From: Sulfurivermis fontis
Lineage (GTDB): Bacteria > Pseudomonadota > Gammaproteobacteria > Thiohalomonadales > Thiohalomonadaceae
Length of the DNA stretch: 64,000 nucleotides
Assembly (NCBI RefSeq): GCF_004001245.1
Contig: NZ_AP018724.1
Span: 2,286,501-2,350,500 of the forward strand
Direction: 5' to 3'
Shown piece after piece: positions 1 through 64,000 of this stretch (its first letter is position 1; the number at the start of each line of letters is the position of its first letter). The notes below the pieces were generated by a model that saw only the letters and a program-made list of their open reading frames with translations, did no database searches and was not told the origin of the DNA. Position numbers and translations under genes: made by a program.

Positions 1-642
<642 letters not shown>

Positions 643-654
643 CTCTTATACACG

Positions 655-1452
655 TCAGTCGACGCAGTGCTCGGGGCCGGGGAAGCGTTTTTCCTTCACT
701 GCCTGCACGTAGGCGCCGACGGCGCCGGCGATGGAGCCGGCCGGCGGCAGGAAGTCCATGGAGAATTTCGGCCGCTTGCCCGGCGTGATGCCGAGCATGT
801 CGTACAGCACCAGCACCTGGCCGTCGGTGTCGGGGCCGGCGCCGATGCCGATCACCGGCACATCCACCGCCGCGGTGATCTCGGCGGCGAGGCGGCTCGG
901 CACGCACTCCAGCAACAGCAGGTCGGCACCGGCGTGGGCCATGGCCTGGGCACAGGCAATCATTTCATTGGCGCTGTCGCTGTCGCGGCCCTGCACCTTG
1001 TAGCCGCCCAGCTTGTGCACCGTCTGCGGCAGCAGGCCGAGGTGGGCGCATACCGGCACGCCGTAATCGGCCAGATGCTTTACCGTATCCACCATGCCGC
1101 CGTGCACCTCCAGCTTGACGCAGTGGGCGCCGCCCTCCTTCATCAGGCGCGCCGCGTTGGCCAGCGCCTGCGGCGGCGTGGCATAGCTGAGGAAGGGCAT
1201 GTCGGTCATCACCAGGGCGCGCCGGCTGCCGCGGGCCACCATCTGCGTGTGATACACCATCTCGTCCATGGTCACCGGCAGGGTGGTGTCCTTGCCCTGC
1301 ACCACCATGCCGAGGGAGTCGCCCACCAGCAACACCTCCACCCCGGCCTCATCGAGGACATGGGCAAAAGCCGCGTCGTAGGCGGTAAGCGAGGTGAATT
1401 TCTCGCCCGCCTGCTTCATGCGGCGCAGGGTGCTCAGGGTCACGTTGCTCAT
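655..1452 (-). CDS. panB: 3-methyl-2-oxobutanoate hydroxymethyltransferase PanB
   Basis: PanB transfers a hydroxymethyl group from methylene-tetrahydrofolate to alpha-ketoisovalerate, giving ketopantoate, the committed step of pantothenate synthesis. The 265-residue product has the usual length and family landmarks: [16 protein letters not shown] near the N-terminus, [20 protein letters not shown], the KLEVHGG segment, [10 protein letters not shown], and a C-terminal [15 protein letters not shown] segment. The ATG at 1450-1452 gives the normal start [13 protein letters not shown] three codons upstream overlaps the stop of the preceding kinase gene and is the alternative. It is followed by panC, and folate-linked folK lies two genes upstream in the same run. 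Confidence 0.96.
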
Positions 1453-1457
1453 GGCAG

Positions 1458-2141
1458 TCACAGCTTCAGCGGCAAGGGATTGAAGTAGTGGCGCCCGCTG
1501 CGCATGGAGCGCACCTGCTCCAGCAGCTGGGCGTAGTCGGCGTCGCCCTGCGCCAGATTGATTTCGGCGGCATTGACGATGAGCAGCGGCGTCTGGTCGT
1601 ACTGGTAGAAAAACTGGGTGTAGGCCTCCGCCACCCGGCGCAGGTAGTCCGCCGACAGCTGGCGCTCGTAGCTGCGGCTGCGCCGGGCGATGCGCTCCAG
1701 CAGCACCTCCACCGGCGCCTGCAGATAGATCACCAGATCGGGCAGCGGCGCATCCAGGGTCAGGTGTTCATAGGCCTGCTCGTACAAACGCAGCTCGTCG
1801 TCATCCAGGGTGAGCTGGGCGAACAGGCGGTCCTTCTGCATCAGGAAATCGGCCACCCGCACCGGCGCGAACATGTCGCCCTGACGCCAGGATTGCAGCT
1901 GACGTGCGCGCTGGAACAGGAAGAACAGCTGGGTCGGCAGGGCCGCACTGCGCGGGTCCTGGTAGAAGCGCTCCAGGAATGGATTTTCGTCCGCCCCCTC
2001 CAGCATCAGCTCGCTGCCGAAGGTCTCCGCCAGACGCCGCGCCAGGGTGGTCTTGCCGACACCGATGGGCCCCTCCACCACGATGAAGCGGGGGGCGGAC
2101 TGTTGGTCGGCAGTGGCATCCAGACGCAGGGGTCGAGTCAT
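1458..2141 (-). CDS. Deoxynucleoside kinase (dAdo/dGuo kinase family)
   Basis: This 227-residue protein belongs to the deoxynucleoside monophosphate-forming kinases that salvage deoxyadenosine or deoxyguanosine with ATP. A P-loop GPIGVGKTT is at residues 24-32, followed by the family-typical [13 protein letters not shown] region. An Arg-rich lid ([13 protein letters not shown]) and the [17 protein letters not shown] segment mark the C-terminal half. A deoxynucleoside kinase between folK and panB is a familiar arrangement in gamma- and betaproteobacteria. Its stop lies 5 bases from the panB ATG, so the genes are probably co-transcribed. Exact substrate preference cannot be read from the sequence. 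Confidence 0.88.
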
Positions 2142-2145
2142 GGTT

Positions 2146-2661
2146 TCAGGATATCACGCCGGCGTCGCCGCCGCCGTCGGCCAGCGGCTCCAGACCGGCG
2201 GAATCACATTGCCGCAACAGATCCGCCAGACGACGGCCATCGGGCAGCAGCAGATCCGGGACCAGTTCGGCCAGGGGATAGAGCACGAAGCTGCGTTCGG
2301 CCAGCCCCGGATGGGGCACGCTGAGCCGCGGCGTGGCCAGCACCGTGTCGCCATACAGCAGGATGTCCAGGTCCAGGGTGCGCGGCCCCCAGCGGCGCAG
2401 GCGCACCCGGCCCTGCGCCGTCTCGATGGCCTGCAGGGCATCGAGCAGGGCCTCCGGCGCCAGCCCGGTGTCGAGGGCAGCCACGGCGTTGACGTAATCG
2501 GGCTGGTCCTGGGGGCCGAGGGGGGCGCTGCGGTAGAAACGGGAACAGGCGGCGAGCCGGGTATCAGGTATCCCGGCCAGGGCAGTCAGGGCACGGCGCA
2601 ACTGCTCCGCCGGATTATCGAGATTGCTGCCCAGGCCGATGTAAGCGCGTACTGCGGCCAC
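2146..2661 (-). CDS. folK: 2-amino-4-hydroxy-6-hydroxymethyldihydropteridine pyrophosphokinase FolK
   Basis: FolK (HPPK) transfers pyrophosphate from ATP to 6-hydroxymethyl-7,8-dihydropterin in folate synthesis. The 171-residue product starts with the conserved AYIGLGSNLDNP and contains the HPPK signature RWGPRTLDLDILLYG, whose two Asp residues hold the magnesium ions, and then the PHPGLAERSFVLYPL segment. Length is normal. The start lies 3 bases after the stop of pcnB, and the pcnB-folK pairing is classical in gammaproteobacteria. Confidence 0.96.
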   Translation of the reverse strand: MAAVRAYIGLGSNLDNPAEQLRRALTALAGIPDTRLAACSRFYRSAPLGPQDQPDYVNAVAALDTGLAPEALLDALQAIETAQGRVRLRRWGPRTLDLDILLYGDTVLATPRLSVPHPGLAERSFVLYPLAELVPDLLLPDGRRLADLLRQCDSAGLEPLADGGGDAGVIS

Positions 2662-2664
2662 GTA

Positions 2665-4053
2665 TCAGCTTTCGGCAGAGGCCGGCTGGCGCGGCTTGCG
2701 GCGGCGACCGCCGCGGGGGCGGCGCTTTTTACCGCCGCTGCCACTGCGCTGGCCGTCGGACAGTTCCAGCCGTCCGGCCTCGTCGGCGGCGATGAACTGG
2801 GTCCACCACTCCGCCAGTTCGCCCACCTCCTCGCCGCTCTCGGCGCGCAACAGCAGGAAGTCGTAGGCGGCGCGGAAACGGGGATGCTCGAGCAGACGGA
2901 ACGGGCGCCGCCCGCCGGTGGCGGTCAGGCGCTCCTGCATCTCCCAGATCTCACGCGACTGCAGGGTGAAGCGCTTGGGGAAGGCTACGCGCTGGATCTG
3001 TCGCGCCACCACCCGGTCGCCCGCCTGCTGCATGGCCGGCAGCCCGCCCTCGCCCTGCTCGCGCAGGCGCTCGGCCTCCTTGCGCGCCGGCTCCCACAAC
3101 AAGGCGGCGAACAGGAAGGCCGGCGTCACCGCCTTGCCCTCCTGCAGGCGCCGGTCGGTGTTCTCCAGGGCGCGCGCCACGAAGGTGCGCGGGTAGTGGT
3201 GGTCCTCGTAGCGCAGCCAGTGCTCGGTCTCCGGGAACAGGTGGCCGAACAGGCGGTAGTGGCGCAGCAGCTCATAGGTTTCCACCGCGTAGCCGCTCAT
3301 GAACAGTTTGAGGGATTCGTCGAACAGGCGTGCCGCCGGCACCTCCTCCAGCAGGCCGCCCAGTTCCAGGATGGCCTGTTCGCTGGCCGCATCGATGCGG
3401 AAGCCCAGCTTGCCGGCGAAGCGCACCGCGCGCAGCATACGCACCGGGTCTTCGCGGTAGCGTGCCTGCGGGTCGCCGATCATGCGCAGGCGGCCGGCCT
3501 TGAGGTCGTCCATGCCGCCGGTGTGATCGACCACCGAGAAGTCGGCGATGTTGTAGTACAGGGCGTTGACGGTGAAGTCGCGCCGCCAGGCATCGTCTTC
3601 CAGGGTGCCATAGACGTTGTCGCGCAGGATCATACCGTTTTCCATCACCCCCTCGCCCTCCTCACCCGCCTCGTGATGGGCGCGGAAGGTGGCCACCTCG
3701 ATGACCTCCTGGCCGTAGCGCACATGGGCCAGGCGGAAGCGGCGGCCGATGAGGATGCAGTTGCGGAACAGCGCCTTCACCTCCTCGGGCCTGGCATTGG
3801 TGCTGATGTCAAAATCTTTCGGTTCACGCCCGAGCAGCATGTCGCGCACGCCGCCGCCCACCAGATAGGCCTCGTAGCCGGCCTTGTGCAGGCGGTACAG
3901 CACCTTGAGGGCGGCCTCGCTGATGTTGGAACGGGACAGGCCGTGTTCACCGCGGGGGATGATGCGGGGAGCGGGACGGGCGGCGGGGGTATCTTCCTTG
4001 CGCTTACCCAGTCGGAATTTTTTCGCCAAAGATTGCTTGAGCCGTGAGAGCAT
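2665..4053 (-). CDS. pcnB: Poly(A) polymerase I PcnB
   Basis: PcnB adds 3' poly(A) tails to RNA and marks it for decay. The 462-residue protein carries the class II nucleotidyltransferase head: YLVGGGVRDMLLG at residues 63-75, with the metal-binding DFD at 80-82. It also has the RRFRLAHVRYG and RRDFTVNALYYN motifs, the GDPQARYREDPVRMLRAVRFAGKL core, and a C-terminal tail very rich in Arg and Lys (from about residue 440) that probably binds RNA. This length and the tail separate it from CCA-adding enzyme. It is first in a minus-strand run with folK, and its 5' end overlaps the promoter of the divergent tRNA-Glu gene. Confidence 0.95.
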   Translation of the reverse strand: MLSRLKQSLAKKFRLGKRKEDTPAARPAPRIIPRGEHGLSRSNISEAALKVLYRLHKAGYEAYLVGGGVRDMLLGREPKDFDISTNARPEEVKALFRNCILIGRRFRLAHVRYGQEVIEVATFRAHHEAGEEGEGVMENGMILRDNVYGTLEDDAWRRDFTVNALYYNIADFSVVDHTGGMDDLKAGRLRMIGDPQARYREDPVRMLRAVRFAGKLGFRIDAASEQAILELGGLLEEVPAARLFDESLKLFMSGYAVETYELLRHYRLFGHLFPETEHWLRYEDHHYPRTFVARALENTDRRLQEGKAVTPAFLFAALLWEPARKEAERLREQGEGGLPAMQQAGDRVVARQIQRVAFPKRFTLQSREIWEMQERLTATGGRRPFRLLEHPRFRAAYDFLLLRAESGEEVGELAEWWTQFIAADEAGRLELSDGQRSGSGGKKRRPRGGRRRKPRQPASAES

Positions 4054-4064
4054 CCGGGTATAAT
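4038..4064 (+). promoter_or_regulatory. Probable sigma70 promoter of tRNA-Glu
   Basis: A perfect TATAAT sits at 4059-4064 with TTGAGC at 4038-4043 upstream, a short 15-nt spacer. TTGCTT at 4033-4038 is a second, too distant, candidate for -35. A GC-rich stretch (CCACGCGC) follows the -10, as is usual for stable-RNA promoters. The start point would fall near 4071, about 30 nt before the mature tRNA. The -35 region lies inside the first codons of pcnB on the other strand, so the two genes may interfere. Confidence 0.6.
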
Positions 4065-4100
4065 ACCACGCGCTTTTCGCTGCCCGACAGCGGCAATTAC

Positions 4101-4176
4101 GCTCCCATCGTCTAGCGGTCTAGGACACCGGCCTCTCACGTCGGTAACAGGGGTTCGATTCCCCTTGGGAGCGCCA
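4101..4176 (+). tRNA. tRNA-Glu, anticodon CTC
   Basis: This is a 76-nt cloverleaf with encoded CCA. The acceptor stem GCTCCCA pairs with TGGGAGC. The anticodon arm has stem CCGGC/GTCGG and loop CTCTCAC, which places CTC at positions 34-36 and reads GAG. The T arm is CAGGGGTTCGATTCCCCTT with a normal TTCGATT loop. The D arm ATCGTCTAGCGGTCTAGGAC is that of bacterial tRNA-Glu. The CTC isoacceptor usually accompanies a TTC one elsewhere. No frame or stem defects are seen. Confidence 0.97.
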
Positions 4177-4181
4177 ATCGC

Positions 4182-4215
4182 AAAGGCCGGTCATGGTGAC
4201 ATGACCGGCCTTTTT
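4182..4215. terminator. Bidirectional rho-independent terminator after tRNA-Glu
   Basis: A 14-bp perfect stem starts AAAGGCCGGTCATG at 4182, has a GTGA loop at 4196-4199, and closes with the complement ending in TTTTT at 4215. The A-run on the left side makes it usable on the minus strand too, where the gene at 4236-5162 ends. It cleanly separates the tRNA from that convergent gene. Confidence 0.88.
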
Positions 4216-4235
4216 CATTGTCGCCTTGCGCTGGT

Positions 4236-5162
4236 TCAGAACTCCAGGTTGGGGCGCAAGATGATGGTGAAATTGTCGTTACGGCCCTCGGCCAGCGTGC
4301 CGGTGTATTTCTTGTCCGTATACCAGATAAAACCCAAGTCCAGGACAAACGCGGCGCTGTAACGCTGCAGCGGCCATTTCTTGCCCACGGTCAGCTCCTG
4401 CTCCACCAGGGAAAAGCTCTGCCGATCGACGCTGATGCGGTAGGCGATGTTGCTGTTTTCCAGCAGCGGCAACAGGCGGGTGGGCGTATTGTAGTCGAGA
4501 TGGTTGCGCCGCAGACCGAGATATATCGTATCGGTGATGTCGGGGTTGTCGTGCCACTTGGCTCCGACGCGGTAGCTCATGGCGAGACGATGATTGCGGT
4601 AGTGGCGATCGCTCTTCAGCTTGTATTCCAGTTCCAACCAGTTGTCGTTGATGAGTTCGTTGGCCTTGATGTGATAGTTGCCGGTACTGACCAAGTAGCC
4701 CACATGACCCTTGTTGATTTCGCCGTGGATGGCCTCCGGCGCGGCATAGTCCACCACGTTGCCGAAGAAGGCGGAAAACGCGTAGGGCTCCTCGAAGCCG
4801 GCAGTAACCGACTCGACGAGATTGAAGCCGCCGCTGAAATCGGCATCCTCATACAGGCCAGGGTGATTTTTCTTGAGATATACACCGGCCAGCGGCATCG
4901 GGTAGACGCTGGCCTCCAGCAGCATGAAGCGTGGCAGGAAGGCATCCAGCAGCAGGGTGCGGTAGATCTCCGCTTCGCTCACCGCGCCCAGGCGCTGAAT
5001 CGGCTTTTCGGTCAGCGGCACATAGACGCCGAGACTGCTGTAATACGGCGCCAGCTCATGCACCACCTCGACACCGTTGTCGCCCGCATTCTCCGCGAAC
5101 GCAGGCGCACAGGCCACCAGACCACCTGCGGCAAGCGCCGCCAGCCACCTGCGCAATCCCAT
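4236..5162 (-). CDS. Exported protein of unknown function, likely outer-membrane associated
   Basis: I do not recognise a characterised family. The 308-residue protein starts with a signal peptide (MGLRRWLAALAAGGLVACAPAFA, cleavage after AFA at about residue 23). The rest is rich in aromatic residues and alternating beta-like stretches such as LELEYKLKSDRHYRNHRLAMSYRV, and the chain ends in Phe (LRPNLEF), the terminal residue typical of outer-membrane beta-barrels. A barrel or periplasmic beta-protein is therefore likely, by inference. Its start lies 5 bases after the stop of the MotB-like gene, so it probably belongs to the same transcript as motA-motB. Confidence 0.6.
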   Translation of the reverse strand: MGLRRWLAALAAGGLVACAPAFAENAGDNGVEVVHELAPYYSSLGVYVPLTEKPIQRLGAVSEAEIYRTLLLDAFLPRFMLLEASVYPMPLAGVYLKKNHPGLYEDADFSGGFNLVESVTAGFEEPYAFSAFFGNVVDYAAPEAIHGEINKGHVGYLVSTGNYHIKANELINDNWLELEYKLKSDRHYRNHRLAMSYRVGAKWHDNPDITDTIYLGLRRNHLDYNTPTRLLPLLENSNIAYRISVDRQSFSLVEQELTVGKKWPLQRYSAAFVLDLGFIWYTDKKYTGTLAEGRNDNFTIILRPNLEF

Positions 5163-5167
5163 CGCCG

Positions 5168-5971
5168 TTACCGCCCCTCGGGATCGGTTGTGGCACGCAG
5201 CGAGAGCACCAGGGAGACACGACGATTCACCGCCCGGCCGGCAGCGGTGGCGTTGTCCGCCAGCGGGCGGGTATCGGCATAGCCGATGGCGCGCAGGCGT
5301 TGTGCCGCCACCCCCTGGCCGATCAAGTGGCGCACCACGTTGCTGGCGCGCGCCGCCGACAGTTCCCAGTTGGAGGGAAAGATTTCGGTGGCAATGGGCA
5401 CGTTGTCGGTGTGGCCCTCCACCGCAATGGCATGACCATCCTGACGCAGCAACGGCACCAGAGAGTCCAGCAAGGCGCGTCCCTCGGGGCGCAGTTCGGC
5501 CCTTCCGGTGGCAAACAGGATACTTTCCTTCAGCCGCAGCTCGATGCTGCCGGTATGGGTCAGAACCTCTACATTGTCGCTCAACCCCTGTTGCCGGATG
5601 GTCTGGCCGATCTGTTCCGCCAGCGCCTGCTCCTCGCTCACCGGCGCCGCCTCCGGCCGCACCACGCGCCCCATCTCCTGCGACACCGCCTCGGACAGTT
5701 CGCGGTAGGCCTCGCTGTCGGTCTTGGCGTAGGCCAGCATCAGCACGAACAGGGTCAGGATCAGGGTCAGCATATCGATATAGGTGAAGACCCAGGCGTT
5801 GTCGTCTTCATAGGTGGAATCGTGCCGCACCTCATGGGTCTGCGCCCAGGGCAACGGCGTGCGCCGCGCCTCCTCCAGCTCGGCACGCAGGCGGTCGGCA
5901 TCGAGACGGTACTCATCCTCCGGCGTCGGCGCGCCGTTGCCATTGGAATTGTTGTTGTCGGCCGGAGTCAT
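5168..5971 (-). CDS. motB: MotB/OmpA-type stator protein
   Basis: MotB-family proteins form the ion-conducting, wall-anchored part of MotA4B2 complexes. This 267-residue protein has a cytoplasmic head of about 58 residues, one membrane helix with the essential Asp (Asp66 in YIDMLTLILTLFVLML), and a C-terminal OmpA-like peptidoglycan-binding domain with GHTDNVPIATEIFPSNWELSAAR. The head, at nearly 60 residues, is longer than the roughly 25 of E. coli MotB. It follows motA by 12 bases. No flagellar gene is in the window, so it could serve the flagellum, gliding or another motor-type machine. Confidence 0.85.
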   Translation of the reverse strand: MTPADNNNSNGNGAPTPEDEYRLDADRLRAELEEARRTPLPWAQTHEVRHDSTYEDDNAWVFTYIDMLTLILTLFVLMLAYAKTDSEAYRELSEAVSQEMGRVVRPEAAPVSEEQALAEQIGQTIRQQGLSDNVEVLTHTGSIELRLKESILFATGRAELRPEGRALLDSLVPLLRQDGHAIAVEGHTDNVPIATEIFPSNWELSAARASNVVRHLIGQGVAAQRLRAIGYADTRPLADNATAAGRAVNRRVSLVLSLRATTDPEGR

Positions 5972-5983
5972 GACCCTTTTCCG

Positions 5984-6754
5984 CTACTGGCGGATCTCGT
6001 CTTCGTAGCGCGCCATGAACGACTTGAGGGTTTCGCGGATGTAGGCCGGCGAGCGCCCCTTGCTCATCAGGGTGATGCCCTCCAACACCATGTTCATCAG
6101 CATCACGCGCTGCTCGGTGCGCCGCTCCATCTTGATGGCGATGGGCTTGAACACCAGGTTGGCGAGAATGATGCCGTAGAAGGTGGTGATCAGGGCGATG
6201 CCGAGATTGACGCCGATGCTCTCGAAATCGGCCCCCTGCATGCCGAACAGCATGTTGATGAGCCCGACCAGGGTGCCGAGCATACCGAAGGCCGGCGCGT
6301 ACATGGCCATGGTGCGGAACACCTGCGCCTCGGCGGTTTCCTTGGCGCGCAGCCGCGTCATGCGCCATTGCAGCAGGGTGAGAATGTCATCCAGCGGCGT
6401 GTCATCGATGACCAGTTGGATACCCATGCGCAGATAGGGATTGCGGATGTCGCCGAGGCGGGTTTCGATGGCGGCCAGATTGCCCTTGAACCACTGCCGC
6501 GACACCTCGACGATCTCCTCCATGTCCTCCTTGGCGTAGTAGCGCTCGTGGCGCAGCACGATGATGAACACGCGGAACACGCGCAGCACCTCGTGCAGCG
6601 GATAGCTGACCAGGGTGGCGGCAATGGTGCCGCCCAGCACGATGCCGAGTCCGGGCAGATTCCAGAATGCGCTGTAATCCCTCGCGGTCAGCGCAATGGT
6701 GACGGCCAGCAGGAAGATGCCGCCGATCATGCCGAGTACGGTTGCCGGATTCAT
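5984..6754 (-). CDS. motA: MotA-type stator proton channel component
   Basis: MotA has four membrane helices and couples ion flow to torque. This 256-residue protein shows MNPATVLGMIGGIFLLAVTI (TM1), GIVLGGTIAATLVSYP (TM2) and a large cytoplasmic loop. It also has the conserved PAFGMLGTLVGLINML segment, in which the functional Pro lies in TM3, and LITTFYGIILANLVFKPIA (TM4). Length is that of MotA/PomA rather than ExbB/TolQ. It is paired with the MotB-like gene downstream. This looks like an orphan stator operon with a third gene coding for an exported protein. Confidence 0.87.
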   Translation of the reverse strand: MNPATVLGMIGGIFLLAVTIALTARDYSAFWNLPGLGIVLGGTIAATLVSYPLHEVLRVFRVFIIVLRHERYYAKEDMEEIVEVSRQWFKGNLAAIETRLGDIRNPYLRMGIQLVIDDTPLDDILTLLQWRMTRLRAKETAEAQVFRTMAMYAPAFGMLGTLVGLINMLFGMQGADFESIGVNLGIALITTFYGIILANLVFKPIAIKMERRTEQRVMLMNMVLEGITLMSKGRSPAYIRETLKSFMARYEDEIRQ

Positions 6755-6792
6755 GTAGGCTTCACCCTGAATGAACTGCCGTCATGGTACGT

Positions 6793-8052
6793 TTATTCCA
6801 GTTCCCGCGCCATGCGCGTGCCCTGTTCGATATTCACCCGGCTGAGGAACCACGCGCCGAGGGCGAACAGCACCAGCAGCGACAGCAGCGACAACCGCGG
6901 CTCGCCGCTGGCGAGACTGACCCAACCCACCAGGATCGGGCCGATCACCGCGGCGAATTTGCCCAGCATGTTATAGAAGCCGAAGAACTCGGCACTCTTG
7001 TCGGCCGGGATGAGGCGGGCATAAAGCGAGCGGCTCAGCGACTGGATGCCGCCCTGCACCAGGCCGATCACCACCGCCAGCAGATAGAACTCGGCAGCCG
7101 TCTCCATGCGCGCCGCCCACAGCACCACCAGGCAGTACACCACGATGGCGATATAGATGCCGGTGCGCGGCCCCAGGCGTTCGCCCAGGCGGCCGAACAG
7201 CACCGCCGCGGGAAAACCGACGAACTGGGTGATCAGCAGCGCGACGATCAGGCTTTCGGCCGGCAAGCCGATGGCCAGACCATAGTCCACTGCCATGCGG
7301 ATGATGGTATCCACCGCGTCGATGTAGCACCAGTAACCCAGCAGGAACAGGCCGATGTGACGCAGGCGGCGCACCTCGTGGAAGGTGGCGCGCAACTGGC
7401 GGAAACCGTCGGCCACGGCGGCGAGACCGCGGCGCCCGCCGCCCGGCGGCTCCGGCACCCAGAAGGCCAGCGGCAGGGTGAACAGCCCCCACCACAGCGC
7501 CACCGTCAGGAAGGACACGCGCACCGCAGCAGCCGCGTCGGCCAGGCCGAACCAGTGCGGCTGGAGCGTCATCGCCACATTGAGTGCAAACAGCAGGCCG
7601 CCACCCAGATAACCGAGCGCAAAGCCCAGGGCCGAGACGCGGTCATAGCGTTCCGGCGTGGCCACCGCCACCAGCAGCGCATCGTAGAAGATCAGGCTGG
7701 CAAAAAAACCGCTGGAACCGCCCACATACAACAGCGCCGCCAGCAGCCACTCGCCCTGGGCCACGCAATACAACCCGCCGGTCATGCCGGCACCGAGCAG
7801 GGTGCAGGCGTAGAGAAAGCCCTTGCGCGCGCCGCCCTGATCGGCGATGGCGCCGAGGGCCGGTGCGATGAAGATGATCAGCAGACTGGCGAGGGAGTTG
7901 GCCAGGCCGAGCTGGAAGGTGCTCGCAGTGACGTCGCTGCCGGCGCTCCAGTACTGCTTGAAGAACAGCGGGAAGAAGCCGGCCATCACCGTGGTGGCAA
8001 AGGCCGAATTGCCCCAGTCATACAGCGCCCAGGAAATAACGGATTTGTTCAC
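6793..8052 (-). CDS. MFS transporter, UMF1 (Atg22-like) family
   Basis: This is a 419-residue major facilitator protein with about twelve hydrophobic helices. The N-terminus NKSVISWALYDWGNSAFATTVMAGFFPLFFKQYW is diagnostic of the UMF1/Atg22-like family of permeases, whose bacterial substrates are poorly known. I chose the GTG at 8050-8052 because it starts exactly at this conserved segment and follows an AGGTGG ribosome-binding site 6 nt upstream. The frame stays open further upstream to 8166 but with non-conserved residues. The gene is divergent from the cyclase gene at 8169. Substrate is unknown. Confidence 0.8.
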   Translation of the reverse strand: MNKSVISWALYDWGNSAFATTVMAGFFPLFFKQYWSAGSDVTASTFQLGLANSLASLLIIFIAPALGAIADQGGARKGFLYACTLLGAGMTGGLYCVAQGEWLLAALLYVGGSSGFFASLIFYDALLVAVATPERYDRVSALGFALGYLGGGLLFALNVAMTLQPHWFGLADAAAAVRVSFLTVALWWGLFTLPLAFWVPEPPGGGRRGLAAVADGFRQLRATFHEVRRLRHIGLFLLGYWCYIDAVDTIIRMAVDYGLAIGLPAESLIVALLITQFVGFPAAVLFGRLGERLGPRTGIYIAIVVYCLVVLWAARMETAAEFYLLAVVIGLVQGGIQSLSRSLYARLIPADKSAEFFGFYNMLGKFAAVIGPILVGWVSLASGEPRLSLLSLLVLFALGAWFLSRVNIEQGTRMARELE

Positions 8053-8111
8053 ACCAAGCCACCTGCCCGTAGCAACCGCAGGGTGCTGGCGGGGTGCACC
8101 AGTGGCCCGCT

Positions 8112-8141
8112 TTGAAATTGTGCGACGTCTTTCCGCATAAT
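8112..8141 (+). promoter_or_regulatory. Candidate sigma70 promoter of the nucleotidyl cyclase gene
   Basis: TTGAAA at 8112-8117 and CATAAT at 8136-8141 are separated by 18 nt. The predicted start point near 8148 gives a 5' leader of about 20 nt before the ATG at 8169. The site lies in the spacer between the divergent MFS and cyclase genes. Confidence 0.5.
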
Positions 8142-8168
8142 GCCGCCATTGCAGCCAAGAGCCCAATC

Positions 8169-9401
8169 ATGCCTAGCATACTGGATCGACGCATCAAGGG
8201 TACGCCCGGCGGAGCCGTACTGCACGAGCTGTACAGCAACAGCGCCCATTTCCCGCTGGCCAACATCTTCCTCGAACTGCTGTTGCGCGGGCCGGGGGAA
8301 TACCTGTTCGCGCTGGATCTGTATTTCCTGGTGGCCGCCGCCCTGATCCAGGCCATGCTGGTCGGTCGCTGGGAAATGGGGGGCACCACACGCCCCCTGC
8401 TGGGCAATCTCATCGGACCGGCGGTTTACAGCTGTGCCGAATTCATCGCCGAGGGGCCGGAGTTCCTGCTGCACGCCAACCACCTCGCCTACTGGGGATT
8501 TGCGCTCAGTATCGGCCTGCTGCAATGGCTGCAGGCGCGCAGCATCCGGCTGCGCCCGCCGCTGCTCCTGCTGGAGCACGTCATCCGTACCTGCATCGTC
8601 CTGGTGATGTACGTGATCCTCGAGTTCTCCATCGATGACTACAGCGGACTGGCGGCATTCCTCAACGATGCGCCCCATGCCTTCGTCGCCATGGTATTGC
8701 CGCTGCTCGGTCTGATCGTCGGCCTGGCCCATCTCAACTCCGCCCGCTATCTGCAGACCCTGCGCCAGACCACGGAGCAATTGCGGCAATATTCGGAATG
8801 GCTGTTCGGCAAGGAGCTGCTGCAGATGGCCGTCAGCGACCCGCAGGCCTTGTCGCTGGCGCGACACGAACGTGCCATGGTGTTCATGGATATCCGCGGC
8901 TTCACCGCCTGGAGCGAGATGCGCGCGCCGGAAGAGGTGGTGGAACTGATCAACGCCTACTACGCCGCGTGTGAACCGGTATGGCGCGACTTCCAGGCCA
9001 TCAAGGTGAAACTGACGGCCGACGAGGTCATGCTGGTATTCGGCAGCGCGCAACAGGCCGTGGACGCCGCCCTTGCCCTGCGCAGCGCCACCCTGCCGCT
9101 GCTTGGCCGCGCCGGGCTCACCGCCGGCTGCGGCGTGCATTATGGCCCGGTGGTCGAGGGCCTGATGGGAACGGAAGAACGCCGCAGCTACGACCTGCTG
9201 GGCGACAGCGTCAACACCGCCAAGCGGCTGTGTGATGCCGCCGGCGGTAGCGAGATACTGATTTCACAGGCGGTGTACCAGCAGATCGGTGGCCGGCCTT
9301 CCGGATTGCAACAGCGCAGCCTGCAGGTCAAAGGCAAACAGCAGCCGCTCACGGCCTACACGCTCCCCTTCTCCCCGAGAGAGCAGCAACCCTTCGCTTG
9401 A
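8169..9401 (+). CDS. Membrane-bound class III adenylate/guanylate cyclase
   Basis: The 410-residue protein has an N-terminal half with several hydrophobic helices (for example LFALDLYFLVAAALIQAMLV and FVAMVLPLLGLIVGLAHL) and a C-terminal class III cyclase domain from about residue 235. The metal-binding Asp residues are Asp241 (VFMDIRGFTAW) and Asp285 (KLTADEVMLVF). The DLLGDSVNTAKRLCDAA segment supplies the purine-site Asp and the transition-state Asn/Arg. All catalytic positions appear present, so it should make cAMP or cGMP, probably in response to a membrane signal. The start is the ATG at 8169 just before conserved hydrophobic sequence. An upstream in-frame ATG at 8094 lies before the likely promoter. 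Confidence 0.85.
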   Translation: MPSILDRRIKGTPGGAVLHELYSNSAHFPLANIFLELLLRGPGEYLFALDLYFLVAAALIQAMLVGRWEMGGTTRPLLGNLIGPAVYSCAEFIAEGPEFLLHANHLAYWGFALSIGLLQWLQARSIRLRPPLLLLEHVIRTCIVLVMYVILEFSIDDYSGLAAFLNDAPHAFVAMVLPLLGLIVGLAHLNSARYLQTLRQTTEQLRQYSEWLFGKELLQMAVSDPQALSLARHERAMVFMDIRGFTAWSEMRAPEEVVELINAYYAACEPVWRDFQAIKVKLTADEVMLVFGSAQQAVDAALALRSATLPLLGRAGLTAGCGVHYGPVVEGLMGTEERRSYDLLGDSVNTAKRLCDAAGGSEILISQAVYQQIGGRPSGLQQRSLQVKGKQQPLTAYTLPFSPREQQPFA

Positions 9402-9437
9402 GCACAGCGACGACGTATGGCCCGGACAGTGTAGTTT

Positions 9438-9725
9438 AGGGAACTTCTGCATAAGTCCATCCGTGGACCAAACCACGCCCATCGAAATGTGTGATTTTCG
9501 ATGGGTTTCAGAACTTAGGGAAGCTCTGAATAAGTTCAGAGCTTCCGCGGCACAGGGATGTGCCGCCATTTTTCAACGACGATAAGTCGTTGAAAAATGA
9601 AGCCAAGCGAAAATCACACTTTGCGCTTGGCGTGGTTTTGTCCACGGATGGACTTATGTCGCGCAGCCCAGGGAGGGGCGGGAGCGACCTGAGAAGTCCA
9701 GGATGGACTTATTCAGACCTTCCTT
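9438..9725 (+). mobile_element. Five-hairpin repeat element, copy 1 (expanded, composite)
   Basis: This is the longest copy of a dispersed element, in the same orientation as the one at 34525-34682. The core from 9517 holds the hairpins GGAAGCTCTGAA/TTCAGAGCTTCC, GCGGCACA/TGTGCCGC, CATTTTTCAACGAC and its complement, and GCCAAGCG-type arms, and ends in ACTTATTCAGACCTTCC. It is enclosed by a second diverged set of arms: ATAAGTCCATCCGTGGACC at 9451-9469 pairs with its near-complement at 9636-9656. It also has an extra hairpin CCATCGAAA/TTTTCGATGG at 9479-9504. It lies between the ends of the convergent cyclase and hydrogenase-protease genes and encodes nothing. The 350-bp spacer is otherwise empty. 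Confidence 0.85.
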
Positions 9726-9753
9726 AGCCGGCACGCCTCATAGTAACACGATC

Positions 9754-10203
9754 CTACATTTGTGCCAACTCGTCCAGCACCCGCTCGAGCAGCGCCGCCA
9801 GTGCTCCCTCCGCCGACTCGCTATCCCCCATCTCGATCCCGATCACAACGATCTTGCCCGGCAGTCCGCCCAAAGCCCGCCCCAGTGCCAGTGCATCGAC
9901 AACACCGAAGCCGTGCGTCGACACCAGACCCGACCCGGCATTCAACTCATCAAGGGAAAAACGCCGCACGCTGCCGGCGGGCAGGCCCGAGTGCATGGCG
10001 TCGATGATGATGGCGGCATCGGCCTGGCCCAGCAGCGTGAGCAGGCGGCTGCCAGGGCGATCGGTTTGTTCAAACTTGATATCGAGACGGGGAAACTGCG
10101 CACTCAGCGACTGCCGTTCCAAGGCGGCGACGGCCTGCCAGCCGAGGCGGTCGGCGCCGAAGGGAGAGCCGACGCCGAGGATGAGGATGTTCCTGTGCTG
10201 CAT
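9754..10203 (-). CDS. Hydrogenase maturation protease (HyaD/HycI/HoxW family)
   Basis: This endopeptidase clips the C-terminal tail of a NiFe-hydrogenase large subunit once nickel is inserted. The 149-residue protein begins with the family motif ILILGVGSPFGADRLGW, carries the nickel-sensing acidic residue in the GADRLG and IIIDAMHSG segments, and has the STHGFGVVDAL histidine region. It ends the minus-strand hydrogenase operon, 93 bases after the large-subunit gene. Its substrate is presumably the product of 10297-11595, whose C-terminus extends nine residues beyond the expected cleavage site. Confidence 0.92.
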   Translation of the reverse strand: MQHRNILILGVGSPFGADRLGWQAVAALERQSLSAQFPRLDIKFEQTDRPGSRLLTLLGQADAAIIIDAMHSGLPAGSVRRFSLDELNAGSGLVSTHGFGVVDALALGRALGGLPGKIVVIGIEMGDSESAEGALAALLERVLDELAQM

Positions 10204-10296
10204 CCGTTGCCTGATTCAACAGCAGGAGCCGACCCCTCGTGGCGAACAGGCGGCTGCGATACGCGCCCATTCGCCCACGGAGCGGGCTCCCAGTGC

Positions 10297-11595
10297 TCAG
10301 TCCCGTTTGATGTTCACCTTGAGGAAGTGCGTGGCGCAGGAGATGCACGGGTCGTAGTTGCGGATCACCGTCTCGCCGCGCAGGCGGATTTCGTCGTCCG
10401 GCTTGTCCAGCCCCATGGCTTCCAGCGAGCGGCGCAGGTCTTCCTCGATACGCGCCTGATTCTGGCTGGTGGGCGGCACGATGGTCGCCTGCACCACGCG
10501 GCCCTGCCCGTCCAGCTCGTAGCGGTGCCAGAGGATGCCGCGCGGCGCCTCGGTGCAGCCGTAGCCGACGCCGGCGCGCGGCGTGACCTCGACATAGGGC
10601 GAGTCGGGTACGCTGTAATTTTCCAGGATGCGGATCGCCTCCAGCAGTGCGAAGTGCAGTTCCACGGCACGGGCCAGGGCGCTGTGGAACATGTTGTTGC
10701 TGGGGAAGCGCACCTTGGTCTGTTCCAGATTGACGCGCACCGCCTCGGGCAACTGGGCGTAGTTCAGATTGACACGGGCCAGCGGGCCGACCAGGTAGGG
10801 CTTGCCGTGCAGGTGGCAGTGCAACGCATTGGCGTGCGGGATGTGGATCTCCTGGAAGTGCTGGTGGAACTCGCTGATATCGATGTCGAGGCCGTCGTCG
10901 GAAACGATACGGCCTTCGTTGAAGGCGTATTCCTCCGGATGACGCAGGGCGACGGAGGTGAAGCTCTGCGGGTCATCGGGCAGATCGAGGGCGGCCACCC
11001 AGCGCACCAACGCCTCCACTTCAGGGAGAGCGGCACGGCACTCTTCCAGCTTGGCGGCCATCGCGGCGGCACGCGGCGCGTGGAAGAAACCGCCGGCACG
11101 GACGCCGACCGGATGCACGGAACGGGCGCCGAGCAGGCGCACCAGGCTGTTGCCCAGTTCCTGCAGGCGCAGGCCGCGCTTCACCTCTTCCGGATGATCC
11201 GCCGCCATGGCGATGGCGGATTCATAGCCGAGGAAATCGGGCAGGGCCAGCAGATGGATGTGCAGGGCATGGCTTTCGATCCATTCGCCGCAGTAGAACA
11301 GACGGCGCATCTCGCGCACCCACGGCGTGGTTTTGGCACCGAAAATCATTTCAATGGCATGCGCCGCGCTCATCTGATAGGCCACCGGGCAGATACCGCA
11401 GATGCGCGCCACGATGTCCGGCACCTCGGTGTAGCTGCGCCCTTCGAGGAATTTTTCGAACAGGCGCGGCGGCTCGAAGATGCGCAGCTTGAGGTCGGTG
11501 ATGCGGCCGTCGCGCACCTCCAGCTCCATGGCGCCCTCCCCCTCGACGCGGGCCAGGACCGGCACGTTGATGCTGATGTCGCGCCGTTCAGTCAT
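10297..11595 (-). CDS. hydA: NiFe hydrogenase large (alpha) subunit, group 3b type
   Basis: This is the catalytic subunit holding the NiFe centre. The 432-residue chain has the N-terminal nickel ligands in RICGICP (Cys66, Cys69) and the C-terminal pair in DPCISCATH (Cys417, Cys420). The final nine residues after His423 are the tail expected to be removed by the protease at 9754-10203. Size and gene neighbours (FAD/NAD subunit, 4Fe-4S beta subunit) fit cytoplasmic NADP-linked bidirectional hydrogenase/sulfhydrogenase. The ATG at 11593-11595 follows AGGAG by 7 nt and overlaps the delta gene by 8 bases. The frame is open further upstream but with non-conserved sequence. Confidence 0.92.
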   Translation of the reverse strand: MTERRDISINVPVLARVEGEGAMELEVRDGRITDLKLRIFEPPRLFEKFLEGRSYTEVPDIVARICGICPVAYQMSAAHAIEMIFGAKTTPWVREMRRLFYCGEWIESHALHIHLLALPDFLGYESAIAMAADHPEEVKRGLRLQELGNSLVRLLGARSVHPVGVRAGGFFHAPRAAAMAAKLEECRAALPEVEALVRWVAALDLPDDPQSFTSVALRHPEEYAFNEGRIVSDDGLDIDISEFHQHFQEIHIPHANALHCHLHGKPYLVGPLARVNLNYAQLPEAVRVNLEQTKVRFPSNNMFHSALARAVELHFALLEAIRILENYSVPDSPYVEVTPRAGVGYGCTEAPRGILWHRYELDGQGRVVQATIVPPTSQNQARIEEDLRRSLEAMGLDKPDDEIRLRGETVIRNYDPCISCATHFLKVNIKRD

Positions 11596-12367
11596 GACTC
11601 TTCTCCTGCCAGCGCACGCCTTCGGCATGGAAGGCCGGCGCACCGTTGTTGATGAACAGGAAGCGATGGGCGATGGCCTCGGGCAGCAGGCCGAAGCCCT
11701 CGAAGCGTCGCGCCAGCGCCGCCGTTTCCGGGTTCTCCGCCGGGCCGAAACAGGCATAGCAGTCGCGGCCGAAGCTGGGACACAGCGCGCCGCAGCCGGT
11801 GCGCGTCACCGGCCCCATGCACGGCACACCTCTGGTGACCATGACGCAGACGGTGCCCTTGCGCTTGCATTCCAGACAGACCTTTTCCATCTCCTCGCGC
11901 GGCGCGACCCCGAACAGCAGGTCGCGCACCGCCAGCACCACCTGGCGGCTGTTCACCGGACAGCCCCACAACTCCAGATCGACACGCACGTGCTGGGACA
12001 CCGCAGTGGACGTGGGCAGGAACGGGATATGCTCGGGACCGGCATATACCCCGGCCAGCCAGGCATTGCCGTCGGCCATGTTGCGCAAGGCCTGCAGGCC
12101 GCCGGCGGTGGCGCAGGCACCCAGCGTCACCAGATAGTTGCTGTTTTCGCGCACGCGCTTGATGCGCTCCAGCTCGTGCGGCGTGGAGATGCTGCCTTCG
12201 ACGAAGGCCAGGTCGACTTTGGCGTCCTCGTCCAGATAGCCGGCTTCGGCGAAGTGGACGATGTCCACCAACTCGTTCAGTTGCAGCAGTCCCTCGCCGA
12301 GATTCAAAAAGGCGAGCTGGCAACCGTCGCAGGAGGAGAACTTGTGTACGGCGACTCTTGGTTTCAT
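11588..12367 (-). CDS. hydD: NiFe hydrogenase small (delta) subunit, group 3b type
   Basis: This electron-transfer subunit carries the proximal iron-sulfur cluster next to the NiFe site. The 259-residue protein starts MKPRVAVHKFSSCDGCQLAFL with the two N-terminal cluster Cys residues. It then shows the small-subunit motifs VEGSISTPHEL, LGACATAGG, ELWGCPVNSRQV and a Cys-rich C-terminus (GVPCMGPVTRTGCGALCPS and DCYACFG) with ligands for further clusters. There is no twin-arginine signal, so it works in the cytoplasm. The start follows AAAGGGGTT and lies 2 bases beyond the stop of the gamma gene. Confidence 0.9.
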   Translation of the reverse strand: MKPRVAVHKFSSCDGCQLAFLNLGEGLLQLNELVDIVHFAEAGYLDEDAKVDLAFVEGSISTPHELERIKRVRENSNYLVTLGACATAGGLQALRNMADGNAWLAGVYAGPEHIPFLPTSTAVSQHVRVDLELWGCPVNSRQVVLAVRDLLFGVAPREEMEKVCLECKRKGTVCVMVTRGVPCMGPVTRTGCGALCPSFGRDCYACFGPAENPETAALARRFEGFGLLPEAIAHRFLFINNGAPAFHAEGVRWQEKSHD

Positions 12368-12369
12368 GA

Positions 12370-13221
12370 TCAGAACCCCTTTACGCCGAGCAGTTCCTTC
12401 ACTTCCGGATAGCAGAATACCGGGCCGTCCTTGCACACGAAGTTGCCGCCGTGCTGGCAGTGGCCGCAGCGACCGGCGCCGCACTGCATGTTGCGCTCCA
12501 TGGATAGCCAGAGCGATTCCTCGGCAATACCGCGCTTGAGCATGTCGGCGATCACCGCGCGCATCATGCCTTCCGGGCCGCACATCATGACGATGCTCTT
12601 GTGTGGGTCGATGTGCGCCTCGTCAAACAGGATGGGAATGTGGCCAACGCGGAACGGCCACCCCTGGCCAGCCTGATCGGCGGTGAGCAGCACCTGGGTA
12701 TCGGGCAGACGGGCCCACTCCTCGTAGCGTTTCTTCCAGATTAGATCGGCGGCGTGCTTGACGCCCTGCATGATCACCAGCCGGCCATAGCGGGCACGGC
12801 GGCGCAGCACGTAGTTGATTACCGACACCACCGGGGCGCAGCCGAGGCCGCCGGTGGCGATGATCACATCGCGCCCCTCCGCCTCCTTCACCGGCCAGCC
12901 GCGACCGAAGGCACCGCGTACCCCGAGACGATCGCCCACCTGGAGAGCGGCGAGGCCGCGGGTGACGCGGCCGACGATACGGATGGTGTGGTCGTACATA
13001 TGCTCGTCTTCCGGATCGGAGACGATGGAGATCGGCACCTCGCCGACACCGTGCAGGTACAGCATGTTGAACTGGCCGGGCATGAAGCCATAGGCCTTGT
13101 GCACATCCGGATCGGTAAAGCGCAGCCGCAGGGTGAAGATGGTCGGCGACTCCTGTATGCGCTCGACGATCTCCGCTTCATGCGGCAACATGCTCAACGA
13201 CGTGGGCTGCGGTGCGGTCAT
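12370..13221 (-). CDS. hydG: Hydrogenase FAD/NAD(P)-binding (gamma) subunit
   Basis: This diaphorase subunit passes electrons between the hydrogenase module and NAD(P). The 283-residue protein has a ferredoxin-reductase-type FAD barrel (GFMPGQFNMLYLHGVGEVPISIVS), a nucleotide fold (ATGGLGCAPVVSVINYVL, then MMCGPEGMMRAVI) and a C-terminal 2Fe-2S site with four Cys in MQCGAGRCGHCQHGGNFVC. The layout matches the gamma subunit of archaeal and bacterial sulfhydrogenases and is related to PyrK. Its start is 14 bases after the chemoreceptor gene, with AAGGAA upstream, so the two are co-transcribed. Confidence 0.9.
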   Translation of the reverse strand: MTAPQPTSLSMLPHEAEIVERIQESPTIFTLRLRFTDPDVHKAYGFMPGQFNMLYLHGVGEVPISIVSDPEDEHMYDHTIRIVGRVTRGLAALQVGDRLGVRGAFGRGWPVKEAEGRDVIIATGGLGCAPVVSVINYVLRRRARYGRLVIMQGVKHAADLIWKKRYEEWARLPDTQVLLTADQAGQGWPFRVGHIPILFDEAHIDPHKSIVMMCGPEGMMRAVIADMLKRGIAEESLWLSMERNMQCGAGRCGHCQHGGNFVCKDGPVFCYPEVKELLGVKGF

Positions 13222-13235
13222 GGCGATTCCTTGCG

Positions 13236-15194
13236 TCAGGTGGAAGACTCTGCGCTTTTCTGTTCGATGACGTCCAGCATCTGCACGACCTTGCGTGACA
13301 GCGGCTCGATCTTGAGGTACTCCTGCTCCGCTTCCGCCATCTTGCCTGCTTCGCGCAGGTCGATAATGGTACGTATCAGTTTGTGCAGTTCCTCATGGGG
13401 CGGCTCAAGCTGGCGCATCTCCGCCATGTTGCCGTACTTCTGCATTCCCTCACCGTAATACCACTTGCCCAGCACGCAGTCCTTGTGCGAGACGGCCTGA
13501 TCGCGCGTCAGACTGCCCTTGCCGTCGAGATAGGCGCGCAGCTTGCCCTTCCAGGCCAGGTGCGCGGTCTTGGCGGCGGACAGATCGGCACCGTGCACAT
13601 TGGTGCGGAAGCGGGCCACCAGAGCGCGCAGATTGTCCATGTGCTCGTGGATCTCTTCGGTCGAGGCCACGGTGTCCGCCGCGGTGCGCGAGGTCTGCTC
13701 GGCGACACTGGCGATATTGGTAATGGAACGATCCATTTCCTCGGCCACGTGGCTCTGTTCCTCGGCCGCAGTGGCGATCTGATTGCTCATGTCGGTAATG
13801 GTGGCCACCGACTGTACGATGCGATCCAGCACGGCACCGGCCTCGGAAGTGGCGGACACCGTCGCCTGCGCCTGGGTACGGCTCTGCTCCATCATCTCCG
13901 CCGCCTTGCGCGACTGGGTTTGCAGACGCTCGATGATGGCGCGGATTTCCTCGGTGGACTTCTGGGTGCGTTGCGCCAAGGTACGCACCTCATCAGCCAC
14001 CACGGCAAAACCGCGGCCCTGTTCGCCGGCGCGCGCCGCTTCGATGGCCGCATTGAGTGCCAGCAGATTGGTCTGCTCGGCGATACCGTTGATCACTTCC
14101 AGCACCCGCCCTACCTCGCGGCTGTCTTCCTGCAACTGCGCCATCACGCCGGCGCCCTGCTCCACCTGCTGGGCCAGACTGTCGATGCTGTCGATGGTCT
14201 GCGTCACCACACGACGGCCGTTCTCCGCCTCCTCCTTGGCCTGAGCGGCAGCCTCGGCGGTATGCGAGGTATTGCGCGCCACCTCCTGCACGGTGGCGGC
14301 CATTTCATTCATGGCGGTGGCAATCTGATCGATCTCGGAGTGCTGCCGCTGTACACCGCGCATGGTCTCTTCCAGACGGGTCGCCACACTATCCATGGTG
14401 CTGCTCACCTGTGCCGTGCCATGAGTTACACCACCCACGATCTGCCCCATATGCGACACCATGTCATTGTAGGCGGCGAACATCTGGCCGATTTCGTTTT
14501 CCGTGTTATCCACGGTCAGTGTATGGGAAAAGTCACCGCCCCCCACCGCCTTGAGATGCTCGCGCAGACGGTCGATCTGTTGCATCAACACCGTCATGCC
14601 GAACATGCGGCCAAAGGTTACCAGCAACAGGATGACGAAGGTCGAGCCGAGTGCCACATACAACTGCTGCCGGGCTTCCGCCTTTGCCAGGGCCTCCATC
14701 ATCAGAACCGCGGCATTCATTTCCTTCAGCACCAAGGGCGAACGCTGCTGGATGGCGCGCATCTGCTCGGGATTGCGGCTATCGACGTAACTGAGGATAT
14801 CGCCCTTGTAGTCCTGCCACAGCTGCTCCACCTTCTGCAGCTGTTCCCGCACCCCCTTGTTGCTTACCGCAGTGATGCCGCGTTCGGCATTGCCCTCGAG
14901 CAGGGCGCGATGCGCATCCTCGAACTGCTTGATGGTGGCCAGCACCGTATCCTTGCTCTCCATACCCTGTCCCGCGAGCAAGGCCTCCTTGGCGAGTTTC
15001 TGGCTCAGCATGCGCTGGGCGCCGGCGACATTGATGCCGGCGGCATCGTTACCGAAGTTGAAATAGAGATCCGCCGCCACCACCGCCGCAAACACGAAAA
15101 TCAGCGTGTAGGAAAACAGAAACTGCTTGTCCAGGCTGCGGATGCCCAAGGCTCTCAGCATCTGCTGGATGATGTTGGCAATCAGCTGTCTCAT
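13236..15194 (-). CDS. Methyl-accepting chemotaxis protein, PilJ-type sensor and C-terminal CZB domain, inside the hydrogenase operon
   Basis: This 652-residue chemoreceptor has TM1 at about 24-45 and a short periplasmic domain of the PilJ/NarX kind ([19 protein letters not shown]). TM2 lies at about 181-203, followed by HAMP and a long coiled-coil signalling domain. The kinase-control tip is [24 protein letters not shown]-terminal zinc-binding CZB domain (from about 540) has the ligands in [19 protein letters not shown] and PHEELH. CZB domains are known to bind zinc and sense oxidants such as hypochlorite. An AAGGAGT site precedes the ATG. It lies 44 bases after the hydrogenase beta gene and 14 before the gamma gene, with no break in strand, which suggests it signals the state of hydrogen or redox metabolism (inference). 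Confidence 0.93.
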
Positions 15195-15238
15195 GCTAAT
15201 GACTCCTTATTGTGTTTGTATGTGTCAGACCTGATGCA

Positions 15239-16315
15239 TCAGGCCTTGCACAGGGCAGTGGCTTCGGCGGTGATGTCGATGGCCGCCGGACACCAGCTGA
15301 TGCAGCGGCCGCAGCCGACACAGCCGGAGCGGCCGTACTGGTCATGCCAGCTGCCGAGCTTATGGGTCAGCCATTGACGATAACGGAATTTGGTTTCCGC
15401 CCGGATCACCACGCCGTGGATGTAGCTGTGGCCTTCGGTAAAACACGAGTCCCACTGCCGGTAGTGCACGCTGCTGCGACCATCCAGCGCCGGTTCATCG
15501 CGTTCGCTGTGGCAGAAACAGGTAGGGCACACTGCAGTGCAGTTACCGCAGGACAGACAGCGCGCCGCCACGTCATCCCAGCGCGCATGCTCCAGGCGGG
15601 CGAACAGCATGTCACGCAGGTTGCGCCCTGGCAGGGTGCGGGTCTGCTGCGCGGCGGCAGCCGCATTCTGCTGCTGGGCCAACGCACGTTGCACGTCACT
15701 GGCCGGCTCCAGATACAGCTCGCGCAGAATATTGCCGCCGGCTGGCGTACCACTGCGGATGACGTAGCCCTCATCCAGCTCATCCAGCACCAGGTCGAAA
15801 CCGGCCCGCGCCTCGGGGCCATCGCCGGTGGAGGCGCAGAAACAGGTTTCAGCCGGATGGGTACAGTTCACCGCCACCAGGAACAGGCGTTCACGGCGCG
15901 CGGCGTAGTAGGGATCGTCGTGGAGGAAATGCAGATCGTGAATGTGTAGCGCAGCCAGGTCGCAGGCGCGCACCCCGATCACGGCGGTGGGCGCATTGTG
16001 CAACGGTACCGGCGCAAAACCGGCCCCCTGCGTGGCCTGCCAGAGACTTTCGCGCGGCGCGAAGGTCAGCGGCTTCAGCGCCTGCGGGCCGGTGGCCCAG
16101 GCAAAGCTGCGTTCACCGCCGGCGGCCTCCAGTCGATAGCTGCCCGGAGCCTGATGGTCACGCATACCCTGCGGCAGGCGGGCGATGTCATCCAGCGCTT
16201 CATACACGATGGCACCATCGCGTACCTGTGGACCGATACAGTGAAACCCGACGGCACGCAACTTATCTAGCAGGCGCTGCAACTCCTGGCGGGGAAGAAA
16301 CAGGTATTCGGCCAT
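15239..16315 (-). CDS. hydB: Hydrogenase 4Fe-4S (beta) subunit, sulfhydrogenase type
   Basis: The beta subunit wires the diaphorase to further iron-sulfur clusters and, in sulfhydrogenases, is linked to reduction of polysulfide. The 358-residue protein has a first domain of the HycB/asrA-like kind (VIGVRACDLAALHIHDLHF, CTHPAETCFCASTGDGPEA). Two 4Fe-4S motifs follow: CLSCGNCTAVCPTCFC and CVGCGRCISWCPAAID near the C-terminus. I chose the ATG at 16313-16315; ATGs at 16324 and 16333 are in frame and possible. It is the first gene of the operon, followed by the chemoreceptor. Confidence 0.88.
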   Translation of the reverse strand: MAEYLFLPRQELQRLLDKLRAVGFHCIGPQVRDGAIVYEALDDIARLPQGMRDHQAPGSYRLEAAGGERSFAWATGPQALKPLTFAPRESLWQATQGAGFAPVPLHNAPTAVIGVRACDLAALHIHDLHFLHDDPYYAARRERLFLVAVNCTHPAETCFCASTGDGPEARAGFDLVLDELDEGYVIRSGTPAGGNILRELYLEPASDVQRALAQQQNAAAAAQQTRTLPGRNLRDMLFARLEHARWDDVAARCLSCGNCTAVCPTCFCHSERDEPALDGRSSVHYRQWDSCFTEGHSYIHGVVIRAETKFRYRQWLTHKLGSWHDQYGRSGCVGCGRCISWCPAAIDITAEATALCKA

Positions 16316-16373
16316 CGACTCCATCCCTTGCATTATTATCGAGAATGTTGCCGGTGTGTGTCTTTGGGCAAGC

Positions 16374-16397
16374 ATCCGGGTTAAGCTTAACCCGGAT
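16374..16397. promoter_or_regulatory. 24-bp perfect palindrome between hydrogenase and V-ATPase operons
   Basis: Two 12-base halves meet at 16385/16386: ATCCGGGTTAAG and its exact complement CTTAACCCGGAT. The site lies 59 bases upstream of the hydrogenase beta ATG and about 90 bases upstream of the first V-ATPase ATG, in a 172-bp divergent spacer. It could be an operator for a dimeric regulator controlling both operons. The lack of a T-run and the divergent setting argue against a terminator. Confidence 0.6.
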
Positions 16398-16487
16398 ATT
16401 TGCTGAATGACAGGTGCCGCACGGCAATCAATCACGCTGAGCGGCATTACCGGACACAACGGTCATCCAGCGGTCACGGAGCCGCGC

Positions 16488-16829
16488 ATGAAAGAACAGC
16501 AGAACTCCACCGAAGAGGCGATGAATCGCGTGCTGGAGGCCGAACGTGCCGCCCTCGCCGCCATTGCGGAATGCACAACCCGGGCAGCAAACCTGATCGA
16601 AGCGGCCCAACAGCAGGCGCGCCGCATACACCGCCGCACGGATAGCCGCATCAGCCAGGTCCATGCCCACTGCGCCCTGGCCCTCGGCCGTCAGGTGGAG
16701 CTGTTGCTGCAACAGGAAGCGGAAAACGCTTCCGCAACGGTTCCCGATGCGGTAATACAGGAAGTACTGGCCGCAGCCGTCGAACGGCTGGCGCAATCCC
16801 TCACCGACGACGCGGCCGGCGATGACTGA
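16488..16829 (+). CDS. V-type ATPase peripheral-stalk coiled-coil subunit (G/H-like)
   Basis: This 113-residue protein is almost entirely helical and rich in Glu, Ala, Gln and Arg (EEAMNRVLEAERAALAAIAECTTRAANLIEAAQQQARRIHRR), as in the small stalk subunit that pairs with subunit E in bacterial and archaeal V/A-type ATPases. The start at 16488 follows a GGAG site by about 7 nt. It is the first gene of the operon and overlaps the next by 8 bases. Function rests on shape and position rather than on a strong motif. Confidence 0.7.
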   Translation: MKEQQNSTEEAMNRVLEAERAALAAIAECTTRAANLIEAAQQQARRIHRRTDSRISQVHAHCALALGRQVELLLQQEAENASATVPDAVIQEVLAAAVERLAQSLTDDAAGDD

Positions 16830-17589
16830 ACTCAGCCACTTGGCCTATGCCCAGGTTCGCCTGCAGGCCCGTTACGGCCAGTTGCCCGACACCGTGGGCT
16901 GGCGCCGCCTGGAGGCGATCACCGCGCTGGGACACTTCCTGCAGACCGCGCGCACTACGGGGCTGCGCCCCTGGCTTCTCAATATCGCCGCCCACGGCGA
17001 CAGCCACGCCATGGAAAACTCGCTGCGCCGACAGTTGCGCCAGCACATCGCCGAGGTGACTCGCTGGATGCCGCCGTCCTGGCGTCCGGCCACGGCCTGG
17101 TGCAGCCTGCTGCCCGACCTGCCGGCACTGCGGCACCTGCGCGACGCTGGCGAGATCCCGGCCTGGTTGCACGGCGACGCGCACCTCAAGCCCTACGCCC
17201 ACGAGCTGCAAGCCCTGCGCCTGCAGGCCCTGCGCGACTCGCCCTATGCACCGCTGCTCGATGACGGTAACGGCGCCGGCCCGGCAGCGGCCTGGGCTGC
17301 CCACTGGCGCCGGCTGTGGCCGGCCGAAGCGACAGCGGCCGAGCGCGCGGCCCTGGAGGAGCTGGCGACACTGTTTGCGGATCACTACGCTATCCTGCGC
17401 AGCGACCCCGGCCAGGACAGCCGGCGTGCCCACGACGAACTGGAGCGGCACCTGCGCCTCGGCTTCCGCCGCCACCCGCGTCAGCCCGCCACTGCCTTCT
17501 ACTACCTGGCCCTGTGCGGCCTCACCCTGCAGCGGCTGCGCGGTCTGCTCACCCGCCTGATCCTGTTTCCCCTGGAGCGCGCCTCATGA
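16822..17589 (+). CDS. ntpC: V-type ATPase subunit C (V0d/AC39-like)
   Basis: This 255-residue, mostly helical protein is at the position of the d/AC39-like subunit that caps the membrane rotor and joins it to the central shaft. It begins YAQVRLQARYGQLPD and includes W-rich helices (WRPATAWCSLLPDLPALRHLRD) as in diverged bacterial members. It is shorter than the usual 320-350 residues. It overlaps the stalk gene by 8 bases and the subunit I gene by the ATGA at 17586-17589, so translation is coupled. Identity is from gene order and general fold character. Confidence 0.68.
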   Translation: MTELSHLAYAQVRLQARYGQLPDTVGWRRLEAITALGHFLQTARTTGLRPWLLNIAAHGDSHAMENSLRRQLRQHIAEVTRWMPPSWRPATAWCSLLPDLPALRHLRDAGEIPAWLHGDAHLKPYAHELQALRLQALRDSPYAPLLDDGNGAGPAAAWAAHWRRLWPAEATAAERAALEELATLFADHYAILRSDPGQDSRRAHDELERHLRLGFRRHPRQPATAFYYLALCGLTLQRLRGLLTRLILFPLERAS

Positions 17590-19418
17590 GCTTCAGCCTG
17601 CGCCCCCAGCCGGCACGCTGGTTCGAATTGCTCACCGCACGCGAGGATCTGACCCTGGCCGTGGAAACCCTGGCCCGCACCGGCGCGGTGGAACTGGAGA
17701 CCCACAGCGAAACCGCCACCCCGCTGGTGCTGCCCGATCTGCGCGGCCGGCTGGAGGAATACAACCGCCTCGCCCAGCATTACCAACATTACTGGCCCCA
17801 GGACGAACTGCGTCCCTCCAACCTGCCGGGCCGGCCGGTGGATACCTTCAACCACGCCTTGCAGCGCCTCTACGCCTGGCGCGACGCCGCCGACGCGGTA
17901 GTGCGCCGCAGCGAGGCGCTGCGCGGCGAACTCTATGAGCTGGAGATGCTGCGCGAGATGCTGCTGGCCCAGGGCGACACACCACTCGACCTCGGCCTGC
18001 TGGCCGGCGCCGGTCCCGCTCTGGCCGCGCGGCTGTTCGTGCTGCCGCCGCGTACACACATCGCCCAGATTCCCGCCGCCATCCTGCATACCAGCGTGCA
18101 TGGCAAGGTGCATGACTTCCTGCTGGCGGTGGGACCGCCAGCGGAGGTGGACCTGCTGGAGCAGGAGCTGACGCTGCACAAGGGCCGACCGATGCATCTG
18201 CCCCCGTGGCTGCAGCGCGGCACCGACGCTTCTCTCGCCGCCCTCGACCAGCGCACCGCCGCCATTCAGGCCGAGCAACGGGTGCTGGAGCAGCAACTGA
18301 CGGCGCTGCAGGAGGAGCACCGGCTGGTCGAGGCGCTGGGCGATATCGCCCGCCTGGAGTGGTTCCTCACCCACGTCGAGGCCCTGCCGGTGAGCGAAAC
18401 CTTCGCCTGGGTCACCGGCTGGACCTCGGACCTGGACGGCAAGGTGCTGCAACAGGCCCTCGACCGCGCCCAGGTCCGCAGCCTGCTGCGCTTTCCCGAC
18501 CCGCCGCGCGACAAGGTGCCACCCATGGTGTTCCACAATCCATGGTGGGCACAGCCCTTCGAGCTGTTCGCGCGCCTGCTCGGCACCCCGGCGCGGGATG
18601 AGGCCGATCCGAGCCGGCTGCTGGTGTTCATCGTCCCGCTGATGTTCGGCTACATGTTCGGCGACCTTGGTCAGGGCTTCGTGCTGCTCCTCGCCGGCCT
18701 GCTGCTGGGCCGTCGCGTCCCCACCCTGCGCCTGCTGGTACCCGGCGGCCTGGCATCGATGCTGTTCGGCCTGCTGTTCGGCAGCGTGTTCAGCCGCGAA
18801 GACATCATCCCTCCTCTCTGGCTGCATCCCCTCGACCAGCCGCTGCTGGTGCTCGCCATCCCCTTGCTCGGCGGCGTGCTGCTGCTCCTGCTCGGCCTGC
18901 TGCTCAACGGCATCGAGGCGTACTGGCGCGGCGCGTTGCGCGACTGGCTCGCCATGGACGCCGCCCTGCTGCTCATCTACCTCGGGGGACTCGGCCTGCT
19001 GCTCACCCCCTACGCCGCGCTGGCGGCCCTGACCGGCCTGTTCTGGTATCTCGGTGCACGGCTGCAGCGGGCAGGAGGCGATCTGCGCGTCCTCGGCGGC
19101 GCCCTCGGCCGCCTGCTGGAATACACCATGCAGCTCATCGTCAACACCCTGTCCTTCACCCGTGTCGGCGCCTTCTGCCTGGCCCATGCCGGACTGTCGG
19201 TGGCGGTGGTCGGTCTGGCCGAGGCCGGCGGCCATCCCCTGCTGTCGGCCATCATTCTGTTGTTGGGCAACGGGGTGATCATTATTCTGGAAGGACTGGT
19301 GGTGTCGATACAGGTCACCCGCCTGGTGCTGTTCGAATTTTTCATTCGTTTCCTGCGTGGCGAGGGGCGCCGCTTCCAACCGCTGCCGGCGCCGCCACAC
19401 AAGACGGAACGGACGTAG
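17586..19418 (+). CDS. ntpI: V-type ATPase subunit I (a subunit, 116-kDa family)
   Basis: This 610-residue stator subunit forms the ion half-channels. The N-terminal half (to about 330) is soluble with coiled-coil segments (AIQAEQRVLEQQLTALQEEHRLVEAL) and the C-terminal half has about seven membrane helices, beginning at LLVFIVPLMFGYMFGDLGQGFVLLLAG. The MFGYMFGDLGQG motif is diagnostic. The channel Arg region is probably near NTLSFTRVGAFCLAHAGLS, where R in SFTRVGAF matches the family. The start overlaps the previous stop (ATGA). Confidence 0.92.
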   Translation: MSFSLRPQPARWFELLTAREDLTLAVETLARTGAVELETHSETATPLVLPDLRGRLEEYNRLAQHYQHYWPQDELRPSNLPGRPVDTFNHALQRLYAWRDAADAVVRRSEALRGELYELEMLREMLLAQGDTPLDLGLLAGAGPALAARLFVLPPRTHIAQIPAAILHTSVHGKVHDFLLAVGPPAEVDLLEQELTLHKGRPMHLPPWLQRGTDASLAALDQRTAAIQAEQRVLEQQLTALQEEHRLVEALGDIARLEWFLTHVEALPVSETFAWVTGWTSDLDGKVLQQALDRAQVRSLLRFPDPPRDKVPPMVFHNPWWAQPFELFARLLGTPARDEADPSRLLVFIVPLMFGYMFGDLGQGFVLLLAGLLLGRRVPTLRLLVPGGLASMLFGLLFGSVFSREDIIPPLWLHPLDQPLLVLAIPLLGGVLLLLLGLLLNGIEAYWRGALRDWLAMDAALLLIYLGGLGLLLTPYAALAALTGLFWYLGARLQRAGGDLRVLGGALGRLLEYTMQLIVNTLSFTRVGAFCLAHAGLSVAVVGLAEAGGHPLLSAIILLLGNGVIIILEGLVVSIQVTRLVLFEFFIRFLRGEGRRFQPLPAPPHKTERT

Positions 19419-19448
19419 CAGGTTTTTGCTCGCCGGCATGACAAGCGC

Positions 19449-19553
19449 AGGTATGGGATACGAGGGACAAGGTACGAGCCCGCCACGCGCGGGAGGTGTG
19501 TTCGAATGGCCATGCGCCTCCCCCGTATCTCGTATCGTGTACCTCGTACCTTT
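19449..19553. repeat. Inverted pair of 7-nt words (GTACGAG type) between ntpI and ntpK
   Basis: The left arm (19451-19478) reads as heptamers GTATGGG, ATACGAG, GGACAAG, GTACGAG. The right arm (19523-19550) reads CGTATCT, CGTATCG, TGTACCT, CGTACCT. They are imperfect complements and enclose a GC-rich inner stem (GGGAGG with CCTCCC). Together they can fold the whole spacer between the two V-ATPase genes into one long hairpin. The ribosome-binding site of ntpK (AAGGAG at 19558) follows directly. Related pairs are at 38840-38983 and 55789-55867. Confidence 0.7.
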
Positions 19554-19574
19554 CAACAAGGAGAACTGAATGCC

Positions 19575-19928
19575 ATGACACCACGCACCAAGATCGCCGC
19601 CTTCATGGTCGCCCTGGCCGCCGTCATCGCCCTCGGCGCCACCGCACTGCTCGGCATCGAACCGGCGCGCGCAGCGGAGGCCGCGGCCGCCGCCAGCGAC
19701 CTGCCGCCGGGCGTACTGCAATGGGGCTTTCTCGCCGCCGCCCTGGCCACCGGCATGTCGTCGCTGGCCGCCGGCTACGCGGTGGCCATGGTCGGCAGTG
19801 CCGCCATCGGCGCCCTGGCCGAGAAGCCGGAACTGCTCGGCCGCGTGCTGATCCTGGTAGGCCTGGCGGAAGGCATCGCCATCTACGGCCTGATCATCTC
19901 GATCCTGATCCTCAACCGGCTGGTATGA
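19575..19928 (+). CDS. ntpK: V-type ATPase proteolipid subunit K (c ring) with N-terminal signal-like helix
   Basis: This ion-carrying rotor subunit has 117 residues. Residues 1-35 look like a signal peptide (IAAFMVALAAVIALGATALL, then ARAAEA). A two-helix hairpin follows, WGFLAAALATGMSSLAAGYAVAMVG and VLILVGLAEGIAIYGLIISILIL, with the ion-binding Glu99 in the second helix. The two-helix form is the 8-kDa type rather than the doubled 16-kDa type. There is no Gln one turn before Glu99 and a Gly follows it, which suggests protons more than sodium (inference). The ATG at 19575 is 11 nt from AAGGAG. Confidence 0.88.
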   Translation: MTPRTKIAAFMVALAAVIALGATALLGIEPARAAEAAAAASDLPPGVLQWGFLAAALATGMSSLAAGYAVAMVGSAAIGALAEKPELLGRVLILVGLAEGIAIYGLIISILILNRLV

Positions 19929-19958
19929 CGCCGGTCTTCGGCGCGGACAGCGGCGGCC

Positions 19959-20252
19959 ATGACCCCCATCTTCATCGGTGATGAAACCAGCGCGGCGGGC
20001 TATCGCCTCGCCGGGTTGCGCACGCGCAGCCCGCGCGCCGACGAGGTGCTGGAAGTCTTCCGCTGGGCCTGCGCGGAAACCGACCTGCTGCTGCTCGGCG
20101 TGGCACAGGCACGGCAGCTGCCTGCGGAAGAGCTGGCGGACGCGCTGCACCGATTGCAGCCGCAGATCCTCATCGTGCCGGACATCCAGCAGCAGATCCC
20201 CATGCGTGATCTGCCGGTGCGCATCCGCACCCAACTGGGGATGAAGGTATGA
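19959..20252 (+). CDS. V-type ATPase subunit F
   Basis: This 97-residue central-shaft subunit has a Rossmann-like alternation: MTPIFIGDETSAAGYRLAGLRTRSP, then DLLLLGVAQARQLP, and LIVPDIQQQIPMRD. The N-terminal IGDE.SAAGYRLAG motif is typical of the family. It follows the proteolipid gene by 30 bases and overlaps the next gene by 4. It is named F in Thermus and archaeal nomenclature and G in the ntp series. Confidence 0.87.
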   Translation: MTPIFIGDETSAAGYRLAGLRTRSPRADEVLEVFRWACAETDLLLLGVAQARQLPAEELADALHRLQPQILIVPDIQQQIPMRDLPVRIRTQLGMKV

Positions 20253-20901
20253 GCGAAGCGCACAGCGTGCTGGAGGCACAGGTGGAGACGCTGCTGGCGC
20301 TGGTGGAGCAGCACCGCGCCGAACGCTGCGGCGAGCTGCTGGCGCAGGCCGCCGAACGGCGCCAGGCCCTGCTGAGTGCGGCCTATGGCGAGGCACGTGC
20401 GCGCGTGCGCGAAGCCATCCTCACCGAGCGGCGCCGCGGCCAGGACAAGCTCGACGCCACCCGCGCGCAACTGGAGACCCGCGCCCGCCAGCAGCAGCAC
20501 CGCACGGCCCTGCTGCTGCTGCAGCACGGCTGGGAGCTGCTGGGCCAGGCGGTGCTGCAGCGCTGGAAATCGGCGCCGCAACGCCGGCAGTGGGTATGCG
20601 GCCTGCTGCACCAGGCGCTGCAACGGCTGCCGCGTTGCAGCTGGGTGATCGAACATCCGCCGGGCTGGGATCTGGCCGAGTGCGCTGAAATGCAGGAACA
20701 ACTCCATGCACACTGCGGCGCCGCACCCGAACTGCGCGCCAACGAGCAGATCGATGCCGGTCTGCGCATCTGCGCCGCGGGCGCCTGCCTCGACGGCACG
20801 CTGGAGGGGCTGCTGGCCGATCGCAGCGCCATCGAGGCGCAACTGCTGGCGCAGCTGCACCGCCTGCTCAACGTGCATCAGTCACGTACGGAGAGCGGCG
20901 C

Positions 20902-20905
<4 letters not shown>
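20249..20905 (+). CDS. ntpE: V-type ATPase subunit E-like peripheral stalk protein
   Basis: This 218-residue protein has a long N-terminal helix rich in Glu, Ala and Arg (about 1-90) and a compact C-terminal domain, as expected of subunit E, which with the small coiled-coil subunit forms the peripheral stalk. The C-terminal segment ELRANEQIDAGLRICAAGACLDGTLEGLL resembles the E-subunit ending that binds the catalytic head. It overlaps both neighbours by 4 bases. Sequence conservation in this family is low, so position in the operon carries much of the call. Confidence 0.75.
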
Positions 20906-22650
<1,745 letters not shown>

Positions 22651-22689
22651 ACCACCCATGTCGCTTACCGTAACCACAGAATGGCGCCA

Positions 22690-22747
22690 GAGGAACAGGG
22701 TTCTTCCTGTTCATCCTGCAACAGCCCGTTCATCCTGTCCGCTGTAG
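22690..22747. repeat. Degenerate word repeat (GTTCATCCTG) between ntpA and ntpB
   Basis: GTTCATCCTG occurs twice (22709-22718 and 22728-22737) after TTCTTCCTG, preceded by AGGAACAGG, which can pair with the first right-hand word. It looks like a decayed form of the paired-word hairpins seen elsewhere in the window. It fills most of the 122-bp gap inside the V-ATPase operon, where I see no gene. Confidence 0.4.
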
Positions 22748-22772
22748 CATTGCCAACGCAGCCGCCAAACCC

Positions 22773-24161
22773 ATGCGCCCGAATCTCTACACCACAGGCA
22801 ACATCACCGGCATCCAGGGTCCGCTGCTGTTCCTGCGCCGCACCGTCAACGTCGGCCTCAACGAGGCGGTGGAGGTCTACGGGCAGGACGGCAAGGCGCG
22901 TCAGGGACGCATCGCCGCGCTGGACGACGACACACTGACGGTGGAGGTACTGGAGACGACCGACGGTCTGGCGCTGGCCAGCACACGCGTGCGCTTTCTC
23001 GGCGAACCGCTGCACTTCGCCGTGGGTCCCGACATCCTCGGTCGCATCTTCAACGGCGTCGGCCAGGTGATCGACGGCGGCCCGCCCATCGCCGCCCAGC
23101 ACAGCCTGCGCATCGACGGCCTGGCCATCAATCCGGCGCAGCGCGCCCAGCCGCAGGACTTCATCGAGACCGGCCTCTCCAGCATCGACCTGATGAACAG
23201 CCTGGTACGCGGCCAGAAGCTGCCCATCTTCTCCGGCGGCGGCATGCCGCACGAGCGCATCGCCATCGAGATTGCGCGCCGCGCCCGCCTGCGCGGGGGT
23301 GCCAGCGGCGATTTCGCCATCGTCTTCGTCGGCATCGGCGCGCCGCACCACACGGCGGAAAATTTCCGCCGCGCCATGGAAAACAGCGGTGCGCTGGCGC
23401 ACACGGTGATGTTCCTCAACCTGGCCTCCGACTCCAGCACCCAGCGTCTGCTCACCCCGCGCTATGCTCTCACCGCCGCCGAATATCTGGCCTTCGTCGA
23501 GGGCCGTCACGTGCTGGTGATCCTCACCGACATGACCAATTACTGCGAGGCCTTGCGCGAGGTGTCCGCCAGCCACGGCGAGGTCCCCAGCCGCAAGGGC
23601 TACCCCGGCTACATGTATTCGGATCTTGCAACGCTGTACGAACGTGCCGGCTGCATCAAGGACCGCCCCGGCTCGCTCACCCAGCTGCCGATCCTCACCA
23701 TGCCGTCGGACGACATCAGCCATCCGATCCCCGATCTCACCGGCTACATCACCGAGGGCCAGATCGTGCTCGACCGCGACCTTGACCGGCGCGGCATCTA
23801 TCCGCCGGTCAAGGTGCTGCCCTCGTTGTCGCGCCTGATGAAGGACGGCATCGGTGCCGGCTATACCGATGCGGATCACCCGGCGCTGTCCAACCAGCTG
23901 TACGCGGCCTATGCCCGCGCCGTGCAGGTGCGTGTGCTGGCCAGTGTGGTCGGCGTCGATGGCCTGCCGGAGCTGGATCGCCGTTACCTCGACTTCGGTG
24001 ACGCCTTCGAACAGCAGCTGGTGCAACAGCAGGAGGACCGCACGCTGGAGCAGAGCATGCAGCTGGGTTGGGAGTTGCTGCGCCGCCTGCCGCGCAGCGA
24101 GCTGCACCGCCTGTCCGATACGCAGATCGCGGCACACATCGCGGAGCCGGGCAATGGCTGA
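22773..24161 (+). CDS. ntpB: V-type ATPase subunit B
   Basis: This non-catalytic nucleotide-binding subunit has 462 residues. Family landmarks are TTGNITGIQGPLLFL at the N-terminus, FAVGPDILGRIFNGVGQVIDGG, the degenerate loop PIFSGGGMPHERIA in place of a P-loop, VILTDMTNYCEALREVSASHGEVPSRKGYPGYMYSDLATLYERAG and GSLTQLPILTMPSDDISHPIPDLTGYITEGQ. The lack of GxxxxGK at the phosphate loop is normal for B. It overlaps the subunit D gene by 8 bases. Confidence 0.96.
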   Translation: MRPNLYTTGNITGIQGPLLFLRRTVNVGLNEAVEVYGQDGKARQGRIAALDDDTLTVEVLETTDGLALASTRVRFLGEPLHFAVGPDILGRIFNGVGQVIDGGPPIAAQHSLRIDGLAINPAQRAQPQDFIETGLSSIDLMNSLVRGQKLPIFSGGGMPHERIAIEIARRARLRGGASGDFAIVFVGIGAPHHTAENFRRAMENSGALAHTVMFLNLASDSSTQRLLTPRYALTAAEYLAFVEGRHVLVILTDMTNYCEALREVSASHGEVPSRKGYPGYMYSDLATLYERAGCIKDRPGSLTQLPILTMPSDDISHPIPDLTGYITEGQIVLDRDLDRRGIYPPVKVLPSLSRLMKDGIGAGYTDADHPALSNQLYAAYARAVQVRVLASVVGVDGLPELDRRYLDFGDAFEQQLVQQQEDRTLEQSMQLGWELLRRLPRSELHRLSDTQIAAHIAEPGNG

Positions 24162-24762
24162 ACGGCGCATCGCCACCCCATCGGTGCTGATGGAACTGCG
24201 CGAGGAGCGCCAGGTAGTAAAGGACGGCTACCGCTTCCTCGACGAAAAGCGCCTGCTGCTCGCCGCCGAGATCCTGCGCCAGCTGGACGAGTACGAACGG
24301 CTGCAGCGCAATTACCTGCAACTGCATCGCGCCGCGGCGGCCGCCCTGTCTGCCGCCGTGACGCGCCATGGCCTGCAGGGCTTGCAGGTCCACCCGGCGA
24401 TGCGCATCGACGAGGCCACCCTGCAACAGCAACGGCGCCGCTTTCTCGGTGTGCATCTGGTGGAATGCAGCCTGGCCTTGCCCGAGGAGGCGGCAGCCGC
24501 CGCCGTCGATCCCTCACCCGAGGCACGCCACTGCGCACGCCTGTTTCGTCAACTGGTGCAGCACAGCGCCCCGCTGGCCGCCATCAGCGGCAACCTGGAA
24601 AGATTGTTGCAGGAATACCGCCGCACCGAACGGCGCGCCCGCGCCCTGGAAGACGTCCTGCTACCGGAACTGGAACAGGCGCTGGCGGAGATCGTGGTCC
24701 GCCTGGAAGAGCTGGATCAGGAAGAGGCCGTGCGCGTCCGGCTCGACTATGGCAAACGATGA
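24154..24762 (+). CDS. ntpD: V-type ATPase central-shaft subunit D
   Basis: This 202-residue rotor-shaft subunit is a long antiparallel coiled coil. It starts with the family motif IATPSVLMELREERQVVKDGYRFLDEKRLLLAAE and ends with a second long helix (NLERLLQEYRRTERRARALEDVLLPELEQALAEI). The start ATG at 24154 overlaps ntpB. It is the last gene of the operon. The five-hairpin element copy 2 follows at 24850 and may end transcription. Confidence 0.92.
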   Translation: MAERRIATPSVLMELREERQVVKDGYRFLDEKRLLLAAEILRQLDEYERLQRNYLQLHRAAAAALSAAVTRHGLQGLQVHPAMRIDEATLQQQRRRFLGVHLVECSLALPEEAAAAAVDPSPEARHCARLFRQLVQHSAPLAAISGNLERLLQEYRRTERRARALEDVLLPELEQALAEIVVRLEELDQEEAVRVRLDYGKR

Positions 24763-24849
24763 CGCCGTGTGATACACGCCCTCTGACAAGAGGAACACGA
24801 TGCGGCAGGATTAACGAGCCGCCATTCACCCGGCCTCAGCCTCTCATCT

Positions 24850-25006
24850 TGGGAAGGTCTGAATAAGTCCATCCTGGACTTTTCAGGCCACGCCAAGCGA
24901 AAAGTGTGATTTTCGCTTGGCTTCATTTTTCAACGACTTATCGTCGTTGAAAAATGGCGGCACATCCCTGTGCCGCGGAAGCTCTGAACTTATTCAGAGC
25001 TTCCCT
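24850..25006 (-). mobile_element. Five-hairpin repeat element, copy 2
   Basis: This is a near-identical inverted copy of the element at 34525-34682. It begins GGGAAGGTCTGAATAAGTCC and ends with the complement of the other terminus (CTTATTCAGAGCTTCCCT). It contains the hairpins GCCAAGCGAAAA with its complement, CATTTTTCAACGAC with its complement, GCGGCACA/TGTGCCGC and GGAAGCTCTGAA/TTCAGAGCTTCC. It lies between the 3' ends of the convergent V-ATPase operon and the gene at 25053, and no coding sequence is inside. Confidence 0.9.
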
Positions 25007-25052
25007 TGTTCATCTCGTCCCGGGTTACGTATTTTCGTGATCCCCGGAGATA

Positions 25053-25298
25053 TCAGCCCTCCAGGATGGTCAGCGCCGCCCGCAGGTGTTCCGCCGCCTC
25101 GACGCCGAGATCGGTGAGGTAGCCGCCGTCGGCCTGCGTCACCAGGCCCTTGGCATGGAGGCGCTGCGCTGCCGCCACCATCTGTTCCCCGGCGGAATGG
25201 TGCACCTTCAACCCCTCCTGCATCGAGGCCAGGTTGTACAACGCCAGCAACTTGATCTCGGCGATGCGTTCTTCGTTCACTGCGTTGTGCTGCGGCAT
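25053..25298 (-). CDS. Small conserved protein, TIGR02647 family
   Basis: This 81-residue protein matches the TIGR02647 pattern as I remember it: an EIKLLALYNLASMQEGLKVHHSA segment followed by AAAQRLHAKGLVTQADGGYLTDLGVEAAEHL. The last part resembles a winged-helix end (beta-wing GYLTDLG). Such proteins are called DNA-binding in some databases but have no established role. The start ATG is at 25296-25298, 14 bases after the SemiSWEET stop, so the two are likely co-transcribed. Confidence 0.75.
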   Translation of the reverse strand: MPQHNAVNEERIAEIKLLALYNLASMQEGLKVHHSAGEQMVAAAQRLHAKGLVTQADGGYLTDLGVEAAEHLRAALTILEG

Positions 25299-25312
25299 GA
25301 TGGTCCCCGTGC

Positions 25313-25567
25313 TCACTTGTAGCGAATCTTGAAAATCAGAATGGTCAGCGACAGCAGCAGGGTAATCACGTTGGCCACGATCACCGGCACTGCGCCGACG
25401 GTGAAACCATAAACGATCCACAGCAGGACGCCCAGACTGAACAGGGCGAACATCACCAGCGAGATGTCACCGGCCGATCGGCTGCGCCAGGTCTTGATCA
25501 CCTGGGGCAGGAACGCGGCCGTGGTCAGGGTACCGGCCAGCAGACCGAGCAGATTGATCGCATCCAT
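25313..25567 (-). CDS. SemiSWEET-type (MtN3/saliva) small transporter
   Basis: This 84-residue protein has three predicted helices and the SemiSWEET pattern: LLGLLAGTLTTAAFLPQVIKTWRSRSAGDISLVMFALFSLGVLLWIVYGF, with the PQ-loop Pro-Gln, then a third helix. Bacterial SemiSWEETs dimerise and move sugars. The ATG at 25565-25567 is preceded by GGAGAGAGG. The substrate is not known. Confidence 0.85.
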   Translation of the reverse strand: MDAINLLGLLAGTLTTAAFLPQVIKTWRSRSAGDISLVMFALFSLGVLLWIVYGFTVGAVPVIVANVITLLLSLTILIFKIRYK

Positions 25568-25747
25568 CCTCTCTCTCCGGATTCCCGTCGCAGGACGGGC
25601 AGGCGTCGTGTCGGACAGTTGTCGCACCGCCACCACGCCTATTTTGCTATATATCAATAAATGATTGTTTTGTAATAATTTTTAACAATTAAACAGGTGC
25701 ATTTGCGGCAGTTCGCGCTTATTATTGGTTCGCAAGCCAAGGGCGGA

Positions 25748-25763
25748 TACCTCCAAGGAGGTA
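25748..25763. promoter_or_regulatory. Palindrome TACCTCC-AA-GGAGGTA in the leader of the FNR-like gene
   Basis: Two 7-base arms separated by AA lie in the 258-bp divergent spacer (25568-25825) between the SemiSWEET and FNR-like genes. The right arm with the AA makes a perfect Shine-Dalgarno sequence (AAGGAGGT), yet no start codon follows within range in any useful frame. It may be an operator. The spacer near 25650-25690 is also strikingly AT-rich, as expected for divergent promoters. No FNR box (TTGAT-N4-ATCAA) is visible there. Confidence 0.4.
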
Positions 25764-25825
25764 GTTTCGAACGGAGTCGCCAACCCGCTGCGCAACGACG
25801 ACACCGAGCCCACAGTAAACGAGCC

Positions 25826-26557
25826 ATGAGCGCCTGTCCCTGCCGTCACGATGAATGCCTGCTGTGCGAGTCCCTGCTGTTCTCCGGGCTGACCGGGACC
25901 CAGGTCTGCCGCATGCACGGCGTCATCCACAAGAAAGCCTATGACCCCAAGGCCGTGCTGTTCCGCGAGGGCACGCCGGCCAATCATCTGTACCTGCTCA
26001 AGTCCGGCTACGTCAAACTCACCACCGCCCTGCCCGACGGCCGCAACCAGGGGCTGCGCCTCGGCGCCGCCTGGCAGTTCATCGGCCTGGAGGCCATGAG
26101 CGATCAGCGCTACCCCTATACCGCGGAGGCCATCACCCCCATCGAGGTGTGCATGGTGCGCTACAAGGACATGCTCAAGCTGCTGGAATACAACCCGCAA
26201 CTCTCCCTGCGCGTGATCAACGCCCTCAACCGCGAGTTGCAGCACTCCAACGCCATGATTCGCAATCTGGGCATGATGAGCTCCACCGAACGCGTGGCCT
26301 CCTTCCTGCTCTCCATCCTGCGAGCCGAGGCGGAAGAGGTGCATGAAATTCCCCTGCCGTTGTCGCGCACCGACATGGCGGAGATGCTGGGCCTGACCCT
26401 GGAAACCGTCAGCCGCGTGCTGTCGCGCATGACCCGCGACAAGATCATCTGGATGCAGCCGGGCGGACGCCTGCTGCGCATCATCGACGCGGCGCGGCTG
26501 GAACGGCTGGGCGGCGATGCGATGCAGGAGATCTGGCCGCGCGCAGTGCGCGCCTGA
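25826..26557 (+). CDS. CRP/FNR-family regulator with N-terminal cysteine cluster
   Basis: This 243-residue transcription factor has an N-terminus with Cys at 4, 6, 11, 14 and 28 and a further Cys in the cyclic-nucleotide-type barrel (PIEVCMVRY). That is enough ligands for an oxygen-sensing 4Fe-4S cluster as in FNR. A dimer helix (NRELQHSNAMIRNLGMMSSTERVASFLL) and a winged helix with the recognition sequence LGLTLETVSRVLSRM follow. The E..SR contacts suggest an FNR-like TTGAT half site. The spacing of the Cys residues differs from E. coli FNR. Likely targets include the anaerobic redox genes nearby (inference). Confidence 0.85.
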   Translation: MSACPCRHDECLLCESLLFSGLTGTQVCRMHGVIHKKAYDPKAVLFREGTPANHLYLLKSGYVKLTTALPDGRNQGLRLGAAWQFIGLEAMSDQRYPYTAEAITPIEVCMVRYKDMLKLLEYNPQLSLRVINALNRELQHSNAMIRNLGMMSSTERVASFLLSILRAEAEEVHEIPLPLSRTDMAEMLGLTLETVSRVLSRMTRDKIIWMQPGGRLLRIIDAARLERLGGDAMQEIWPRAVRA

Positions 26558-26572
26558 CGCATGTCATGGCGC

Positions 26573-27625
26573 TTACGACAGGGCGCGCAGATATCCGGTG
26601 ACCTCCTCGCGGTCGTGGTACAGCTGGCGAAAACGCAGGCTGTAGCGCAGCCCCGCCGCAGACAGGCGCGCCTCGATGAGGGCAGCGCAGTGCTGCACCT
26701 CCTGATAGCGTTTCTTCATCGGCAGCTTGAGATTGAAGATGCATTCGCGGCACCAGCCCTGCGCCAGCCAGTCCGCCACCAGACGGGCAATGCGCGCCGG
26801 CTGCTCCACCATGTCGCATACCATCCAGTCCACCGCCCTGGCCGGCCGGTAACGGAAACCATCCTCGCGGCGGTGTTCCACCAGGCCGCTGTCCATGAGC
26901 CGAGCATCCAGCGGACCGTTGTCCACCGCCACCACCCGCAGGTGGCGCTGCACCAGTTGCCAGGTCCAGCCGCCGGGCGCGGCGCCGAGATCCACTGCGC
27001 GCATCGCCGGTTGCAGACGCTGCTCGCGCTCGGCGGCGGTGAGAAAGGTCAGCAACGCCTCCTCCAGTTTCAGGGTGGAACGGCTCGGCGCAGCGGCGGG
27101 AAACTTCAGGCGCGGGATGCCCATGTACCACGGGGCGGAGTTGGCCGGGTCGGAGAGGCCGATCCACGCCGTGCTGGAGTCGAGAAACAACACATGCAGG
27201 CGCGGCAGCGTGCGGTCCGCTGCATGCAGCCAGCCGCGCCGCTGCAGTTCCGCCGTGAGGGGCGTGGCCAGCTTGCGGCACAGCACCTGCAGTTCCTTGG
27301 CCTCGTTGGTATCCGCCGTCTCGACCCACACCTCGCCCACCGTCACCGGGCCCAACGCCGCCAGCAGCGGACCGATACGATCGGTGAGCGGCAGGTCGTC
27401 GACGCGCTGCGCCGCAAACATCTGGCGCGCGAAGATCAGCCCGCTGAACGGCAGGCGTTGCAGCAGATCCGCCGCTTGTCCCTCATAGGGATTGAACTCC
27501 ACATAGGCACTGCCCGTCGCGGCTCGGCAATAGCCGGTCACGCCGAGTGCGGCGGCCTGCTCCTGGATCTCGGCGGCGCACTCGCCCTCGAAGCCGGCAC
27601 GACAATACAGAATCAGGCTGTGCAT
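26573..27625 (-). CDS. rlmM: 23S rRNA 2'-O-ribose methyltransferase RlmM
   Basis: RlmM methylates the 2'-O of C2498 in 23S rRNA using SAM. The 350-residue protein has an N-terminal THUMP-like part (LILYCRAGFEGECAAEIQEQAA, then YVEFNPYEGQAADLLQRLPFSGLIFARQ) and a Rossmann methyltransferase domain with DLGAAPGGWTWQLV and VDWMVCDMVEQP. The catalytic-type Lys lies in FNLKLPMKKRYQEV. I chose the ATG at 27623-27625, where family similarity begins. It lies 7 bases after the flippase-like gene and so shares the transcript of the arabinose cassette, to which it has no evident functional link. Confidence 0.92.
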   Translation of the reverse strand: MHSLILYCRAGFEGECAAEIQEQAAALGVTGYCRAATGSAYVEFNPYEGQAADLLQRLPFSGLIFARQMFAAQRVDDLPLTDRIGPLLAALGPVTVGEVWVETADTNEAKELQVLCRKLATPLTAELQRRGWLHAADRTLPRLHVLFLDSSTAWIGLSDPANSAPWYMGIPRLKFPAAAPSRSTLKLEEALLTFLTAAEREQRLQPAMRAVDLGAAPGGWTWQLVQRHLRVVAVDNGPLDARLMDSGLVEHRREDGFRYRPARAVDWMVCDMVEQPARIARLVADWLAQGWCRECIFNLKLPMKKRYQEVQHCAALIEARLSAAGLRYSLRFRQLYHDREEVTGYLRALS

Positions 27626-27632
27626 GAGTGAC

Positions 27633-28589
27633 TCAGGTCCAAGGACCGCGACGGCCGGGCAGCAGGGCCAGGGCGCCGAGCACCACGGCAAACCACAGGG
27701 TGGCCAGACGGATGATCACCGTGGCGGCAACGGCCACGCCCGGCGGCATGCCGTGCAGGGTCAGCAGGGTCACCATCGCCAGTTCGGCGCCGCCCAGGCC
27801 GCCGGGCAGAAAGCTGACCGCCCCCACCAGCATGGCGAAGGCATAGATGAACAGGGCGGTGAGCAGGTCGAGGTCGGTGCCCAGCACCTGCACCAGGTAG
27901 TAGAAGGCCAGACCCTCGGCGCCCCACGCCACCACCCCCAGTACCGCGCTGTAGAGCAGCAGCGGCAACGTAAACAGACGCGAGGAATGCAGCATGGTTT
28001 CGATCAGACCGGCGGCGAGTGCCGCCGCGCGGCCGTGAAAGCGCGTGCGCAGCCAGCCATCGAGCCGCGCCAGCCAGGCGCGCTGCTGGATGCACAGCAG
28101 CAGCACCACCAGCACCGCGGCCAGCAACACGATCACCCCGCGTCCCTGCGGCCAGGCGGCCAGGCCGATGGCCGCCAGCAGCAGGATCGCCATCAGATCG
28201 CCCAACCGTTCGGCGAGCAGCGCGGCCAGGCTGTGCGGCCAGGACACGCCGTGCGGTTGCAGCAACACGCAGCGCAGCGCCTCGCCGGCCTTGCCCGGGG
28301 TGGTGGTCAGGGCAAATCCGCCCAGATAGATGCGCAGGCTCTGCCGCCACGGCACGCGATGACCGAACAGCGCCAGGTAGTGCTGCCAGCGCGCAAAGCG
28401 CAGACCGTAGTTCACCAGGGACAGCAGCAGCAACAGCAGCAGCACCGGCAGCGACACCTGGCGCAGGGCGGCCACCACATCCTGCCAGCCGCCCCACAGG
28501 GAAAAGCCCAGATAGCCGACGGCGGCGGCCACCACCGACAGGATCAGCGCACGCAGGCCGCGCACCGGCCGTGCCGGCACTTGCGTCAT
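27633..28589 (-). CDS. Flippase-like membrane protein (YbhN/LPG-synthase TM family)
   Basis: This 318-residue integral membrane protein has about eight helices and the family motifs RWQHYLALFGHRVPWRQSLRIYLGGFALTTTPGKAGEALR and LAERLGDLMAILLLAAIG. Relatives are the membrane part of lysyl-phosphatidylglycerol synthase and YbhN-like proteins, and some are proposed lipid or polyprenyl-phosphate flippases. Overlap with ubiA by 4 bases and its place in the cassette suggest it moves the polyprenyl-phosphoryl-arabinose across the membrane (inference). Confidence 0.8.
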   Translation of the reverse strand: MTQVPARPVRGLRALILSVVAAAVGYLGFSLWGGWQDVVAALRQVSLPVLLLLLLLSLVNYGLRFARWQHYLALFGHRVPWRQSLRIYLGGFALTTTPGKAGEALRCVLLQPHGVSWPHSLAALLAERLGDLMAILLLAAIGLAAWPQGRGVIVLLAAVLVVLLLCIQQRAWLARLDGWLRTRFHGRAAALAAGLIETMLHSSRLFTLPLLLYSAVLGVVAWGAEGLAFYYLVQVLGTDLDLLTALFIYAFAMLVGAVSFLPGGLGGAELAMVTLLTLHGMPPGVAVAATVIIRLATLWFAVVLGALALLPGRRGPWT

Positions 28590-29461
28590 GCCAGCAACCA
28601 GATGGTGAAGGCTGCCCAGCCCAGCACGGTCACCAGCATGTGCGGGTCGCGCAACAGGTCGCGCGCCGGGTCCTCGCCGGCATCGCTGGTGAAGCTGAGG
28701 TAGAGATAGCGGAACAGGCCGTACAGCACGAAGGGCACGGTGTAGATGAGGTCGGTGGTGTGGTGCACGGCGATGGCATCGTCACTGATGGCATACAGGC
28801 TGTAGGCCAGCACCACGCCGGTGGCGCAGACGCCGATCATCACATCCAGCATGGGCAGGGAATAGTGCTGCAACACCTTGCGCGCCGGGGCGTCGCTGTG
28901 TTCCAGCACCGCCAGCTCGGCACGGCGCTTGGCAAAGCCGAGGAACAGCGTGACCATCAGGCCGGTGAGCAGCAGCCAGGACGACGGCGGTATGCCGACG
29001 CCGATGGTGCCGGCGAGGATACGCAGCATGAACCCGGCGGCGATGATGAACACATCCAGCACCACCACGTGCTTGAGGCGCCAGGTATAGAGCAGGTTCA
29101 TCACGCCATAGGCGACGACGATGTACAGCACCTGCGGCGAGGCGCTCCAGGCCAGCAGCAGGCCTGCCAGGCCACACAATACACCCAGCATCACGGCCTG
29201 ACCCGGCGTCACCGTCCCGGCCGCCAGCGGACGGTGCCTCTTGTGCGGGTGCAGCCGATCGACTTCGCGGTCGGCCAGATCATTGATTACATAGATGGCG
29301 CTGGAGATGAGACAGAAGGCGAGCGCCGCCAGCAGCACCGCCTGCACGGTGGCGATCTCGCCCCAGGCGTGGCCGAACAGCAGGCCGACAAACACAAAGC
29401 CGTTCTTCAGCCACTGGTGCGGCCGCAGCAATTTGATCATCGCGCGCGGATTAAGCGCCAT
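28586..29461 (-). CDS. UbiA-family decaprenyl-phosphate phosphoribosyltransferase-like protein
   Basis: This 291-residue multi-span prenyltransferase resembles mycobacterial Rv3806c (UbiA), which couples polyprenyl phosphate with PRPP to give 5-phosphoribosyl-polyprenol. The catalytic acidic motif NDLADREVDRLHPHKRHRPLAAG is present, as are MNLLYTWRLKHVVVLDVFIIAAGFMLRILAG and the FLGFAKRRAEL segment typical of this subfamily rather than of heme or ubiquinone enzymes. The ATG at 29459-29461 overlaps the preceding gene by 11 bases. Neighbouring phosphatase, DprE1 and DprE2 genes support the role. Confidence 0.86.
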   Translation of the reverse strand: MALNPRAMIKLLRPHQWLKNGFVFVGLLFGHAWGEIATVQAVLLAALAFCLISSAIYVINDLADREVDRLHPHKRHRPLAAGTVTPGQAVMLGVLCGLAGLLLAWSASPQVLYIVVAYGVMNLLYTWRLKHVVVLDVFIIAAGFMLRILAGTIGVGIPPSSWLLLTGLMVTLFLGFAKRRAELAVLEHSDAPARKVLQHYSLPMLDVMIGVCATGVVLAYSLYAISDDAIAVHHTTDLIYTVPFVLYGLFRYLYLSFTSDAGEDPARDLLRDPHMLVTVLGWAAFTIWLLA

Positions 29462-30074
29462 CTCCCTCTCCCGGCATGGTGCGGTAATAGGCGTGGTCGG
29501 CCAGTGCCAGCAGCTCACGGTCGCCGCGGCTGTCGCCGTAGGCATAGATCTCAACATCCGCCATCGTGCCAAGCAACTGCTGCAGGCGCCGCACCTTCTC
29601 CGCGCCATAACAGTTGGCGCCGTCGTAGCGGCCGCTCACGCGGCCGGCCTCATCCACCGCCAGACGCGTCGCCAATACGTCATCGAAACCGGCCGCGCGC
29701 GCCCACGGCGCCACGTAATGTTCGATGGAGGCGGAGACCACCACGCAACGGTGCCCCTGCCGGCGGTGCCAGGCCAGACGGGCCAGGGCCTGCGGCCGTA
29801 CCTGGCGCGGGATGTCCTGGCGCGCATAGTCGGCGCCGAGACGACGCAGCTCCGCGTCAGACAGTCCGGCAAGGAAGCGGATCAGCACCCGTTCCTTGGC
29901 CACGTCGCGCGGCACCAGCCGCAGCGCCACGCCGCCGAGCGTAGGGAGTAACGGCAAGGCGCCGCGTATCACCCCACCCCAGCCGTGCAGCCGCAGCAGG
30001 AAGGGCAGCAGCGTATCGCGGTAGGTGAGGGTGCCGTCGAAATCGAAAACGGCGACGACCGGGCGCGCAATCAC
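29451..30074 (-). CDS. HAD-IB family phosphatase
   Basis: This 207-residue haloacid dehalogenase-type phosphatase has motif I VFDFDGTLTYRDT, motif II VVVSASIEHYV, the Lys in YGAEKV, and motif III/IV YGDSRGDRELLALAD. In this setting it most likely removes the 5-phosphate of phosphoribosyl-polyprenol, the step after UbiA (inference from context). Start is the GTG at 30072-30074, which overlaps the dprE2-like stop and puts the first motif at residue 10. A longer frame upstream lacks conservation. Confidence 0.82.
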   Translation of the reverse strand: MIARPVVAVFDFDGTLTYRDTLLPFLLRLHGWGGVIRGALPLLPTLGGVALRLVPRDVAKERVLIRFLAGLSDAELRRLGADYARQDIPRQVRPQALARLAWHRRQGHRCVVVSASIEHYVAPWARAAGFDDVLATRLAVDEAGRVSGRYDGANCYGAEKVRRLQQLLGTMADVEIYAYGDSRGDRELLALADHAYYRTMPGEGDGA

Positions 30075-30811
30075 AGCTTGAGCCGCTTGAACAGACGCTC
30101 GGGGATGCACGTGATGATGAGCATGATGTAGCGCCAGAACCACGGCACATAGATGACATCGCGGCCGCGCTCAACGGCTGTCACGATACGTGCACCGACA
30201 TCCTGTGGCGCGGCCACCAGAAACAGGCCGGGCATGCCGAAGGTCATGGCCGTGTCGACGAAGCCGGGCTTGATGGTGAGCACACGCACGCCGGCGGGAA
30301 ACAGCCGGTTGCGCAGCCCTTGCAGATACAGGGCGAAGGCACCCTTGGCCGCGCCATAGGTGTAATTGCTCTGGCGGCCGCGATCGCCGGCCACCGAGGC
30401 GATGCCGGCGATGAAACCACGGCCGCGCTGCTCCAGCTGATCGGCACAGAGGTTTAGGATCGATACCGCATCGACGAAATTACGGTTGATGATGATGAGG
30501 GTTTCACGGAAATCGGCCGCCGCCCGCGCCTGGCTGCCCAGATAACCGAAGGCCAGCAGCACGCCCTCCAGCTCCCCCATCTCTTCGGTCACCCGCTGCA
30601 GAAAGGCCGCATGGGAATCATGGGCCGCGGCATCGAAGGCGCCGAAGTGCACCGCCACGCCATAGCGGATGGTGAGATCCGCCGCATCGCGGCGCAGCGA
30701 CTCCACGTCGCGGCCGGCCAGATACAGGCGGTAGCCGCGCTGCGCCCACGCCGCCGCCGCGCCGCGCGCGATGGCCGAGGTGGCCCCCAGGATCAGGATC
30801 GCGCCGCTCAT
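30071..30811 (-). CDS. dprE2: Decaprenylphosphoryl-2-keto-ribose reductase-like SDR (DprE2 type)
   Basis: This 246-residue short-chain dehydrogenase has a nucleotide motif ILGATSAIARG at the N-terminus, a catalytic Ser region (GIASVAGDRGR) and the YxxxK pair in YTYGAAK. The RGRQSNYTYGAAKGAF stretch is characteristic of DprE2, which reduces the 2-keto-ribose intermediate to arabinose. The C-terminal hydrophobic segment (YIMLIITCIPERLFKRL) also fits. It overlaps dprE1 by 4 bases, as partners of one epimerisation reaction should. Confidence 0.88.
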   Translation of the reverse strand: MSGAILILGATSAIARGAAAAWAQRGYRLYLAGRDVESLRRDAADLTIRYGVAVHFGAFDAAAHDSHAAFLQRVTEEMGELEGVLLAFGYLGSQARAAADFRETLIIINRNFVDAVSILNLCADQLEQRGRGFIAGIASVAGDRGRQSNYTYGAAKGAFALYLQGLRNRLFPAGVRVLTIKPGFVDTAMTFGMPGLFLVAAPQDVGARIVTAVERGRDVIYVPWFWRYIMLIITCIPERLFKRLKL

Positions 30812-32163
30812 GCCTCTTCCTCCATGCGCAAGCGGCGCGACAGGCTGGAGCTGAACACCCCCTGCGGGTCCAGCTCACGACGCACGCGCTGCCACTCGGC
30901 CAGCTGCGGATACATGGCACGCAGACTCGCCGGCGCCAGACGGGCATCCTTGGCCAGATACACGCGGCCGCCGTGCTGCAGCACCACCTCATCGAAGCTG
31001 TCGAGCAGCGCCAGCGTTGTCGCGCCCTGCATGGGCAGGTCCATGGCCAGGGTGTAGCCCGCCATGGGGAAGGACAGATACCCCGTCCCCTGCGCGCCCA
31101 TGCGCTTCAACACACCGAGGAAAGCGGGATGACCGCTGGTGGCGAGACGCTGCAGCAATTGCTGCAGCGCCGCCAGCGCCGTTGCCGTCGGCACCACGCA
31201 CTGGTACTGCACGAAGCCGCGCCGACCGTACAGGCGGTTCCAGTTGTCCAGCGTGTCCAGCGGATAGAAAAAGGTGTCATAGTCCACCAGGAAGGGGGCA
31301 TCGCGCCCGCCCTCGCGGCGGAAATAGCGGCTGTTGAAGGCACGGATGGAAAAACGGTTGAGCAACCAGCCGGGCATAGCAAAGGGAATGTTGTGCGCCT
31401 TGTGTGGCACCAGGCGCAGCGGCGTCAGACGGCGTCCGCCGGACAGCTCATCCGCTGCGGCATGATCGCCGTTCATCACCACGCCGCGTCCGAGCGCGGC
31501 TCCGCGGCTCATCAGGTCCACCCAGGCCACGCTGTAGCGTGCATCATGGTCGGAATCCTGCAACAGGGCGAATAGCTGTTCCAGATTGGCGGCGCCCTGG
31601 TGGCGGGCGCGGATGTAGGCACTCTCGATGGGCCGCAGTTGCAATTCCACTTCACCGATGATGCCGCTCAGCCCCATGCCGCCGACGGTGGCACGAAAGG
31701 CCTCGACGTTTTCCTGCGCGGAACAGCGCAGGCGGCGGCCCCCGGCGGTGATCAGCTCCAGCTCGCGCACGCTGGTGCCGAAGGCGCCATCGTGATGATG
31801 ATTCTTGCCGTGCACATCCGCCGCCACGCAGCCGCCCAGCGACACATGCCTGGTGCCCGGCGTCACCAGCGGAAACCAGCCGCGCGGCACGGTCAGGGCC
31901 AGCAGCTCGGCCAGGGTGACACCCGCCTCGGCCCGCACGATGCCCTTGTCGCGGTCGAAGGCGAGAAAACGGTTGACCCGTTCGGTGAGCACCACACGGC
32001 CACCGGCGTTGAGGGCGGCATCACCGTAACTGCGCCCCTGGCCGCGCGCCAGCAACGACGGCGCCTCCGACCACAACTCGGCATGGCGCTCCGGCCGCAC
32101 CAACTCGCAGCGCTGCACCGGGTAACGGCCCCAGCCGGAAATATCCTTTGGCAGTGTGTTCAT
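30808..32163 (-). CDS. dprE1: Decaprenylphosphoryl-ribose 2-oxidase-like flavoprotein (DprE1 type)
   Basis: This 451-residue FAD-dependent oxidase is of the VAO fold. It shows RGQGRSYGDAALN, the FAD-binding TPGTRHVSLGGCVAADVHGKNHH segment, GGMGLSGII, and a C-terminus close to mycobacterial DprE1 (GGRVYLAKDARL, MYPQLAEWQRVRRELDP, FSSSLSRRL). It would oxidise polyprenylphosphoryl-ribose at C2. The residue aligned, from memory, with the benzothiazinone-reactive Cys of M. tuberculosis is Ala373 here. The ATG at 32161-32163 overlaps the stop of the glycosyltransferase gene. Confidence 0.9.
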   Translation of the reverse strand: MNTLPKDISGWGRYPVQRCELVRPERHAELWSEAPSLLARGQGRSYGDAALNAGGRVVLTERVNRFLAFDRDKGIVRAEAGVTLAELLALTVPRGWFPLVTPGTRHVSLGGCVAADVHGKNHHHDGAFGTSVRELELITAGGRRLRCSAQENVEAFRATVGGMGLSGIIGEVELQLRPIESAYIRARHQGAANLEQLFALLQDSDHDARYSVAWVDLMSRGAALGRGVVMNGDHAAADELSGGRRLTPLRLVPHKAHNIPFAMPGWLLNRFSIRAFNSRYFRREGGRDAPFLVDYDTFFYPLDTLDNWNRLYGRRGFVQYQCVVPTATALAALQQLLQRLATSGHPAFLGVLKRMGAQGTGYLSFPMAGYTLAMDLPMQGATTLALLDSFDEVVLQHGGRVYLAKDARLAPASLRAMYPQLAEWQRVRRELDPQGVFSSSLSRRLRMEEEA

Positions 32164-33680
32164 TGACGCGGCAACCGCTTCACTTTTTCGCCGGGAAAAT
32201 ACTTGTCGTAAAAATAACACGCCCCCAAGGGAAGGTATCCCGGCAGGCGGTAAAACTGCTGTTGTGTCTGCCGCAGCACCTTCTTGCGGTACAGCTCATA
32301 ACGGAAACCGCGTCCCAGCAGCAGCACATCCGTCACGCCGCGCACACTGATCTCGCGGGTTTCGTACTGCTCGAAATAGCGGGCATAGTTTTCCACCCCC
32401 TTGCCGGCATAGACGAACAGGGCGATGTTCTTGCCGTCCAAGGCACGATAATCGGTCAGCATGTCGTCCTGGCGACCATATTTGGAGGCCTCGCCGAACA
32501 CAGCGAAGCGCTCACCGGTACGGTGTTCAAGAATGGCGGAATAGACATAGCTCTCGGTGGCCAGGGCATAGCCATCCACATGCGGGCGCATCTGCTGCCA
32601 GAATTCGCCGCTGTGGCTGCCGAAAATCAAATCATGGTGCAGTACCGGCCGTCCCTTCAGGACCGCCGGCGGCATCAGCAGCACTGCCGCAATCAGCACC
32701 AGGTGCAGTGCGGAGAACCCGGCCATGAAACGCACGCTGCGTCGCAACTGGATGATACTCAGGAGACGCGGCAGGAACAGGAAGAAAAATGGATAAAACG
32801 CCAGCACCCAGTGCAGGCCGATACTGGCGCTAAAAGACAGCACCAGGAACAGCACCAGCGGCAGCAGCCAGAGCCACAGAAAATAATCCCGGCGCGCCAG
32901 GGCGCTACGCAGCTCTTCGCGTCGCTGCCAGCCGTACCATAGGAGCCAGGGTGTCGCCAGGTAGGCCAGCATCAGAAGGTAGAACAGCGGGCTGGACCAG
33001 CTGACGCTGCTGCCGCTGTGGCGGACGAACAGGTTGAACAGGATGTTGTCCCAGCAATGGCAATAGTTCCACCACACGTTGAGCGCAGCAAAGGGCAGCA
33101 CCGCCAGGAACAGCAGCAGCAAGCCGATGGCATGGCGGCGCGAGGGACGCAGCAGCAACAAATAGACGCCGTAGGCGATACCGAGCATAACCGCGAAATA
33201 TTTGGAGAGAAAGGCCAGACCGAGCAGCGCGCCGGCATAGACGAACCAGAGGTACCCTGAGCTGTCCAGGGCGCGCTTCAAGGCCAGGGCGGACAGGAAA
33301 GACAACAGGATAAGCGGCGTATCGGTGCTGATCAGGACATTGACGATGTTGATCGGGGCCAGCAGATAGAGCAGCCCGATCAATATTGCCCGCTCCTCAC
33401 CCAGATCGGTACGCAGCCAGCGATAAATGGCCCAGGCGATGAAGGTGGTCATCGTGTAGGAAGGCAGGCGCAGCCACCAGTCCGCCGTACCCAGATACTG
33501 CAGCACATGCAGCCACCAGCCTACCATCGGCGGATGGTCGTAATAGCCCCAACCCGGATATTTGCCCCAGAGGAAGAAGTAGGCCTCGTCACCGGTCACC
33601 GGCAGCCACGCGGCCAGCAACAGCTTGAGCAGGGTCACCGCCAGCAGGGTGACCAGAAAGGTGCGGCGCGTTGCAATCAT
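32160..33680 (-). CDS. GT39/ArnT-like polyprenyl-phosphate-sugar transferase
   Basis: This 506-residue membrane glycosyltransferase of the PMT/ArnT superfamily carries the catalytic acidic pair in TGDEAYFFLWGKYPGWGYYDHPPMVGWW (Asp31-Glu32) in the first periplasmic loop. About eleven helices and a C-terminal periplasmic domain follow. Enzymes of this type move a sugar from a polyprenyl phosphate to lipid A, protein or glycan outside the membrane. As first gene of the cassette it is the natural user of the arabinose donor made by the downstream genes (inference). I chose the ATG at 33678-33680. Confidence 0.85.
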   Translation of the reverse strand: MIATRRTFLVTLLAVTLLKLLLAAWLPVTGDEAYFFLWGKYPGWGYYDHPPMVGWWLHVLQYLGTADWWLRLPSYTMTTFIAWAIYRWLRTDLGEERAILIGLLYLLAPINIVNVLISTDTPLILLSFLSALALKRALDSSGYLWFVYAGALLGLAFLSKYFAVMLGIAYGVYLLLLRPSRRHAIGLLLLFLAVLPFAALNVWWNYCHCWDNILFNLFVRHSGSSVSWSSPLFYLLMLAYLATPWLLWYGWQRREELRSALARRDYFLWLWLLPLVLFLVLSFSASIGLHWVLAFYPFFFLFLPRLLSIIQLRRSVRFMAGFSALHLVLIAAVLLMPPAVLKGRPVLHHDLIFGSHSGEFWQQMRPHVDGYALATESYVYSAILEHRTGERFAVFGEASKYGRQDDMLTDYRALDGKNIALFVYAGKGVENYARYFEQYETREISVRGVTDVLLLGRGFRYELYRKKVLRQTQQQFYRLPGYLPLGACYFYDKYFPGEKVKRLPRQ

Positions 33681-33824
33681 GTCGGGACGGTCAAGGGAAG
33701 AAACGCATATCCTGCGTCGCGGGAAACTGCCGGACATAGGCCCGGCGCGCAATGGCCGCCAGTATAGCAGCCTTGTCCGACGCGCCAATACTGTGCCCAA
33801 TCACAGATTTGCTACACTGCCGCC

Positions 33825-34514
33825 ATGTCACGTCTGCCCCAGTTCATCTCAGTCCTGTACCTGCTCCTGCTGGCGACGGCAGCACAGGCCGAAAGCTTTC
33901 AGCTGGAACCGTTCAATGTGCGTTATTCGGTGCAGCTCAACGGCTTCAAGGTGGCCGAGATGGAACGTAGTCTGCACATCGACGGCAACGGCTCCCCGAT
34001 ACTGGAGCAAAGAACCGAAACCAGCGGCCTAGTGGCCCTGTTCAAGAAAGACAAACTAGTGGAGCGCAGCGTTCTGGGAAACGACCGGCACCGGCCGATT
34101 CCGCTCACCTACGATGCCCACTACACCGGCCGGTCAAAAGACATCAGAGAGCACATCGACTTCGACTGGCAAAGCAATGTCGCCACCTCGCGCTACCAGG
34201 AAAAGCGGCAGGAAATCTCCCTGTCCGGCGCCATGATGGACAAGCTGTCGCATCAGCTGATCCTGAGCAACGACATCGCGCAGGGAAGAAAGGAACTGGA
34301 ATATACCGTGCTCGATCGCGGCAACATCAAGCACTACACCTACGAATGGCTGGGGTCGGAAGAGCTGGCGACCGCCCGCGGCCGGGTCACCACCATCAAG
34401 ATAAAGCGCAAGGACACCACGCTCTGGCTGGCGCCGCAGTGGAACTACCTGCTGGTGCAGCTGATACAGAAAAACGATGACGGCACCATCGCCACCTATA
34501 TCCAGAAGCAATAG
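33825..34514 (+). CDS. DUF3108-type periplasmic protein
   Basis: This 229-residue protein has a signal peptide (FISVLYLLLLATAAQA, cleavage about residue 22). Its mature part is dominated by beta strands, with FNVRYSVQLNGFKVAEMERSLHID and YEWLGSEELATARGRVTTIKIKRK. The opening and YTYEWLGSEEL pattern fit the DUF3108 family, which has no established function. It is divergent from the arabinose cassette and ends 10 bases before the five-hairpin element copy 3. Confidence 0.75.
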   Translation: MSRLPQFISVLYLLLLATAAQAESFQLEPFNVRYSVQLNGFKVAEMERSLHIDGNGSPILEQRTETSGLVALFKKDKLVERSVLGNDRHRPIPLTYDAHYTGRSKDIREHIDFDWQSNVATSRYQEKRQEISLSGAMMDKLSHQLILSNDIAQGRKELEYTVLDRGNIKHYTYEWLGSEELATARGRVTTIKIKRKDTTLWLAPQWNYLLVQLIQKNDDGTIATYIQKQ

Positions 34515-34524
34515 ACGGCAGCCC

Positions 34525-34682
34525 AGGGAAGCTCTGAATAAGTTCAGAGCTTCCGCGGCACAGGGATGTGCCGCCATTTTTCAACGACGATAAGTCGTTG
34601 AAAAATGAAGCCGAGCGAAAATCACACTTTTCGCTTGGCGTGGTCTGAGAAGTCCAGGATGGACTTATTCAGACCTTCCCTA
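34525..34682 (+). mobile_element. Five-hairpin repeat element, copy 3 (reference copy)
   Basis: The element is 158 bp, starts AGGGAAGCTCTGAATAAGT and ends with the complement of AGGGAAGGTCTGAATAAGT, so it has 19-bp terminal inverted repeats with one mismatch. It is filled by five hairpins: 34527-34554 (12-bp stem), 34555-34574 (8 bp, GGGA loop), 34575-34607 (14 bp), 34610-34638 (12 bp with one G-T pair) and 34642-34675 (about 15 bp with a small internal loop). No gene is inside, so it resembles a non-autonomous MITE. It lies between convergent genes, and its last bases form the TAG stop of the deaminase gene. Confidence 0.92.
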
Positions 34683-35228
34683 GAACAAACGCAGCAGTTG
34701 CTGCATGATTTTCTGGAAGAACCCTCCCGGCGCCACGGTGATGCGCGCGTTGTCGACGTTGATCTCCTCCGGCGCGTACATGGTGAGTTCCACGCCGGCC
34801 TCGCGGTACATCTCGTAGGACAGTTCCAGGTCCTCGGCCCAGCGCGAGAGGAAATCCGCGCTCGGCGCGATGCATACCACACGGCCGATCTCGTCCTGGA
34901 TCAGCTTGGAGGCGCAGCGCGGACAGGGCGGATGGGTGACGTAGACGGTGCAGCCGCGCAGGTCGCGCTTGGCGAAGATCAGCGCGTTCTCCTCGGCGTG
35001 GATGGTCAAATTCAGCTTGCGCGCCCGATCCACCAGGCGCTCGGTGGTATCCGCCACGCCGGCGGCGAAGCCGTTGTAGCCCAGCGACACGATGCGGTTG
35101 CCGTCGGTGATCACCGCGCCCACCTGCGACGACGGGTCCTTGCTCCAGGCCGAGATGTGCGCGGCAAGGCCGAGGAAGCGGGTGTCCCACTTCTTCGTGG
35201 CGGCGGAGGGTTCCGTGCTGTTGGTCAT
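34680..35228 (-). CDS. Deoxycytidylate/cytidine deaminase-type zinc enzyme
   Basis: This 182-residue protein of the dCMP deaminase-like group has the zinc motifs HAEEN (His and catalytic Glu) and PPCPRC (two Cys), preceded by SSQVGAVITDGNRIVSLGYNGF. The tail beyond the deaminase core (YREAGVELTMYAPEEINVD) resembles single-domain dCMP deaminases that feed dUMP to thymidylate synthase. The TAG stop at 34680-34682 lies in the terminus of repeat element copy 3, so the last residues may have been changed by that insertion. Mrp is upstream on the same strand. Confidence 0.85.
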   Translation of the reverse strand: MTNSTEPSAATKKWDTRFLGLAAHISAWSKDPSSQVGAVITDGNRIVSLGYNGFAAGVADTTERLVDRARKLNLTIHAEENALIFAKRDLRGCTVYVTHPPCPRCASKLIQDEIGRVVCIAPSADFLSRWAEDLELSYEMYREAGVELTMYAPEEINVDNARITVAPGGFFQKIMQQLLRLF

Positions 35229-35261
35229 TGTGGTGACTGCCGTATCGGTTGGGGCGGAGCG

Positions 35262-35386
35262 AGTGACAAGTTACAAGTTACAAGTTTCAAGTTGCAAGTT
35301 TCAAGAAAAAACCCGAAACCCATAAGAAAACGGGGCGGTAGTCCGCCCCGTCCACTTGCTACTTGTCACTTGCTACTTGTTACTGA
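35262..35386. repeat. Inverted pair of 7-nt words (ACAAGTT type) downstream of mrp
   Basis: The left arm (35264-35305) is a heptamer array ACAAGTT, ACAAGTT, ACAAGTT, TCAAGTT, GCAAGTT, TCAAG. The right arm on the other strand reads CAAGTAG, CAAGTGA, CAAGTAG, CAAGTGG directly after the mrp TAA stop. Inside is a perfect GC hairpin, CGGGGCGG at 35331-35338 and its complement at 35343-35350, with a TAGT loop. On the minus strand the GC hairpin is followed by a TTTTCTTATGGG stretch, so it may act as the mrp terminator. The same word family is at 39592-39677. Confidence 0.8.
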
Positions 35387-36468
35387 ATCACGATCTTCGG
35401 GAACTTGGCACTGTAGTCCTTGGCCTTCAGTGCCAGCTTGGCCGCCACGCGGCGGGCGATGTCGCGGTAGATCTGGGCGATGCGGCTGTCGGGCTCCGCC
35501 ACCACGGTGGGCTTGCCGTTGTCGGCCTCCTCGCGGATGCGGATGTCCAGCGGCAGGGCGCCGAGGAACGGCACACCGTACTGCTCGGCCATGCTCTGGC
35601 CGCCGCCCTGGCCGAAGATGTGCTCTTCATGGCCGCACTTGGAACAGATGTGGATGGACATGTTCTCCACCACGCCGAGCACCGGCACCTCCACCTTCTC
35701 GAACATCTTGTAGGCCTTGCGCGCGTCGAGCAGGGCGATGTCCTGCGGGGTGGTGACGATGACGGCGCCGGACACCGGCACCTTCTGCGCCAGGGTCAGC
35801 TGGGTGTCGCCGGTACCGGGCGGCAGGTCGATGACCAGGTAGTCCACCTCGCGCCACTGGGTGTCGTTGAGCAGCTGTTCCAGGGCCTGGGTGACCATGG
35901 GGCCGCGCCAGATCATCGGGGTGTCCTCGTCGATGAGGTAGCCGATGGACATGGACTGCAGGCCGTAGCTCATCACCGGGTTCAGGGTCTGGCCGTCGCT
36001 GGATTCGGGGCGGGTGCCGCCCACGCCCAGCATGCGCGGCTGGCTCGGGCCGTAGATGTCGGCGTCGAGGATGCCCACGGTGGCGCCTTCGGCGGCCAGG
36101 GCCAGGGCCAGGTTGACTGAGGTGGTGGACTTGCCGACGCCACCCTTGCCGGAGGCCACGGCGATGATGTTCTTGACGCCCTTGATGTGCTTGACGCCCT
36201 TCTGGGCGGCATGGGAGGCGATCAGGGTGTTGACCTTGACGGCGGCGCCGGCGACACCGGCCACCGCCTCGACCTTGCCCTTGACGGCAGCGGCCAGCTC
36301 GTCGGCATAGCCCTGCGCCGGGAAGCCGAGGACCACGTCCACGGTCACCTTGTCGCCGTCGATGGCGATATTCTTGATACAGCCGGCGGAGACCAGATCC
36401 TTATCCATATAAGGGTCGACGTATTGCTTGATTGCGTTCTCGACCTGCGCTTGGGTCACATTGGACAT
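35380..36468 (-). CDS. mrp: Mrp/ApbC-type iron-sulfur carrier ATPase
   Basis: Mrp family P-loop ATPases bind and transfer Fe-S clusters. The 362-residue protein has an N-terminal MIP18-like domain (about 1-80), the deviant P-loop GKGGVGKSTTSVNLA, DADIYGPSQPRMLG, YLVIDLPPGTGDTQL, and the cluster-binding CSKCGHEE. Start is the ATG at 36466-36468 with AGGAGT 7 nt upstream; a GTG three codons earlier is possible. It is divergent from metG, as is common in proteobacteria. It may help mature the many Fe-S proteins encoded nearby (Rnf, hydrogenase, Nth). Confidence 0.95.
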   Translation of the reverse strand: MSNVTQAQVENAIKQYVDPYMDKDLVSAGCIKNIAIDGDKVTVDVVLGFPAQGYADELAAAVKGKVEAVAGVAGAAVKVNTLIASHAAQKGVKHIKGVKNIIAVASGKGGVGKSTTSVNLALALAAEGATVGILDADIYGPSQPRMLGVGGTRPESSDGQTLNPVMSYGLQSMSIGYLIDEDTPMIWRGPMVTQALEQLLNDTQWREVDYLVIDLPPGTGDTQLTLAQKVPVSGAVIVTTPQDIALLDARKAYKMFEKVEVPVLGVVENMSIHICSKCGHEEHIFGQGGGQSMAEQYGVPFLGALPLDIRIREEADNGKPTVVAEPDSRIAQIYRDIARRVAAKLALKAKDYSAKFPKIVIQ

Positions 36469-36678
36469 CTTGAGCACTCCTGAAATGGCCGTCTCCGGGG
36501 AGAGGCGCGAATCACCTAGTAATGAAATCGGGTATTGTACGGACCACGGTGCCGGATAGAAAGACCCGCGATGATACCAGAGTATTCCCCTGTCCCGGCG
36601 TTCGGTGGCAAGTCCTGTCCATAATTGGTACTGTATGGCCCTTTTTCAAACCCCCGTAAGACATTGATAATTCCCGCC

Positions 36679-38841
36679 ATGACGGACATCCCCCGCAAGA
36701 TTCTGGTCACCAGCGCCCTGCCCTACGCCAACGGGCCCATCCACCTCGGCCATCTGGTGGAATATATCCAGACCGATATCTGGGTGCGCTTCCAGAAGCT
36801 GCGCGGCCACCAGTGCCACTACGTCTGCGCCGACGACACCCACGGCACGCCAATCATGCTGCGGGCGGAGAAGGAAGGCATCACCCCGGAACAGCTCATC
36901 GCCCGCGTCTGGGCCGAGCACAAGGCCGACTTCGATGGCTTCCTGGTGGGCTTCGACAACTATTACTCCACCAACAGCCCGGAAACCCGCCACTACGCCG
37001 ACGACATCTACACCAAGCTCAAGGCGGCCGGCCTCATCGAGGTGCGCGCCATCGAACAGTACTACGACCCGGTGAAGGAGATGTTCCTGCCGGACCGCTT
37101 CATCAAGGGCGAATGCCCCAAGTGCCACGCCAAGGACCAGTACGGCGACTCCTGCGAGGCCTGCGGCACCACCTACTCGCCCACCGACCTGCTCAACCCC
37201 TATTCGGCAGTCTCCGGTGCCACGCCCATTCGCAAGCAGTCCGACCACCACTTCTTCAAGCTGGGCGCATGCGCCGACTTCCTGCGCGGCTGGATCCAGC
37301 CGCCGCGGGTGCAGGCCGAATCGGCCAACAAACTGGCCGAGTGGCTGGACGCCGGCCTGTCCGACTGGGACATCTCGCGCGACGCCCCCTACTTCGGCTT
37401 CGAGATCCCCGGCGCCCCCGGCAAGTACTACTACGTCTGGCTCGACGCCCCCATCGGCTACATGGGCAGCTTCAGGAACTACTGCGACAAGAATGGCCTC
37501 GACTTCGACGCCTTCTGGGACAAACACAAGGCGGCGCAGGCCGGCACCGAGCTGTACCACTTCATCGGCAAGGACATCCTCTACTTCCACGCCCTGTTCT
37601 GGCCCGCCGAACTGGAGAGCGCCGGCTACCGCACGCCCACCGGCGTGTTCGCCCACGGCTTCCTCACCGTCAACGGCACCAAGATGTCCAAGTCGCGCGG
37701 CACCTTCATCACCGCGTCCAGCTACCTGCAACACCTCAACCCGGAATGGCTGCGCTACTACTTCGCCGCCAAGCTGGGCAGCGGCGTCGACGACATCGAC
37801 CTCAATCTGGAAGACTTTGTCGCCCGCGTGAATTCGGATTTGGTGGGTAAGTACATAAACATTGCGAGTCGCGCCGCTGGTTTTATCCATAAGCTCTTCG
37901 GGGGCTCGATCCCTGTCGCCAGCCACACAATCCAAGGCTTCTCGTCATGGGATGCCAAGACCATCATCGAAGAGGCCCGAAAAGGCCGTGGCGTAGCTCT
38001 GGAGCAAATGACGGGATTCCTACGTGAGCGATCCGAGGAAATTGCAAAATTCTATGATGAGCGTGAATACGCGAAGGCTATGCGCCGAATTATGGAGTTA
38101 GCGGACTTAGTAAATCAGGTATTCGACGCATTTGAACCGTGGAAAGCCGCCAAAACTGACCATGCGCTTGCTGGGCAGGTTTGCGGCGCAGTGCTAGAAG
38201 GCTTCCGGATTCTCTCCATTTTCCTCCATCCAGTATTGCCAAAGCTCACGAACGAAGCACTGGCCTTCCTCAATTCGCCAAGGCTCGGAGAATCAGGCAG
38301 TCCCACATGGGAGAACGCGGTTTTTGCATCCCTGTTCGCTGGACACACGATCAACACGTATCAACCGCTGATGACCCGCATCGACCCCAAGCAGATCGAC
38401 GCCCTCATCGCCGCCAACACCCAGAGCATGGCACCTGCCCCGGAGAGCCATTCCCAGGCGCGCCACGCCGAACACCAACAGCACGAGACCCAGACCGCCA
38501 TGGACCCCATCGCCGAAACCATCAGCATCGACGACTTCGCCAAGGTGGACCTGCGCGTGGCGCGCATCGCCGCTGCCGCCTACGTGGAAGGGGCAGACAA
38601 GCTGTTGCAACTCACCCTGGATCTGGGCGGGGAAACCCGCAACGTCTTTGCGGGTATACGCTCCGCCTACGAGCCGAAAGACCTGGAAGGCCGCCTCACC
38701 GTGATGGTCGCCAACCTCGCCCCGCGCAAGATGAAGTTCGGTCTGTCCGAGGGCATGGTGCTGGCCGCCGGCCCGGGCGGCAAGGAGCTGTTCATCCTGA
38801 GTCCGGATGCCGGTGCGCAACCAGGCATGCGGATAAAATAG
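36679..38841 (+). CDS. metG: Methionyl-tRNA synthetase MetG
   Basis: This enzyme charges tRNA-Met. The 720-residue protein has the class I HIGH motif (PIHLGHL, near residue 21), a zinc knob with four Cys ([18 protein letters not shown]), the KMSKS loop at about 335 (TKMSKSRG), a helical anticodon domain, and a C-terminal tRNA-binding domain ([11 protein letters not shown] to the end). I chose the ATG at 36679, three codons before [15 protein letters not shown]. The 555-bp stretch coding residues about 380-563 has much more AT-rich codons (GAG TTA GCG GAC TTA GTA, for example) than the rest, which points to a mosaic gene. The frame is intact throughout. Confidence 0.97.
37815..38368 (+). other. 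Segment of metG with atypical composition
   Basis: From about the [15 protein letters not shown] codons to [12 protein letters not shown], several 60-base lines fall to 42-58% GC, and rare A/T-ending codons such as TTA, GTA, CTA, AAA and AAT become common. Flanking metG sequence is typical of the window and ends most codons in G or C. The edges are sharp within about 20 codons. The protein remains a normal anticodon-binding domain, so homologous replacement from a lower-GC relative is the simplest reading. Confidence 0.65.
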
Positions 38842-38983
38842 GCATGAGACACGCGAGACAAGGCACGAACGGCAATCCGATTGCGAATGATCATTCTTGG
38901 CGGCCGAACAGTTCTGCTATCTTTGCCAGCATATTGCGGCCACGCCTGCCCGTCCCTCGTACCTTGAACCTCGTCCCTGAGCC
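38840..38983. repeat. Inverted pair of 7-nt words (CGTACCT type) between metG and rnfA
   Basis: The left arm (38843-38873) carries GAGACAC, GCGAGAC, AAGGCAC, GAACGG. The right arm (38951-38978) reads CGTCCCT, CGTACCT, TGAACCT, CGTCCCT. They can pair imperfectly across about 75 bases. The right arm ends six bases before the rnfA ATG, leaving GAGCC as the only possible ribosome-binding sequence. No gene is seen in the spacer. Confidence 0.65.
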
Positions 38984-39565
38984 ATGACCGAATACGCCCT
39001 CATTCTCGTCAGCACGGTACTGGTCAACAACTTCGTCCTGGTGAAGTTTCTTGGCCTGTGTCCGTTCATGGGCGTGTCGCGCAAGCTGGAGACCGCCATC
39101 GGCATGGGCCTGGCCACCACCTTCGTACTCACCCTGTCCTCGGTCTGCGCCTACCTCACCAACGAATTCCTGCTCGCCCCGCTCGGCATCGAATACCTGC
39201 GCACCATCGCCTTCATCCTGGTCATCGCCGTGGTGGTACAGTTCACCGAAATGGTGGTGCACAAGACCTCGCCGGTGCTGTATCAGGTACTCGGCATCTT
39301 CCTGCCGCTGATCACCACCAACTGCGCCGTGCTCGGCGTGGCCCTGCTCAACACCCAGGCGCAGCACAGCTTCCTCGAATCGGCGGTGTACGGCTTCGGC
39401 GCCGCGGTCGGCTTCTCCCTGGTGCTGGTGCTGTTCGCCGCCATGCGCGAGCGCATCACCGTCAGCGATGTCCCCGCCGTGTTCCGCGGCCCCGCCATCG
39501 CCCTGATCACCGCCGGCCTGATGTCGATGGCGTTCATGGGGTTCTCCGGATTGGTGAAGGGGTAA
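38984..39565 (+). CDS. rnfA: Rnf complex subunit A
   Basis: RnfA is one of the two six-helix subunits at the core of the Rnf ferredoxin:NAD oxidoreductase that pumps ions. The 193-residue protein has the conserved start [32 protein letters not shown] and the symmetric second half [17 protein letters not shown]. The two Cys (in GLCPF and TTNCAV) are the ligands of an intramembrane 2Fe-2S cluster shared with RnfE. It heads the rnf cluster. Confidence 0.96.
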
Positions 39566-39591
39566 GTTGGGATGGCGAGCTTTCTTCTGAG

Positions 39592-39677
39592 GAATAAGTT
39601 CCAAGTGACAAGTTCCAGGCGGCAAGAAAAAGCTCGCTTTTCTTTTCACTTGCAACTTGCAACTTGCAACTTGCAAC
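39592..39677. repeat. Inverted pair of 7-nt words (ACTTGCA) between rnfA and rnfB
   Basis: The right arm is a clean array, ACTTGCA repeated four times (39648-39675), then ACC and the rnfB ATG. The left arm (39595-39625) has AAGTTCC, AAGTGAC, AAGTTCC and GGCAAG. A short inner stem GCAAGAAAAAGC/GCTTTTCTTTT closes the loop. The whole spacer can fold as one hairpin and leaves no room for a recognisable ribosome-binding site before rnfB. Confidence 0.8.
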
Positions 39678-39678
39678 C

Positions 39679-40218
39679 ATGTTAACGGCCATCCTCGCCC
39701 TCACCCTGCTCGCGCTGGCCTTCGGCCTGCTGCTCGGCTATGCCGCCGTGCGCTTCAAGGTGGAGAGCGATCCCATCGTCGACAAGATCGACGCCATCCT
39801 GCCGCAGACGCAGTGCGGCCAGTGCGGCTTCGCCGGCTGCCATCCCTATGCCGAGGCCATCGCCAAGGGCGAGGCGGACATCAACCTGTGCCCGCCCGGT
39901 GGCGAGACGGTAGTGCTGGCGCTGGCCGATCTGCTCGGCCGCGATGCCAAGCCGGTAGAGGGCGGCGCCAAGGAAAAGATGGTCGCCCATATCGACGAAC
40001 AGACCTGCATCGGCTGCACCCTGTGCCTGCAGGCCTGCCCGGTGGATGCCATCCTCGGCGCCGCCAAGCAGATGCATACCATCATCGCCGACGAATGCAC
40101 CGGCTGCGAACTGTGCGTGGAGCCCTGCCCGGTGGATTGCATCAGCATGATTCCCATCAAGGTGGAGCCCGCCACCTGGACCTGGCCCTACCCGCAGACG
40201 GCCCCAGTGCGTACCTAA
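39679..40218 (+). CDS. rnfB: Rnf complex subunit B
   Basis: RnfB is the iron-sulfur subunit that receives electrons, for example from ferredoxin. The 179-residue protein has an N-terminal membrane anchor ([21 protein letters not shown]), a 4Fe-4S domain ([18 protein letters not shown]) and two bacterial-type 4Fe-4S motifs ([16 protein letters not shown] and [16 protein letters not shown]). The ATG at 39679 is preceded directly by ACTTGCA repeats with no Shine-Dalgarno sequence, which may make its translation depend on the repeat structure. Confidence 0.95.
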
Positions 40219-40287
40219 ACCCATGCCTCACATCACCATGTACGCACGAACCCCACACCTATCCTGTCTTCTCGGGGGCATCGTGCA

Positions 40288-40977
40288 ATGAACACCGCCA
40301 GTATCTACAACGATCTGTTCGGGCTGGCGGGCAGCACATTATCGCTGCTCATCTATCACCTTTATCTGCGCAGTCGTCTGCGGCAAAACCCTCACTACAC
40401 CGTGCAGGCCGTCAACCGCTACGCCCGTACCCAATGGGTCCAGGCCGTCATGGCCAACGACGGCCAGTTGATACTGGGTGTCCAGACATTGCGCAACTCC
40501 ACCATGGCGGCAACCCTCATGGCCTCGACTGCGGTGTTGCTCATCATCGGCACACTCAATCTCAGTGGTGAAGCCGACAAACTGCTCGATACCTGGCACC
40601 TGCCCAATCTCGGCGGCAGTCATGCGGCCTGGCTGTGGATGATCAAGCTGTTGTTCCTGGTCACCGATTTTTTCATCGCTTTTTTTGCATTCTCCATGTC
40701 GGTCCGACTCTACAACCATGTCGGATTCAAGATCAGCGTGCCGCCAGAGGTGCGCACGCCGGAACTGGCACCAGACAGCGTAGCGGTCCATCTGAACCGC
40801 GCCGGCTACTACTACAGCATCGGTATGCGCACCTATTACTTTGCGGTGCCACTGGTATTCTGGCTATTCAGTCCGATCCTGATGTTGGGGGCCACCCTGG
40901 TGCTAATTGGTGTGATGTACCATATTGACCGCAGCCCCAAGCTGTCTCCTTTCCCGGCCAAAGGCATTGCGAACTGA
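40288..40977 (+). CDS. DUF599-like membrane protein inserted in the rnf cluster
   Basis: This 229-residue membrane protein has four or five helices and the pattern LLIYHLYLRSRLRQNPHYTVQAVNRYARTQWVQAVMANDGQLILGVQTLRNSTMAATLMASTAVLLI, which resembles the DUF599 family. A second conserved block is HLNRAGYYYSIGMRTYYFAVPLVFWLFSPILMLGATLVLI. No function is established for the family. It lies between rnfB and rnfC, which are normally adjacent, on the same strand and with short gaps, so it is probably co-expressed with the complex. Confidence 0.7.
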   Translation: MNTASIYNDLFGLAGSTLSLLIYHLYLRSRLRQNPHYTVQAVNRYARTQWVQAVMANDGQLILGVQTLRNSTMAATLMASTAVLLIIGTLNLSGEADKLLDTWHLPNLGGSHAAWLWMIKLLFLVTDFFIAFFAFSMSVRLYNHVGFKISVPPEVRTPELAPDSVAVHLNRAGYYYSIGMRTYYFAVPLVFWLFSPILMLGATLVLIGVMYHIDRSPKLSPFPAKGIAN

Positions 40978-41020
40978 ATGCCATGGTGAAACGAACAGTG
41001 CAGATGATGAGCCCGCATCG

Positions 41021-42676
41021 ATGAGCACACTCACCAACAGTGCTGCCCCTGCCCGGCTGTGGAAATTCCACGGCGGACTGCACCTGCCCGACCACAAGGC
41101 GCTGTCCTGCGAACAGGCGATTGCCCCTGCCGCACTGCCCAAACGCCTGGTGCTGCCCTTGCAGCAACACATCGGCGCACCGGCCAAGCCCATTGTCGAG
41201 GTGGGTGAGCGCGTCCTGAAAGGCCAAATCATCGGCCAGCCCGACGGCTTCGTCAGCGCCGCACTGCACGCGCCGACCTCGGGCACCGTGGTCGCCATCG
41301 AGGAACGTCCGGTGCCACATCCTTCCGGCCTCAGCGCCCCCTGCATCGTCATCGACAGCGACGGTGAGGACCGCTGGGTTGAACGGCAGCCGCACAGCCA
41401 CTGGGCCGGCCTCGACCCCAGCGAGCTGCGCAACATCATCCGCGAGGCCGGCATCGTCGGCCTGGGCGGCGCCGGTTTCCCCAGCTTCATCAAGCTCAAC
41501 CCCGGTGCCCGCACCGAGGTGGATACGCTGATCCTCAACGCCGCCGAGTGCGAGCCCTACATCACCTGCGACGATCGTCTGATGCGCGAACGCGCCGACG
41601 AGGTCATCGCCGGGGCACGCATCATGCGCCATGCACTGCACGCGCGCCGCGTGGTGATCGGCATCGAGGACAACAAGCCGCAGGCCCATGCCGCCCTGGG
41701 GGCTGCCCTGGCACGCATCGATCGCAGCGACATCGAACTGGTGCAGGTGCCGACGCGGTATCCCACCGGCGGCGAAAAGCAGCTCATCAAGGTGCTCACC
41801 GGCAAGGAAGTGCCGTCCCAGGGCCTGCCCATCGACATCAGCGTCGTCTGTCACAATGTCGCCACCGCCGCCGCAGTACACCGCGCGGTGGAGCTGGGCG
41901 AGCCGCTCATCACGCGCATCGTCACCGTCACCGGCCGCGGCGTAGCGCAACCGCGCAACCTGGAAGTGCTCATCGGCACCCCCGTCGACGACCTGCTGCA
42001 GCAGTGCGGCGGCACCACGCCGACCCTGTCGCGCCTGGTGCTGGGCGGCCCGCTGATGGGCATCACTTTGCAGCACCATGGCCTGCCCGTCACCAAGACC
42101 GGCAACTGCATCCTGGCCCTGACGCCGGGCGAATTCGGCCAGCATGGGCCGGTGCGCAACTGCATCCGCTGCGGTGAATGCGCCCGCGTCTGCCCCGCCA
42201 ACCTGCTGCCGCAACAGCTGTACTGGCATGCGCGCGCCAAGGATTTCGACAAGGTGCAGGACTACAACCTGTTCGACTGCATCGAATGCGGCTGCTGCGC
42301 CTACGTCTGCCCGACCAACCTGCCGCTGGTGCAGTACTACCGCTACGCCAAGACCACCATCTGGTCGCAGGCGCGCGACAAGAAGAAGGCCGAGCTGGCG
42401 CGCGAGCGCCACGACTTCCGCCTGGAACGCCAGGAGCGCGAAAAGGCCGAACGCGCCGCCAAACTGGCGAAGAAGAAGGCCGCGCTGGAAGAATCCCCCG
42501 CCACCGACAGCGAGGAGGCCAAGAAGGCCGCCATCAAGGCGGCGATGGAACGGGCCAAGGCCAAGCACGAGGCGGCCGGCGTCGAGCCGAAGAACACCGA
42601 CAACCTGACGCCGGAGCAGCAGCGCCAGATCGACGAGGTCGAGGCGCGCCGTGCGGCGGCCGAGAAGGAAGAGTGA
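41021..42676 (+). CDS. rnfC: Rnf complex subunit C
   Basis: RnfC is the NADH- and FMN-binding subunit. The 551-residue protein has FHGGLHLPDHKALS at the N-terminus, an NADH-dehydrogenase 51-kDa-like domain (REAGIVGLGGAGFPSFIKL, LNAAECEPYITCDDRLM) and two 4Fe-4S motifs (CIRCGECARVCPANL and CIECGCCAYVCPTNL). A Lys/Ala/Glu-rich C-terminal tail of about 110 residues varies in length across the family. The ATG at 41021 gives the standard start. Confidence 0.95.
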   Translation: MSTLTNSAAPARLWKFHGGLHLPDHKALSCEQAIAPAALPKRLVLPLQQHIGAPAKPIVEVGERVLKGQIIGQPDGFVSAALHAPTSGTVVAIEERPVPHPSGLSAPCIVIDSDGEDRWVERQPHSHWAGLDPSELRNIIREAGIVGLGGAGFPSFIKLNPGARTEVDTLILNAAECEPYITCDDRLMRERADEVIAGARIMRHALHARRVVIGIEDNKPQAHAALGAALARIDRSDIELVQVPTRYPTGGEKQLIKVLTGKEVPSQGLPIDISVVCHNVATAAAVHRAVELGEPLITRIVTVTGRGVAQPRNLEVLIGTPVDDLLQQCGGTTPTLSRLVLGGPLMGITLQHHGLPVTKTGNCILALTPGEFGQHGPVRNCIRCGECARVCPANLLPQQLYWHARAKDFDKVQDYNLFDCIECGCCAYVCPTNLPLVQYYRYAKTTIWSQARDKKKAELARERHDFRLERQEREKAERAAKLAKKKAALEESPATDSEEAKKAAIKAAMERAKAKHEAAGVEPKNTDNLTPEQQRQIDEVEARRAAAEKEE

Positions 42677-42772
42677 ATACGCGAATGAACGCGAAGAAAC
42701 GCAAATGCAACATCATCGGCGATGACTGGACTGTCATTTATTGGCGTTCCTTCGCCTTCCTTCGCGGATAGA
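42675..42772. repeat. Inverted pair of 10-nt words (ACGCGAANGA) between rnfC and rnfD
   Basis: The left arm (42679-42708) is ACGCGAATGA, ACGCGAAGAA, ACGCAAATGC. The right arm (42741-42770) is TTGGCGTTCC, TTCGCCTTCC, TTCGCGGATA, close to its complement. The 100-bp spacer between two rnf genes is almost entirely this structure. Here the period is 10 nt rather than 7. Confidence 0.75.
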
Positions 42773-42783
42773 GAGCGATAACC

Positions 42784-43818
42784 ATGACCAATCCCGTCAT
42801 CAGTTCGCCCCATATCCACGGTCCGGCCAACGTCAGCAACGTGATGCTGCGCGTCGCCTACGCGCTGCTGCCGGCCATCGCCGGCAGTCTGTGGCTGTTC
42901 GGCTGGGGCGTGCTGGTCAACCTGCTCGTCGCCATCACCGCGGCGCTGGCCAGCGAGGCGGCGGTGCTCGCTCTGCGCCGCCGCCCGGTCCTCATCACCC
43001 TGCGGGACGGCAGCGCCCTGCTCACCGCCATGCTGCTCGCCATCGCCCTGCCGCCGCTGGCACCGTGGTGGCTGGTGGCGGTAGGCAGCGCCTTCGCCAT
43101 CGTCTTCGCCAAGCAGTTGTACGGCGGGCTCGGCTTCAATCCGTTCAATCCGGCGATGGCCGGTTACGTGCTGCTGCTGGTGTCCTTCCCGCAGGAGATG
43201 ACCTCCTGGGCGGCCCCCGCCGGCCTGCGCAGCGCCGATCTCGGCCTGGTGCAGACGCTGTTGTACAGCCTGAGCGGTACCCTGCCCACCGACATTCCGC
43301 CGGACGCGCTCACCTCCGCCACCGTCCTCGACACCATGAAGGTGCAGCTGGGCATGGCGCATACGGTGAACGAGATCCGCAACAGTCCGATCTTCGGCCA
43401 CCTTGGCGGCCAGGGCTGGGAGGTGATCAACGGCCTGGTTCTGCTCGGCGGGCTGTGGCTGCTGTGGCGCCGCGTCATCACCTGGCACGTACCGGTGGCG
43501 GTGCTGGGCAGCCTGGCGCTGATCGCCACCCTGTTCCACCTCATCGCGCCCGAGCACTACGCCGGCCCGCTGTTCCATCTCGCCAGCGGCGGCGCCATGC
43601 TCGGCGCCTTCTTCATCGCCACCGACCCGGTGAGCGGCGCCACCAGCCCGCGCGGCCAGCTGGTGTTCGGCATCGGCATGGGCCTGCTGATCTTCGTCAT
43701 CCGCACCTGGGGCGGCTTCCCCGACGGCGTCGCCTTTGCCGTGCTGCTGATGAACATGGCGGCCCCCACCATCGACTACTACACCCAGCCGCGGGTGTAC
43801 GGCCATAACAGGGGATGA
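42784..43818 (+). CDS. rnfD: Rnf complex subunit D
   Basis: This 344-residue membrane subunit carries covalent FMN. The attachment motif SGATS is at 284-288 (in TDPVSGATSPRG), with FMN expected on Thr287. About nine helices are present, and GGLGFNPFNPAMAGYVLLLVSFPQEMTSW is typical of the RnfD/NqrB family. The gene ends in an ATGA with the next reading frame close behind. Confidence 0.95.
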   Translation: MTNPVISSPHIHGPANVSNVMLRVAYALLPAIAGSLWLFGWGVLVNLLVAITAALASEAAVLALRRRPVLITLRDGSALLTAMLLAIALPPLAPWWLVAVGSAFAIVFAKQLYGGLGFNPFNPAMAGYVLLLVSFPQEMTSWAAPAGLRSADLGLVQTLLYSLSGTLPTDIPPDALTSATVLDTMKVQLGMAHTVNEIRNSPIFGHLGGQGWEVINGLVLLGGLWLLWRRVITWHVPVAVLGSLALIATLFHLIAPEHYAGPLFHLASGGAMLGAFFIATDPVSGATSPRGQLVFGIGMGLLIFVIRTWGGFPDGVAFAVLLMNMAAPTIDYYTQPRVYGHNRG

Positions 43819-43820
43819 CG

Positions 43821-44468
43821 ATGCCGCTGAAGAAGATGCTGCTCAGCGCCTCCCTGCTCGGCCTGTTCGCGGTACTGGGCACGGCCCTGGTCACCTTCAC
43901 CTACGAGAGCACCCACGAACGCATCGCACAGAACGAGCGCAACGTCCTGCTGCGCAGCCTGCATGCGCTGATCCCGCCCGAGCGCCACGACAACGACCTG
44001 GTCAGCGACAGTATCGCGGTGACCGATGCCGCCCTGCTCGGCAGCCCGCTGCCGCAGCAGGTGTACCGCGCGCGCCAGGGCGGCGCGCCGGTGGCGCTGG
44101 CGCTCACCGCCGTCGCCCCCGACGGCTACAGCGGCGACATCAATCTGCTCATCGCCATCAACCATGACGGCAGCCTGGCCGGTGTGCGCGTCACCGCCCA
44201 CCGCGAAACGCCGGGGCTGGGCGACAAGGTGGACGTCGCCCGCACCGACTGGGTCCACGCCTTTGCCGGCCGCTCGCTGAGCAACCCGCCGCCGGAGAAA
44301 TGGAAGGTGAAAAAGGACGGCGGCGTGTTCGACCAGTTCACCGGCGCCACCGTCACGCCGCGCGCCGTGGTGAAGGCGGTGCGCAACGCCCTCGACTACT
44401 ATCAGCAGCATCGCGACACGCTGTTCGACGGCGGCAGCGACGCCGCACAGGAGGTCCCCCATGGCTGA
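43821..44468 (+). CDS. rnfG: Rnf complex subunit G
   Basis: This 215-residue subunit has one N-terminal helix and a periplasmic domain with covalent FMN. The attachment motif is TGATVT (in [18 protein letters not shown]), with FMN on the last Thr (Thr179). The ETPGLGDKV motif is diagnostic. I prefer the ATG at 43821 because AGGGG lies 6 nt upstream. The ATG at 43815 overlaps the rnfD stop but has no spacing. Confidence 0.94.
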
Positions 44469-45150
44469 CAAGACCCTGCGCCAGATCGCCGGCGACGGCC
44501 TGTGGCACAACAACGTCGCCTTCGTGCAGATCCTCGGCCTGTGTCCGCTGCTGGCGGTGACCTCCAGCGTGGTCAACGGCCTCGGCCTCGGCCTCGCCAC
44601 CCTGCTCACCCTGGTGCTGTCCAACGTCACCGTATCGGCGATCCGCAACCTGATCCGCCCGGACATCCGCATCCCGGTGTTCGTCATGCTCATCGCCAGC
44701 ATCGTCACCGCCATCGAACTGGCGATGCATGCCTGGTTTCACGAACTGCACGGCATCCTCGGCATCTTCATCCCGCTGATCGTCACCAACTGCTCGATCC
44801 TCGGCCGCGCCGAGGCCTTCGCCTCCAAGAACAACATCGGCCGCTCCTTCGTCGACGGCCTCACCATGGGCCTGGGCTTCGCCGCCGCCCTGGTGCTGCT
44901 CGGCGCCATGCGCGAGCTGCTCGGCGCCGGCACCCTGTTCGACCAGGCCCACCTGATGTTCGGCGAGGCGGCGCGCAGCTTCCGCCTCACGGTGTTCGAG
45001 GACTACAAGGGCTTCCTTCTCGCCATCCTGCCGCCCGGCGCCTTCATCGGTCTGGGCCTGCTCATCGCGCTGAAGAATGTCATCGATCAACGCCGTGCCG
45101 CCGCACCGCAACCGGCAACCAGTGCTGCCGAAGCCCCTGCCGCCCCCTAG
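44461..45150 (+). CDS. rnfE: Rnf complex subunit E
   Basis: This 229-residue six-helix subunit is homologous to RnfA. It shows [36 protein letters not shown] and the symmetric [20 protein letters not shown], with the two cluster Cys residues. An AGGAGGT site precedes the ATG, and it overlaps rnfG by 8 bases. It closes the rnf cluster. In many gammaproteobacteria nth follows directly; here a vapBC pair intervenes. Confidence 0.95.
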
Positions 45151-45209
45151 AGGTCGGCTGCATGCTATGATTCTTACCAAATCGGTATCGAATTGCCGGA
45201 GGTAAGATT

Positions 45210-45422
45210 ATGGCAGCCACAGCGACGCTATCGAACAAGTTCCAGATATCCATTCCCAAGGCGATCCGGGAAATGCAGCACTGGCAGGCCGGCCAGGAAT
45301 TCGTGTTCATCCCCAAGGGCAGCGGGGTGTTGGTCGTTCCCGTCCCCGAATTGAACCAGTTGGCCGGTATCGCCCGGGGGGCCAATCCGGAAAACTACCG
45401 GGATCATGGGGATCGCTATTGA
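45210..45422 (+). CDS. vapB: AbrB/VapB-type antitoxin
   Basis: This 70-residue protein has a SpoVT/AbrB swapped-hairpin N-terminus (ATLSNKFQISIPKAIREMQHWQAGQEFVFIPKG) and a short C-terminal toxin-binding tail. The role is to bind and neutralise the PIN toxin encoded next and to repress the shared promoter. A GGAGGT site precedes the ATG and a TATGAT at 45166-45171 may be the -10. The stop overlaps the toxin ATG (TGATG). Confidence 0.87.
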   Translation: MAATATLSNKFQISIPKAIREMQHWQAGQEFVFIPKGSGVLVVPVPELNQLAGIARGANPENYRDHGDRY

Positions 45423-45796
45423 TGCGGGTGGTCGATACCTCGGCCTGGATCGAATGGCTGATTGCCAGCCCGCTGGCGCAAACCCTGGGCAAGGAACTTC
45501 CGGCCCAGAGCGAGTGGGTCGTTCCCACCCTCGTGCAACTCGAACTGTCCAAGTGGCTGGTGCGTGAAGTGAGTGAAGATGAAGCGGACCGGGTCATCGC
45601 CTACACCCAGAAGTGTGTCGTGGCTCCCCTCGACACCCAGGTCGCGCTGCTGGCCGCCGATCTGCACCGCCAATACAAACTGGCCACCGCCGATGCCATC
45701 GTCTATGCCACTGCGCAACAGCTCGGCGCCGACCTGCTGACCTGTGACACGCATTTTGAAAATCTGCCCGGCGTCGTGCTGCTGCGCAAGAGCTGA
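45422..45796 (+). CDS. vapC: VapC-type PIN-domain ribonuclease toxin
   Basis: This 124-residue PIN-domain protein has the acidic catalytic residues visible in MRVVDTSAWIEWL (Asp5), the Glu of LVQLELSKW, and the Asp residues of ATADAIVYATAQQLGADLLTCDTHF. Such toxins cut tRNA or rRNA. The ATG at 45422 overlaps the antitoxin stop. The pair sits between rnfE and nth, which are adjacent in many relatives, so it is probably an insertion. Confidence 0.88.
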   Translation: MRVVDTSAWIEWLIASPLAQTLGKELPAQSEWVVPTLVQLELSKWLVREVSEDEADRVIAYTQKCVVAPLDTQVALLAADLHRQYKLATADAIVYATAQQLGADLLTCDTHFENLPGVVLLRKS

Positions 45797-45817
45797 TCCC
45801 GACAGACGCCACGCACC

Positions 45818-46531
45818 ATGAATACCGCCAAGCGCCACGAAATCTTCACCCGCCTGCGCGCGGAAAATCCCGCCCCCACCACCGAACTCAACTACCGCAC
45901 CCCGTTCGAACTGCTGGTGGCCGTGGTGCTGTCGGCGCAGGCCACCGACAAGGGAGTGAACAAGGCGACGGCCAGGCTGTTTCCCGTCGCCAACACGCCG
46001 CAGGCGATCCTCGATCTCGGCCTCGACGGTCTGAAGGACTACGTCAAGACCATCGGCCTGTACAACAGCAAGGCCGAGAACATCATCAAGACCTGCCGTA
46101 TCCTGCTGGAGCAGCACGGCGGCGAGGTGCCGGCCGAGCGCGCCGCGCTGGAGGCGCTGCCCGGCGTCGGCCGCAAGACCGCCAACGTGGTGCTCAACAC
46201 CGCCTTCGGCCAGCCCACCATCGCCGTCGACACGCACATCTTCCGCGTCAGCAACCGCACCGGCATCGCGCCGGGCAAGACCGTGCTGGAAGTGGAGAAG
46301 AAACTGGAAAAGGTGGTGCCGGCGGAGTTCAGGCAGGACGCCCACCACTGGCTGATCCTGCACGGCCGCTACATCTGCGTGGCGCGCAAGCCCAAATGTC
46401 CGGCCTGCATCATCGAGGACCTGTGCGAGTACAGGCAGAAAACGACAGACGACGGCGAAGCCAAAATCGCAAAACCCATTAAACGCAAAGACACAAAGAA
46501 CGCCAAGGGCGCAAAGAGGACAAGTTCATGA
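45818..46531 (+). CDS. nth: Endonuclease III Nth with repeat-encoded C-terminal tail
   Basis: This DNA glycosylase/AP lyase acts on oxidised pyrimidines. Helix-hairpin-helix LPGVGRKTANVVLN carries the catalytic Lys, VDTHIFRVSNR the catalytic Asp, and CVARKPKCPACIIEDLC the C-x6-C-x2-C-x5-C iron-sulfur loop. The family normally ends soon after this loop. Here about 30 further residues follow, ending PIKRKDTKNAKGAKRTSS, which are the translation of the left arm of the word repeat at 46478-46602. The tail is strongly basic. Total length is 237 residues against about 211 in E. coli. Confidence 0.95.
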   Translation: MNTAKRHEIFTRLRAENPAPTTELNYRTPFELLVAVVLSAQATDKGVNKATARLFPVANTPQAILDLGLDGLKDYVKTIGLYNSKAENIIKTCRILLEQHGGEVPAERAALEALPGVGRKTANVVLNTAFGQPTIAVDTHIFRVSNRTGIAPGKTVLEVEKKLEKVVPAEFRQDAHHWLILHGRYICVARKPKCPACIIEDLCEYRQKTTDDGEAKIAKPIKRKDTKNAKGAKRTSS

Positions 46532-46602
46532 CATGCAGATCAACCATTGGCATTCCTTTGGCTTTGCGTCCTTTGCGCGCTTTGCCTCTTTGCGTTTAAC
46601 GC
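46478..46602. repeat. Inverted pair of CGCAAAG-type words after nth
   Basis: The left arm (46482-46517) reads AAACGCAAAGACACAAAGAA, then CGCCAAGGGCGCAAAGAGG, and lies inside the nth reading frame. The right arm (46558-46600) repeats GGCTTTGCGT, CCTTTGCGCG, CTTTGCCT, CTTTGCGTTTAACGC and pairs imperfectly with it. The same family is found between panB and panC at 501-642. The right arm ends 5 bases before the next start codon. Confidence 0.75.
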
Positions 46603-46605
46603 ATC

Positions 46606-47034
46606 ATGCTTTTCGGCAACGACAGAACCGCGTTGCGCCGCTTCTATCTGGAGGCCTGGCGCAAGCTGCGCGCAAATGAGGCACTGGAGCCGCTGGAGCG
46701 GCAGGTGGCCGAGGTGGTCAGCGAGCATCCGGAATACCATGCCCTGCTGGAAAGCGAGGACACCCTGGCGCAGGACTACACACCGGAGATGGGCCAGTCC
46801 AATCCCTTCCTGCACATGGGCATGCACCTCGCCATCCGCGAACAGCTGGGCGGCGACCGGCCGGCCGGCATCGTCACCGCCTACCGCGCCCTGCTGCTGC
46901 GCCTGGGCGATGCCCACACCGTGGAACACCACATGATGGAATGCCTGGGCCAGGCCCTGTGGGAGGCGCAGCGCGCCGGTCGCGCCCCCGACGAGGCGGC
47001 CTATCTCGACTGCCTGCGGCACTATGGCGGTTAA
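46606..47034 (+). CDS. DUF1841 family protein
   Basis: This 142-residue soluble protein matches the DUF1841 pattern: the start MLFGNDRTALRRFYLEAWRKLRANEALEPLERQVAEVVSEHPEYHALLE, then NPFLHMGMHLAIREQL and the C-terminal EHHMMECLGQALWEAQR with clustered His residues that could bind a metal. No function is established. Its start follows the right arm of the word repeat with no clear ribosome-binding site. Confidence 0.8.
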   Translation: MLFGNDRTALRRFYLEAWRKLRANEALEPLERQVAEVVSEHPEYHALLESEDTLAQDYTPEMGQSNPFLHMGMHLAIREQLGGDRPAGIVTAYRALLLRLGDAHTVEHHMMECLGQALWEAQRAGRAPDEAAYLDCLRHYGG

Positions 47035-47215
47035 CTATTTTCATATAAGGCGTGTGCAATTCATTTACTGACCACAACGCAAGCAATACCCTTCATTTAT
47101 TCCCACTTCACGCCACAAGTATCACTTGACTCCGCCAAAATAACATGCAAAATCAAAAATAACCCTTTCTATTCTTATAGTTAATAAATTACACAGAACC
47201 ACAACAAGCCGCCAA
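47035..47215. other. AT-rich spacer upstream of fic
   Basis: This 181-bp stretch is far more AT-rich than its surroundings. It contains TTGACT at 47126-47131, with CAAAAT 16 nt downstream as a poor -10, and TATAGT further on. It probably holds the fic promoter and marks the left edge of an acquired segment. I see no gene, tRNA or direct repeat in it. Confidence 0.45.
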
Positions 47216-48463
47216 ATGCAAATCCAAAGCATGATTGAACCGATGCTGCCCGCGGAAGCTGAGCTCTTGCCTCTTATGGAGATGGCCGCTGACCTGCGTA
47301 CCGAAGCGGCACGCCTGCTTCCAGGTATCGGCGATACCTCCCGTGCTGCCCTAGCACACTTGCTGCGGGCCATGAACTCCTATTACTCGAACAAGATCGA
47401 GGGACAACAAACCTATCCGGCGGAACTGGAGCAGGCCTTGCAACACCAGCTTTCGCCCCATCGTGATGTTCGCCGCCGTCAGGAACTGGCCTTGGCTCAT
47501 ATGGATGTCGAGTCCTTGCTGGAGCCAGAAGCGCGTGAGATGCCCTGGGATGAACACTTTCGTACAGACTGGGTAGAACGCATCCACCGTGAGCTGTACC
47601 AACGATTGGACGAAGAGAACAGAACCATCCTTGATCAAAAAGGCAATCCACGCGGCATCATGACGCCGGGAAAATTGCGAAACTGGGATGTCGTCGTCGG
47701 TAGCCACAAAGCCCCGTCGCATGCGTTTGTGCATGACCTGCTGAAGCATTTCGAGTTTCGCTACAGCAGGGTCGCAGGAGAAACAATGAAGGTGTTGGTA
47801 GCAGGCGCATCGCTACACCGCTTGTCCTGGATTCATCCCTTTCCCGACGGCAACGGACGAGTGAGCCGGATGCAAAACCATCTGCTCTTGACCCACTTGA
47901 ACTTGACCGGGGGGCTGTGGTCACCACTACGTGGTCTAGCACGCAACCAAACCGAATATTACGCCAAACTCGCAGCCGCCGATCTGCCACGCCGTAATGA
48001 CACGGACGGTCGAGGTAGTCTGAGTTCGCGCGGCCTAGCGGAATTTATTGAGTTCTGGTTAACGATGTGTCTGGACCAGGTACGCTTCATGGGGCAAATG
48101 CTGGCATTGGATAGCTTGCAACAGCGCTTCGTAGGCTTGGCATTACAAATTCTTTACGATTATGGACGTGCCCCCCTGTTACACCATCGCAGCAAGCTGC
48201 GCCCGGAACTGCTAGGAAGAGCCTTGCATCGATTGTTTGTCGAAGGACGACTGGAACGTGGTGAATTCAAGGCTATGCTAGATACGTCGGACCGGACCGC
48301 CACCCGAGTGGTCACAAAACTGTTCGACCAGCGCCTCATAACATCGCCCTCTCGCTTGGGGTCGCTGGAGCCAGGTTTACCATTCTTCAGCCTCAAACAC
48401 CTTTTCCCGGGCTTATGGCCGGAGGCGGAAGGAATAATGTCGCCGCCGTCCGCGGACAAATAA
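47216..48463 (+). CDS. Fic-domain protein, class II (N-terminal inhibitory helix)
   Basis: Fic enzymes add AMP (or another nucleotide part) to target proteins. The 415-residue protein has the full active-site motif HPFPDGNGRVSR from His207, the flap region upstream (KAPSHAFVHDLLKHFEF), and an N-terminal autoinhibitory motif SNKIEG at 58-63, matching [S/T]xxxE[G/N]. A C-terminal winged-helix-like part (LDTSDRTATRVVTKLFDQRLI) may bind DNA or regulate. Codons and GC are lower than neighbours, which suggests transfer. It stands alone with no small antitoxin gene, as expected when inhibition is built in. Confidence 0.9.
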   Translation: MQIQSMIEPMLPAEAELLPLMEMAADLRTEAARLLPGIGDTSRAALAHLLRAMNSYYSNKIEGQQTYPAELEQALQHQLSPHRDVRRRQELALAHMDVESLLEPEAREMPWDEHFRTDWVERIHRELYQRLDEENRTILDQKGNPRGIMTPGKLRNWDVVVGSHKAPSHAFVHDLLKHFEFRYSRVAGETMKVLVAGASLHRLSWIHPFPDGNGRVSRMQNHLLLTHLNLTGGLWSPLRGLARNQTEYYAKLAAADLPRRNDTDGRGSLSSRGLAEFIEFWLTMCLDQVRFMGQMLALDSLQQRFVGLALQILYDYGRAPLLHHRSKLRPELLGRALHRLFVEGRLERGEFKAMLDTSDRTATRVVTKLFDQRLITSPSRLGSLEPGLPFFSLKHLFPGLWPEAEGIMSPPSADK

Positions 48464-48564
48464 AGACCGCAACCTGGCTTCTCGGCACTGATTATCACGT
48501 GTTAACCTTGCGGAACCGCCGCCTCTGGCGACGGTCACATGTTTATCCCCCGCGAGCGGAATCC

Positions 48565-48945
48565 ATGATGCAAGGTTGGCGCAAGGCGATCATCTGGCTG
48601 GTGCTGCTGTGGCTGCCCGTGCAGGGTTTTGCCGCCGGCTTCATGCCCTTCGCCTGCCACAACCATGCAACGGCCGCCCCGGCCGTGATGGATGCGCATC
48701 ACCACGACGACCATGCCCATCATGGTCATGAGCTGCCCCCGGCCGATGATGACGGCAGCGCCAGCCATGAACTGGCCTGCGACAACTGCTCGCTGTGCCA
48801 GATGTGCGGCGCCCTCGCCCTGCCCGCCGACATGGTCAAGGGCCATCCCCAGCCAGCCGGCGGCGTCAGCGACAGCATGACGCCGCAATTGCAATCCTTC
48901 ATCCCCGCCCTGCCACACCGACCACCCCGTTCGCTCCTCGTCTAG
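48565..48945 (+). CDS. His-rich exported protein of the metal efflux operon
   Basis: This 126-residue protein has a signal peptide (IIWLVLLWLPVQGFA), a His-rich stretch (DAHHHDDHAHHGHELPP) and a CDNCSLCQMC motif that could bind copper, zinc or cobalt. It resembles the small DUF2946-like proteins found beside CzcCBA/CusCBA operons; that resemblance is from general character. It is the first gene of the efflux operon. Start is the ATG at 48565 or 48568. Confidence 0.65.
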   Translation: MMQGWRKAIIWLVLLWLPVQGFAAGFMPFACHNHATAAPAVMDAHHHDDHAHHGHELPPADDDGSASHELACDNCSLCQMCGALALPADMVKGHPQPAGGVSDSMTPQLQSFIPALPHRPPRSLLV

Positions 48946-49044
48946 GGACGGTTCCGCACCGGCCCGGCGCGCCCCTGCGCGTCGTGTAACTGCGTCCCGT
49001 CCTGTCGTCCGGCTGTTTCGTTTCCGTACCCGACGAGGATCATC

Positions 49045-50646
49045 ATGCGCATTCTGTTCACCCTGCTGCTGGCGCTGTGGGCGCCGGTACTGACGGCCCA
49101 TGAGGGCCACGATCATGGCGATACGGCAGCGGTGCTGCCCGCCACCCCGCTGGCGCCCCGTTTCGAGGCGACAGCCTCCGGCCTGGAGCTGCTCGGCCGC
49201 CTGCACGACGGCACGCTCACCCTGTGGCTCGATGCCTGGGACAGCAACGCCCCCATCGCCGGCGCCACCATCGATGTGGAGTCCGGCGCCTGGAAGGCGA
49301 CGGCGCAGGAGATCGAACCCGGCCTCTATCGCGCCGATGCCGCGCCACTGGCGCAAGCCGGTCGTCATAACCTGATGCTGTTCGTCCACGCCGGTGAGGT
49401 CGACGAGGTGCTGCTCGCCACGCTGGAGGTCACCGCGGAAGAGACCGTTGCCGCGCCGGCAACGGCGTGGCTCTGGCCCGGCGCCGCAACCCTGCTGGTA
49501 TTGTCCGCCCTGGCCCTGCTGGCGGGACGCCGGCGCCTGAGTCGCGCGGCACCGCTCGCCGCCCTGCTGCTGGTGCTGCCCCTCGGCGACGGTCACGGCC
49601 ACGAAGGTCATGACCACGGCGCCCCGCCGCCGGCGCCGGTGGCGGGCGATGCCATGCCCGCGCGCCTGCCCGACGGCGGCCTGTTCCTGCCCAAATCCAG
49701 CCAGCGCCTGCTGGAGATCCGCACTCGCCCGACCGAAACAGGCACGCTGGCGCGCAGCGTGGAACTCATGGGCCACGTGATTCCGGACCCCAACGCCAGC
49801 GGCACCGTACAGGCACCGCGCGCCGGCCGCCTGCTGGCCGGCCCCGACGGCCTGCCGTACCTGGGGCTGAGCGTACGCAAGGGCCAGATGCTGGCGCGGC
49901 TGGTGCCGCTGGCCGCCGCCATCGACCAGGGCGAGAAGGAGGCGCAACTGGCGGAGCTCAAGGGCGAACTGGAGGTGGCGGAGCGGCAGTTGCAGCGCCT
50001 GCAACAACTGCGCGACAGCGTCACGGAAAAGGAGCTCGATGCCGCCGCCGTGGCGGTGCGCAGCCTGCAGCGGCGGCGTGATGCGGTAGCCGCTGGTCTG
50101 TACAGGGACGAGGCACTCACCGCCCCCATCGACGGCGTGATCAGCCTCAGCACCGCCCGTGTCGGCGGCGTGGTAGCGGCGGGCGATACGCTGTTCGAAA
50201 TCGTCCAGCCACAACGCCTGTGGGTGGATGCCGTGGCCTATGACCCGGCTCTCGCCACCCGCATCCAGGAGGCCAGCGTCCGTCTCGCCTCCGGCACGGT
50301 GCTGCCGGCGCGGCTGCTCGGTGCCGGCACGCGGCTGCGCCAGCAGGCCGTGCCGCTGCAGTTCGAACTGCTGCCACCACTACCCCCGCTGGCCGTGGAT
50401 GAAAAGGTGACCGTGTTCGCCCGTCTTAACGACACACGGCACGGCGTGGCGGTGCCGCGCAGCGCGGTGACACGCGGCCCGGCCGGCGAATGGCGCGTCT
50501 GGCTCAAGCAGGGCGCCGAACACTACACACCGCAGCGCGTCACCATCGAACCGCTGGATGGCCGCAAAGTGGCGATCACCAGCGGCCTCGCCGGCGGCGA
50601 GCGCGTGGTGGTGCAGGGCGCTCCGCTGCTCGAGCAGATCCGCTAG
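49045..50646 (+). CDS. Heavy-metal RND periplasmic adaptor with extra N-terminal module
   Basis: This 533-residue membrane-fusion protein has a signal peptide (1-18), a His-rich start (HEGHDHGD) and a periplasmic beta-domain to about 140. Then come a membrane helix at 141-161, the basic loop GRRRLSR, a second hydrophobic stretch at 168-181, another His-rich motif (GDGHGHEGHDHG), and finally the CzcB/CusB-like adaptor with its coiled coil (AQLAELKGELEVAERQLQRLQQL) and lipoyl/barrel parts. The second hydrophobic stretch with basic residues before it looks like a former signal peptide, so this is probably a fusion of two genes. It pairs with the RND permease 9 bases downstream. Confidence 0.87.
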   Translation: MRILFTLLLALWAPVLTAHEGHDHGDTAAVLPATPLAPRFEATASGLELLGRLHDGTLTLWLDAWDSNAPIAGATIDVESGAWKATAQEIEPGLYRADAAPLAQAGRHNLMLFVHAGEVDEVLLATLEVTAEETVAAPATAWLWPGAATLLVLSALALLAGRRRLSRAAPLAALLLVLPLGDGHGHEGHDHGAPPPAPVAGDAMPARLPDGGLFLPKSSQRLLEIRTRPTETGTLARSVELMGHVIPDPNASGTVQAPRAGRLLAGPDGLPYLGLSVRKGQMLARLVPLAAAIDQGEKEAQLAELKGELEVAERQLQRLQQLRDSVTEKELDAAAVAVRSLQRRRDAVAAGLYRDEALTAPIDGVISLSTARVGGVVAAGDTLFEIVQPQRLWVDAVAYDPALATRIQEASVRLASGTVLPARLLGAGTRLRQQAVPLQFELLPPLPPLAVDEKVTVFARLNDTRHGVAVPRSAVTRGPAGEWRVWLKQGAEHYTPQRVTIEPLDGRKVAITSGLAGGERVVVQGAPLLEQIR

Positions 50647-50655
50647 GAGGGCGCC

Positions 50656-53600
50656 ATGTTTGACGCCATCATCTCCGCCAGCCTGCGCCAGCGCCTGCTG
50701 GTGCTGGCCGCTGCCGTGCTGCTCATGGCCTGGGGTGGGCTCAGCCTGCGCCAGATGGGCATCGACGTGTTCCCCGATCTCAACCGCCCCACCGTCACGC
50801 TGATGACCGAGGCCTACGGCATGGCGCCGGAGGAAGTGGAGCAACTGGTCACCTTCCCCATCGAATCGGCCATGAACGGCATGCCCGGTGTGGTGCGCGT
50901 ACGCTCCGTATCGGGCATCGGCCTGTCCATCGTCTATGTGGAATTCGACTGGGGCACCGACATCTACCGCAACCGCCAGCAGGTGGCGGAACGCCTCACG
51001 CTGGTACGTGATCAAATCCCCGCCGGCATCACGCCGCACATGGGCGCCATCAGTTCCATCATGGGCGAGATCCTGCTGGTGGCGATCCCGCTGGCGGACA
51101 ACACCGATCCCATGGCGGCACGCGAGGCCGCCGACTGGGTCATCCGCCCGCGCCTGCTCACCCTGCCCGGCGTGGCGCAGGTGATCACTTTGGGCGGCGA
51201 GGTGCGCCAGTATCAGGTGCGCCCCGATCCGCAACGCATGGAAGACCTCGGCGTGTCGCTGGAGCAACTCGAAAGTGCGCTGCGCGACTTTGCGGTCAAC
51301 ACCAGCGGCGGCTTTCTCGACAGCGCGGCGCGCGAATACCTGATCCGCCACATCGGCCGCACCACTCACCTCGACGACCTGCGCAATCTGGTGGTGGCCT
51401 GGCAGGACAATCGCCCGATCCTGCTGCGCCAGGTGGCGAGCGCCGAATACGGCGCGGCGGTGAAACGCGGCGACGCCGGCTTCAACGGCGCACCGGCGGT
51501 CATTGTCTCGGTGCAGAAACAGCCGGCGGCGGACACCGTGCAGCTCACCGCCGCCGTGGAGGCGGCATTGGGCGATCTGGCGCGCACGCTGCCGGCTGGC
51601 GTCGAACAACCGCAGATCCTGTTCCGCCAGGCCGACTTCATCGAGGCCGCCGTCGGCAACGTGGGCGAGGCGCTGCGCGACGGCGCCATCATGGTGGCGG
51701 TGGTGCTGTTCCTGTTCCTGCTCAACACGCGCACCACTTTCATCGCCCTGGCCGCCATTCCGCTGTCGCTCTTGATGACGGTGCTGGTATTCCGCTGGTT
51801 CGGCCTGTCCATCAACACCATGACCCTCGGCGGCCTCGCCATCGCCATCGGCGAGCTGGTGGATGATGCAGTGGTCGGCATGGAAAACGTATTCCGCCGC
51901 CTCAAGGCACGCCGCGCCAGCGGTGCGCCGTTCGATGCCTTGCAGGTGATTGCCGCGGCCACTGCCGAGGTGCGCTCCGGCATCGTCTATGCCACGGCGA
52001 TCATCGTGCTGGTGTTCGTGCCGCTGTTCGCCCTGCCCGGCATCGAGGGCCGTTTGTTCACGCCGCTGGGCATCGCCTACATCGTGTCGATCCTCGCCAG
52101 CATGCTGGTGGCGGTCACCGTCACGCCGGTGCTGTGCTACTACCTGCTGCCGCGCATGAAGCACCTGCCGGCCGACGACAGCCCGCTGGTGGCCAGGCTC
52201 AAGCAATGGGATCGCCGCTTGCTGCACTGGTCCTTCGATCATCCGCGCCTGTTGCTAGGGGGCGCGCTGGCGCTGGTTATCGCCGCTGCGGCCGCCGTCC
52301 CCTTCCTGCCACGCGCCTTCCTGCCGGCCTTCAATGAGGGCACCCTCACCATCACCGTACTGCTCAACCCGGGGACCAGCCTGAGCGAATCCAATCGCAT
52401 CGGTGCGCTGGCCGAACGGCTGGTGATGGCCGTGCCGGAGGTGGTGCAGGTGGGGCGGCGCACCGGTCGCGCCGAACTGGACGAGCACGCCGAAGGCGTG
52501 CACACCACGGAGCTGGAGGTGGACCTGCGGCCATCGCAGCGTGATCGCGCGGCGATCATGGCCGACATCCGCCGCCGCCTCGCACCACTGCCGGCGGCGG
52601 TGAGTCTGGGACAGCCCATCTCGCACCGTCTCGATCACCTGCTGTCCGGCATCCGTGCCCAGATCGCGGTGAAGATCTTCGGCGACGACCTCGATACCCT
52701 GCGTGGTCTGGCCGCCGGCGTGCATGGCCGCCTGAGCCGAATCGATGGCCTGGTCGACGTGCAGATCGAGAAGCAGGTGCTTATTCCGCAGCAGGTGGTG
52801 CGGCTGGACTATGCCCGCGCCGCCGCCTACGGCGTCAATCCGGCGCAACTGCTGTCGGCGCTGGAGACCCTGGTCGGCGGCGCCCGCGTCGCCCAGGTGA
52901 TCGACGGCAACCGCCGCTTCGACGTGGTGCTGCGCCTGCCCGAGGAGCAGCGCGGCGGCGATGCCCTGGCCGGCCTGCTCATCGAGACACCGGCCGGCCA
53001 TGTGCCGCTGCGCCTGGTCGCCGCCATCGAGGAGGTGGACGGCCCCAACCAGATCAGCCGTGACAACGGCCGCCGCCGCATCGTGGTTTCCGCCAACAGC
53101 GACGGCCGTGATCTGGGCGCGCTGATCCAGCAGGTACGTGCGGCACTCGCGGCACAGCCGCTGCCCAGCGGCTATTTCTACAGTCTGGAGGGACAGTTCC
53201 AGGCCCAGGAGCAGGCCACCCGTCTCATCGGCGGCCTGTCCCTGCTGTCGTTGCTGCTGGTAGTCGTGGTGTTGTACAGCCGTTACAAATCATGGCGTCT
53301 CACCGCGATGATCCTCGGCAGCATCCCGCTGGCCCTGGTGGGCAGCGTCGCCGCGCTGTGGCTCGCCGACGAGCAGCTCAGCGTCGCCACCCTCATCGGC
53401 TTCATCACCCTCACCGGCATCGCCGCACGCAACGGCATTCTCAAGATCAGCCACTACCTCAACCTCGCCGTGTTCGAGGGCGAGAGTTTCGGCCGCGAGC
53501 TGATCGTGCGCGGCTCGCTGGAGCGGCTGACGCCGGTGCTGATGACCGCGCTGGTGACCGCCATCGCCCTGGTGCCGCTGCTGCTCGCCGACGGCAGTCC

Positions 53601-53757
53601 CGGCAAGGAGATCCTGCACCCGGTGGCGGTGGTGATCTTCGGCGGTCTGATCAGCGCCACCCTGCTCGACACCCTGCTCACCCCGGTGCTGTTCTGGCTG
53701 TGGGGCGAGAAACCGCTGCAACAACTGCTCGGCGAACAACGCGCCGAGGCCTATTGA
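50656..53757 (+). CDS. Heavy-metal efflux RND permease (CzcA/CusA type)
   Basis: This 1033-residue inner-membrane pump has twelve helices and two large periplasmic loops. It starts [49 protein letters not shown], as HME-RND pumps do, with [21 protein letters not shown]. Helix 4 carries [23 protein letters not shown] with acidic residues at 403-404 for proton relay. This differs from the DFG motif of CzcA and from the CusA pattern, so the metal cannot be named. No outer-membrane channel gene is in the operon. Confidence 0.9.
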
Positions 53758-53785
53758 TCGAAAACCACTCACGCAAGGAGAAAAC

Positions 53786-54250
53786 ATGATGAAACTGCTG
53801 CACACCCTGCTCGCCGCCGCGGCACTGAGCTGCGCCAGCCTGGCCTTTGCCCACAGCGATGAATATCTCGACACCATCGTCACGCCGCACGGCGGCCAGA
53901 TGCGCATGGCCGGCATGCACCACTTCGAGCTGGTGGTGGAACAAGGCACGCTCACCGTCTACCTCACCGACCACGCCGATCAGCCGGTGGCCAGCGCCGG
54001 CGCCAGCGGCAGCGCCACCGTGCTGGTCGGCCGCAACCGCAGCACCATCGTCCTCACGCCGGCGGGCGACAATCGCCTCACCGGCCAGGGTGAATTCACC
54101 CTCGATGCCGCCATGCGTGTCGTGCTCAGCATCAGCGTCGCCGGCCAGCCCGCCGAGCAGGCCCGCTTCACGCCGCTGGCGCCGCGCCAGGTGAAGGCCA
54201 TTGCCGCCGAGCACAACCACGACAGCACCGACGCCCACCATCATCACTGA
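53786..54250 (+). CDS. His-tailed exported protein of the metal efflux operon
   Basis: This 154-residue protein has a signal peptide (LLHTLLAAAALSCASLAFA), a central beta-rich region (HFELVVEQGTLTVYLTDHADQPV) and a natural His-rich tail (EHNHDSTDAHHHH). It also starts the mature part with HSDEYLDTIVTPHGGQMRMAGMHH, rich in His and Met, which suggests copper or zinc handling. It is the last gene of the operon and may be a periplasmic metal carrier. I do not recognise a named family. Confidence 0.65.
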   Translation: MMKLLHTLLAAAALSCASLAFAHSDEYLDTIVTPHGGQMRMAGMHHFELVVEQGTLTVYLTDHADQPVASAGASGSATVLVGRNRSTIVLTPAGDNRLTGQGEFTLDAAMRVVLSISVAGQPAEQARFTPLAPRQVKAIAAEHNHDSTDAHHHH

Positions 54251-54261
54251 GGCAGACAGGT

Positions 54262-54286
54262 CGCCCGCGGCACCATGCCGCGGGCG
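54262..54286. terminator. Strong GC hairpin after the metal efflux operon
   Basis: CGCCCGCGGCA at 54262-54272 pairs perfectly with TGCCGCGGGCG at 54276-54286 around a three-base loop CCA. It begins 12 bases after the stop of the last operon gene. No T-run follows, so it may end transcription poorly or act as a 3' end stabiliser. Confidence 0.55.
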
Positions 54287-54365
54287 AGCGGTATTGCATT
54301 GACGTGCGGCGCACAAGGTGGGGATACTTGGCGCAACCCTATACACCCATGACCCTGCCTGACAC

Positions 54366-55358
54366 ATGCCCCTGCGCTATCGCCCGCTTTATGCCTTGCG
54401 TCCGATCCGGTGCCGGGCAGCCCCGCGCACCTCTGCCCGTGCGGCGCAATGGTTGCCCGCAATCACGCTCGGCGCGGCCCTCGCTGTCCCCATCGGCACA
54501 CACGCCGCCTGCCAGATCGAATACAGCGATGGACTGGTCCAGGCACTCAGCCGCGCCACCGGACAATATGTCGCCAAATATCACGGCAACTTCTCCAGCC
54601 TGGCCGAGTGCGAAGCGGTACGGCGCGACGCCATCGCCCAATCCGGCGATCCCTCGCTCGCCTTGAACATGACATGCACCGGCTGCTCTGCCCCTGCACA
54701 GGGGCAGAGCGGCGCCTCGGGCCCGGTCCCCAACGCCGCCGCAGAGGCCGCCAAGAAAAAATTCGCGGCCCAGCAAAAGGCTGAACAACAGGCCGCGCAA
54801 CAGCAGTTTTTCCACGACAAGCAGACGCTGTCACAGGAACTCAAGGGCGTCACTCCCGCCAGCGGCAGTGGTCTGGTATTGAAGCAGGCACCGGCAGCGG
54901 GCAGTGCGCGCCAACAGCTCGACTGCATCCTGACCGACTCACAAAAATCCGAAACCGATCCGTCGCGGCCGCCGGGCGGCGACTGGCAGAACCTGCGCGA
55001 CTGCGCGCCCCAAGCCCCGGCCGTGCCACCGGTCCCCGAGCCGAAACCGGTCAGCCGTCCGGCCATGCCCGCCGATGCCGCAGCGGCAAAAGAATTTCTC
55101 GCCACCCTCGCCCGACAGATCACCGAAACGCGGCAACAACTGACCCGGCAGGATCAGGCCATCACGCGACTGGAACAGGAAGTCGCGCGTGAAGAGGCCA
55201 GTCAGCCGCTGACCGGCTTCAAGGAGGCGCCCAGGGAAAGCGAGGCCTTGCGGCGGGCACGCGAGGCCTTGACGCAGGCCAGGGCGGCGCGACAGCGGTT
55301 GGCCGAGGAATTGCAGCGAATGGAAGCACAGAAAAAGTCCGCGCCCCACGAGGAATGA
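54366..55358 (+). CDS. Exported Gln/Ala-rich coiled-coil protein of unknown function
   Basis: This 330-residue protein was not recognised. It has a hydrophobic segment near residue 30-45 (WLPAITLGAALAVPIGTHAAC) that could be a signal peptide or anchor, then CQIEYSDGLVQALSRATGQYVAKYHGNFSSLAECEAVRRDA with paired Cys residues. A Gln/Ala-rich helix follows (AAEAAKKKFAAQQKAEQQAAQQQ), then a Pro-rich linker, and finally a long coiled coil (about 235-325). The start is uncertain; ATG 54366 lies in the longest credible frame and has no strong ribosome-binding site. Confidence 0.5.
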   Translation: MPLRYRPLYALRPIRCRAAPRTSARAAQWLPAITLGAALAVPIGTHAACQIEYSDGLVQALSRATGQYVAKYHGNFSSLAECEAVRRDAIAQSGDPSLALNMTCTGCSAPAQGQSGASGPVPNAAAEAAKKKFAAQQKAEQQAAQQQFFHDKQTLSQELKGVTPASGSGLVLKQAPAAGSARQQLDCILTDSQKSETDPSRPPGGDWQNLRDCAPQAPAVPPVPEPKPVSRPAMPADAAAAKEFLATLARQITETRQQLTRQDQAITRLEQEVAREEASQPLTGFKEAPRESEALRRAREALTQARAARQRLAEELQRMEAQKKSAPHEE

Positions 55359-55431
55359 ACGGGTGAAGAGCGGGAGACTTGAAGATGCATAGATTGATGA
55401 TCGCCACACGGCGGCTGACCGGAGCATTGCC

Positions 55432-55785
55432 ATGAATCAATACAAGCTGGTCCTGCCCGAACACCTGAACCATTACGGCTATCTGTTCGGCGGCAACATG
55501 CTGAAGTGGACCGACGAGTATTCCTGGATCGCTGCCAGCCTCGACTATCCGGGCTGCAAGTTCGTCACCATCGGCATGGACAAGGTGGAGTTCCGCAGGG
55601 GCGTGGACAAGGGAGCCATCCTGCGCTTCGACGTGCAGCGCGCCCATCAGGGCAATACCTCGGTGCGCTACGCCGTCAGCGTCTATGCCGACAACATCGA
55701 AACCGGTGGCGAGGAACTGGTATTCTCCACCCAGGTCACTTTTGTCTGTCTTGACGAGCACGGCAACAAGCGCGCGCTTCCCTGA
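55432..55785 (+). CDS. Hotdog-fold acyl-CoA thioesterase (YciA/BACH type)
   Basis: This 117-residue thioesterase has the family motif [24 protein letters not shown], whose Asp and neighbouring residues form the active site, and [38 protein letters not shown]. It hydrolyses acyl-CoA; chain preference is unknown. It stands alone before a word-repeat hairpin and the end of the convergent cytochrome gene. Confidence 0.85.
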
Positions 55786-55788
55786 GAA

Positions 55789-55867
55789 GACAGGTACGAG
55801 GGGAACGGAGCACGGTCCACTCCGTGCATGACGCGCTCGGACCTCGCCTCTAGTCCCTCGTGCCTTC
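55789..55867. repeat. Inverted pair of 7-nt words (CTCGNNC type) between convergent genes
   Basis: The left arm (55793-55818) contains AGGTACGAGGGGAACGG, and the right arm (55837-55865) reads CTCGGAC, CTCGCCT, CTAGTCC, CTCGTGC, CTTCG. The inner stem GCACGG/CCGTGC is at 55810-55827. It belongs to the same word family as the pairs at 19449 and 38840, and lies between the 3' ends of the thioesterase and cytochrome genes. Confidence 0.6.
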
Positions 55868-55869
55868 GT

Positions 55870-56364
55870 TTAACGCTGCGGCAGATTGAGAACCACGCTC
55901 GGCGCGGTGACAGGATGCTCCGGCGGAACGATGAAGCCGTGATCGTTGTCATGGTGGCAAATCATGCACTGGGCGCGCATGGTACGAAAGGCATGCAGAA
56001 ACGTTTCCCAATCCTGGCTGGCGATGGCCTTGTCGAACTCCACCATCCCCTGATCCAGAAAGACCTGCGCGGTGGCGGCGCGCTTGGGGCTGCTGATCTG
56101 CAACATCTCGATCAACTTGACGATCTCTTCCACCTGATACTGGGCAAACTCCCACTGCCCCAGCTTGCCGGCCCAATACAGGTTCTGGTAGCGCGCGCCC
56201 ACCTCGACCATCACGTGGGAAGTGGAGGGCAGCGTCTTGATCATCTGCTCCACCTTGTCGGCCGTGGTGCCGCTCTTGCGCCAGTCCTTGTACTGTTCGG
56301 CCAGCGCCGCACCACACCACAGCATGCTCAGCCACAACAACGCCAGTGAGCGCATGTTACGCAT
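55870..56364 (-). CDS. Exported monoheme c-type cytochrome
   Basis: This 164-residue protein has a signal peptide (LALLWLSMLWCGAALA, cleavage about 22) and one heme c site CMICHH with Cys133, Cys136 and His137 near the C-terminus. The body is helical (KVEQMIKTLPSTSHVMVEVGARYQNLYWAGKLGQWEFAQYQVEEIVKLIEM). The C-terminal heme after a helical bundle resembles cytochrome c'-like folds, though the motif spacing does not allow a firm subclass. A periplasmic electron carrier or sensor is likely. Confidence 0.8.
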   Translation of the reverse strand: MRNMRSLALLWLSMLWCGAALAEQYKDWRKSGTTADKVEQMIKTLPSTSHVMVEVGARYQNLYWAGKLGQWEFAQYQVEEIVKLIEMLQISSPKRAATAQVFLDQGMVEFDKAIASQDWETFLHAFRTMRAQCMICHHDNDHGFIVPPEHPVTAPSVVLNLPQR

Positions 56365-56402
56365 CGGAGTCTCCTGTCCGGTAGCAATTTAGATCAATTC
56401 TA

Positions 56403-56558
56403 AGGAAGGTCTGAATAAGTCCATCCTGGACTTTTCAGACCACGCCAAGCGAAAAGTGTGATTTTCGCTTGGCTTCATTTTTCAACGACTTATCGTCGTT
56501 GAAAAATGGCGGCACATCCCTGTGCCGCGGAAGCTCTGAACTTATTCAGAGCTTCCCT
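56403..56558 (-). mobile_element. Five-hairpin repeat element, copy 4
   Basis: This is an inverted copy, almost identical to copy 2, starting AAGGAAGGTCTGAATAAGTCC and ending in CTTATTCAGAGCTTCCCT. All five hairpins are kept. Unlike the other three it lies between two minus-strand genes, upstream of the cytochrome start and downstream of the gloA stop. The flanks (TTCTA and AAATT) show no long target duplication. Confidence 0.9.
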
Positions 56559-56586
56559 AAATTGCGCGTGCCCGCGGGACAAGGAG

Positions 56587-56973
56587 TTACTGCTTGCGAC
56601 CGATGAGTTCGATGGGATAGCCGTCCGGATCGGCCACGAATGCAATCAGGGTGGTGCCGGCATTCATCGGACCGGGCTCGCGCAGGATGCGGCCGCCACG
56701 GGCACGGATCTCCTCCGCTGCGCGATAGACATCGTCCACTTCCAGGGCGAGATGGCCGAAACCGCTGCCCAGCTCATAGCTGTCCACACCCCAGTTGTAG
56801 GTCAACTCGATGACGCTGTTGTCAGCCTCGTCACCGTAGCCGACAAAGGCGAGGGTGAACTTCCCCTCCGGATAGTCCTTGCGCCGCAATAGCTTCATGC
56901 CGAGAACCTCGGTATAGAAGCGAATGGAACGCTCCAGATCGCCGACGCGAATCATGGTGTGCAGTATGCGCAT
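56587..56973 (-). CDS. gloA: Glyoxalase I (lactoylglutathione lyase) GloA
   Basis: GloA converts the methylglyoxal-glutathione adduct to S-lactoylglutathione. The 128-residue protein starts [47 protein letters not shown] and has [28 protein letters not shown] and [11 protein letters not shown]. The metal ligands His5, Glu56 (VIELTYN), His74 (FGHLA) and Glu (PIELI) are all visible. The short form is of the nickel-type bacterial enzyme. The ATG at 56971-56973 gives the canonical start. Confidence 0.95.
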
Positions 56974-57044
56974 GGGTGTCCTCCTCCTGCGATTATCGGG
57001 ATCATCGCGCAGCGTGCCGTGTCTCCAGCCACCACCGTCCGGGC

Positions 57045-60000
57045 TCAGGCGTTCTCCACGTCCTGCTGCAACTGTCTGGCCTCGGCCGCCAATATCTCGC
57101 TGAACGGACTGGGCGGCGCGATGCCGCTGCCCTGGGCATAGTCGATACCGGCCTTCTCCAACGCCATCAGTACCGCCTCGCTCTCGGCGAATTCGGCAAT
57201 CGTCTTCAGGCCGAGCACATGCCCCACCTGGTTGATGGACTCGACCATGGCGCGATCCACCTTGTCGAGCACCATATCGCGCACGAAACCGCCATCGATC
57301 TTGAGATAGTCCACCGGCAATGTCTTGAGATAGCCGAAGGAGCTGAGACCGGAACCGAAGTCGTCCAGGGCAAAGCTGCAACCCATGCCGCGCAGCACGC
57401 TCATGAAGCGGGTGGCCCGGGTCAGATTCGCAATGGCCGCAGTCTCCGTCACCTCGAAGCAGATGCTCTCGCAGGGAATGCCGGTGCGCTCGAACAGATC
57501 GATGACGTATTCGAGAAAGTGTTCGTCGCACAACGACTGGCCGGAGAGATTGACCGCACACTCCACCGGCGGGAAGGCCAGCTCCCCCTGGGCTGCGCGC
57601 AGTTGCATAAATGTTTCGCGCAATACCCAGCGATCGATGGTCGGCATCAGATTGTAGCGCTCCGCCGCCGGGATGAAGGCACCGGGAGGCACCACGCGGC
57701 CGGTTTCGTCGATCATACGCAGCAGCACTTCGTAATGGGACACCACGCGATCACCGGCCACATGCGCCACCGGCTGGGCATACAACACGAAGCGTTCGTT
57801 ATCGAAGGCCGAGGACAGGCGGTGCACCCATTCCATTTCGCCATGGCGCTGCGCAACGGCGAGGTCATCGGGCTGATAGACGTGAATGCGGTTGCGGCCA
57901 TGGTCCTTGGCCACGTAACAGGCCGCATCGGCCGCCGCCAGCACGTCGGCCAGTGTGCCGCTGTCGGCGGCAATCGGCACCACGCCGATGGATACGCCGA
58001 TATCAAAGCTCTTGTCGTCCCAGGCAAAGCGGTAGTCGCGTATTGCGGCGCGTATGCCCTCGGCGATGAGACAGGCCTTGTCCAACGGGCAATGCTCCAG
58101 CAGGACGCCGAACTCGTCGCCCCCCAAACGTGCCAGCACATCGGTTTCGCGCACACGCTGCTGCATCAGCTGGGCAATCTGGCCCAGCAATTCATCGCCC
58201 GCCTGGTGGCCACAGGTATCATTCACCACCTTGAACTGGTCGAGATCCATGTAAAACAGCACGCTGTTGCCGCCGCCGGCCTGCGCCTCGCGTAACTTTT
58301 CCTCGGTGCGTTTTTCGAATACACGGCGATTGTACAGCCCGGTGAGCATGTCGTGACTGGCCTGATAACTGAGCTGGCGCGCCATTCCCATCACTTCGGT
58401 AATGTCGTGCAAGGCCAGCACGGCACCCACCACATGACCGAAATGATCGCGCATCGGTGCCGCGGTGATCTTGAGATGATAGCGGCTGCCGTCGTCCTGG
58501 ATCAGTACACCTTCGTCGGCATGCACCGCACCGGACTCCAGAGTCAGACACATGCGTACCAGATCTCCCAGCGACTCACCGGTGGCCTCGTCGACCAGAC
58601 GCACCACCTCACGGTAATGCTTGCCGATCGCCTGTCCGGCCGCGAGTCGCAGCAGGCGCTCGGCCGTGGGATTGAGATAGTCGACGACACCGAATTCATC
58701 GGTAGTAATCACACCGTCGCCTATGGATTGCAGGGTAACCAGCGCCCGTTCCTTCTCATGGTGCAACGCCTGCTGTGCCTGCTTCAGCTCGTTGATGTCG
58801 CGGATGGTTCCTTCCAGCCCTACGACACGGCCGCGCTCGTCACGAATGAACTGGGCATTGAGCGAGACCCACACGCGCTGACCATTGCGGTGCTGCATGT
58901 GGATCTCGTAGTTATGCAGCACGCCACCACGTGCATGCAGGTCATCGAGGAAGGTCTTGCCATAACCCGTCACCGCATACAGGTCGGCGATGCGCTTGCC
59001 GATGCATTCCTCCGGTGTATAACCGAGCAATTGCTCCATGGAACGGGAAACCGAACTGATGCGCCCCACCGGATCGGCCCGGTAATAGGTGTCCTGCATG
59101 TGATTGAGGATGCGGTTGAGCTCCTGCCAGGCATTGCGCGTCTTCTGCTCCGCAGTCACACGCTCTGTGATGTCGGTCATCACACCAAGCAAACGCACCG
59201 GACGGCCGGCGGCGTCGCGCACCACTTCGCCGGCATCGCGCAACACACGGACGCGACCGTCGGCATGCTCGACACGAAACTCGCGGCTGAACAATCCGCC
59301 GTTGCGCAGGGCCTGCTCGGCATGATGCTGGAAGAGGGCACGGTCCTGCCAGTGGACCGCAGCCAACAGAGTCTGTGGCGAGATCGTGCCGCAGGGGTTC
59401 ACGCCGAGCAGTGCACAGGCCGCCTCGGAGCAATGAATCTCGCCCCGCCCCAGATCCCAGTCCCATTCCCCCAGTTCGGCGACACGGCGCGCATGCACGA
59501 AATTGCTGCGCTGGCGTGCCAGTTCCGCTGCCTGCGCCGCCACGCGCGTGGCATTGCCCCACCCGACGGCGACGATATCGTACAGATGGTGCAGCAAGGC
59601 CAGCAATACGGCGGCATACAGCAGAACCAGCAGGCCGAGGGCCTGATGTACCTCATCACCGAACTGGAAGCAGCGTACCGCCAGTGGCAACAGCACGACG
59701 ATGACGAAGAGGGAACCACTCCAGCGGCGACCGCTATGGGATAGCAACGATGCCGCCGCCACCAATGCCGGCACCAGCAGCAGCAATGGCTGCTGCACCG
59801 GGGTCAGCGGAGCGAAAAAAACCACCACACTGCCCCAGAGCAGCGCCACGCTACCGCTGGCAACGGCACAGGGGGCCGCCGCCGCTTCGTCGCGCCATAG
59901 CAGCAACACCGCGCCCCAACCCAGATAGGCCAGCAACAAAGCGGTCAACCAGCCGTACAGGCGTAGCGGCACCACGGCATCGCGCAACAGCCAGGTGAGC

Positions 60001-60101
60001 AACAGGCCAGCCAGCACGCCGCCAGCCAGCACGATGGCTGCAGGCGCGTTGTTGCGTGGCTCCATCTGCGGCATCATTTCGTTGGATACATCCTGTCGCA
60101 C
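57045..60101 (-). CDS. Membrane GGDEF-EAL protein with PAS domains
   Basis: This 1018-residue c-di-GMP enzyme has six or seven N-terminal helices (to about 185) and three PAS-like segments (for example [61 protein letters not shown] and [28 protein letters not shown]). A cyclase domain with [15 protein letters not shown] and the inhibitory RxxD site RETD just upstream follows, then a phosphodiesterase domain with YEVLLRM in place of EALLR and [16 protein letters not shown]. Both active sites look complete. It is a tandem paralogue of the next gene. Confidence 0.9.
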
Positions 60102-60142
60102 GCTATGTCCCTTTTACTGGTCGTTGCGGTAACCGCCTCGCA

Positions 60143-62308
60143 TCATGCCTCCGCCGCCTGCAACGTGCGCTGCTGTACCGCATGAGCCAGAACGTCATGC
60201 AGCGGTACCGGGGTACCAAGGGCATGGCCCTGAGCATAATCCACCCGCAGCGTACGTAAAGCTTCGAGTATCGCACCACTCTCGGCGAATTCGGCGATGG
60301 TCTGCAATCCCATGACATGGCCGATTTGGTTGATCGACTCCACCATAGCGAAATCCACCGTATCGCGCAGCATATCGCGGACAAAACTGCCATCGATCTT
60401 GAGGTAATCGACGCGCAGATTCTTGAGGTAGGCAAAGGAGCTGACGCCGCTGCCAAAGTCATCCAGGGCGAAACGGCAGCCCATGCCGTGCAGTACATCG
60501 ATGAAGTGCATGGCGCGGCTGAGGTTGGAAATCGCCGCCGTCTCGGTTATCTCAAAGCAGATGCTGTCAGGCACCACATCAGCCTCATGGAACTGTTCGA
60601 TGACGAAATCCAGAAAATGATCATCGCCAAGCGACTGGCCGGAGAGGTTGATGGTGCACTGGATCGGCGGGCGCTCGTGCGGCCCCTGCGCCTGGCGCAG
60701 CTGTCCCAGTGTGGTACGCACCACCCAGCGGTCGATGGTCGGCATCAGATTGTAGCGTTCAGCGGCCGGGATGAAGGCCATCGGCGGGATCAGGTCGCCC
60801 TCGCTGCCGATCATGCGCATCAACACTTCATAGTGGCTGGGCACACCGTCTTCGCTGGCCAGCGGCACGATGGGCTGGGCATAGAGACGCAGCCGATCAT
60901 CCTCGAAGGCCTGGGTAATGCGGTGGACCCAGGCCATTTCACCGTGATGGTGCACCACCTCGCGGTCATCCGGCGTATAGACATGAATGCGGTTGCGCCC
61001 CAGGTCCTTGGCGACATAGCAGGCGGTATCCGCGGCGCTCAGTACCTCGGCCAGACGCCCGGTACTCCTGCCGATGGGAACGACACCGATGCTGGCCCCG
61101 ATCTCGAAGGTCTTGCCCAGCCAGACGAAACGGAATTCACGCACTACCTGGCGCAGTTCTTCGGCAATGAGCAGGGCATTGTCCAGGTCACAGTCCTCCA
61201 GCAACACGCCGAACTCGTCCCCCCCCAGACGTGCCACGGTATCGGCCTCGCGTACATGACGCTGCAGCAGGGTGGACAACAGCACCAGCAGTTCATCGCC
61301 GGCACGGTGGCCACAGCAGTCGTTGACCAGCTTGAACTGATCCAGGTCGATATAGAACATCGCATGCTGGCATTCACCGCTGCGCGCACTGCGGATGGCT
61401 CCCTCCAGCAGGCGCTCGAACTCGCGCCGGTTGACCAGGCCGGTCAGCATGTCGTGGCTGGCCTGGTAACCGAGCTGTCGGGCGATGCCCATCACCTCGG
61501 TGAGATCGTGCAGCACCAATGCCGCACCGATGACACGGCCGTGGCTGTCGCGCATCGGGGCCGCGCTGATATTGATATTGAACTCGGTGCCGTCCTCATG
61601 GGTCAGCACGCCGTCGTCGGCATGCACCTGGGCGCCGTCCTGGCTCAGGCACAGGCTCACCAGATCGGCCAGCGCCTCGCCGGTGGCCTCATCCACCAGA
61701 TTGAGCACCTCGAGGTAATGCCGGCCGATGGCGCTGCCGTTTTCCCAGGCGGTCAGCCGCTCGCCGACCGGATTGATGTAATCGATGATGCCGTTGGTGT
61801 CGGTAGTGATGACACCATCTCCGATGGATTGCAGCGTGACCAGTTGGCGCTCCTTCTCCTGCTGCAGCCGCCATTCCACCTGCTTACGCCGGCGTACCTC
61901 CTGTTCGAGGCGGGCGTTGATGATCTGCAATTCGCTGGCGCGCACCGGCACGTTGCATTGTCCATCATCGTCGCCGCACAACTGGCGTTGCATCTGTGCC
62001 AGCGCCGCGATGCGCGGCATCCAGCGCCAAAAGCCCCACGCCAGCAGAGCGGTACCGCCAAGGTAACCGACGACTTTTTCCAGAAAAGCCTCCACCGGCG
62101 TGTCGCCGGTGAGGACAAGACGATCCAAGGCGGGAAAATTATCGGTGACATCGAGCAGGCTGCCGGCAAAAATCAGCACAAAGCCCAGCCATATGACACG
62201 CCAGCCCGGCTGTTGCGCCAGCCCCTGCTGGTGCCCGACATGCCACAGCCAGACCACGATCAACCCCAGCAGCAGGACGCGCAGGCCTTCGAATACGATG
62301 TCTGTCAT
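60143..62308 (-). CDS. GGDEF-EAL protein with PAS domain, tandem paralogue
   Basis: This 721-residue protein has two or three N-terminal helices (to about 110), a short coiled coil and one PAS domain ([27 protein letters not shown]). Its GGDEF domain has [15 protein letters not shown] and the READ inhibitory site, and its EAL domain has YEVLMRM and [16 protein letters not shown]. Long blocks are nearly the same as in the gene downstream ([18 protein letters not shown] in both), so the pair arose by duplication and then gained different sensor regions. The genes are 41 bases apart on the same strand. Confidence 0.9.
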   Translation of the reverse strand: MTDIVFEGLRVLLLGLIVVWLWHVGHQQGLAQQPGWRVIWLGFVLIFAGSLLDVTDNFPALDRLVLTGDTPVEAFLEKVVGYLGGTALLAWGFWRWMPRIAALAQMQRQLCGDDDGQCNVPVRASELQIINARLEQEVRRRKQVEWRLQQEKERQLVTLQSIGDGVITTDTNGIIDYINPVGERLTAWENGSAIGRHYLEVLNLVDEATGEALADLVSLCLSQDGAQVHADDGVLTHEDGTEFNINISAAPMRDSHGRVIGAALVLHDLTEVMGIARQLGYQASHDMLTGLVNRREFERLLEGAIRSARSGECQHAMFYIDLDQFKLVNDCCGHRAGDELLVLLSTLLQRHVREADTVARLGGDEFGVLLEDCDLDNALLIAEELRQVVREFRFVWLGKTFEIGASIGVVPIGRSTGRLAEVLSAADTACYVAKDLGRNRIHVYTPDDREVVHHHGEMAWVHRITQAFEDDRLRLYAQPIVPLASEDGVPSHYEVLMRMIGSEGDLIPPMAFIPAAERYNLMPTIDRWVVRTTLGQLRQAQGPHERPPIQCTINLSGQSLGDDHFLDFVIEQFHEADVVPDSICFEITETAAISNLSRAMHFIDVLHGMGCRFALDDFGSGVSSFAYLKNLRVDYLKIDGSFVRDMLRDTVDFAMVESINQIGHVMGLQTIAEFAESGAILEALRTLRVDYAQGHALGTPVPLHDVLAHAVQQRTLQAAEA

Positions 62309-62383
62309 TGCTGCTACCTGACTCCTCCAGCAGCTTGCGGAGCGGCGGGCGGCTGCGTGGCCACCCGCTCGTTATCATTCCGT

Positions 62384-63598
<1,215 letters not shown>

Positions 63599-63721
63599 GA
63601 GAGACTCCCCGAAAGATGTGTGCCGTACGCCGCCGCCCGGCGGCGCAAAGGGGAGCAATTATAACCGAGACGCCGCGCCGCCATGGCAAAAAATGGCGCG
63701 CCAACCCAGCGGCTCAAGGGG

Positions 63722-64000
63722 TTATCGGGTCAGCAGAACGATGACACGGCGGTTGACCGCGCGGCCGCTTTCGGTGCGGTTGCTGGCCAGCGGCTTGGTC
63801 TCGCCCTGGCTGCGCAGGGTGAATTTCTCGCGGGCGATCCCTTTTTTCACCAGATAGTCGCGCACCACCTCGCTGCGCTGGCGGCTGAGGCGCTCGTTGT
63901 AACGGCGGAAACCGACATTGTCCGTGTGCCCCTCGATCAGCACCCCGCTGACCGCCGGGTCGGCCAGCAGATACTCGGCCACCCGGTCGAGCACGCGGCG
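63722..64000 (-). CDS. OmpA-like peptidoglycan-binding protein, 3' part
   Basis: Only the C-terminal 92 residues are in the window; the gene continues to the right. They form an OmpA-family peptidoglycan-binding domain: VLIEGHTDNVGFRRYNERLSRQRSEVVRDYLVKKGI and FTLRSQGETKPLASNRTESGRAVNRRV, with the conserved Asp and Arg that bind diaminopimelate. The product could be an outer-membrane lipoprotein, a porin or a MotB-like protein. The missing N-terminus decides which. Confidence 0.85.
   Translation of the reverse strand, partial: RRVLDRVAEYLLADPAVSGVLIEGHTDNVGFRRYNERLSRQRSEVVRDYLVKKGIAREKFTLRSQGETKPLASNRTESGRAVNRRVIVLLTR

Follow-up and report, generated by a model that had tools for sequence, protein, structure and literature searches.

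Why does a gene for a complete chemoreceptor lie between two subunit genes of a hydrogenase, and what does that receptor sense? It is difficult to foresee what a chemoreceptor binds, and we know of few receptors that are tied by an operon to one redox enzyme. The locus belongs to Sulfurivermis fontis JG42, whose genome is one contig of 3,246,214 bases, and was studied in a window of 64,000 nucleotides (positions 2,286,501 to 2,350,500 of NZ_AP018724.1). On the minus strand the genes follow one another in the order hydB, receptor, hydG, hydD, hydA and maturation protease (Table 1). The original prediction that a complete chemoreceptor gene separates hydB from hydG, starting 44 bp after the one and ending 14 bp before the other, and has a ribosome-binding site of its own, was confirmed. 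Past the protease end of the operon, a plus-strand gene (8094-9401) encodes an adenylate/guanylate cyclase catalytic domain.

Table 1. Features of the JG42 locus, in positions of the window.
Feature	Position	Strand	Basis
Receptor gene, 652 aa, ATG start	13236..15194	-	ORF, Pfam
hydB, beta subunit (Fer4_22)	15239..16315	-	Pfam, NCBIfam
hydG, gamma subunit, NAD- and Fe-S-binding	12370..13221	-	Pfam, NCBIfam
hydD, delta (small) subunit	11588..12364	-	Pfam, NCBIfam
hydA, alpha (large) subunit, CGIC and CISC motifs	10297..11598	-	Pfam, NCBIfam, motif check
Hydrogenase maturation protease, HycI type	9754..10203	-	Pfam, NCBIfam
hydB-receptor gap, 44 bp, with AAGGAG ribosome-binding site ahead of ATG	15195..15238	-	
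Receptor-hydG gap, 14 bp	13222..13235	-	
N-box of the receptor, residues 54-65, including Arg61	15000..15035	-	PMC6381276 consensus, 6gcv alignment
CZB domain, residues 545-611, with H545, C573, H600, H604	13362..13562	-	Pfam, alignment, motif positions
Sigma-70-like match, 9 of 12 (weak)	16335..16364	-	Single hit of the scan upstream of hydB
Perfect dyad, 24 bp, ATCCGGGTTAAGCTTAACCCGGAT, upstream of hydB, just before the promoter-like match	16374..16397	.	

The hydrogenase subunits match the NCBIfam models for HydB, HydG, HydD and HydA and the Shy models strongly, yet below the equivalog cut-offs. These cut-offs presumably mark particular sulfhydrogenases and not group 3b as a whole. Genes for the beta, gamma, delta and alpha subunits form one cluster, as in group 3b, here interrupted by the receptor. 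The large subunit is a member of PF00374 (NiFeSe_Hases) with both CxxC motifs, and not an [FeFe] catalytic protein. We classify the JG42 enzyme, from these features, as a probable group-3b-type NiFe hydrogenase, predicted to be cytoplasmic and NAD(P)-linked.

A sequence scan, of a kind that is weak for promoters, detected neither promoter-like nor terminator-like sites between hydB and hydG. The whole scan held two sigma-70-like matches, against a mean of 1.5 in shuffled sequence; outside the hydB-hydG interval it gave nine terminator-like sites, where shuffled sequence gave 4.2.

Distribution of the receptor-hydrogenase arrangement

Searching the order yielded 20 genomes, 12 of them with hydB and five of these in the genus. 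The receptor stands between hydB and hydG, with short gaps to both genes, in all five genus genomes: JG42 and the relatives L013, L014, L015 and L016, which are by matching coordinates the same contigs as G014, G017, G016 and G015. The other family members with hydB (n = 7) have hydB and hydG adjacent, with 27-57 bp between the aligned ends. Outside the genus we collected 104 hydB loci (92 from 369 genomes of the class, eight from 398 genomes of the phylum and four from the family), 101 of which hold both genes. No chemoreceptor lies between hydB and hydG in any of these 101 pairs, and no receptor match was found anywhere on the stretches taken, some of which stop early at a contig border and four of which span ~1.5 kb per side, so that receptors farther away would be missed. 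A second sample, from a scan of GTDB contigs, overlaps partly with the organisms of the first; hydB and hydG are both present in 34 of its 35 outside loci, again without an intervening receptor. The idea that chemoreceptors are widespread in hydB-hydG junctions was rejected, since neither outside sample held one. Recurrence of the arrangement was thus borne out within the genus, where five of five genomes show that it is not confined to one strain, and did not extend beyond it in the samples taken. Because all five genus genomes carry the receptor and the outside junctions do not, the gene was most simply gained once, into the hydB-hydG junction of the genus ancestor.

The JG42 receptor was compared in three parts with those of L013, L014 and L016, L015 being left out for a gap that breaks its frame. 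Values of dN ranged from 0.05 to 0.44 and those of dS from 0.39 to 1.40, and dS exceeded dN by a factor of ~3 to 15 in all nine comparisons (three receptor parts by three relatives). Judged from these rates, the receptor, sensor domain included, is under purifying selection. Conservation in five of five genus genomes, together with dN below dS, argues that the arrangement is more than chance.

The frame-breaking gap of L015 is ~95 bp long (by eye) and falls at ~8244-8250, in the signalling hairpin, the most conserved region; it is perhaps an assembly fault in this draft genome. Between the hydG and hydD matches, the gap is widened to ~600 bp in L015 and ~190 bp in L016. The hyd operon may be split in these two genomes, so that a single transcript of the whole cluster is not to be assumed for all species. 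Short open reading frames that, judged by eye, resemble the four-helix bundles of 23S rRNA intervening sequences are inserted in the hyd clusters of L015 (~9900-10380, between hydG and hydD, flanked by short tandem repeats) and of L017 (7095-7508, between hydB and hydG).

The original prediction held that the subunit genes of such enzymes are usually contiguous, and this stood in outline: the hydB-hydG gap is shorter than 150 bp in 85 of the 101 outside pairs and larger in 16. In 15 of the 101 pairs it measures ~480-630 bp (L163-L172, L174, L175, L177, L185 and L186). We translated six of these 15 gaps, and all six hold a frame of ~150-190 aa that resembles cNMP-binding proteins, Pfam confirming one. 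These frames are perhaps of the HoxI type; HoxI has been described in a group 3b cluster (PMC12319191). The HoxI-like clusters therefore carry an extra gene in the same junction as JG42, though theirs encodes a short cNMP-binding-like protein and that of JG42 a chemoreceptor, among whose Pfam matches the cNMP-binding domain PF00027 is absent.

The neighbourhood of hydrogenase and receptor genes is, as such, already known. HydDB labels [FeFe] group C2 'Chemotactic (putative)' and describes it as presumably working through methyl-accepting chemotaxis proteins (PMC5037454); the JG42 enzyme differs from this putative sensory enzyme in being of the NiFe type, and its receptor in being of the nitrate type. 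Table 1 of PMC12727194 lists genes for methyl-accepting chemotaxis proteins near NiFe large-subunit genes (cluster 29, 87 genes), which are likewise neighbours; it names 4HB, TarH and Cache as their sensor types and gives neither hydrogenase group nor position. Within the open-licence literature searched, we found no description of a nitrate-type receptor between two NiFe hydrogenase subunits. A possible second, independent receptor-hydrogenase pairing occurs in L039, one of the outside loci of the GTDB-contig scan, where a 4HB-type chemoreceptor gene (4219-5844) on the same strand ends ~156 bp upstream of hydB.

Sensor and CZB domains of the receptor

Pfam assigns four domains to the JG42 receptor, all above curated cut-offs: PilJ at residues 49-135 (PF13675, 68.8 bits against a cut-off of 26.6), HAMP at 203-247, MCPsignal at 314-497 and CZB at 545-611 (56.2 bits against 29.4). 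Two transmembrane helices would account for the hydrophobic stretches near residues 23-49 and 176-205. These matches uphold the architecture first read from the DNA, a PilJ-type sensor combined with a C-terminal CZB domain. Each of the five genus genomes gave two matches to CheA-type domains.

Among solved structures, the best sequence match of the sensor domain is the nitrate-binding domain of McpN (PDB 6gcv; E = 1.3e-17). A structure search with a predicted model also ranked McpN first, followed by the nitrate/nitrite sensor NarQ; the AlphaFold model of the receptor is of modest confidence (mean pLDDT 59), and we take the search only as support for the sequence result. McpN (PA2788 of Pseudomonas aeruginosa) and the JG42 receptor have in common a PilJ-type periplasmic domain, an exact N-box and Arg61, and differ in that the JG42 receptor carries a C-terminal CZB domain and sits inside a hydrogenase operon. 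To our knowledge, McpN has no CZB.

The study of McpN gives the N-box as [IVL]-[ND]-x-A-G-x-Q-R-M-L-[ST]-Q and reports that R61 makes hydrogen bonds to nitrate, that the R61A change abolishes binding, and that PilJ itself binds no nitrate, so that PilJ domains are not all nitrate binders (PMC6381276). Residues 54-65 of the JG42 receptor match this consensus exactly, and the numbering of its R61 coincides with that of the nitrate-contact Arg61 of McpN. The N-box is present in four of the five genus receptors, the exception being L016, and in all five outside homologues (L101-L105) that gave the strongest sensor-domain matches in the 369 genomes of the class. One of these, L105, adjoins a transporter that resembles the NarK family (165 bits, below the model cut-off of 311.7) and also NirB (952 bits, above cut-off). 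The JG42 receptor looks, from its sequence, like McpN and carries the defining motif, which makes it a candidate member of the nitrate-binding group.

The genomes were also surveyed for nitrate reductases. NapA exceeded its cut-off in four of the five genus genomes, JG42 among them, and NarG in two, JG42 not being one of these. JG42 grows anaerobically (PMC6397845, Table 1), and we infer that this growth uses nitrate. Outside the genus, hydB occurs in four of the five genomes with strong N-box-type matches and in 89 of 368 overall (P~0.013), or in nine of 21 when weaker sensor-domain matches are included (P~0.04), an association that was chosen for testing after the data were seen, that a shared lifestyle may explain and on which we do not lean.

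L016 (genome G015) provides a natural variant. Its N-box reads IDIGGRQSMLIQ, with Ser in place of Arg61, and both NarG and NapA stay below cut-off in this more diverged, 84% complete draft. Because the outside homologues have an N-box, its absence here appears, most simply, to be a loss. The pairing of an intact N-box with NapA, and of a lost N-box with no NapA found, agrees with nitrate sensing. Despite the loss of the N-box, the L016 receptor still stands between hydB and hydG and retains its CZB domain, and the operon link in this genome is left unexplained by nitrate sensing.

The 3His/1Cys residues of the CZB domain are present in the JG42 receptor by alignment and motif positions, and are kept in all five genus receptors, including that of L016; this statement draws on an alignment of JG42, L013, L014 and L016, on Pfam matches in L013, L014 and L016, and, for L015, on residues legible in the DNA past the frame break. 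No CZB was seen in an alignment of the five closest homologues in the outside sample (L101-L105), of which L104 holds an unresolved stretch and two were run through Pfam. Within this sample, the CZB fusion and the operon position go together, and the CZB may be the part that ties the receptor to the hydrogenase, a possibility raised by the fact that the operon link outlives the nitrate site. Two further sites in JG42 match the CZB at E<=1e-12, as do sites in 38 of the 369 class genomes. In G086, a PilJ-like receptor and a CZB share a single frame that is without an N-box and whose PilJ-like part rests on a 28% alignment; as far as this alignment goes, PilJ-like receptors with CZB extend beyond the genus. 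A census of CZB proteins (PMC8262984) describes membrane chemoreceptors that, like the JG42 receptor, have a C-terminal 3His/1Cys CZB after the signalling domain; the sensor variants it names include 4HB, globin and PAS/Cache, and 'PilJ' was not found in its main text. Two PilJ-like stretches, in frames of ~290-330 aa, lie side by side in five genomes (L058/L077, L060/L075, L061/L076, L065/L078 and L074/L080).

Candidate functions of the receptor

The reading that best accommodates these observations, to which we give a probability of about 0.6, is that the gene encodes an McpN-type nitrate chemoreceptor with a zinc/redox CZB module, expressed together with the hydrogenase. The receptor would be translated from the hydrogenase mRNA, so that its dosage would rise when the hydrogenase is made. 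Nitrate in the periplasm would bind the N-box of the receptor dimer, and the HAMP domain and signalling hairpin would relay this signal to control of the CheA kinase. The cell would thereby be steered towards nitrate, an acceptor that it could reduce with NapA, and the cytoplasmic CZB would add a zinc/redox bias. Nothing was found that links the JG42 hydrogenase to nitrate.

The locus was first interpreted in terms of taxis towards hydrogen, by direct sensing of H2 or by sensing of hydrogenase turnover. The position of the receptor inside the operon speaks for this, as does the putatively chemotactic [FeFe] group C2 of HydDB (PMC5037454). The periplasmic domain is, however, of the nitrate type, with a complete N-box and its closest matches in McpN and NarQ, and the enzyme is a NiFe hydrogenase with a NAD-binding subunit, not an [FeFe] enzyme of the sensory type. 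We know of no Pfam domain in this receptor that senses H2. Hydrogen taxis is not supported by these results and in our estimate very improbable; hydrogen as the direct ligand is unlikely, and the match of the sensor domain to nitrate receptors led us to reject it as the favoured reading. A purely accidental origin, by which the gene landed in the operon by chance and borrowed its promoter with no functional link to the enzyme, would fit the restriction to a single genus in the sample and the other inserts in hyd operons (L015 and L017). A neutral insert that splits an enzyme operon should, on the other hand, decay or be expelled, whereas this one has kept its position in five diverged genomes and shows purifying selection against three intact relatives; we regard such hitch-hiking as decidedly unlikely.

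Redox sensing through the CZB, which the original prediction also raised, deserves more weight, and gains some support from the retention of the CZB where the nitrate site was lost. The zinc site would read the redox state, or an available zinc pool that shifts with oxygen and hydrogenase activity, and the PilJ domain would be secondary. The 3His/1Cys site is conserved in all five genus receptors, none of the five closest outside homologues examined has a CZB, and a 2026 preprint (PMC13370339) reports a CZB receptor that senses redox via zinc, the readout proposed there being the available zinc pool. Against this, the N-box is intact in four of the five receptors, the sensor domain is under purifying selection, and the CZB is not tied to hydrogenases, as its further matches in JG42 and in the class genomes show. 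We consider redox taxis through the CZB doubtful as the main function, though a serious possibility. The nitrate reading and the CZB might also be joined in a dual-input receptor, with nitrate read outside via the N-box and hydrogenase-driven redox read inside via the CZB zinc site, a proposal that we advance tentatively and judge rather unlikely. If it were true, nitrate would be sought only when hydrogenase-driven reductant is available, and L016 would have let the nitrate half decay and kept the redox half in a lineage where no nitrate reductase was found.

If nitrate is the ligand, as we prefer, the receptor may lead these sulfur-oxidising bacteria not to hydrogen but to an electron acceptor. 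The locus also warns against inferring ligands from neighbouring genes, as the operon points to hydrogen and the sensor domain to nitrate. Domain, operon and natural loss variant together make it a testable case for the coupling of acceptor sensing with hydrogenase expression.

A dyad upstream of the operon

The perfect dyad upstream of hydB (Table 1) has a 20-bp core that occurs at one place per genome in three of the five genus genomes, JG42 included; the exact core is absent from the other two, L015 having one difference and L016 being without it. A dispersed repeat was rejected as an explanation, given the one place per genome. The dyad extends around a GGGTTAAGCTTAACCC core and its symmetry reaches 54 bp in L013 (by eye). 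Comparison of L013 with L014 shows at least one outer pair in which both sides have changed and the symmetry is preserved. The element is a candidate operator or RNA hairpin between the hyd and ATPase genes, and as an operator it may be common to the hyd genes and the divergent V-type ATPase genes. The V/A-type ATPase genes lie on the plus strand, divergent from the hyd operon, with subunit A at 20902-22650. An AtpA match close to hydB was also seen in three of the 35 outside GTDB-contig loci (L017, L029 and L034).
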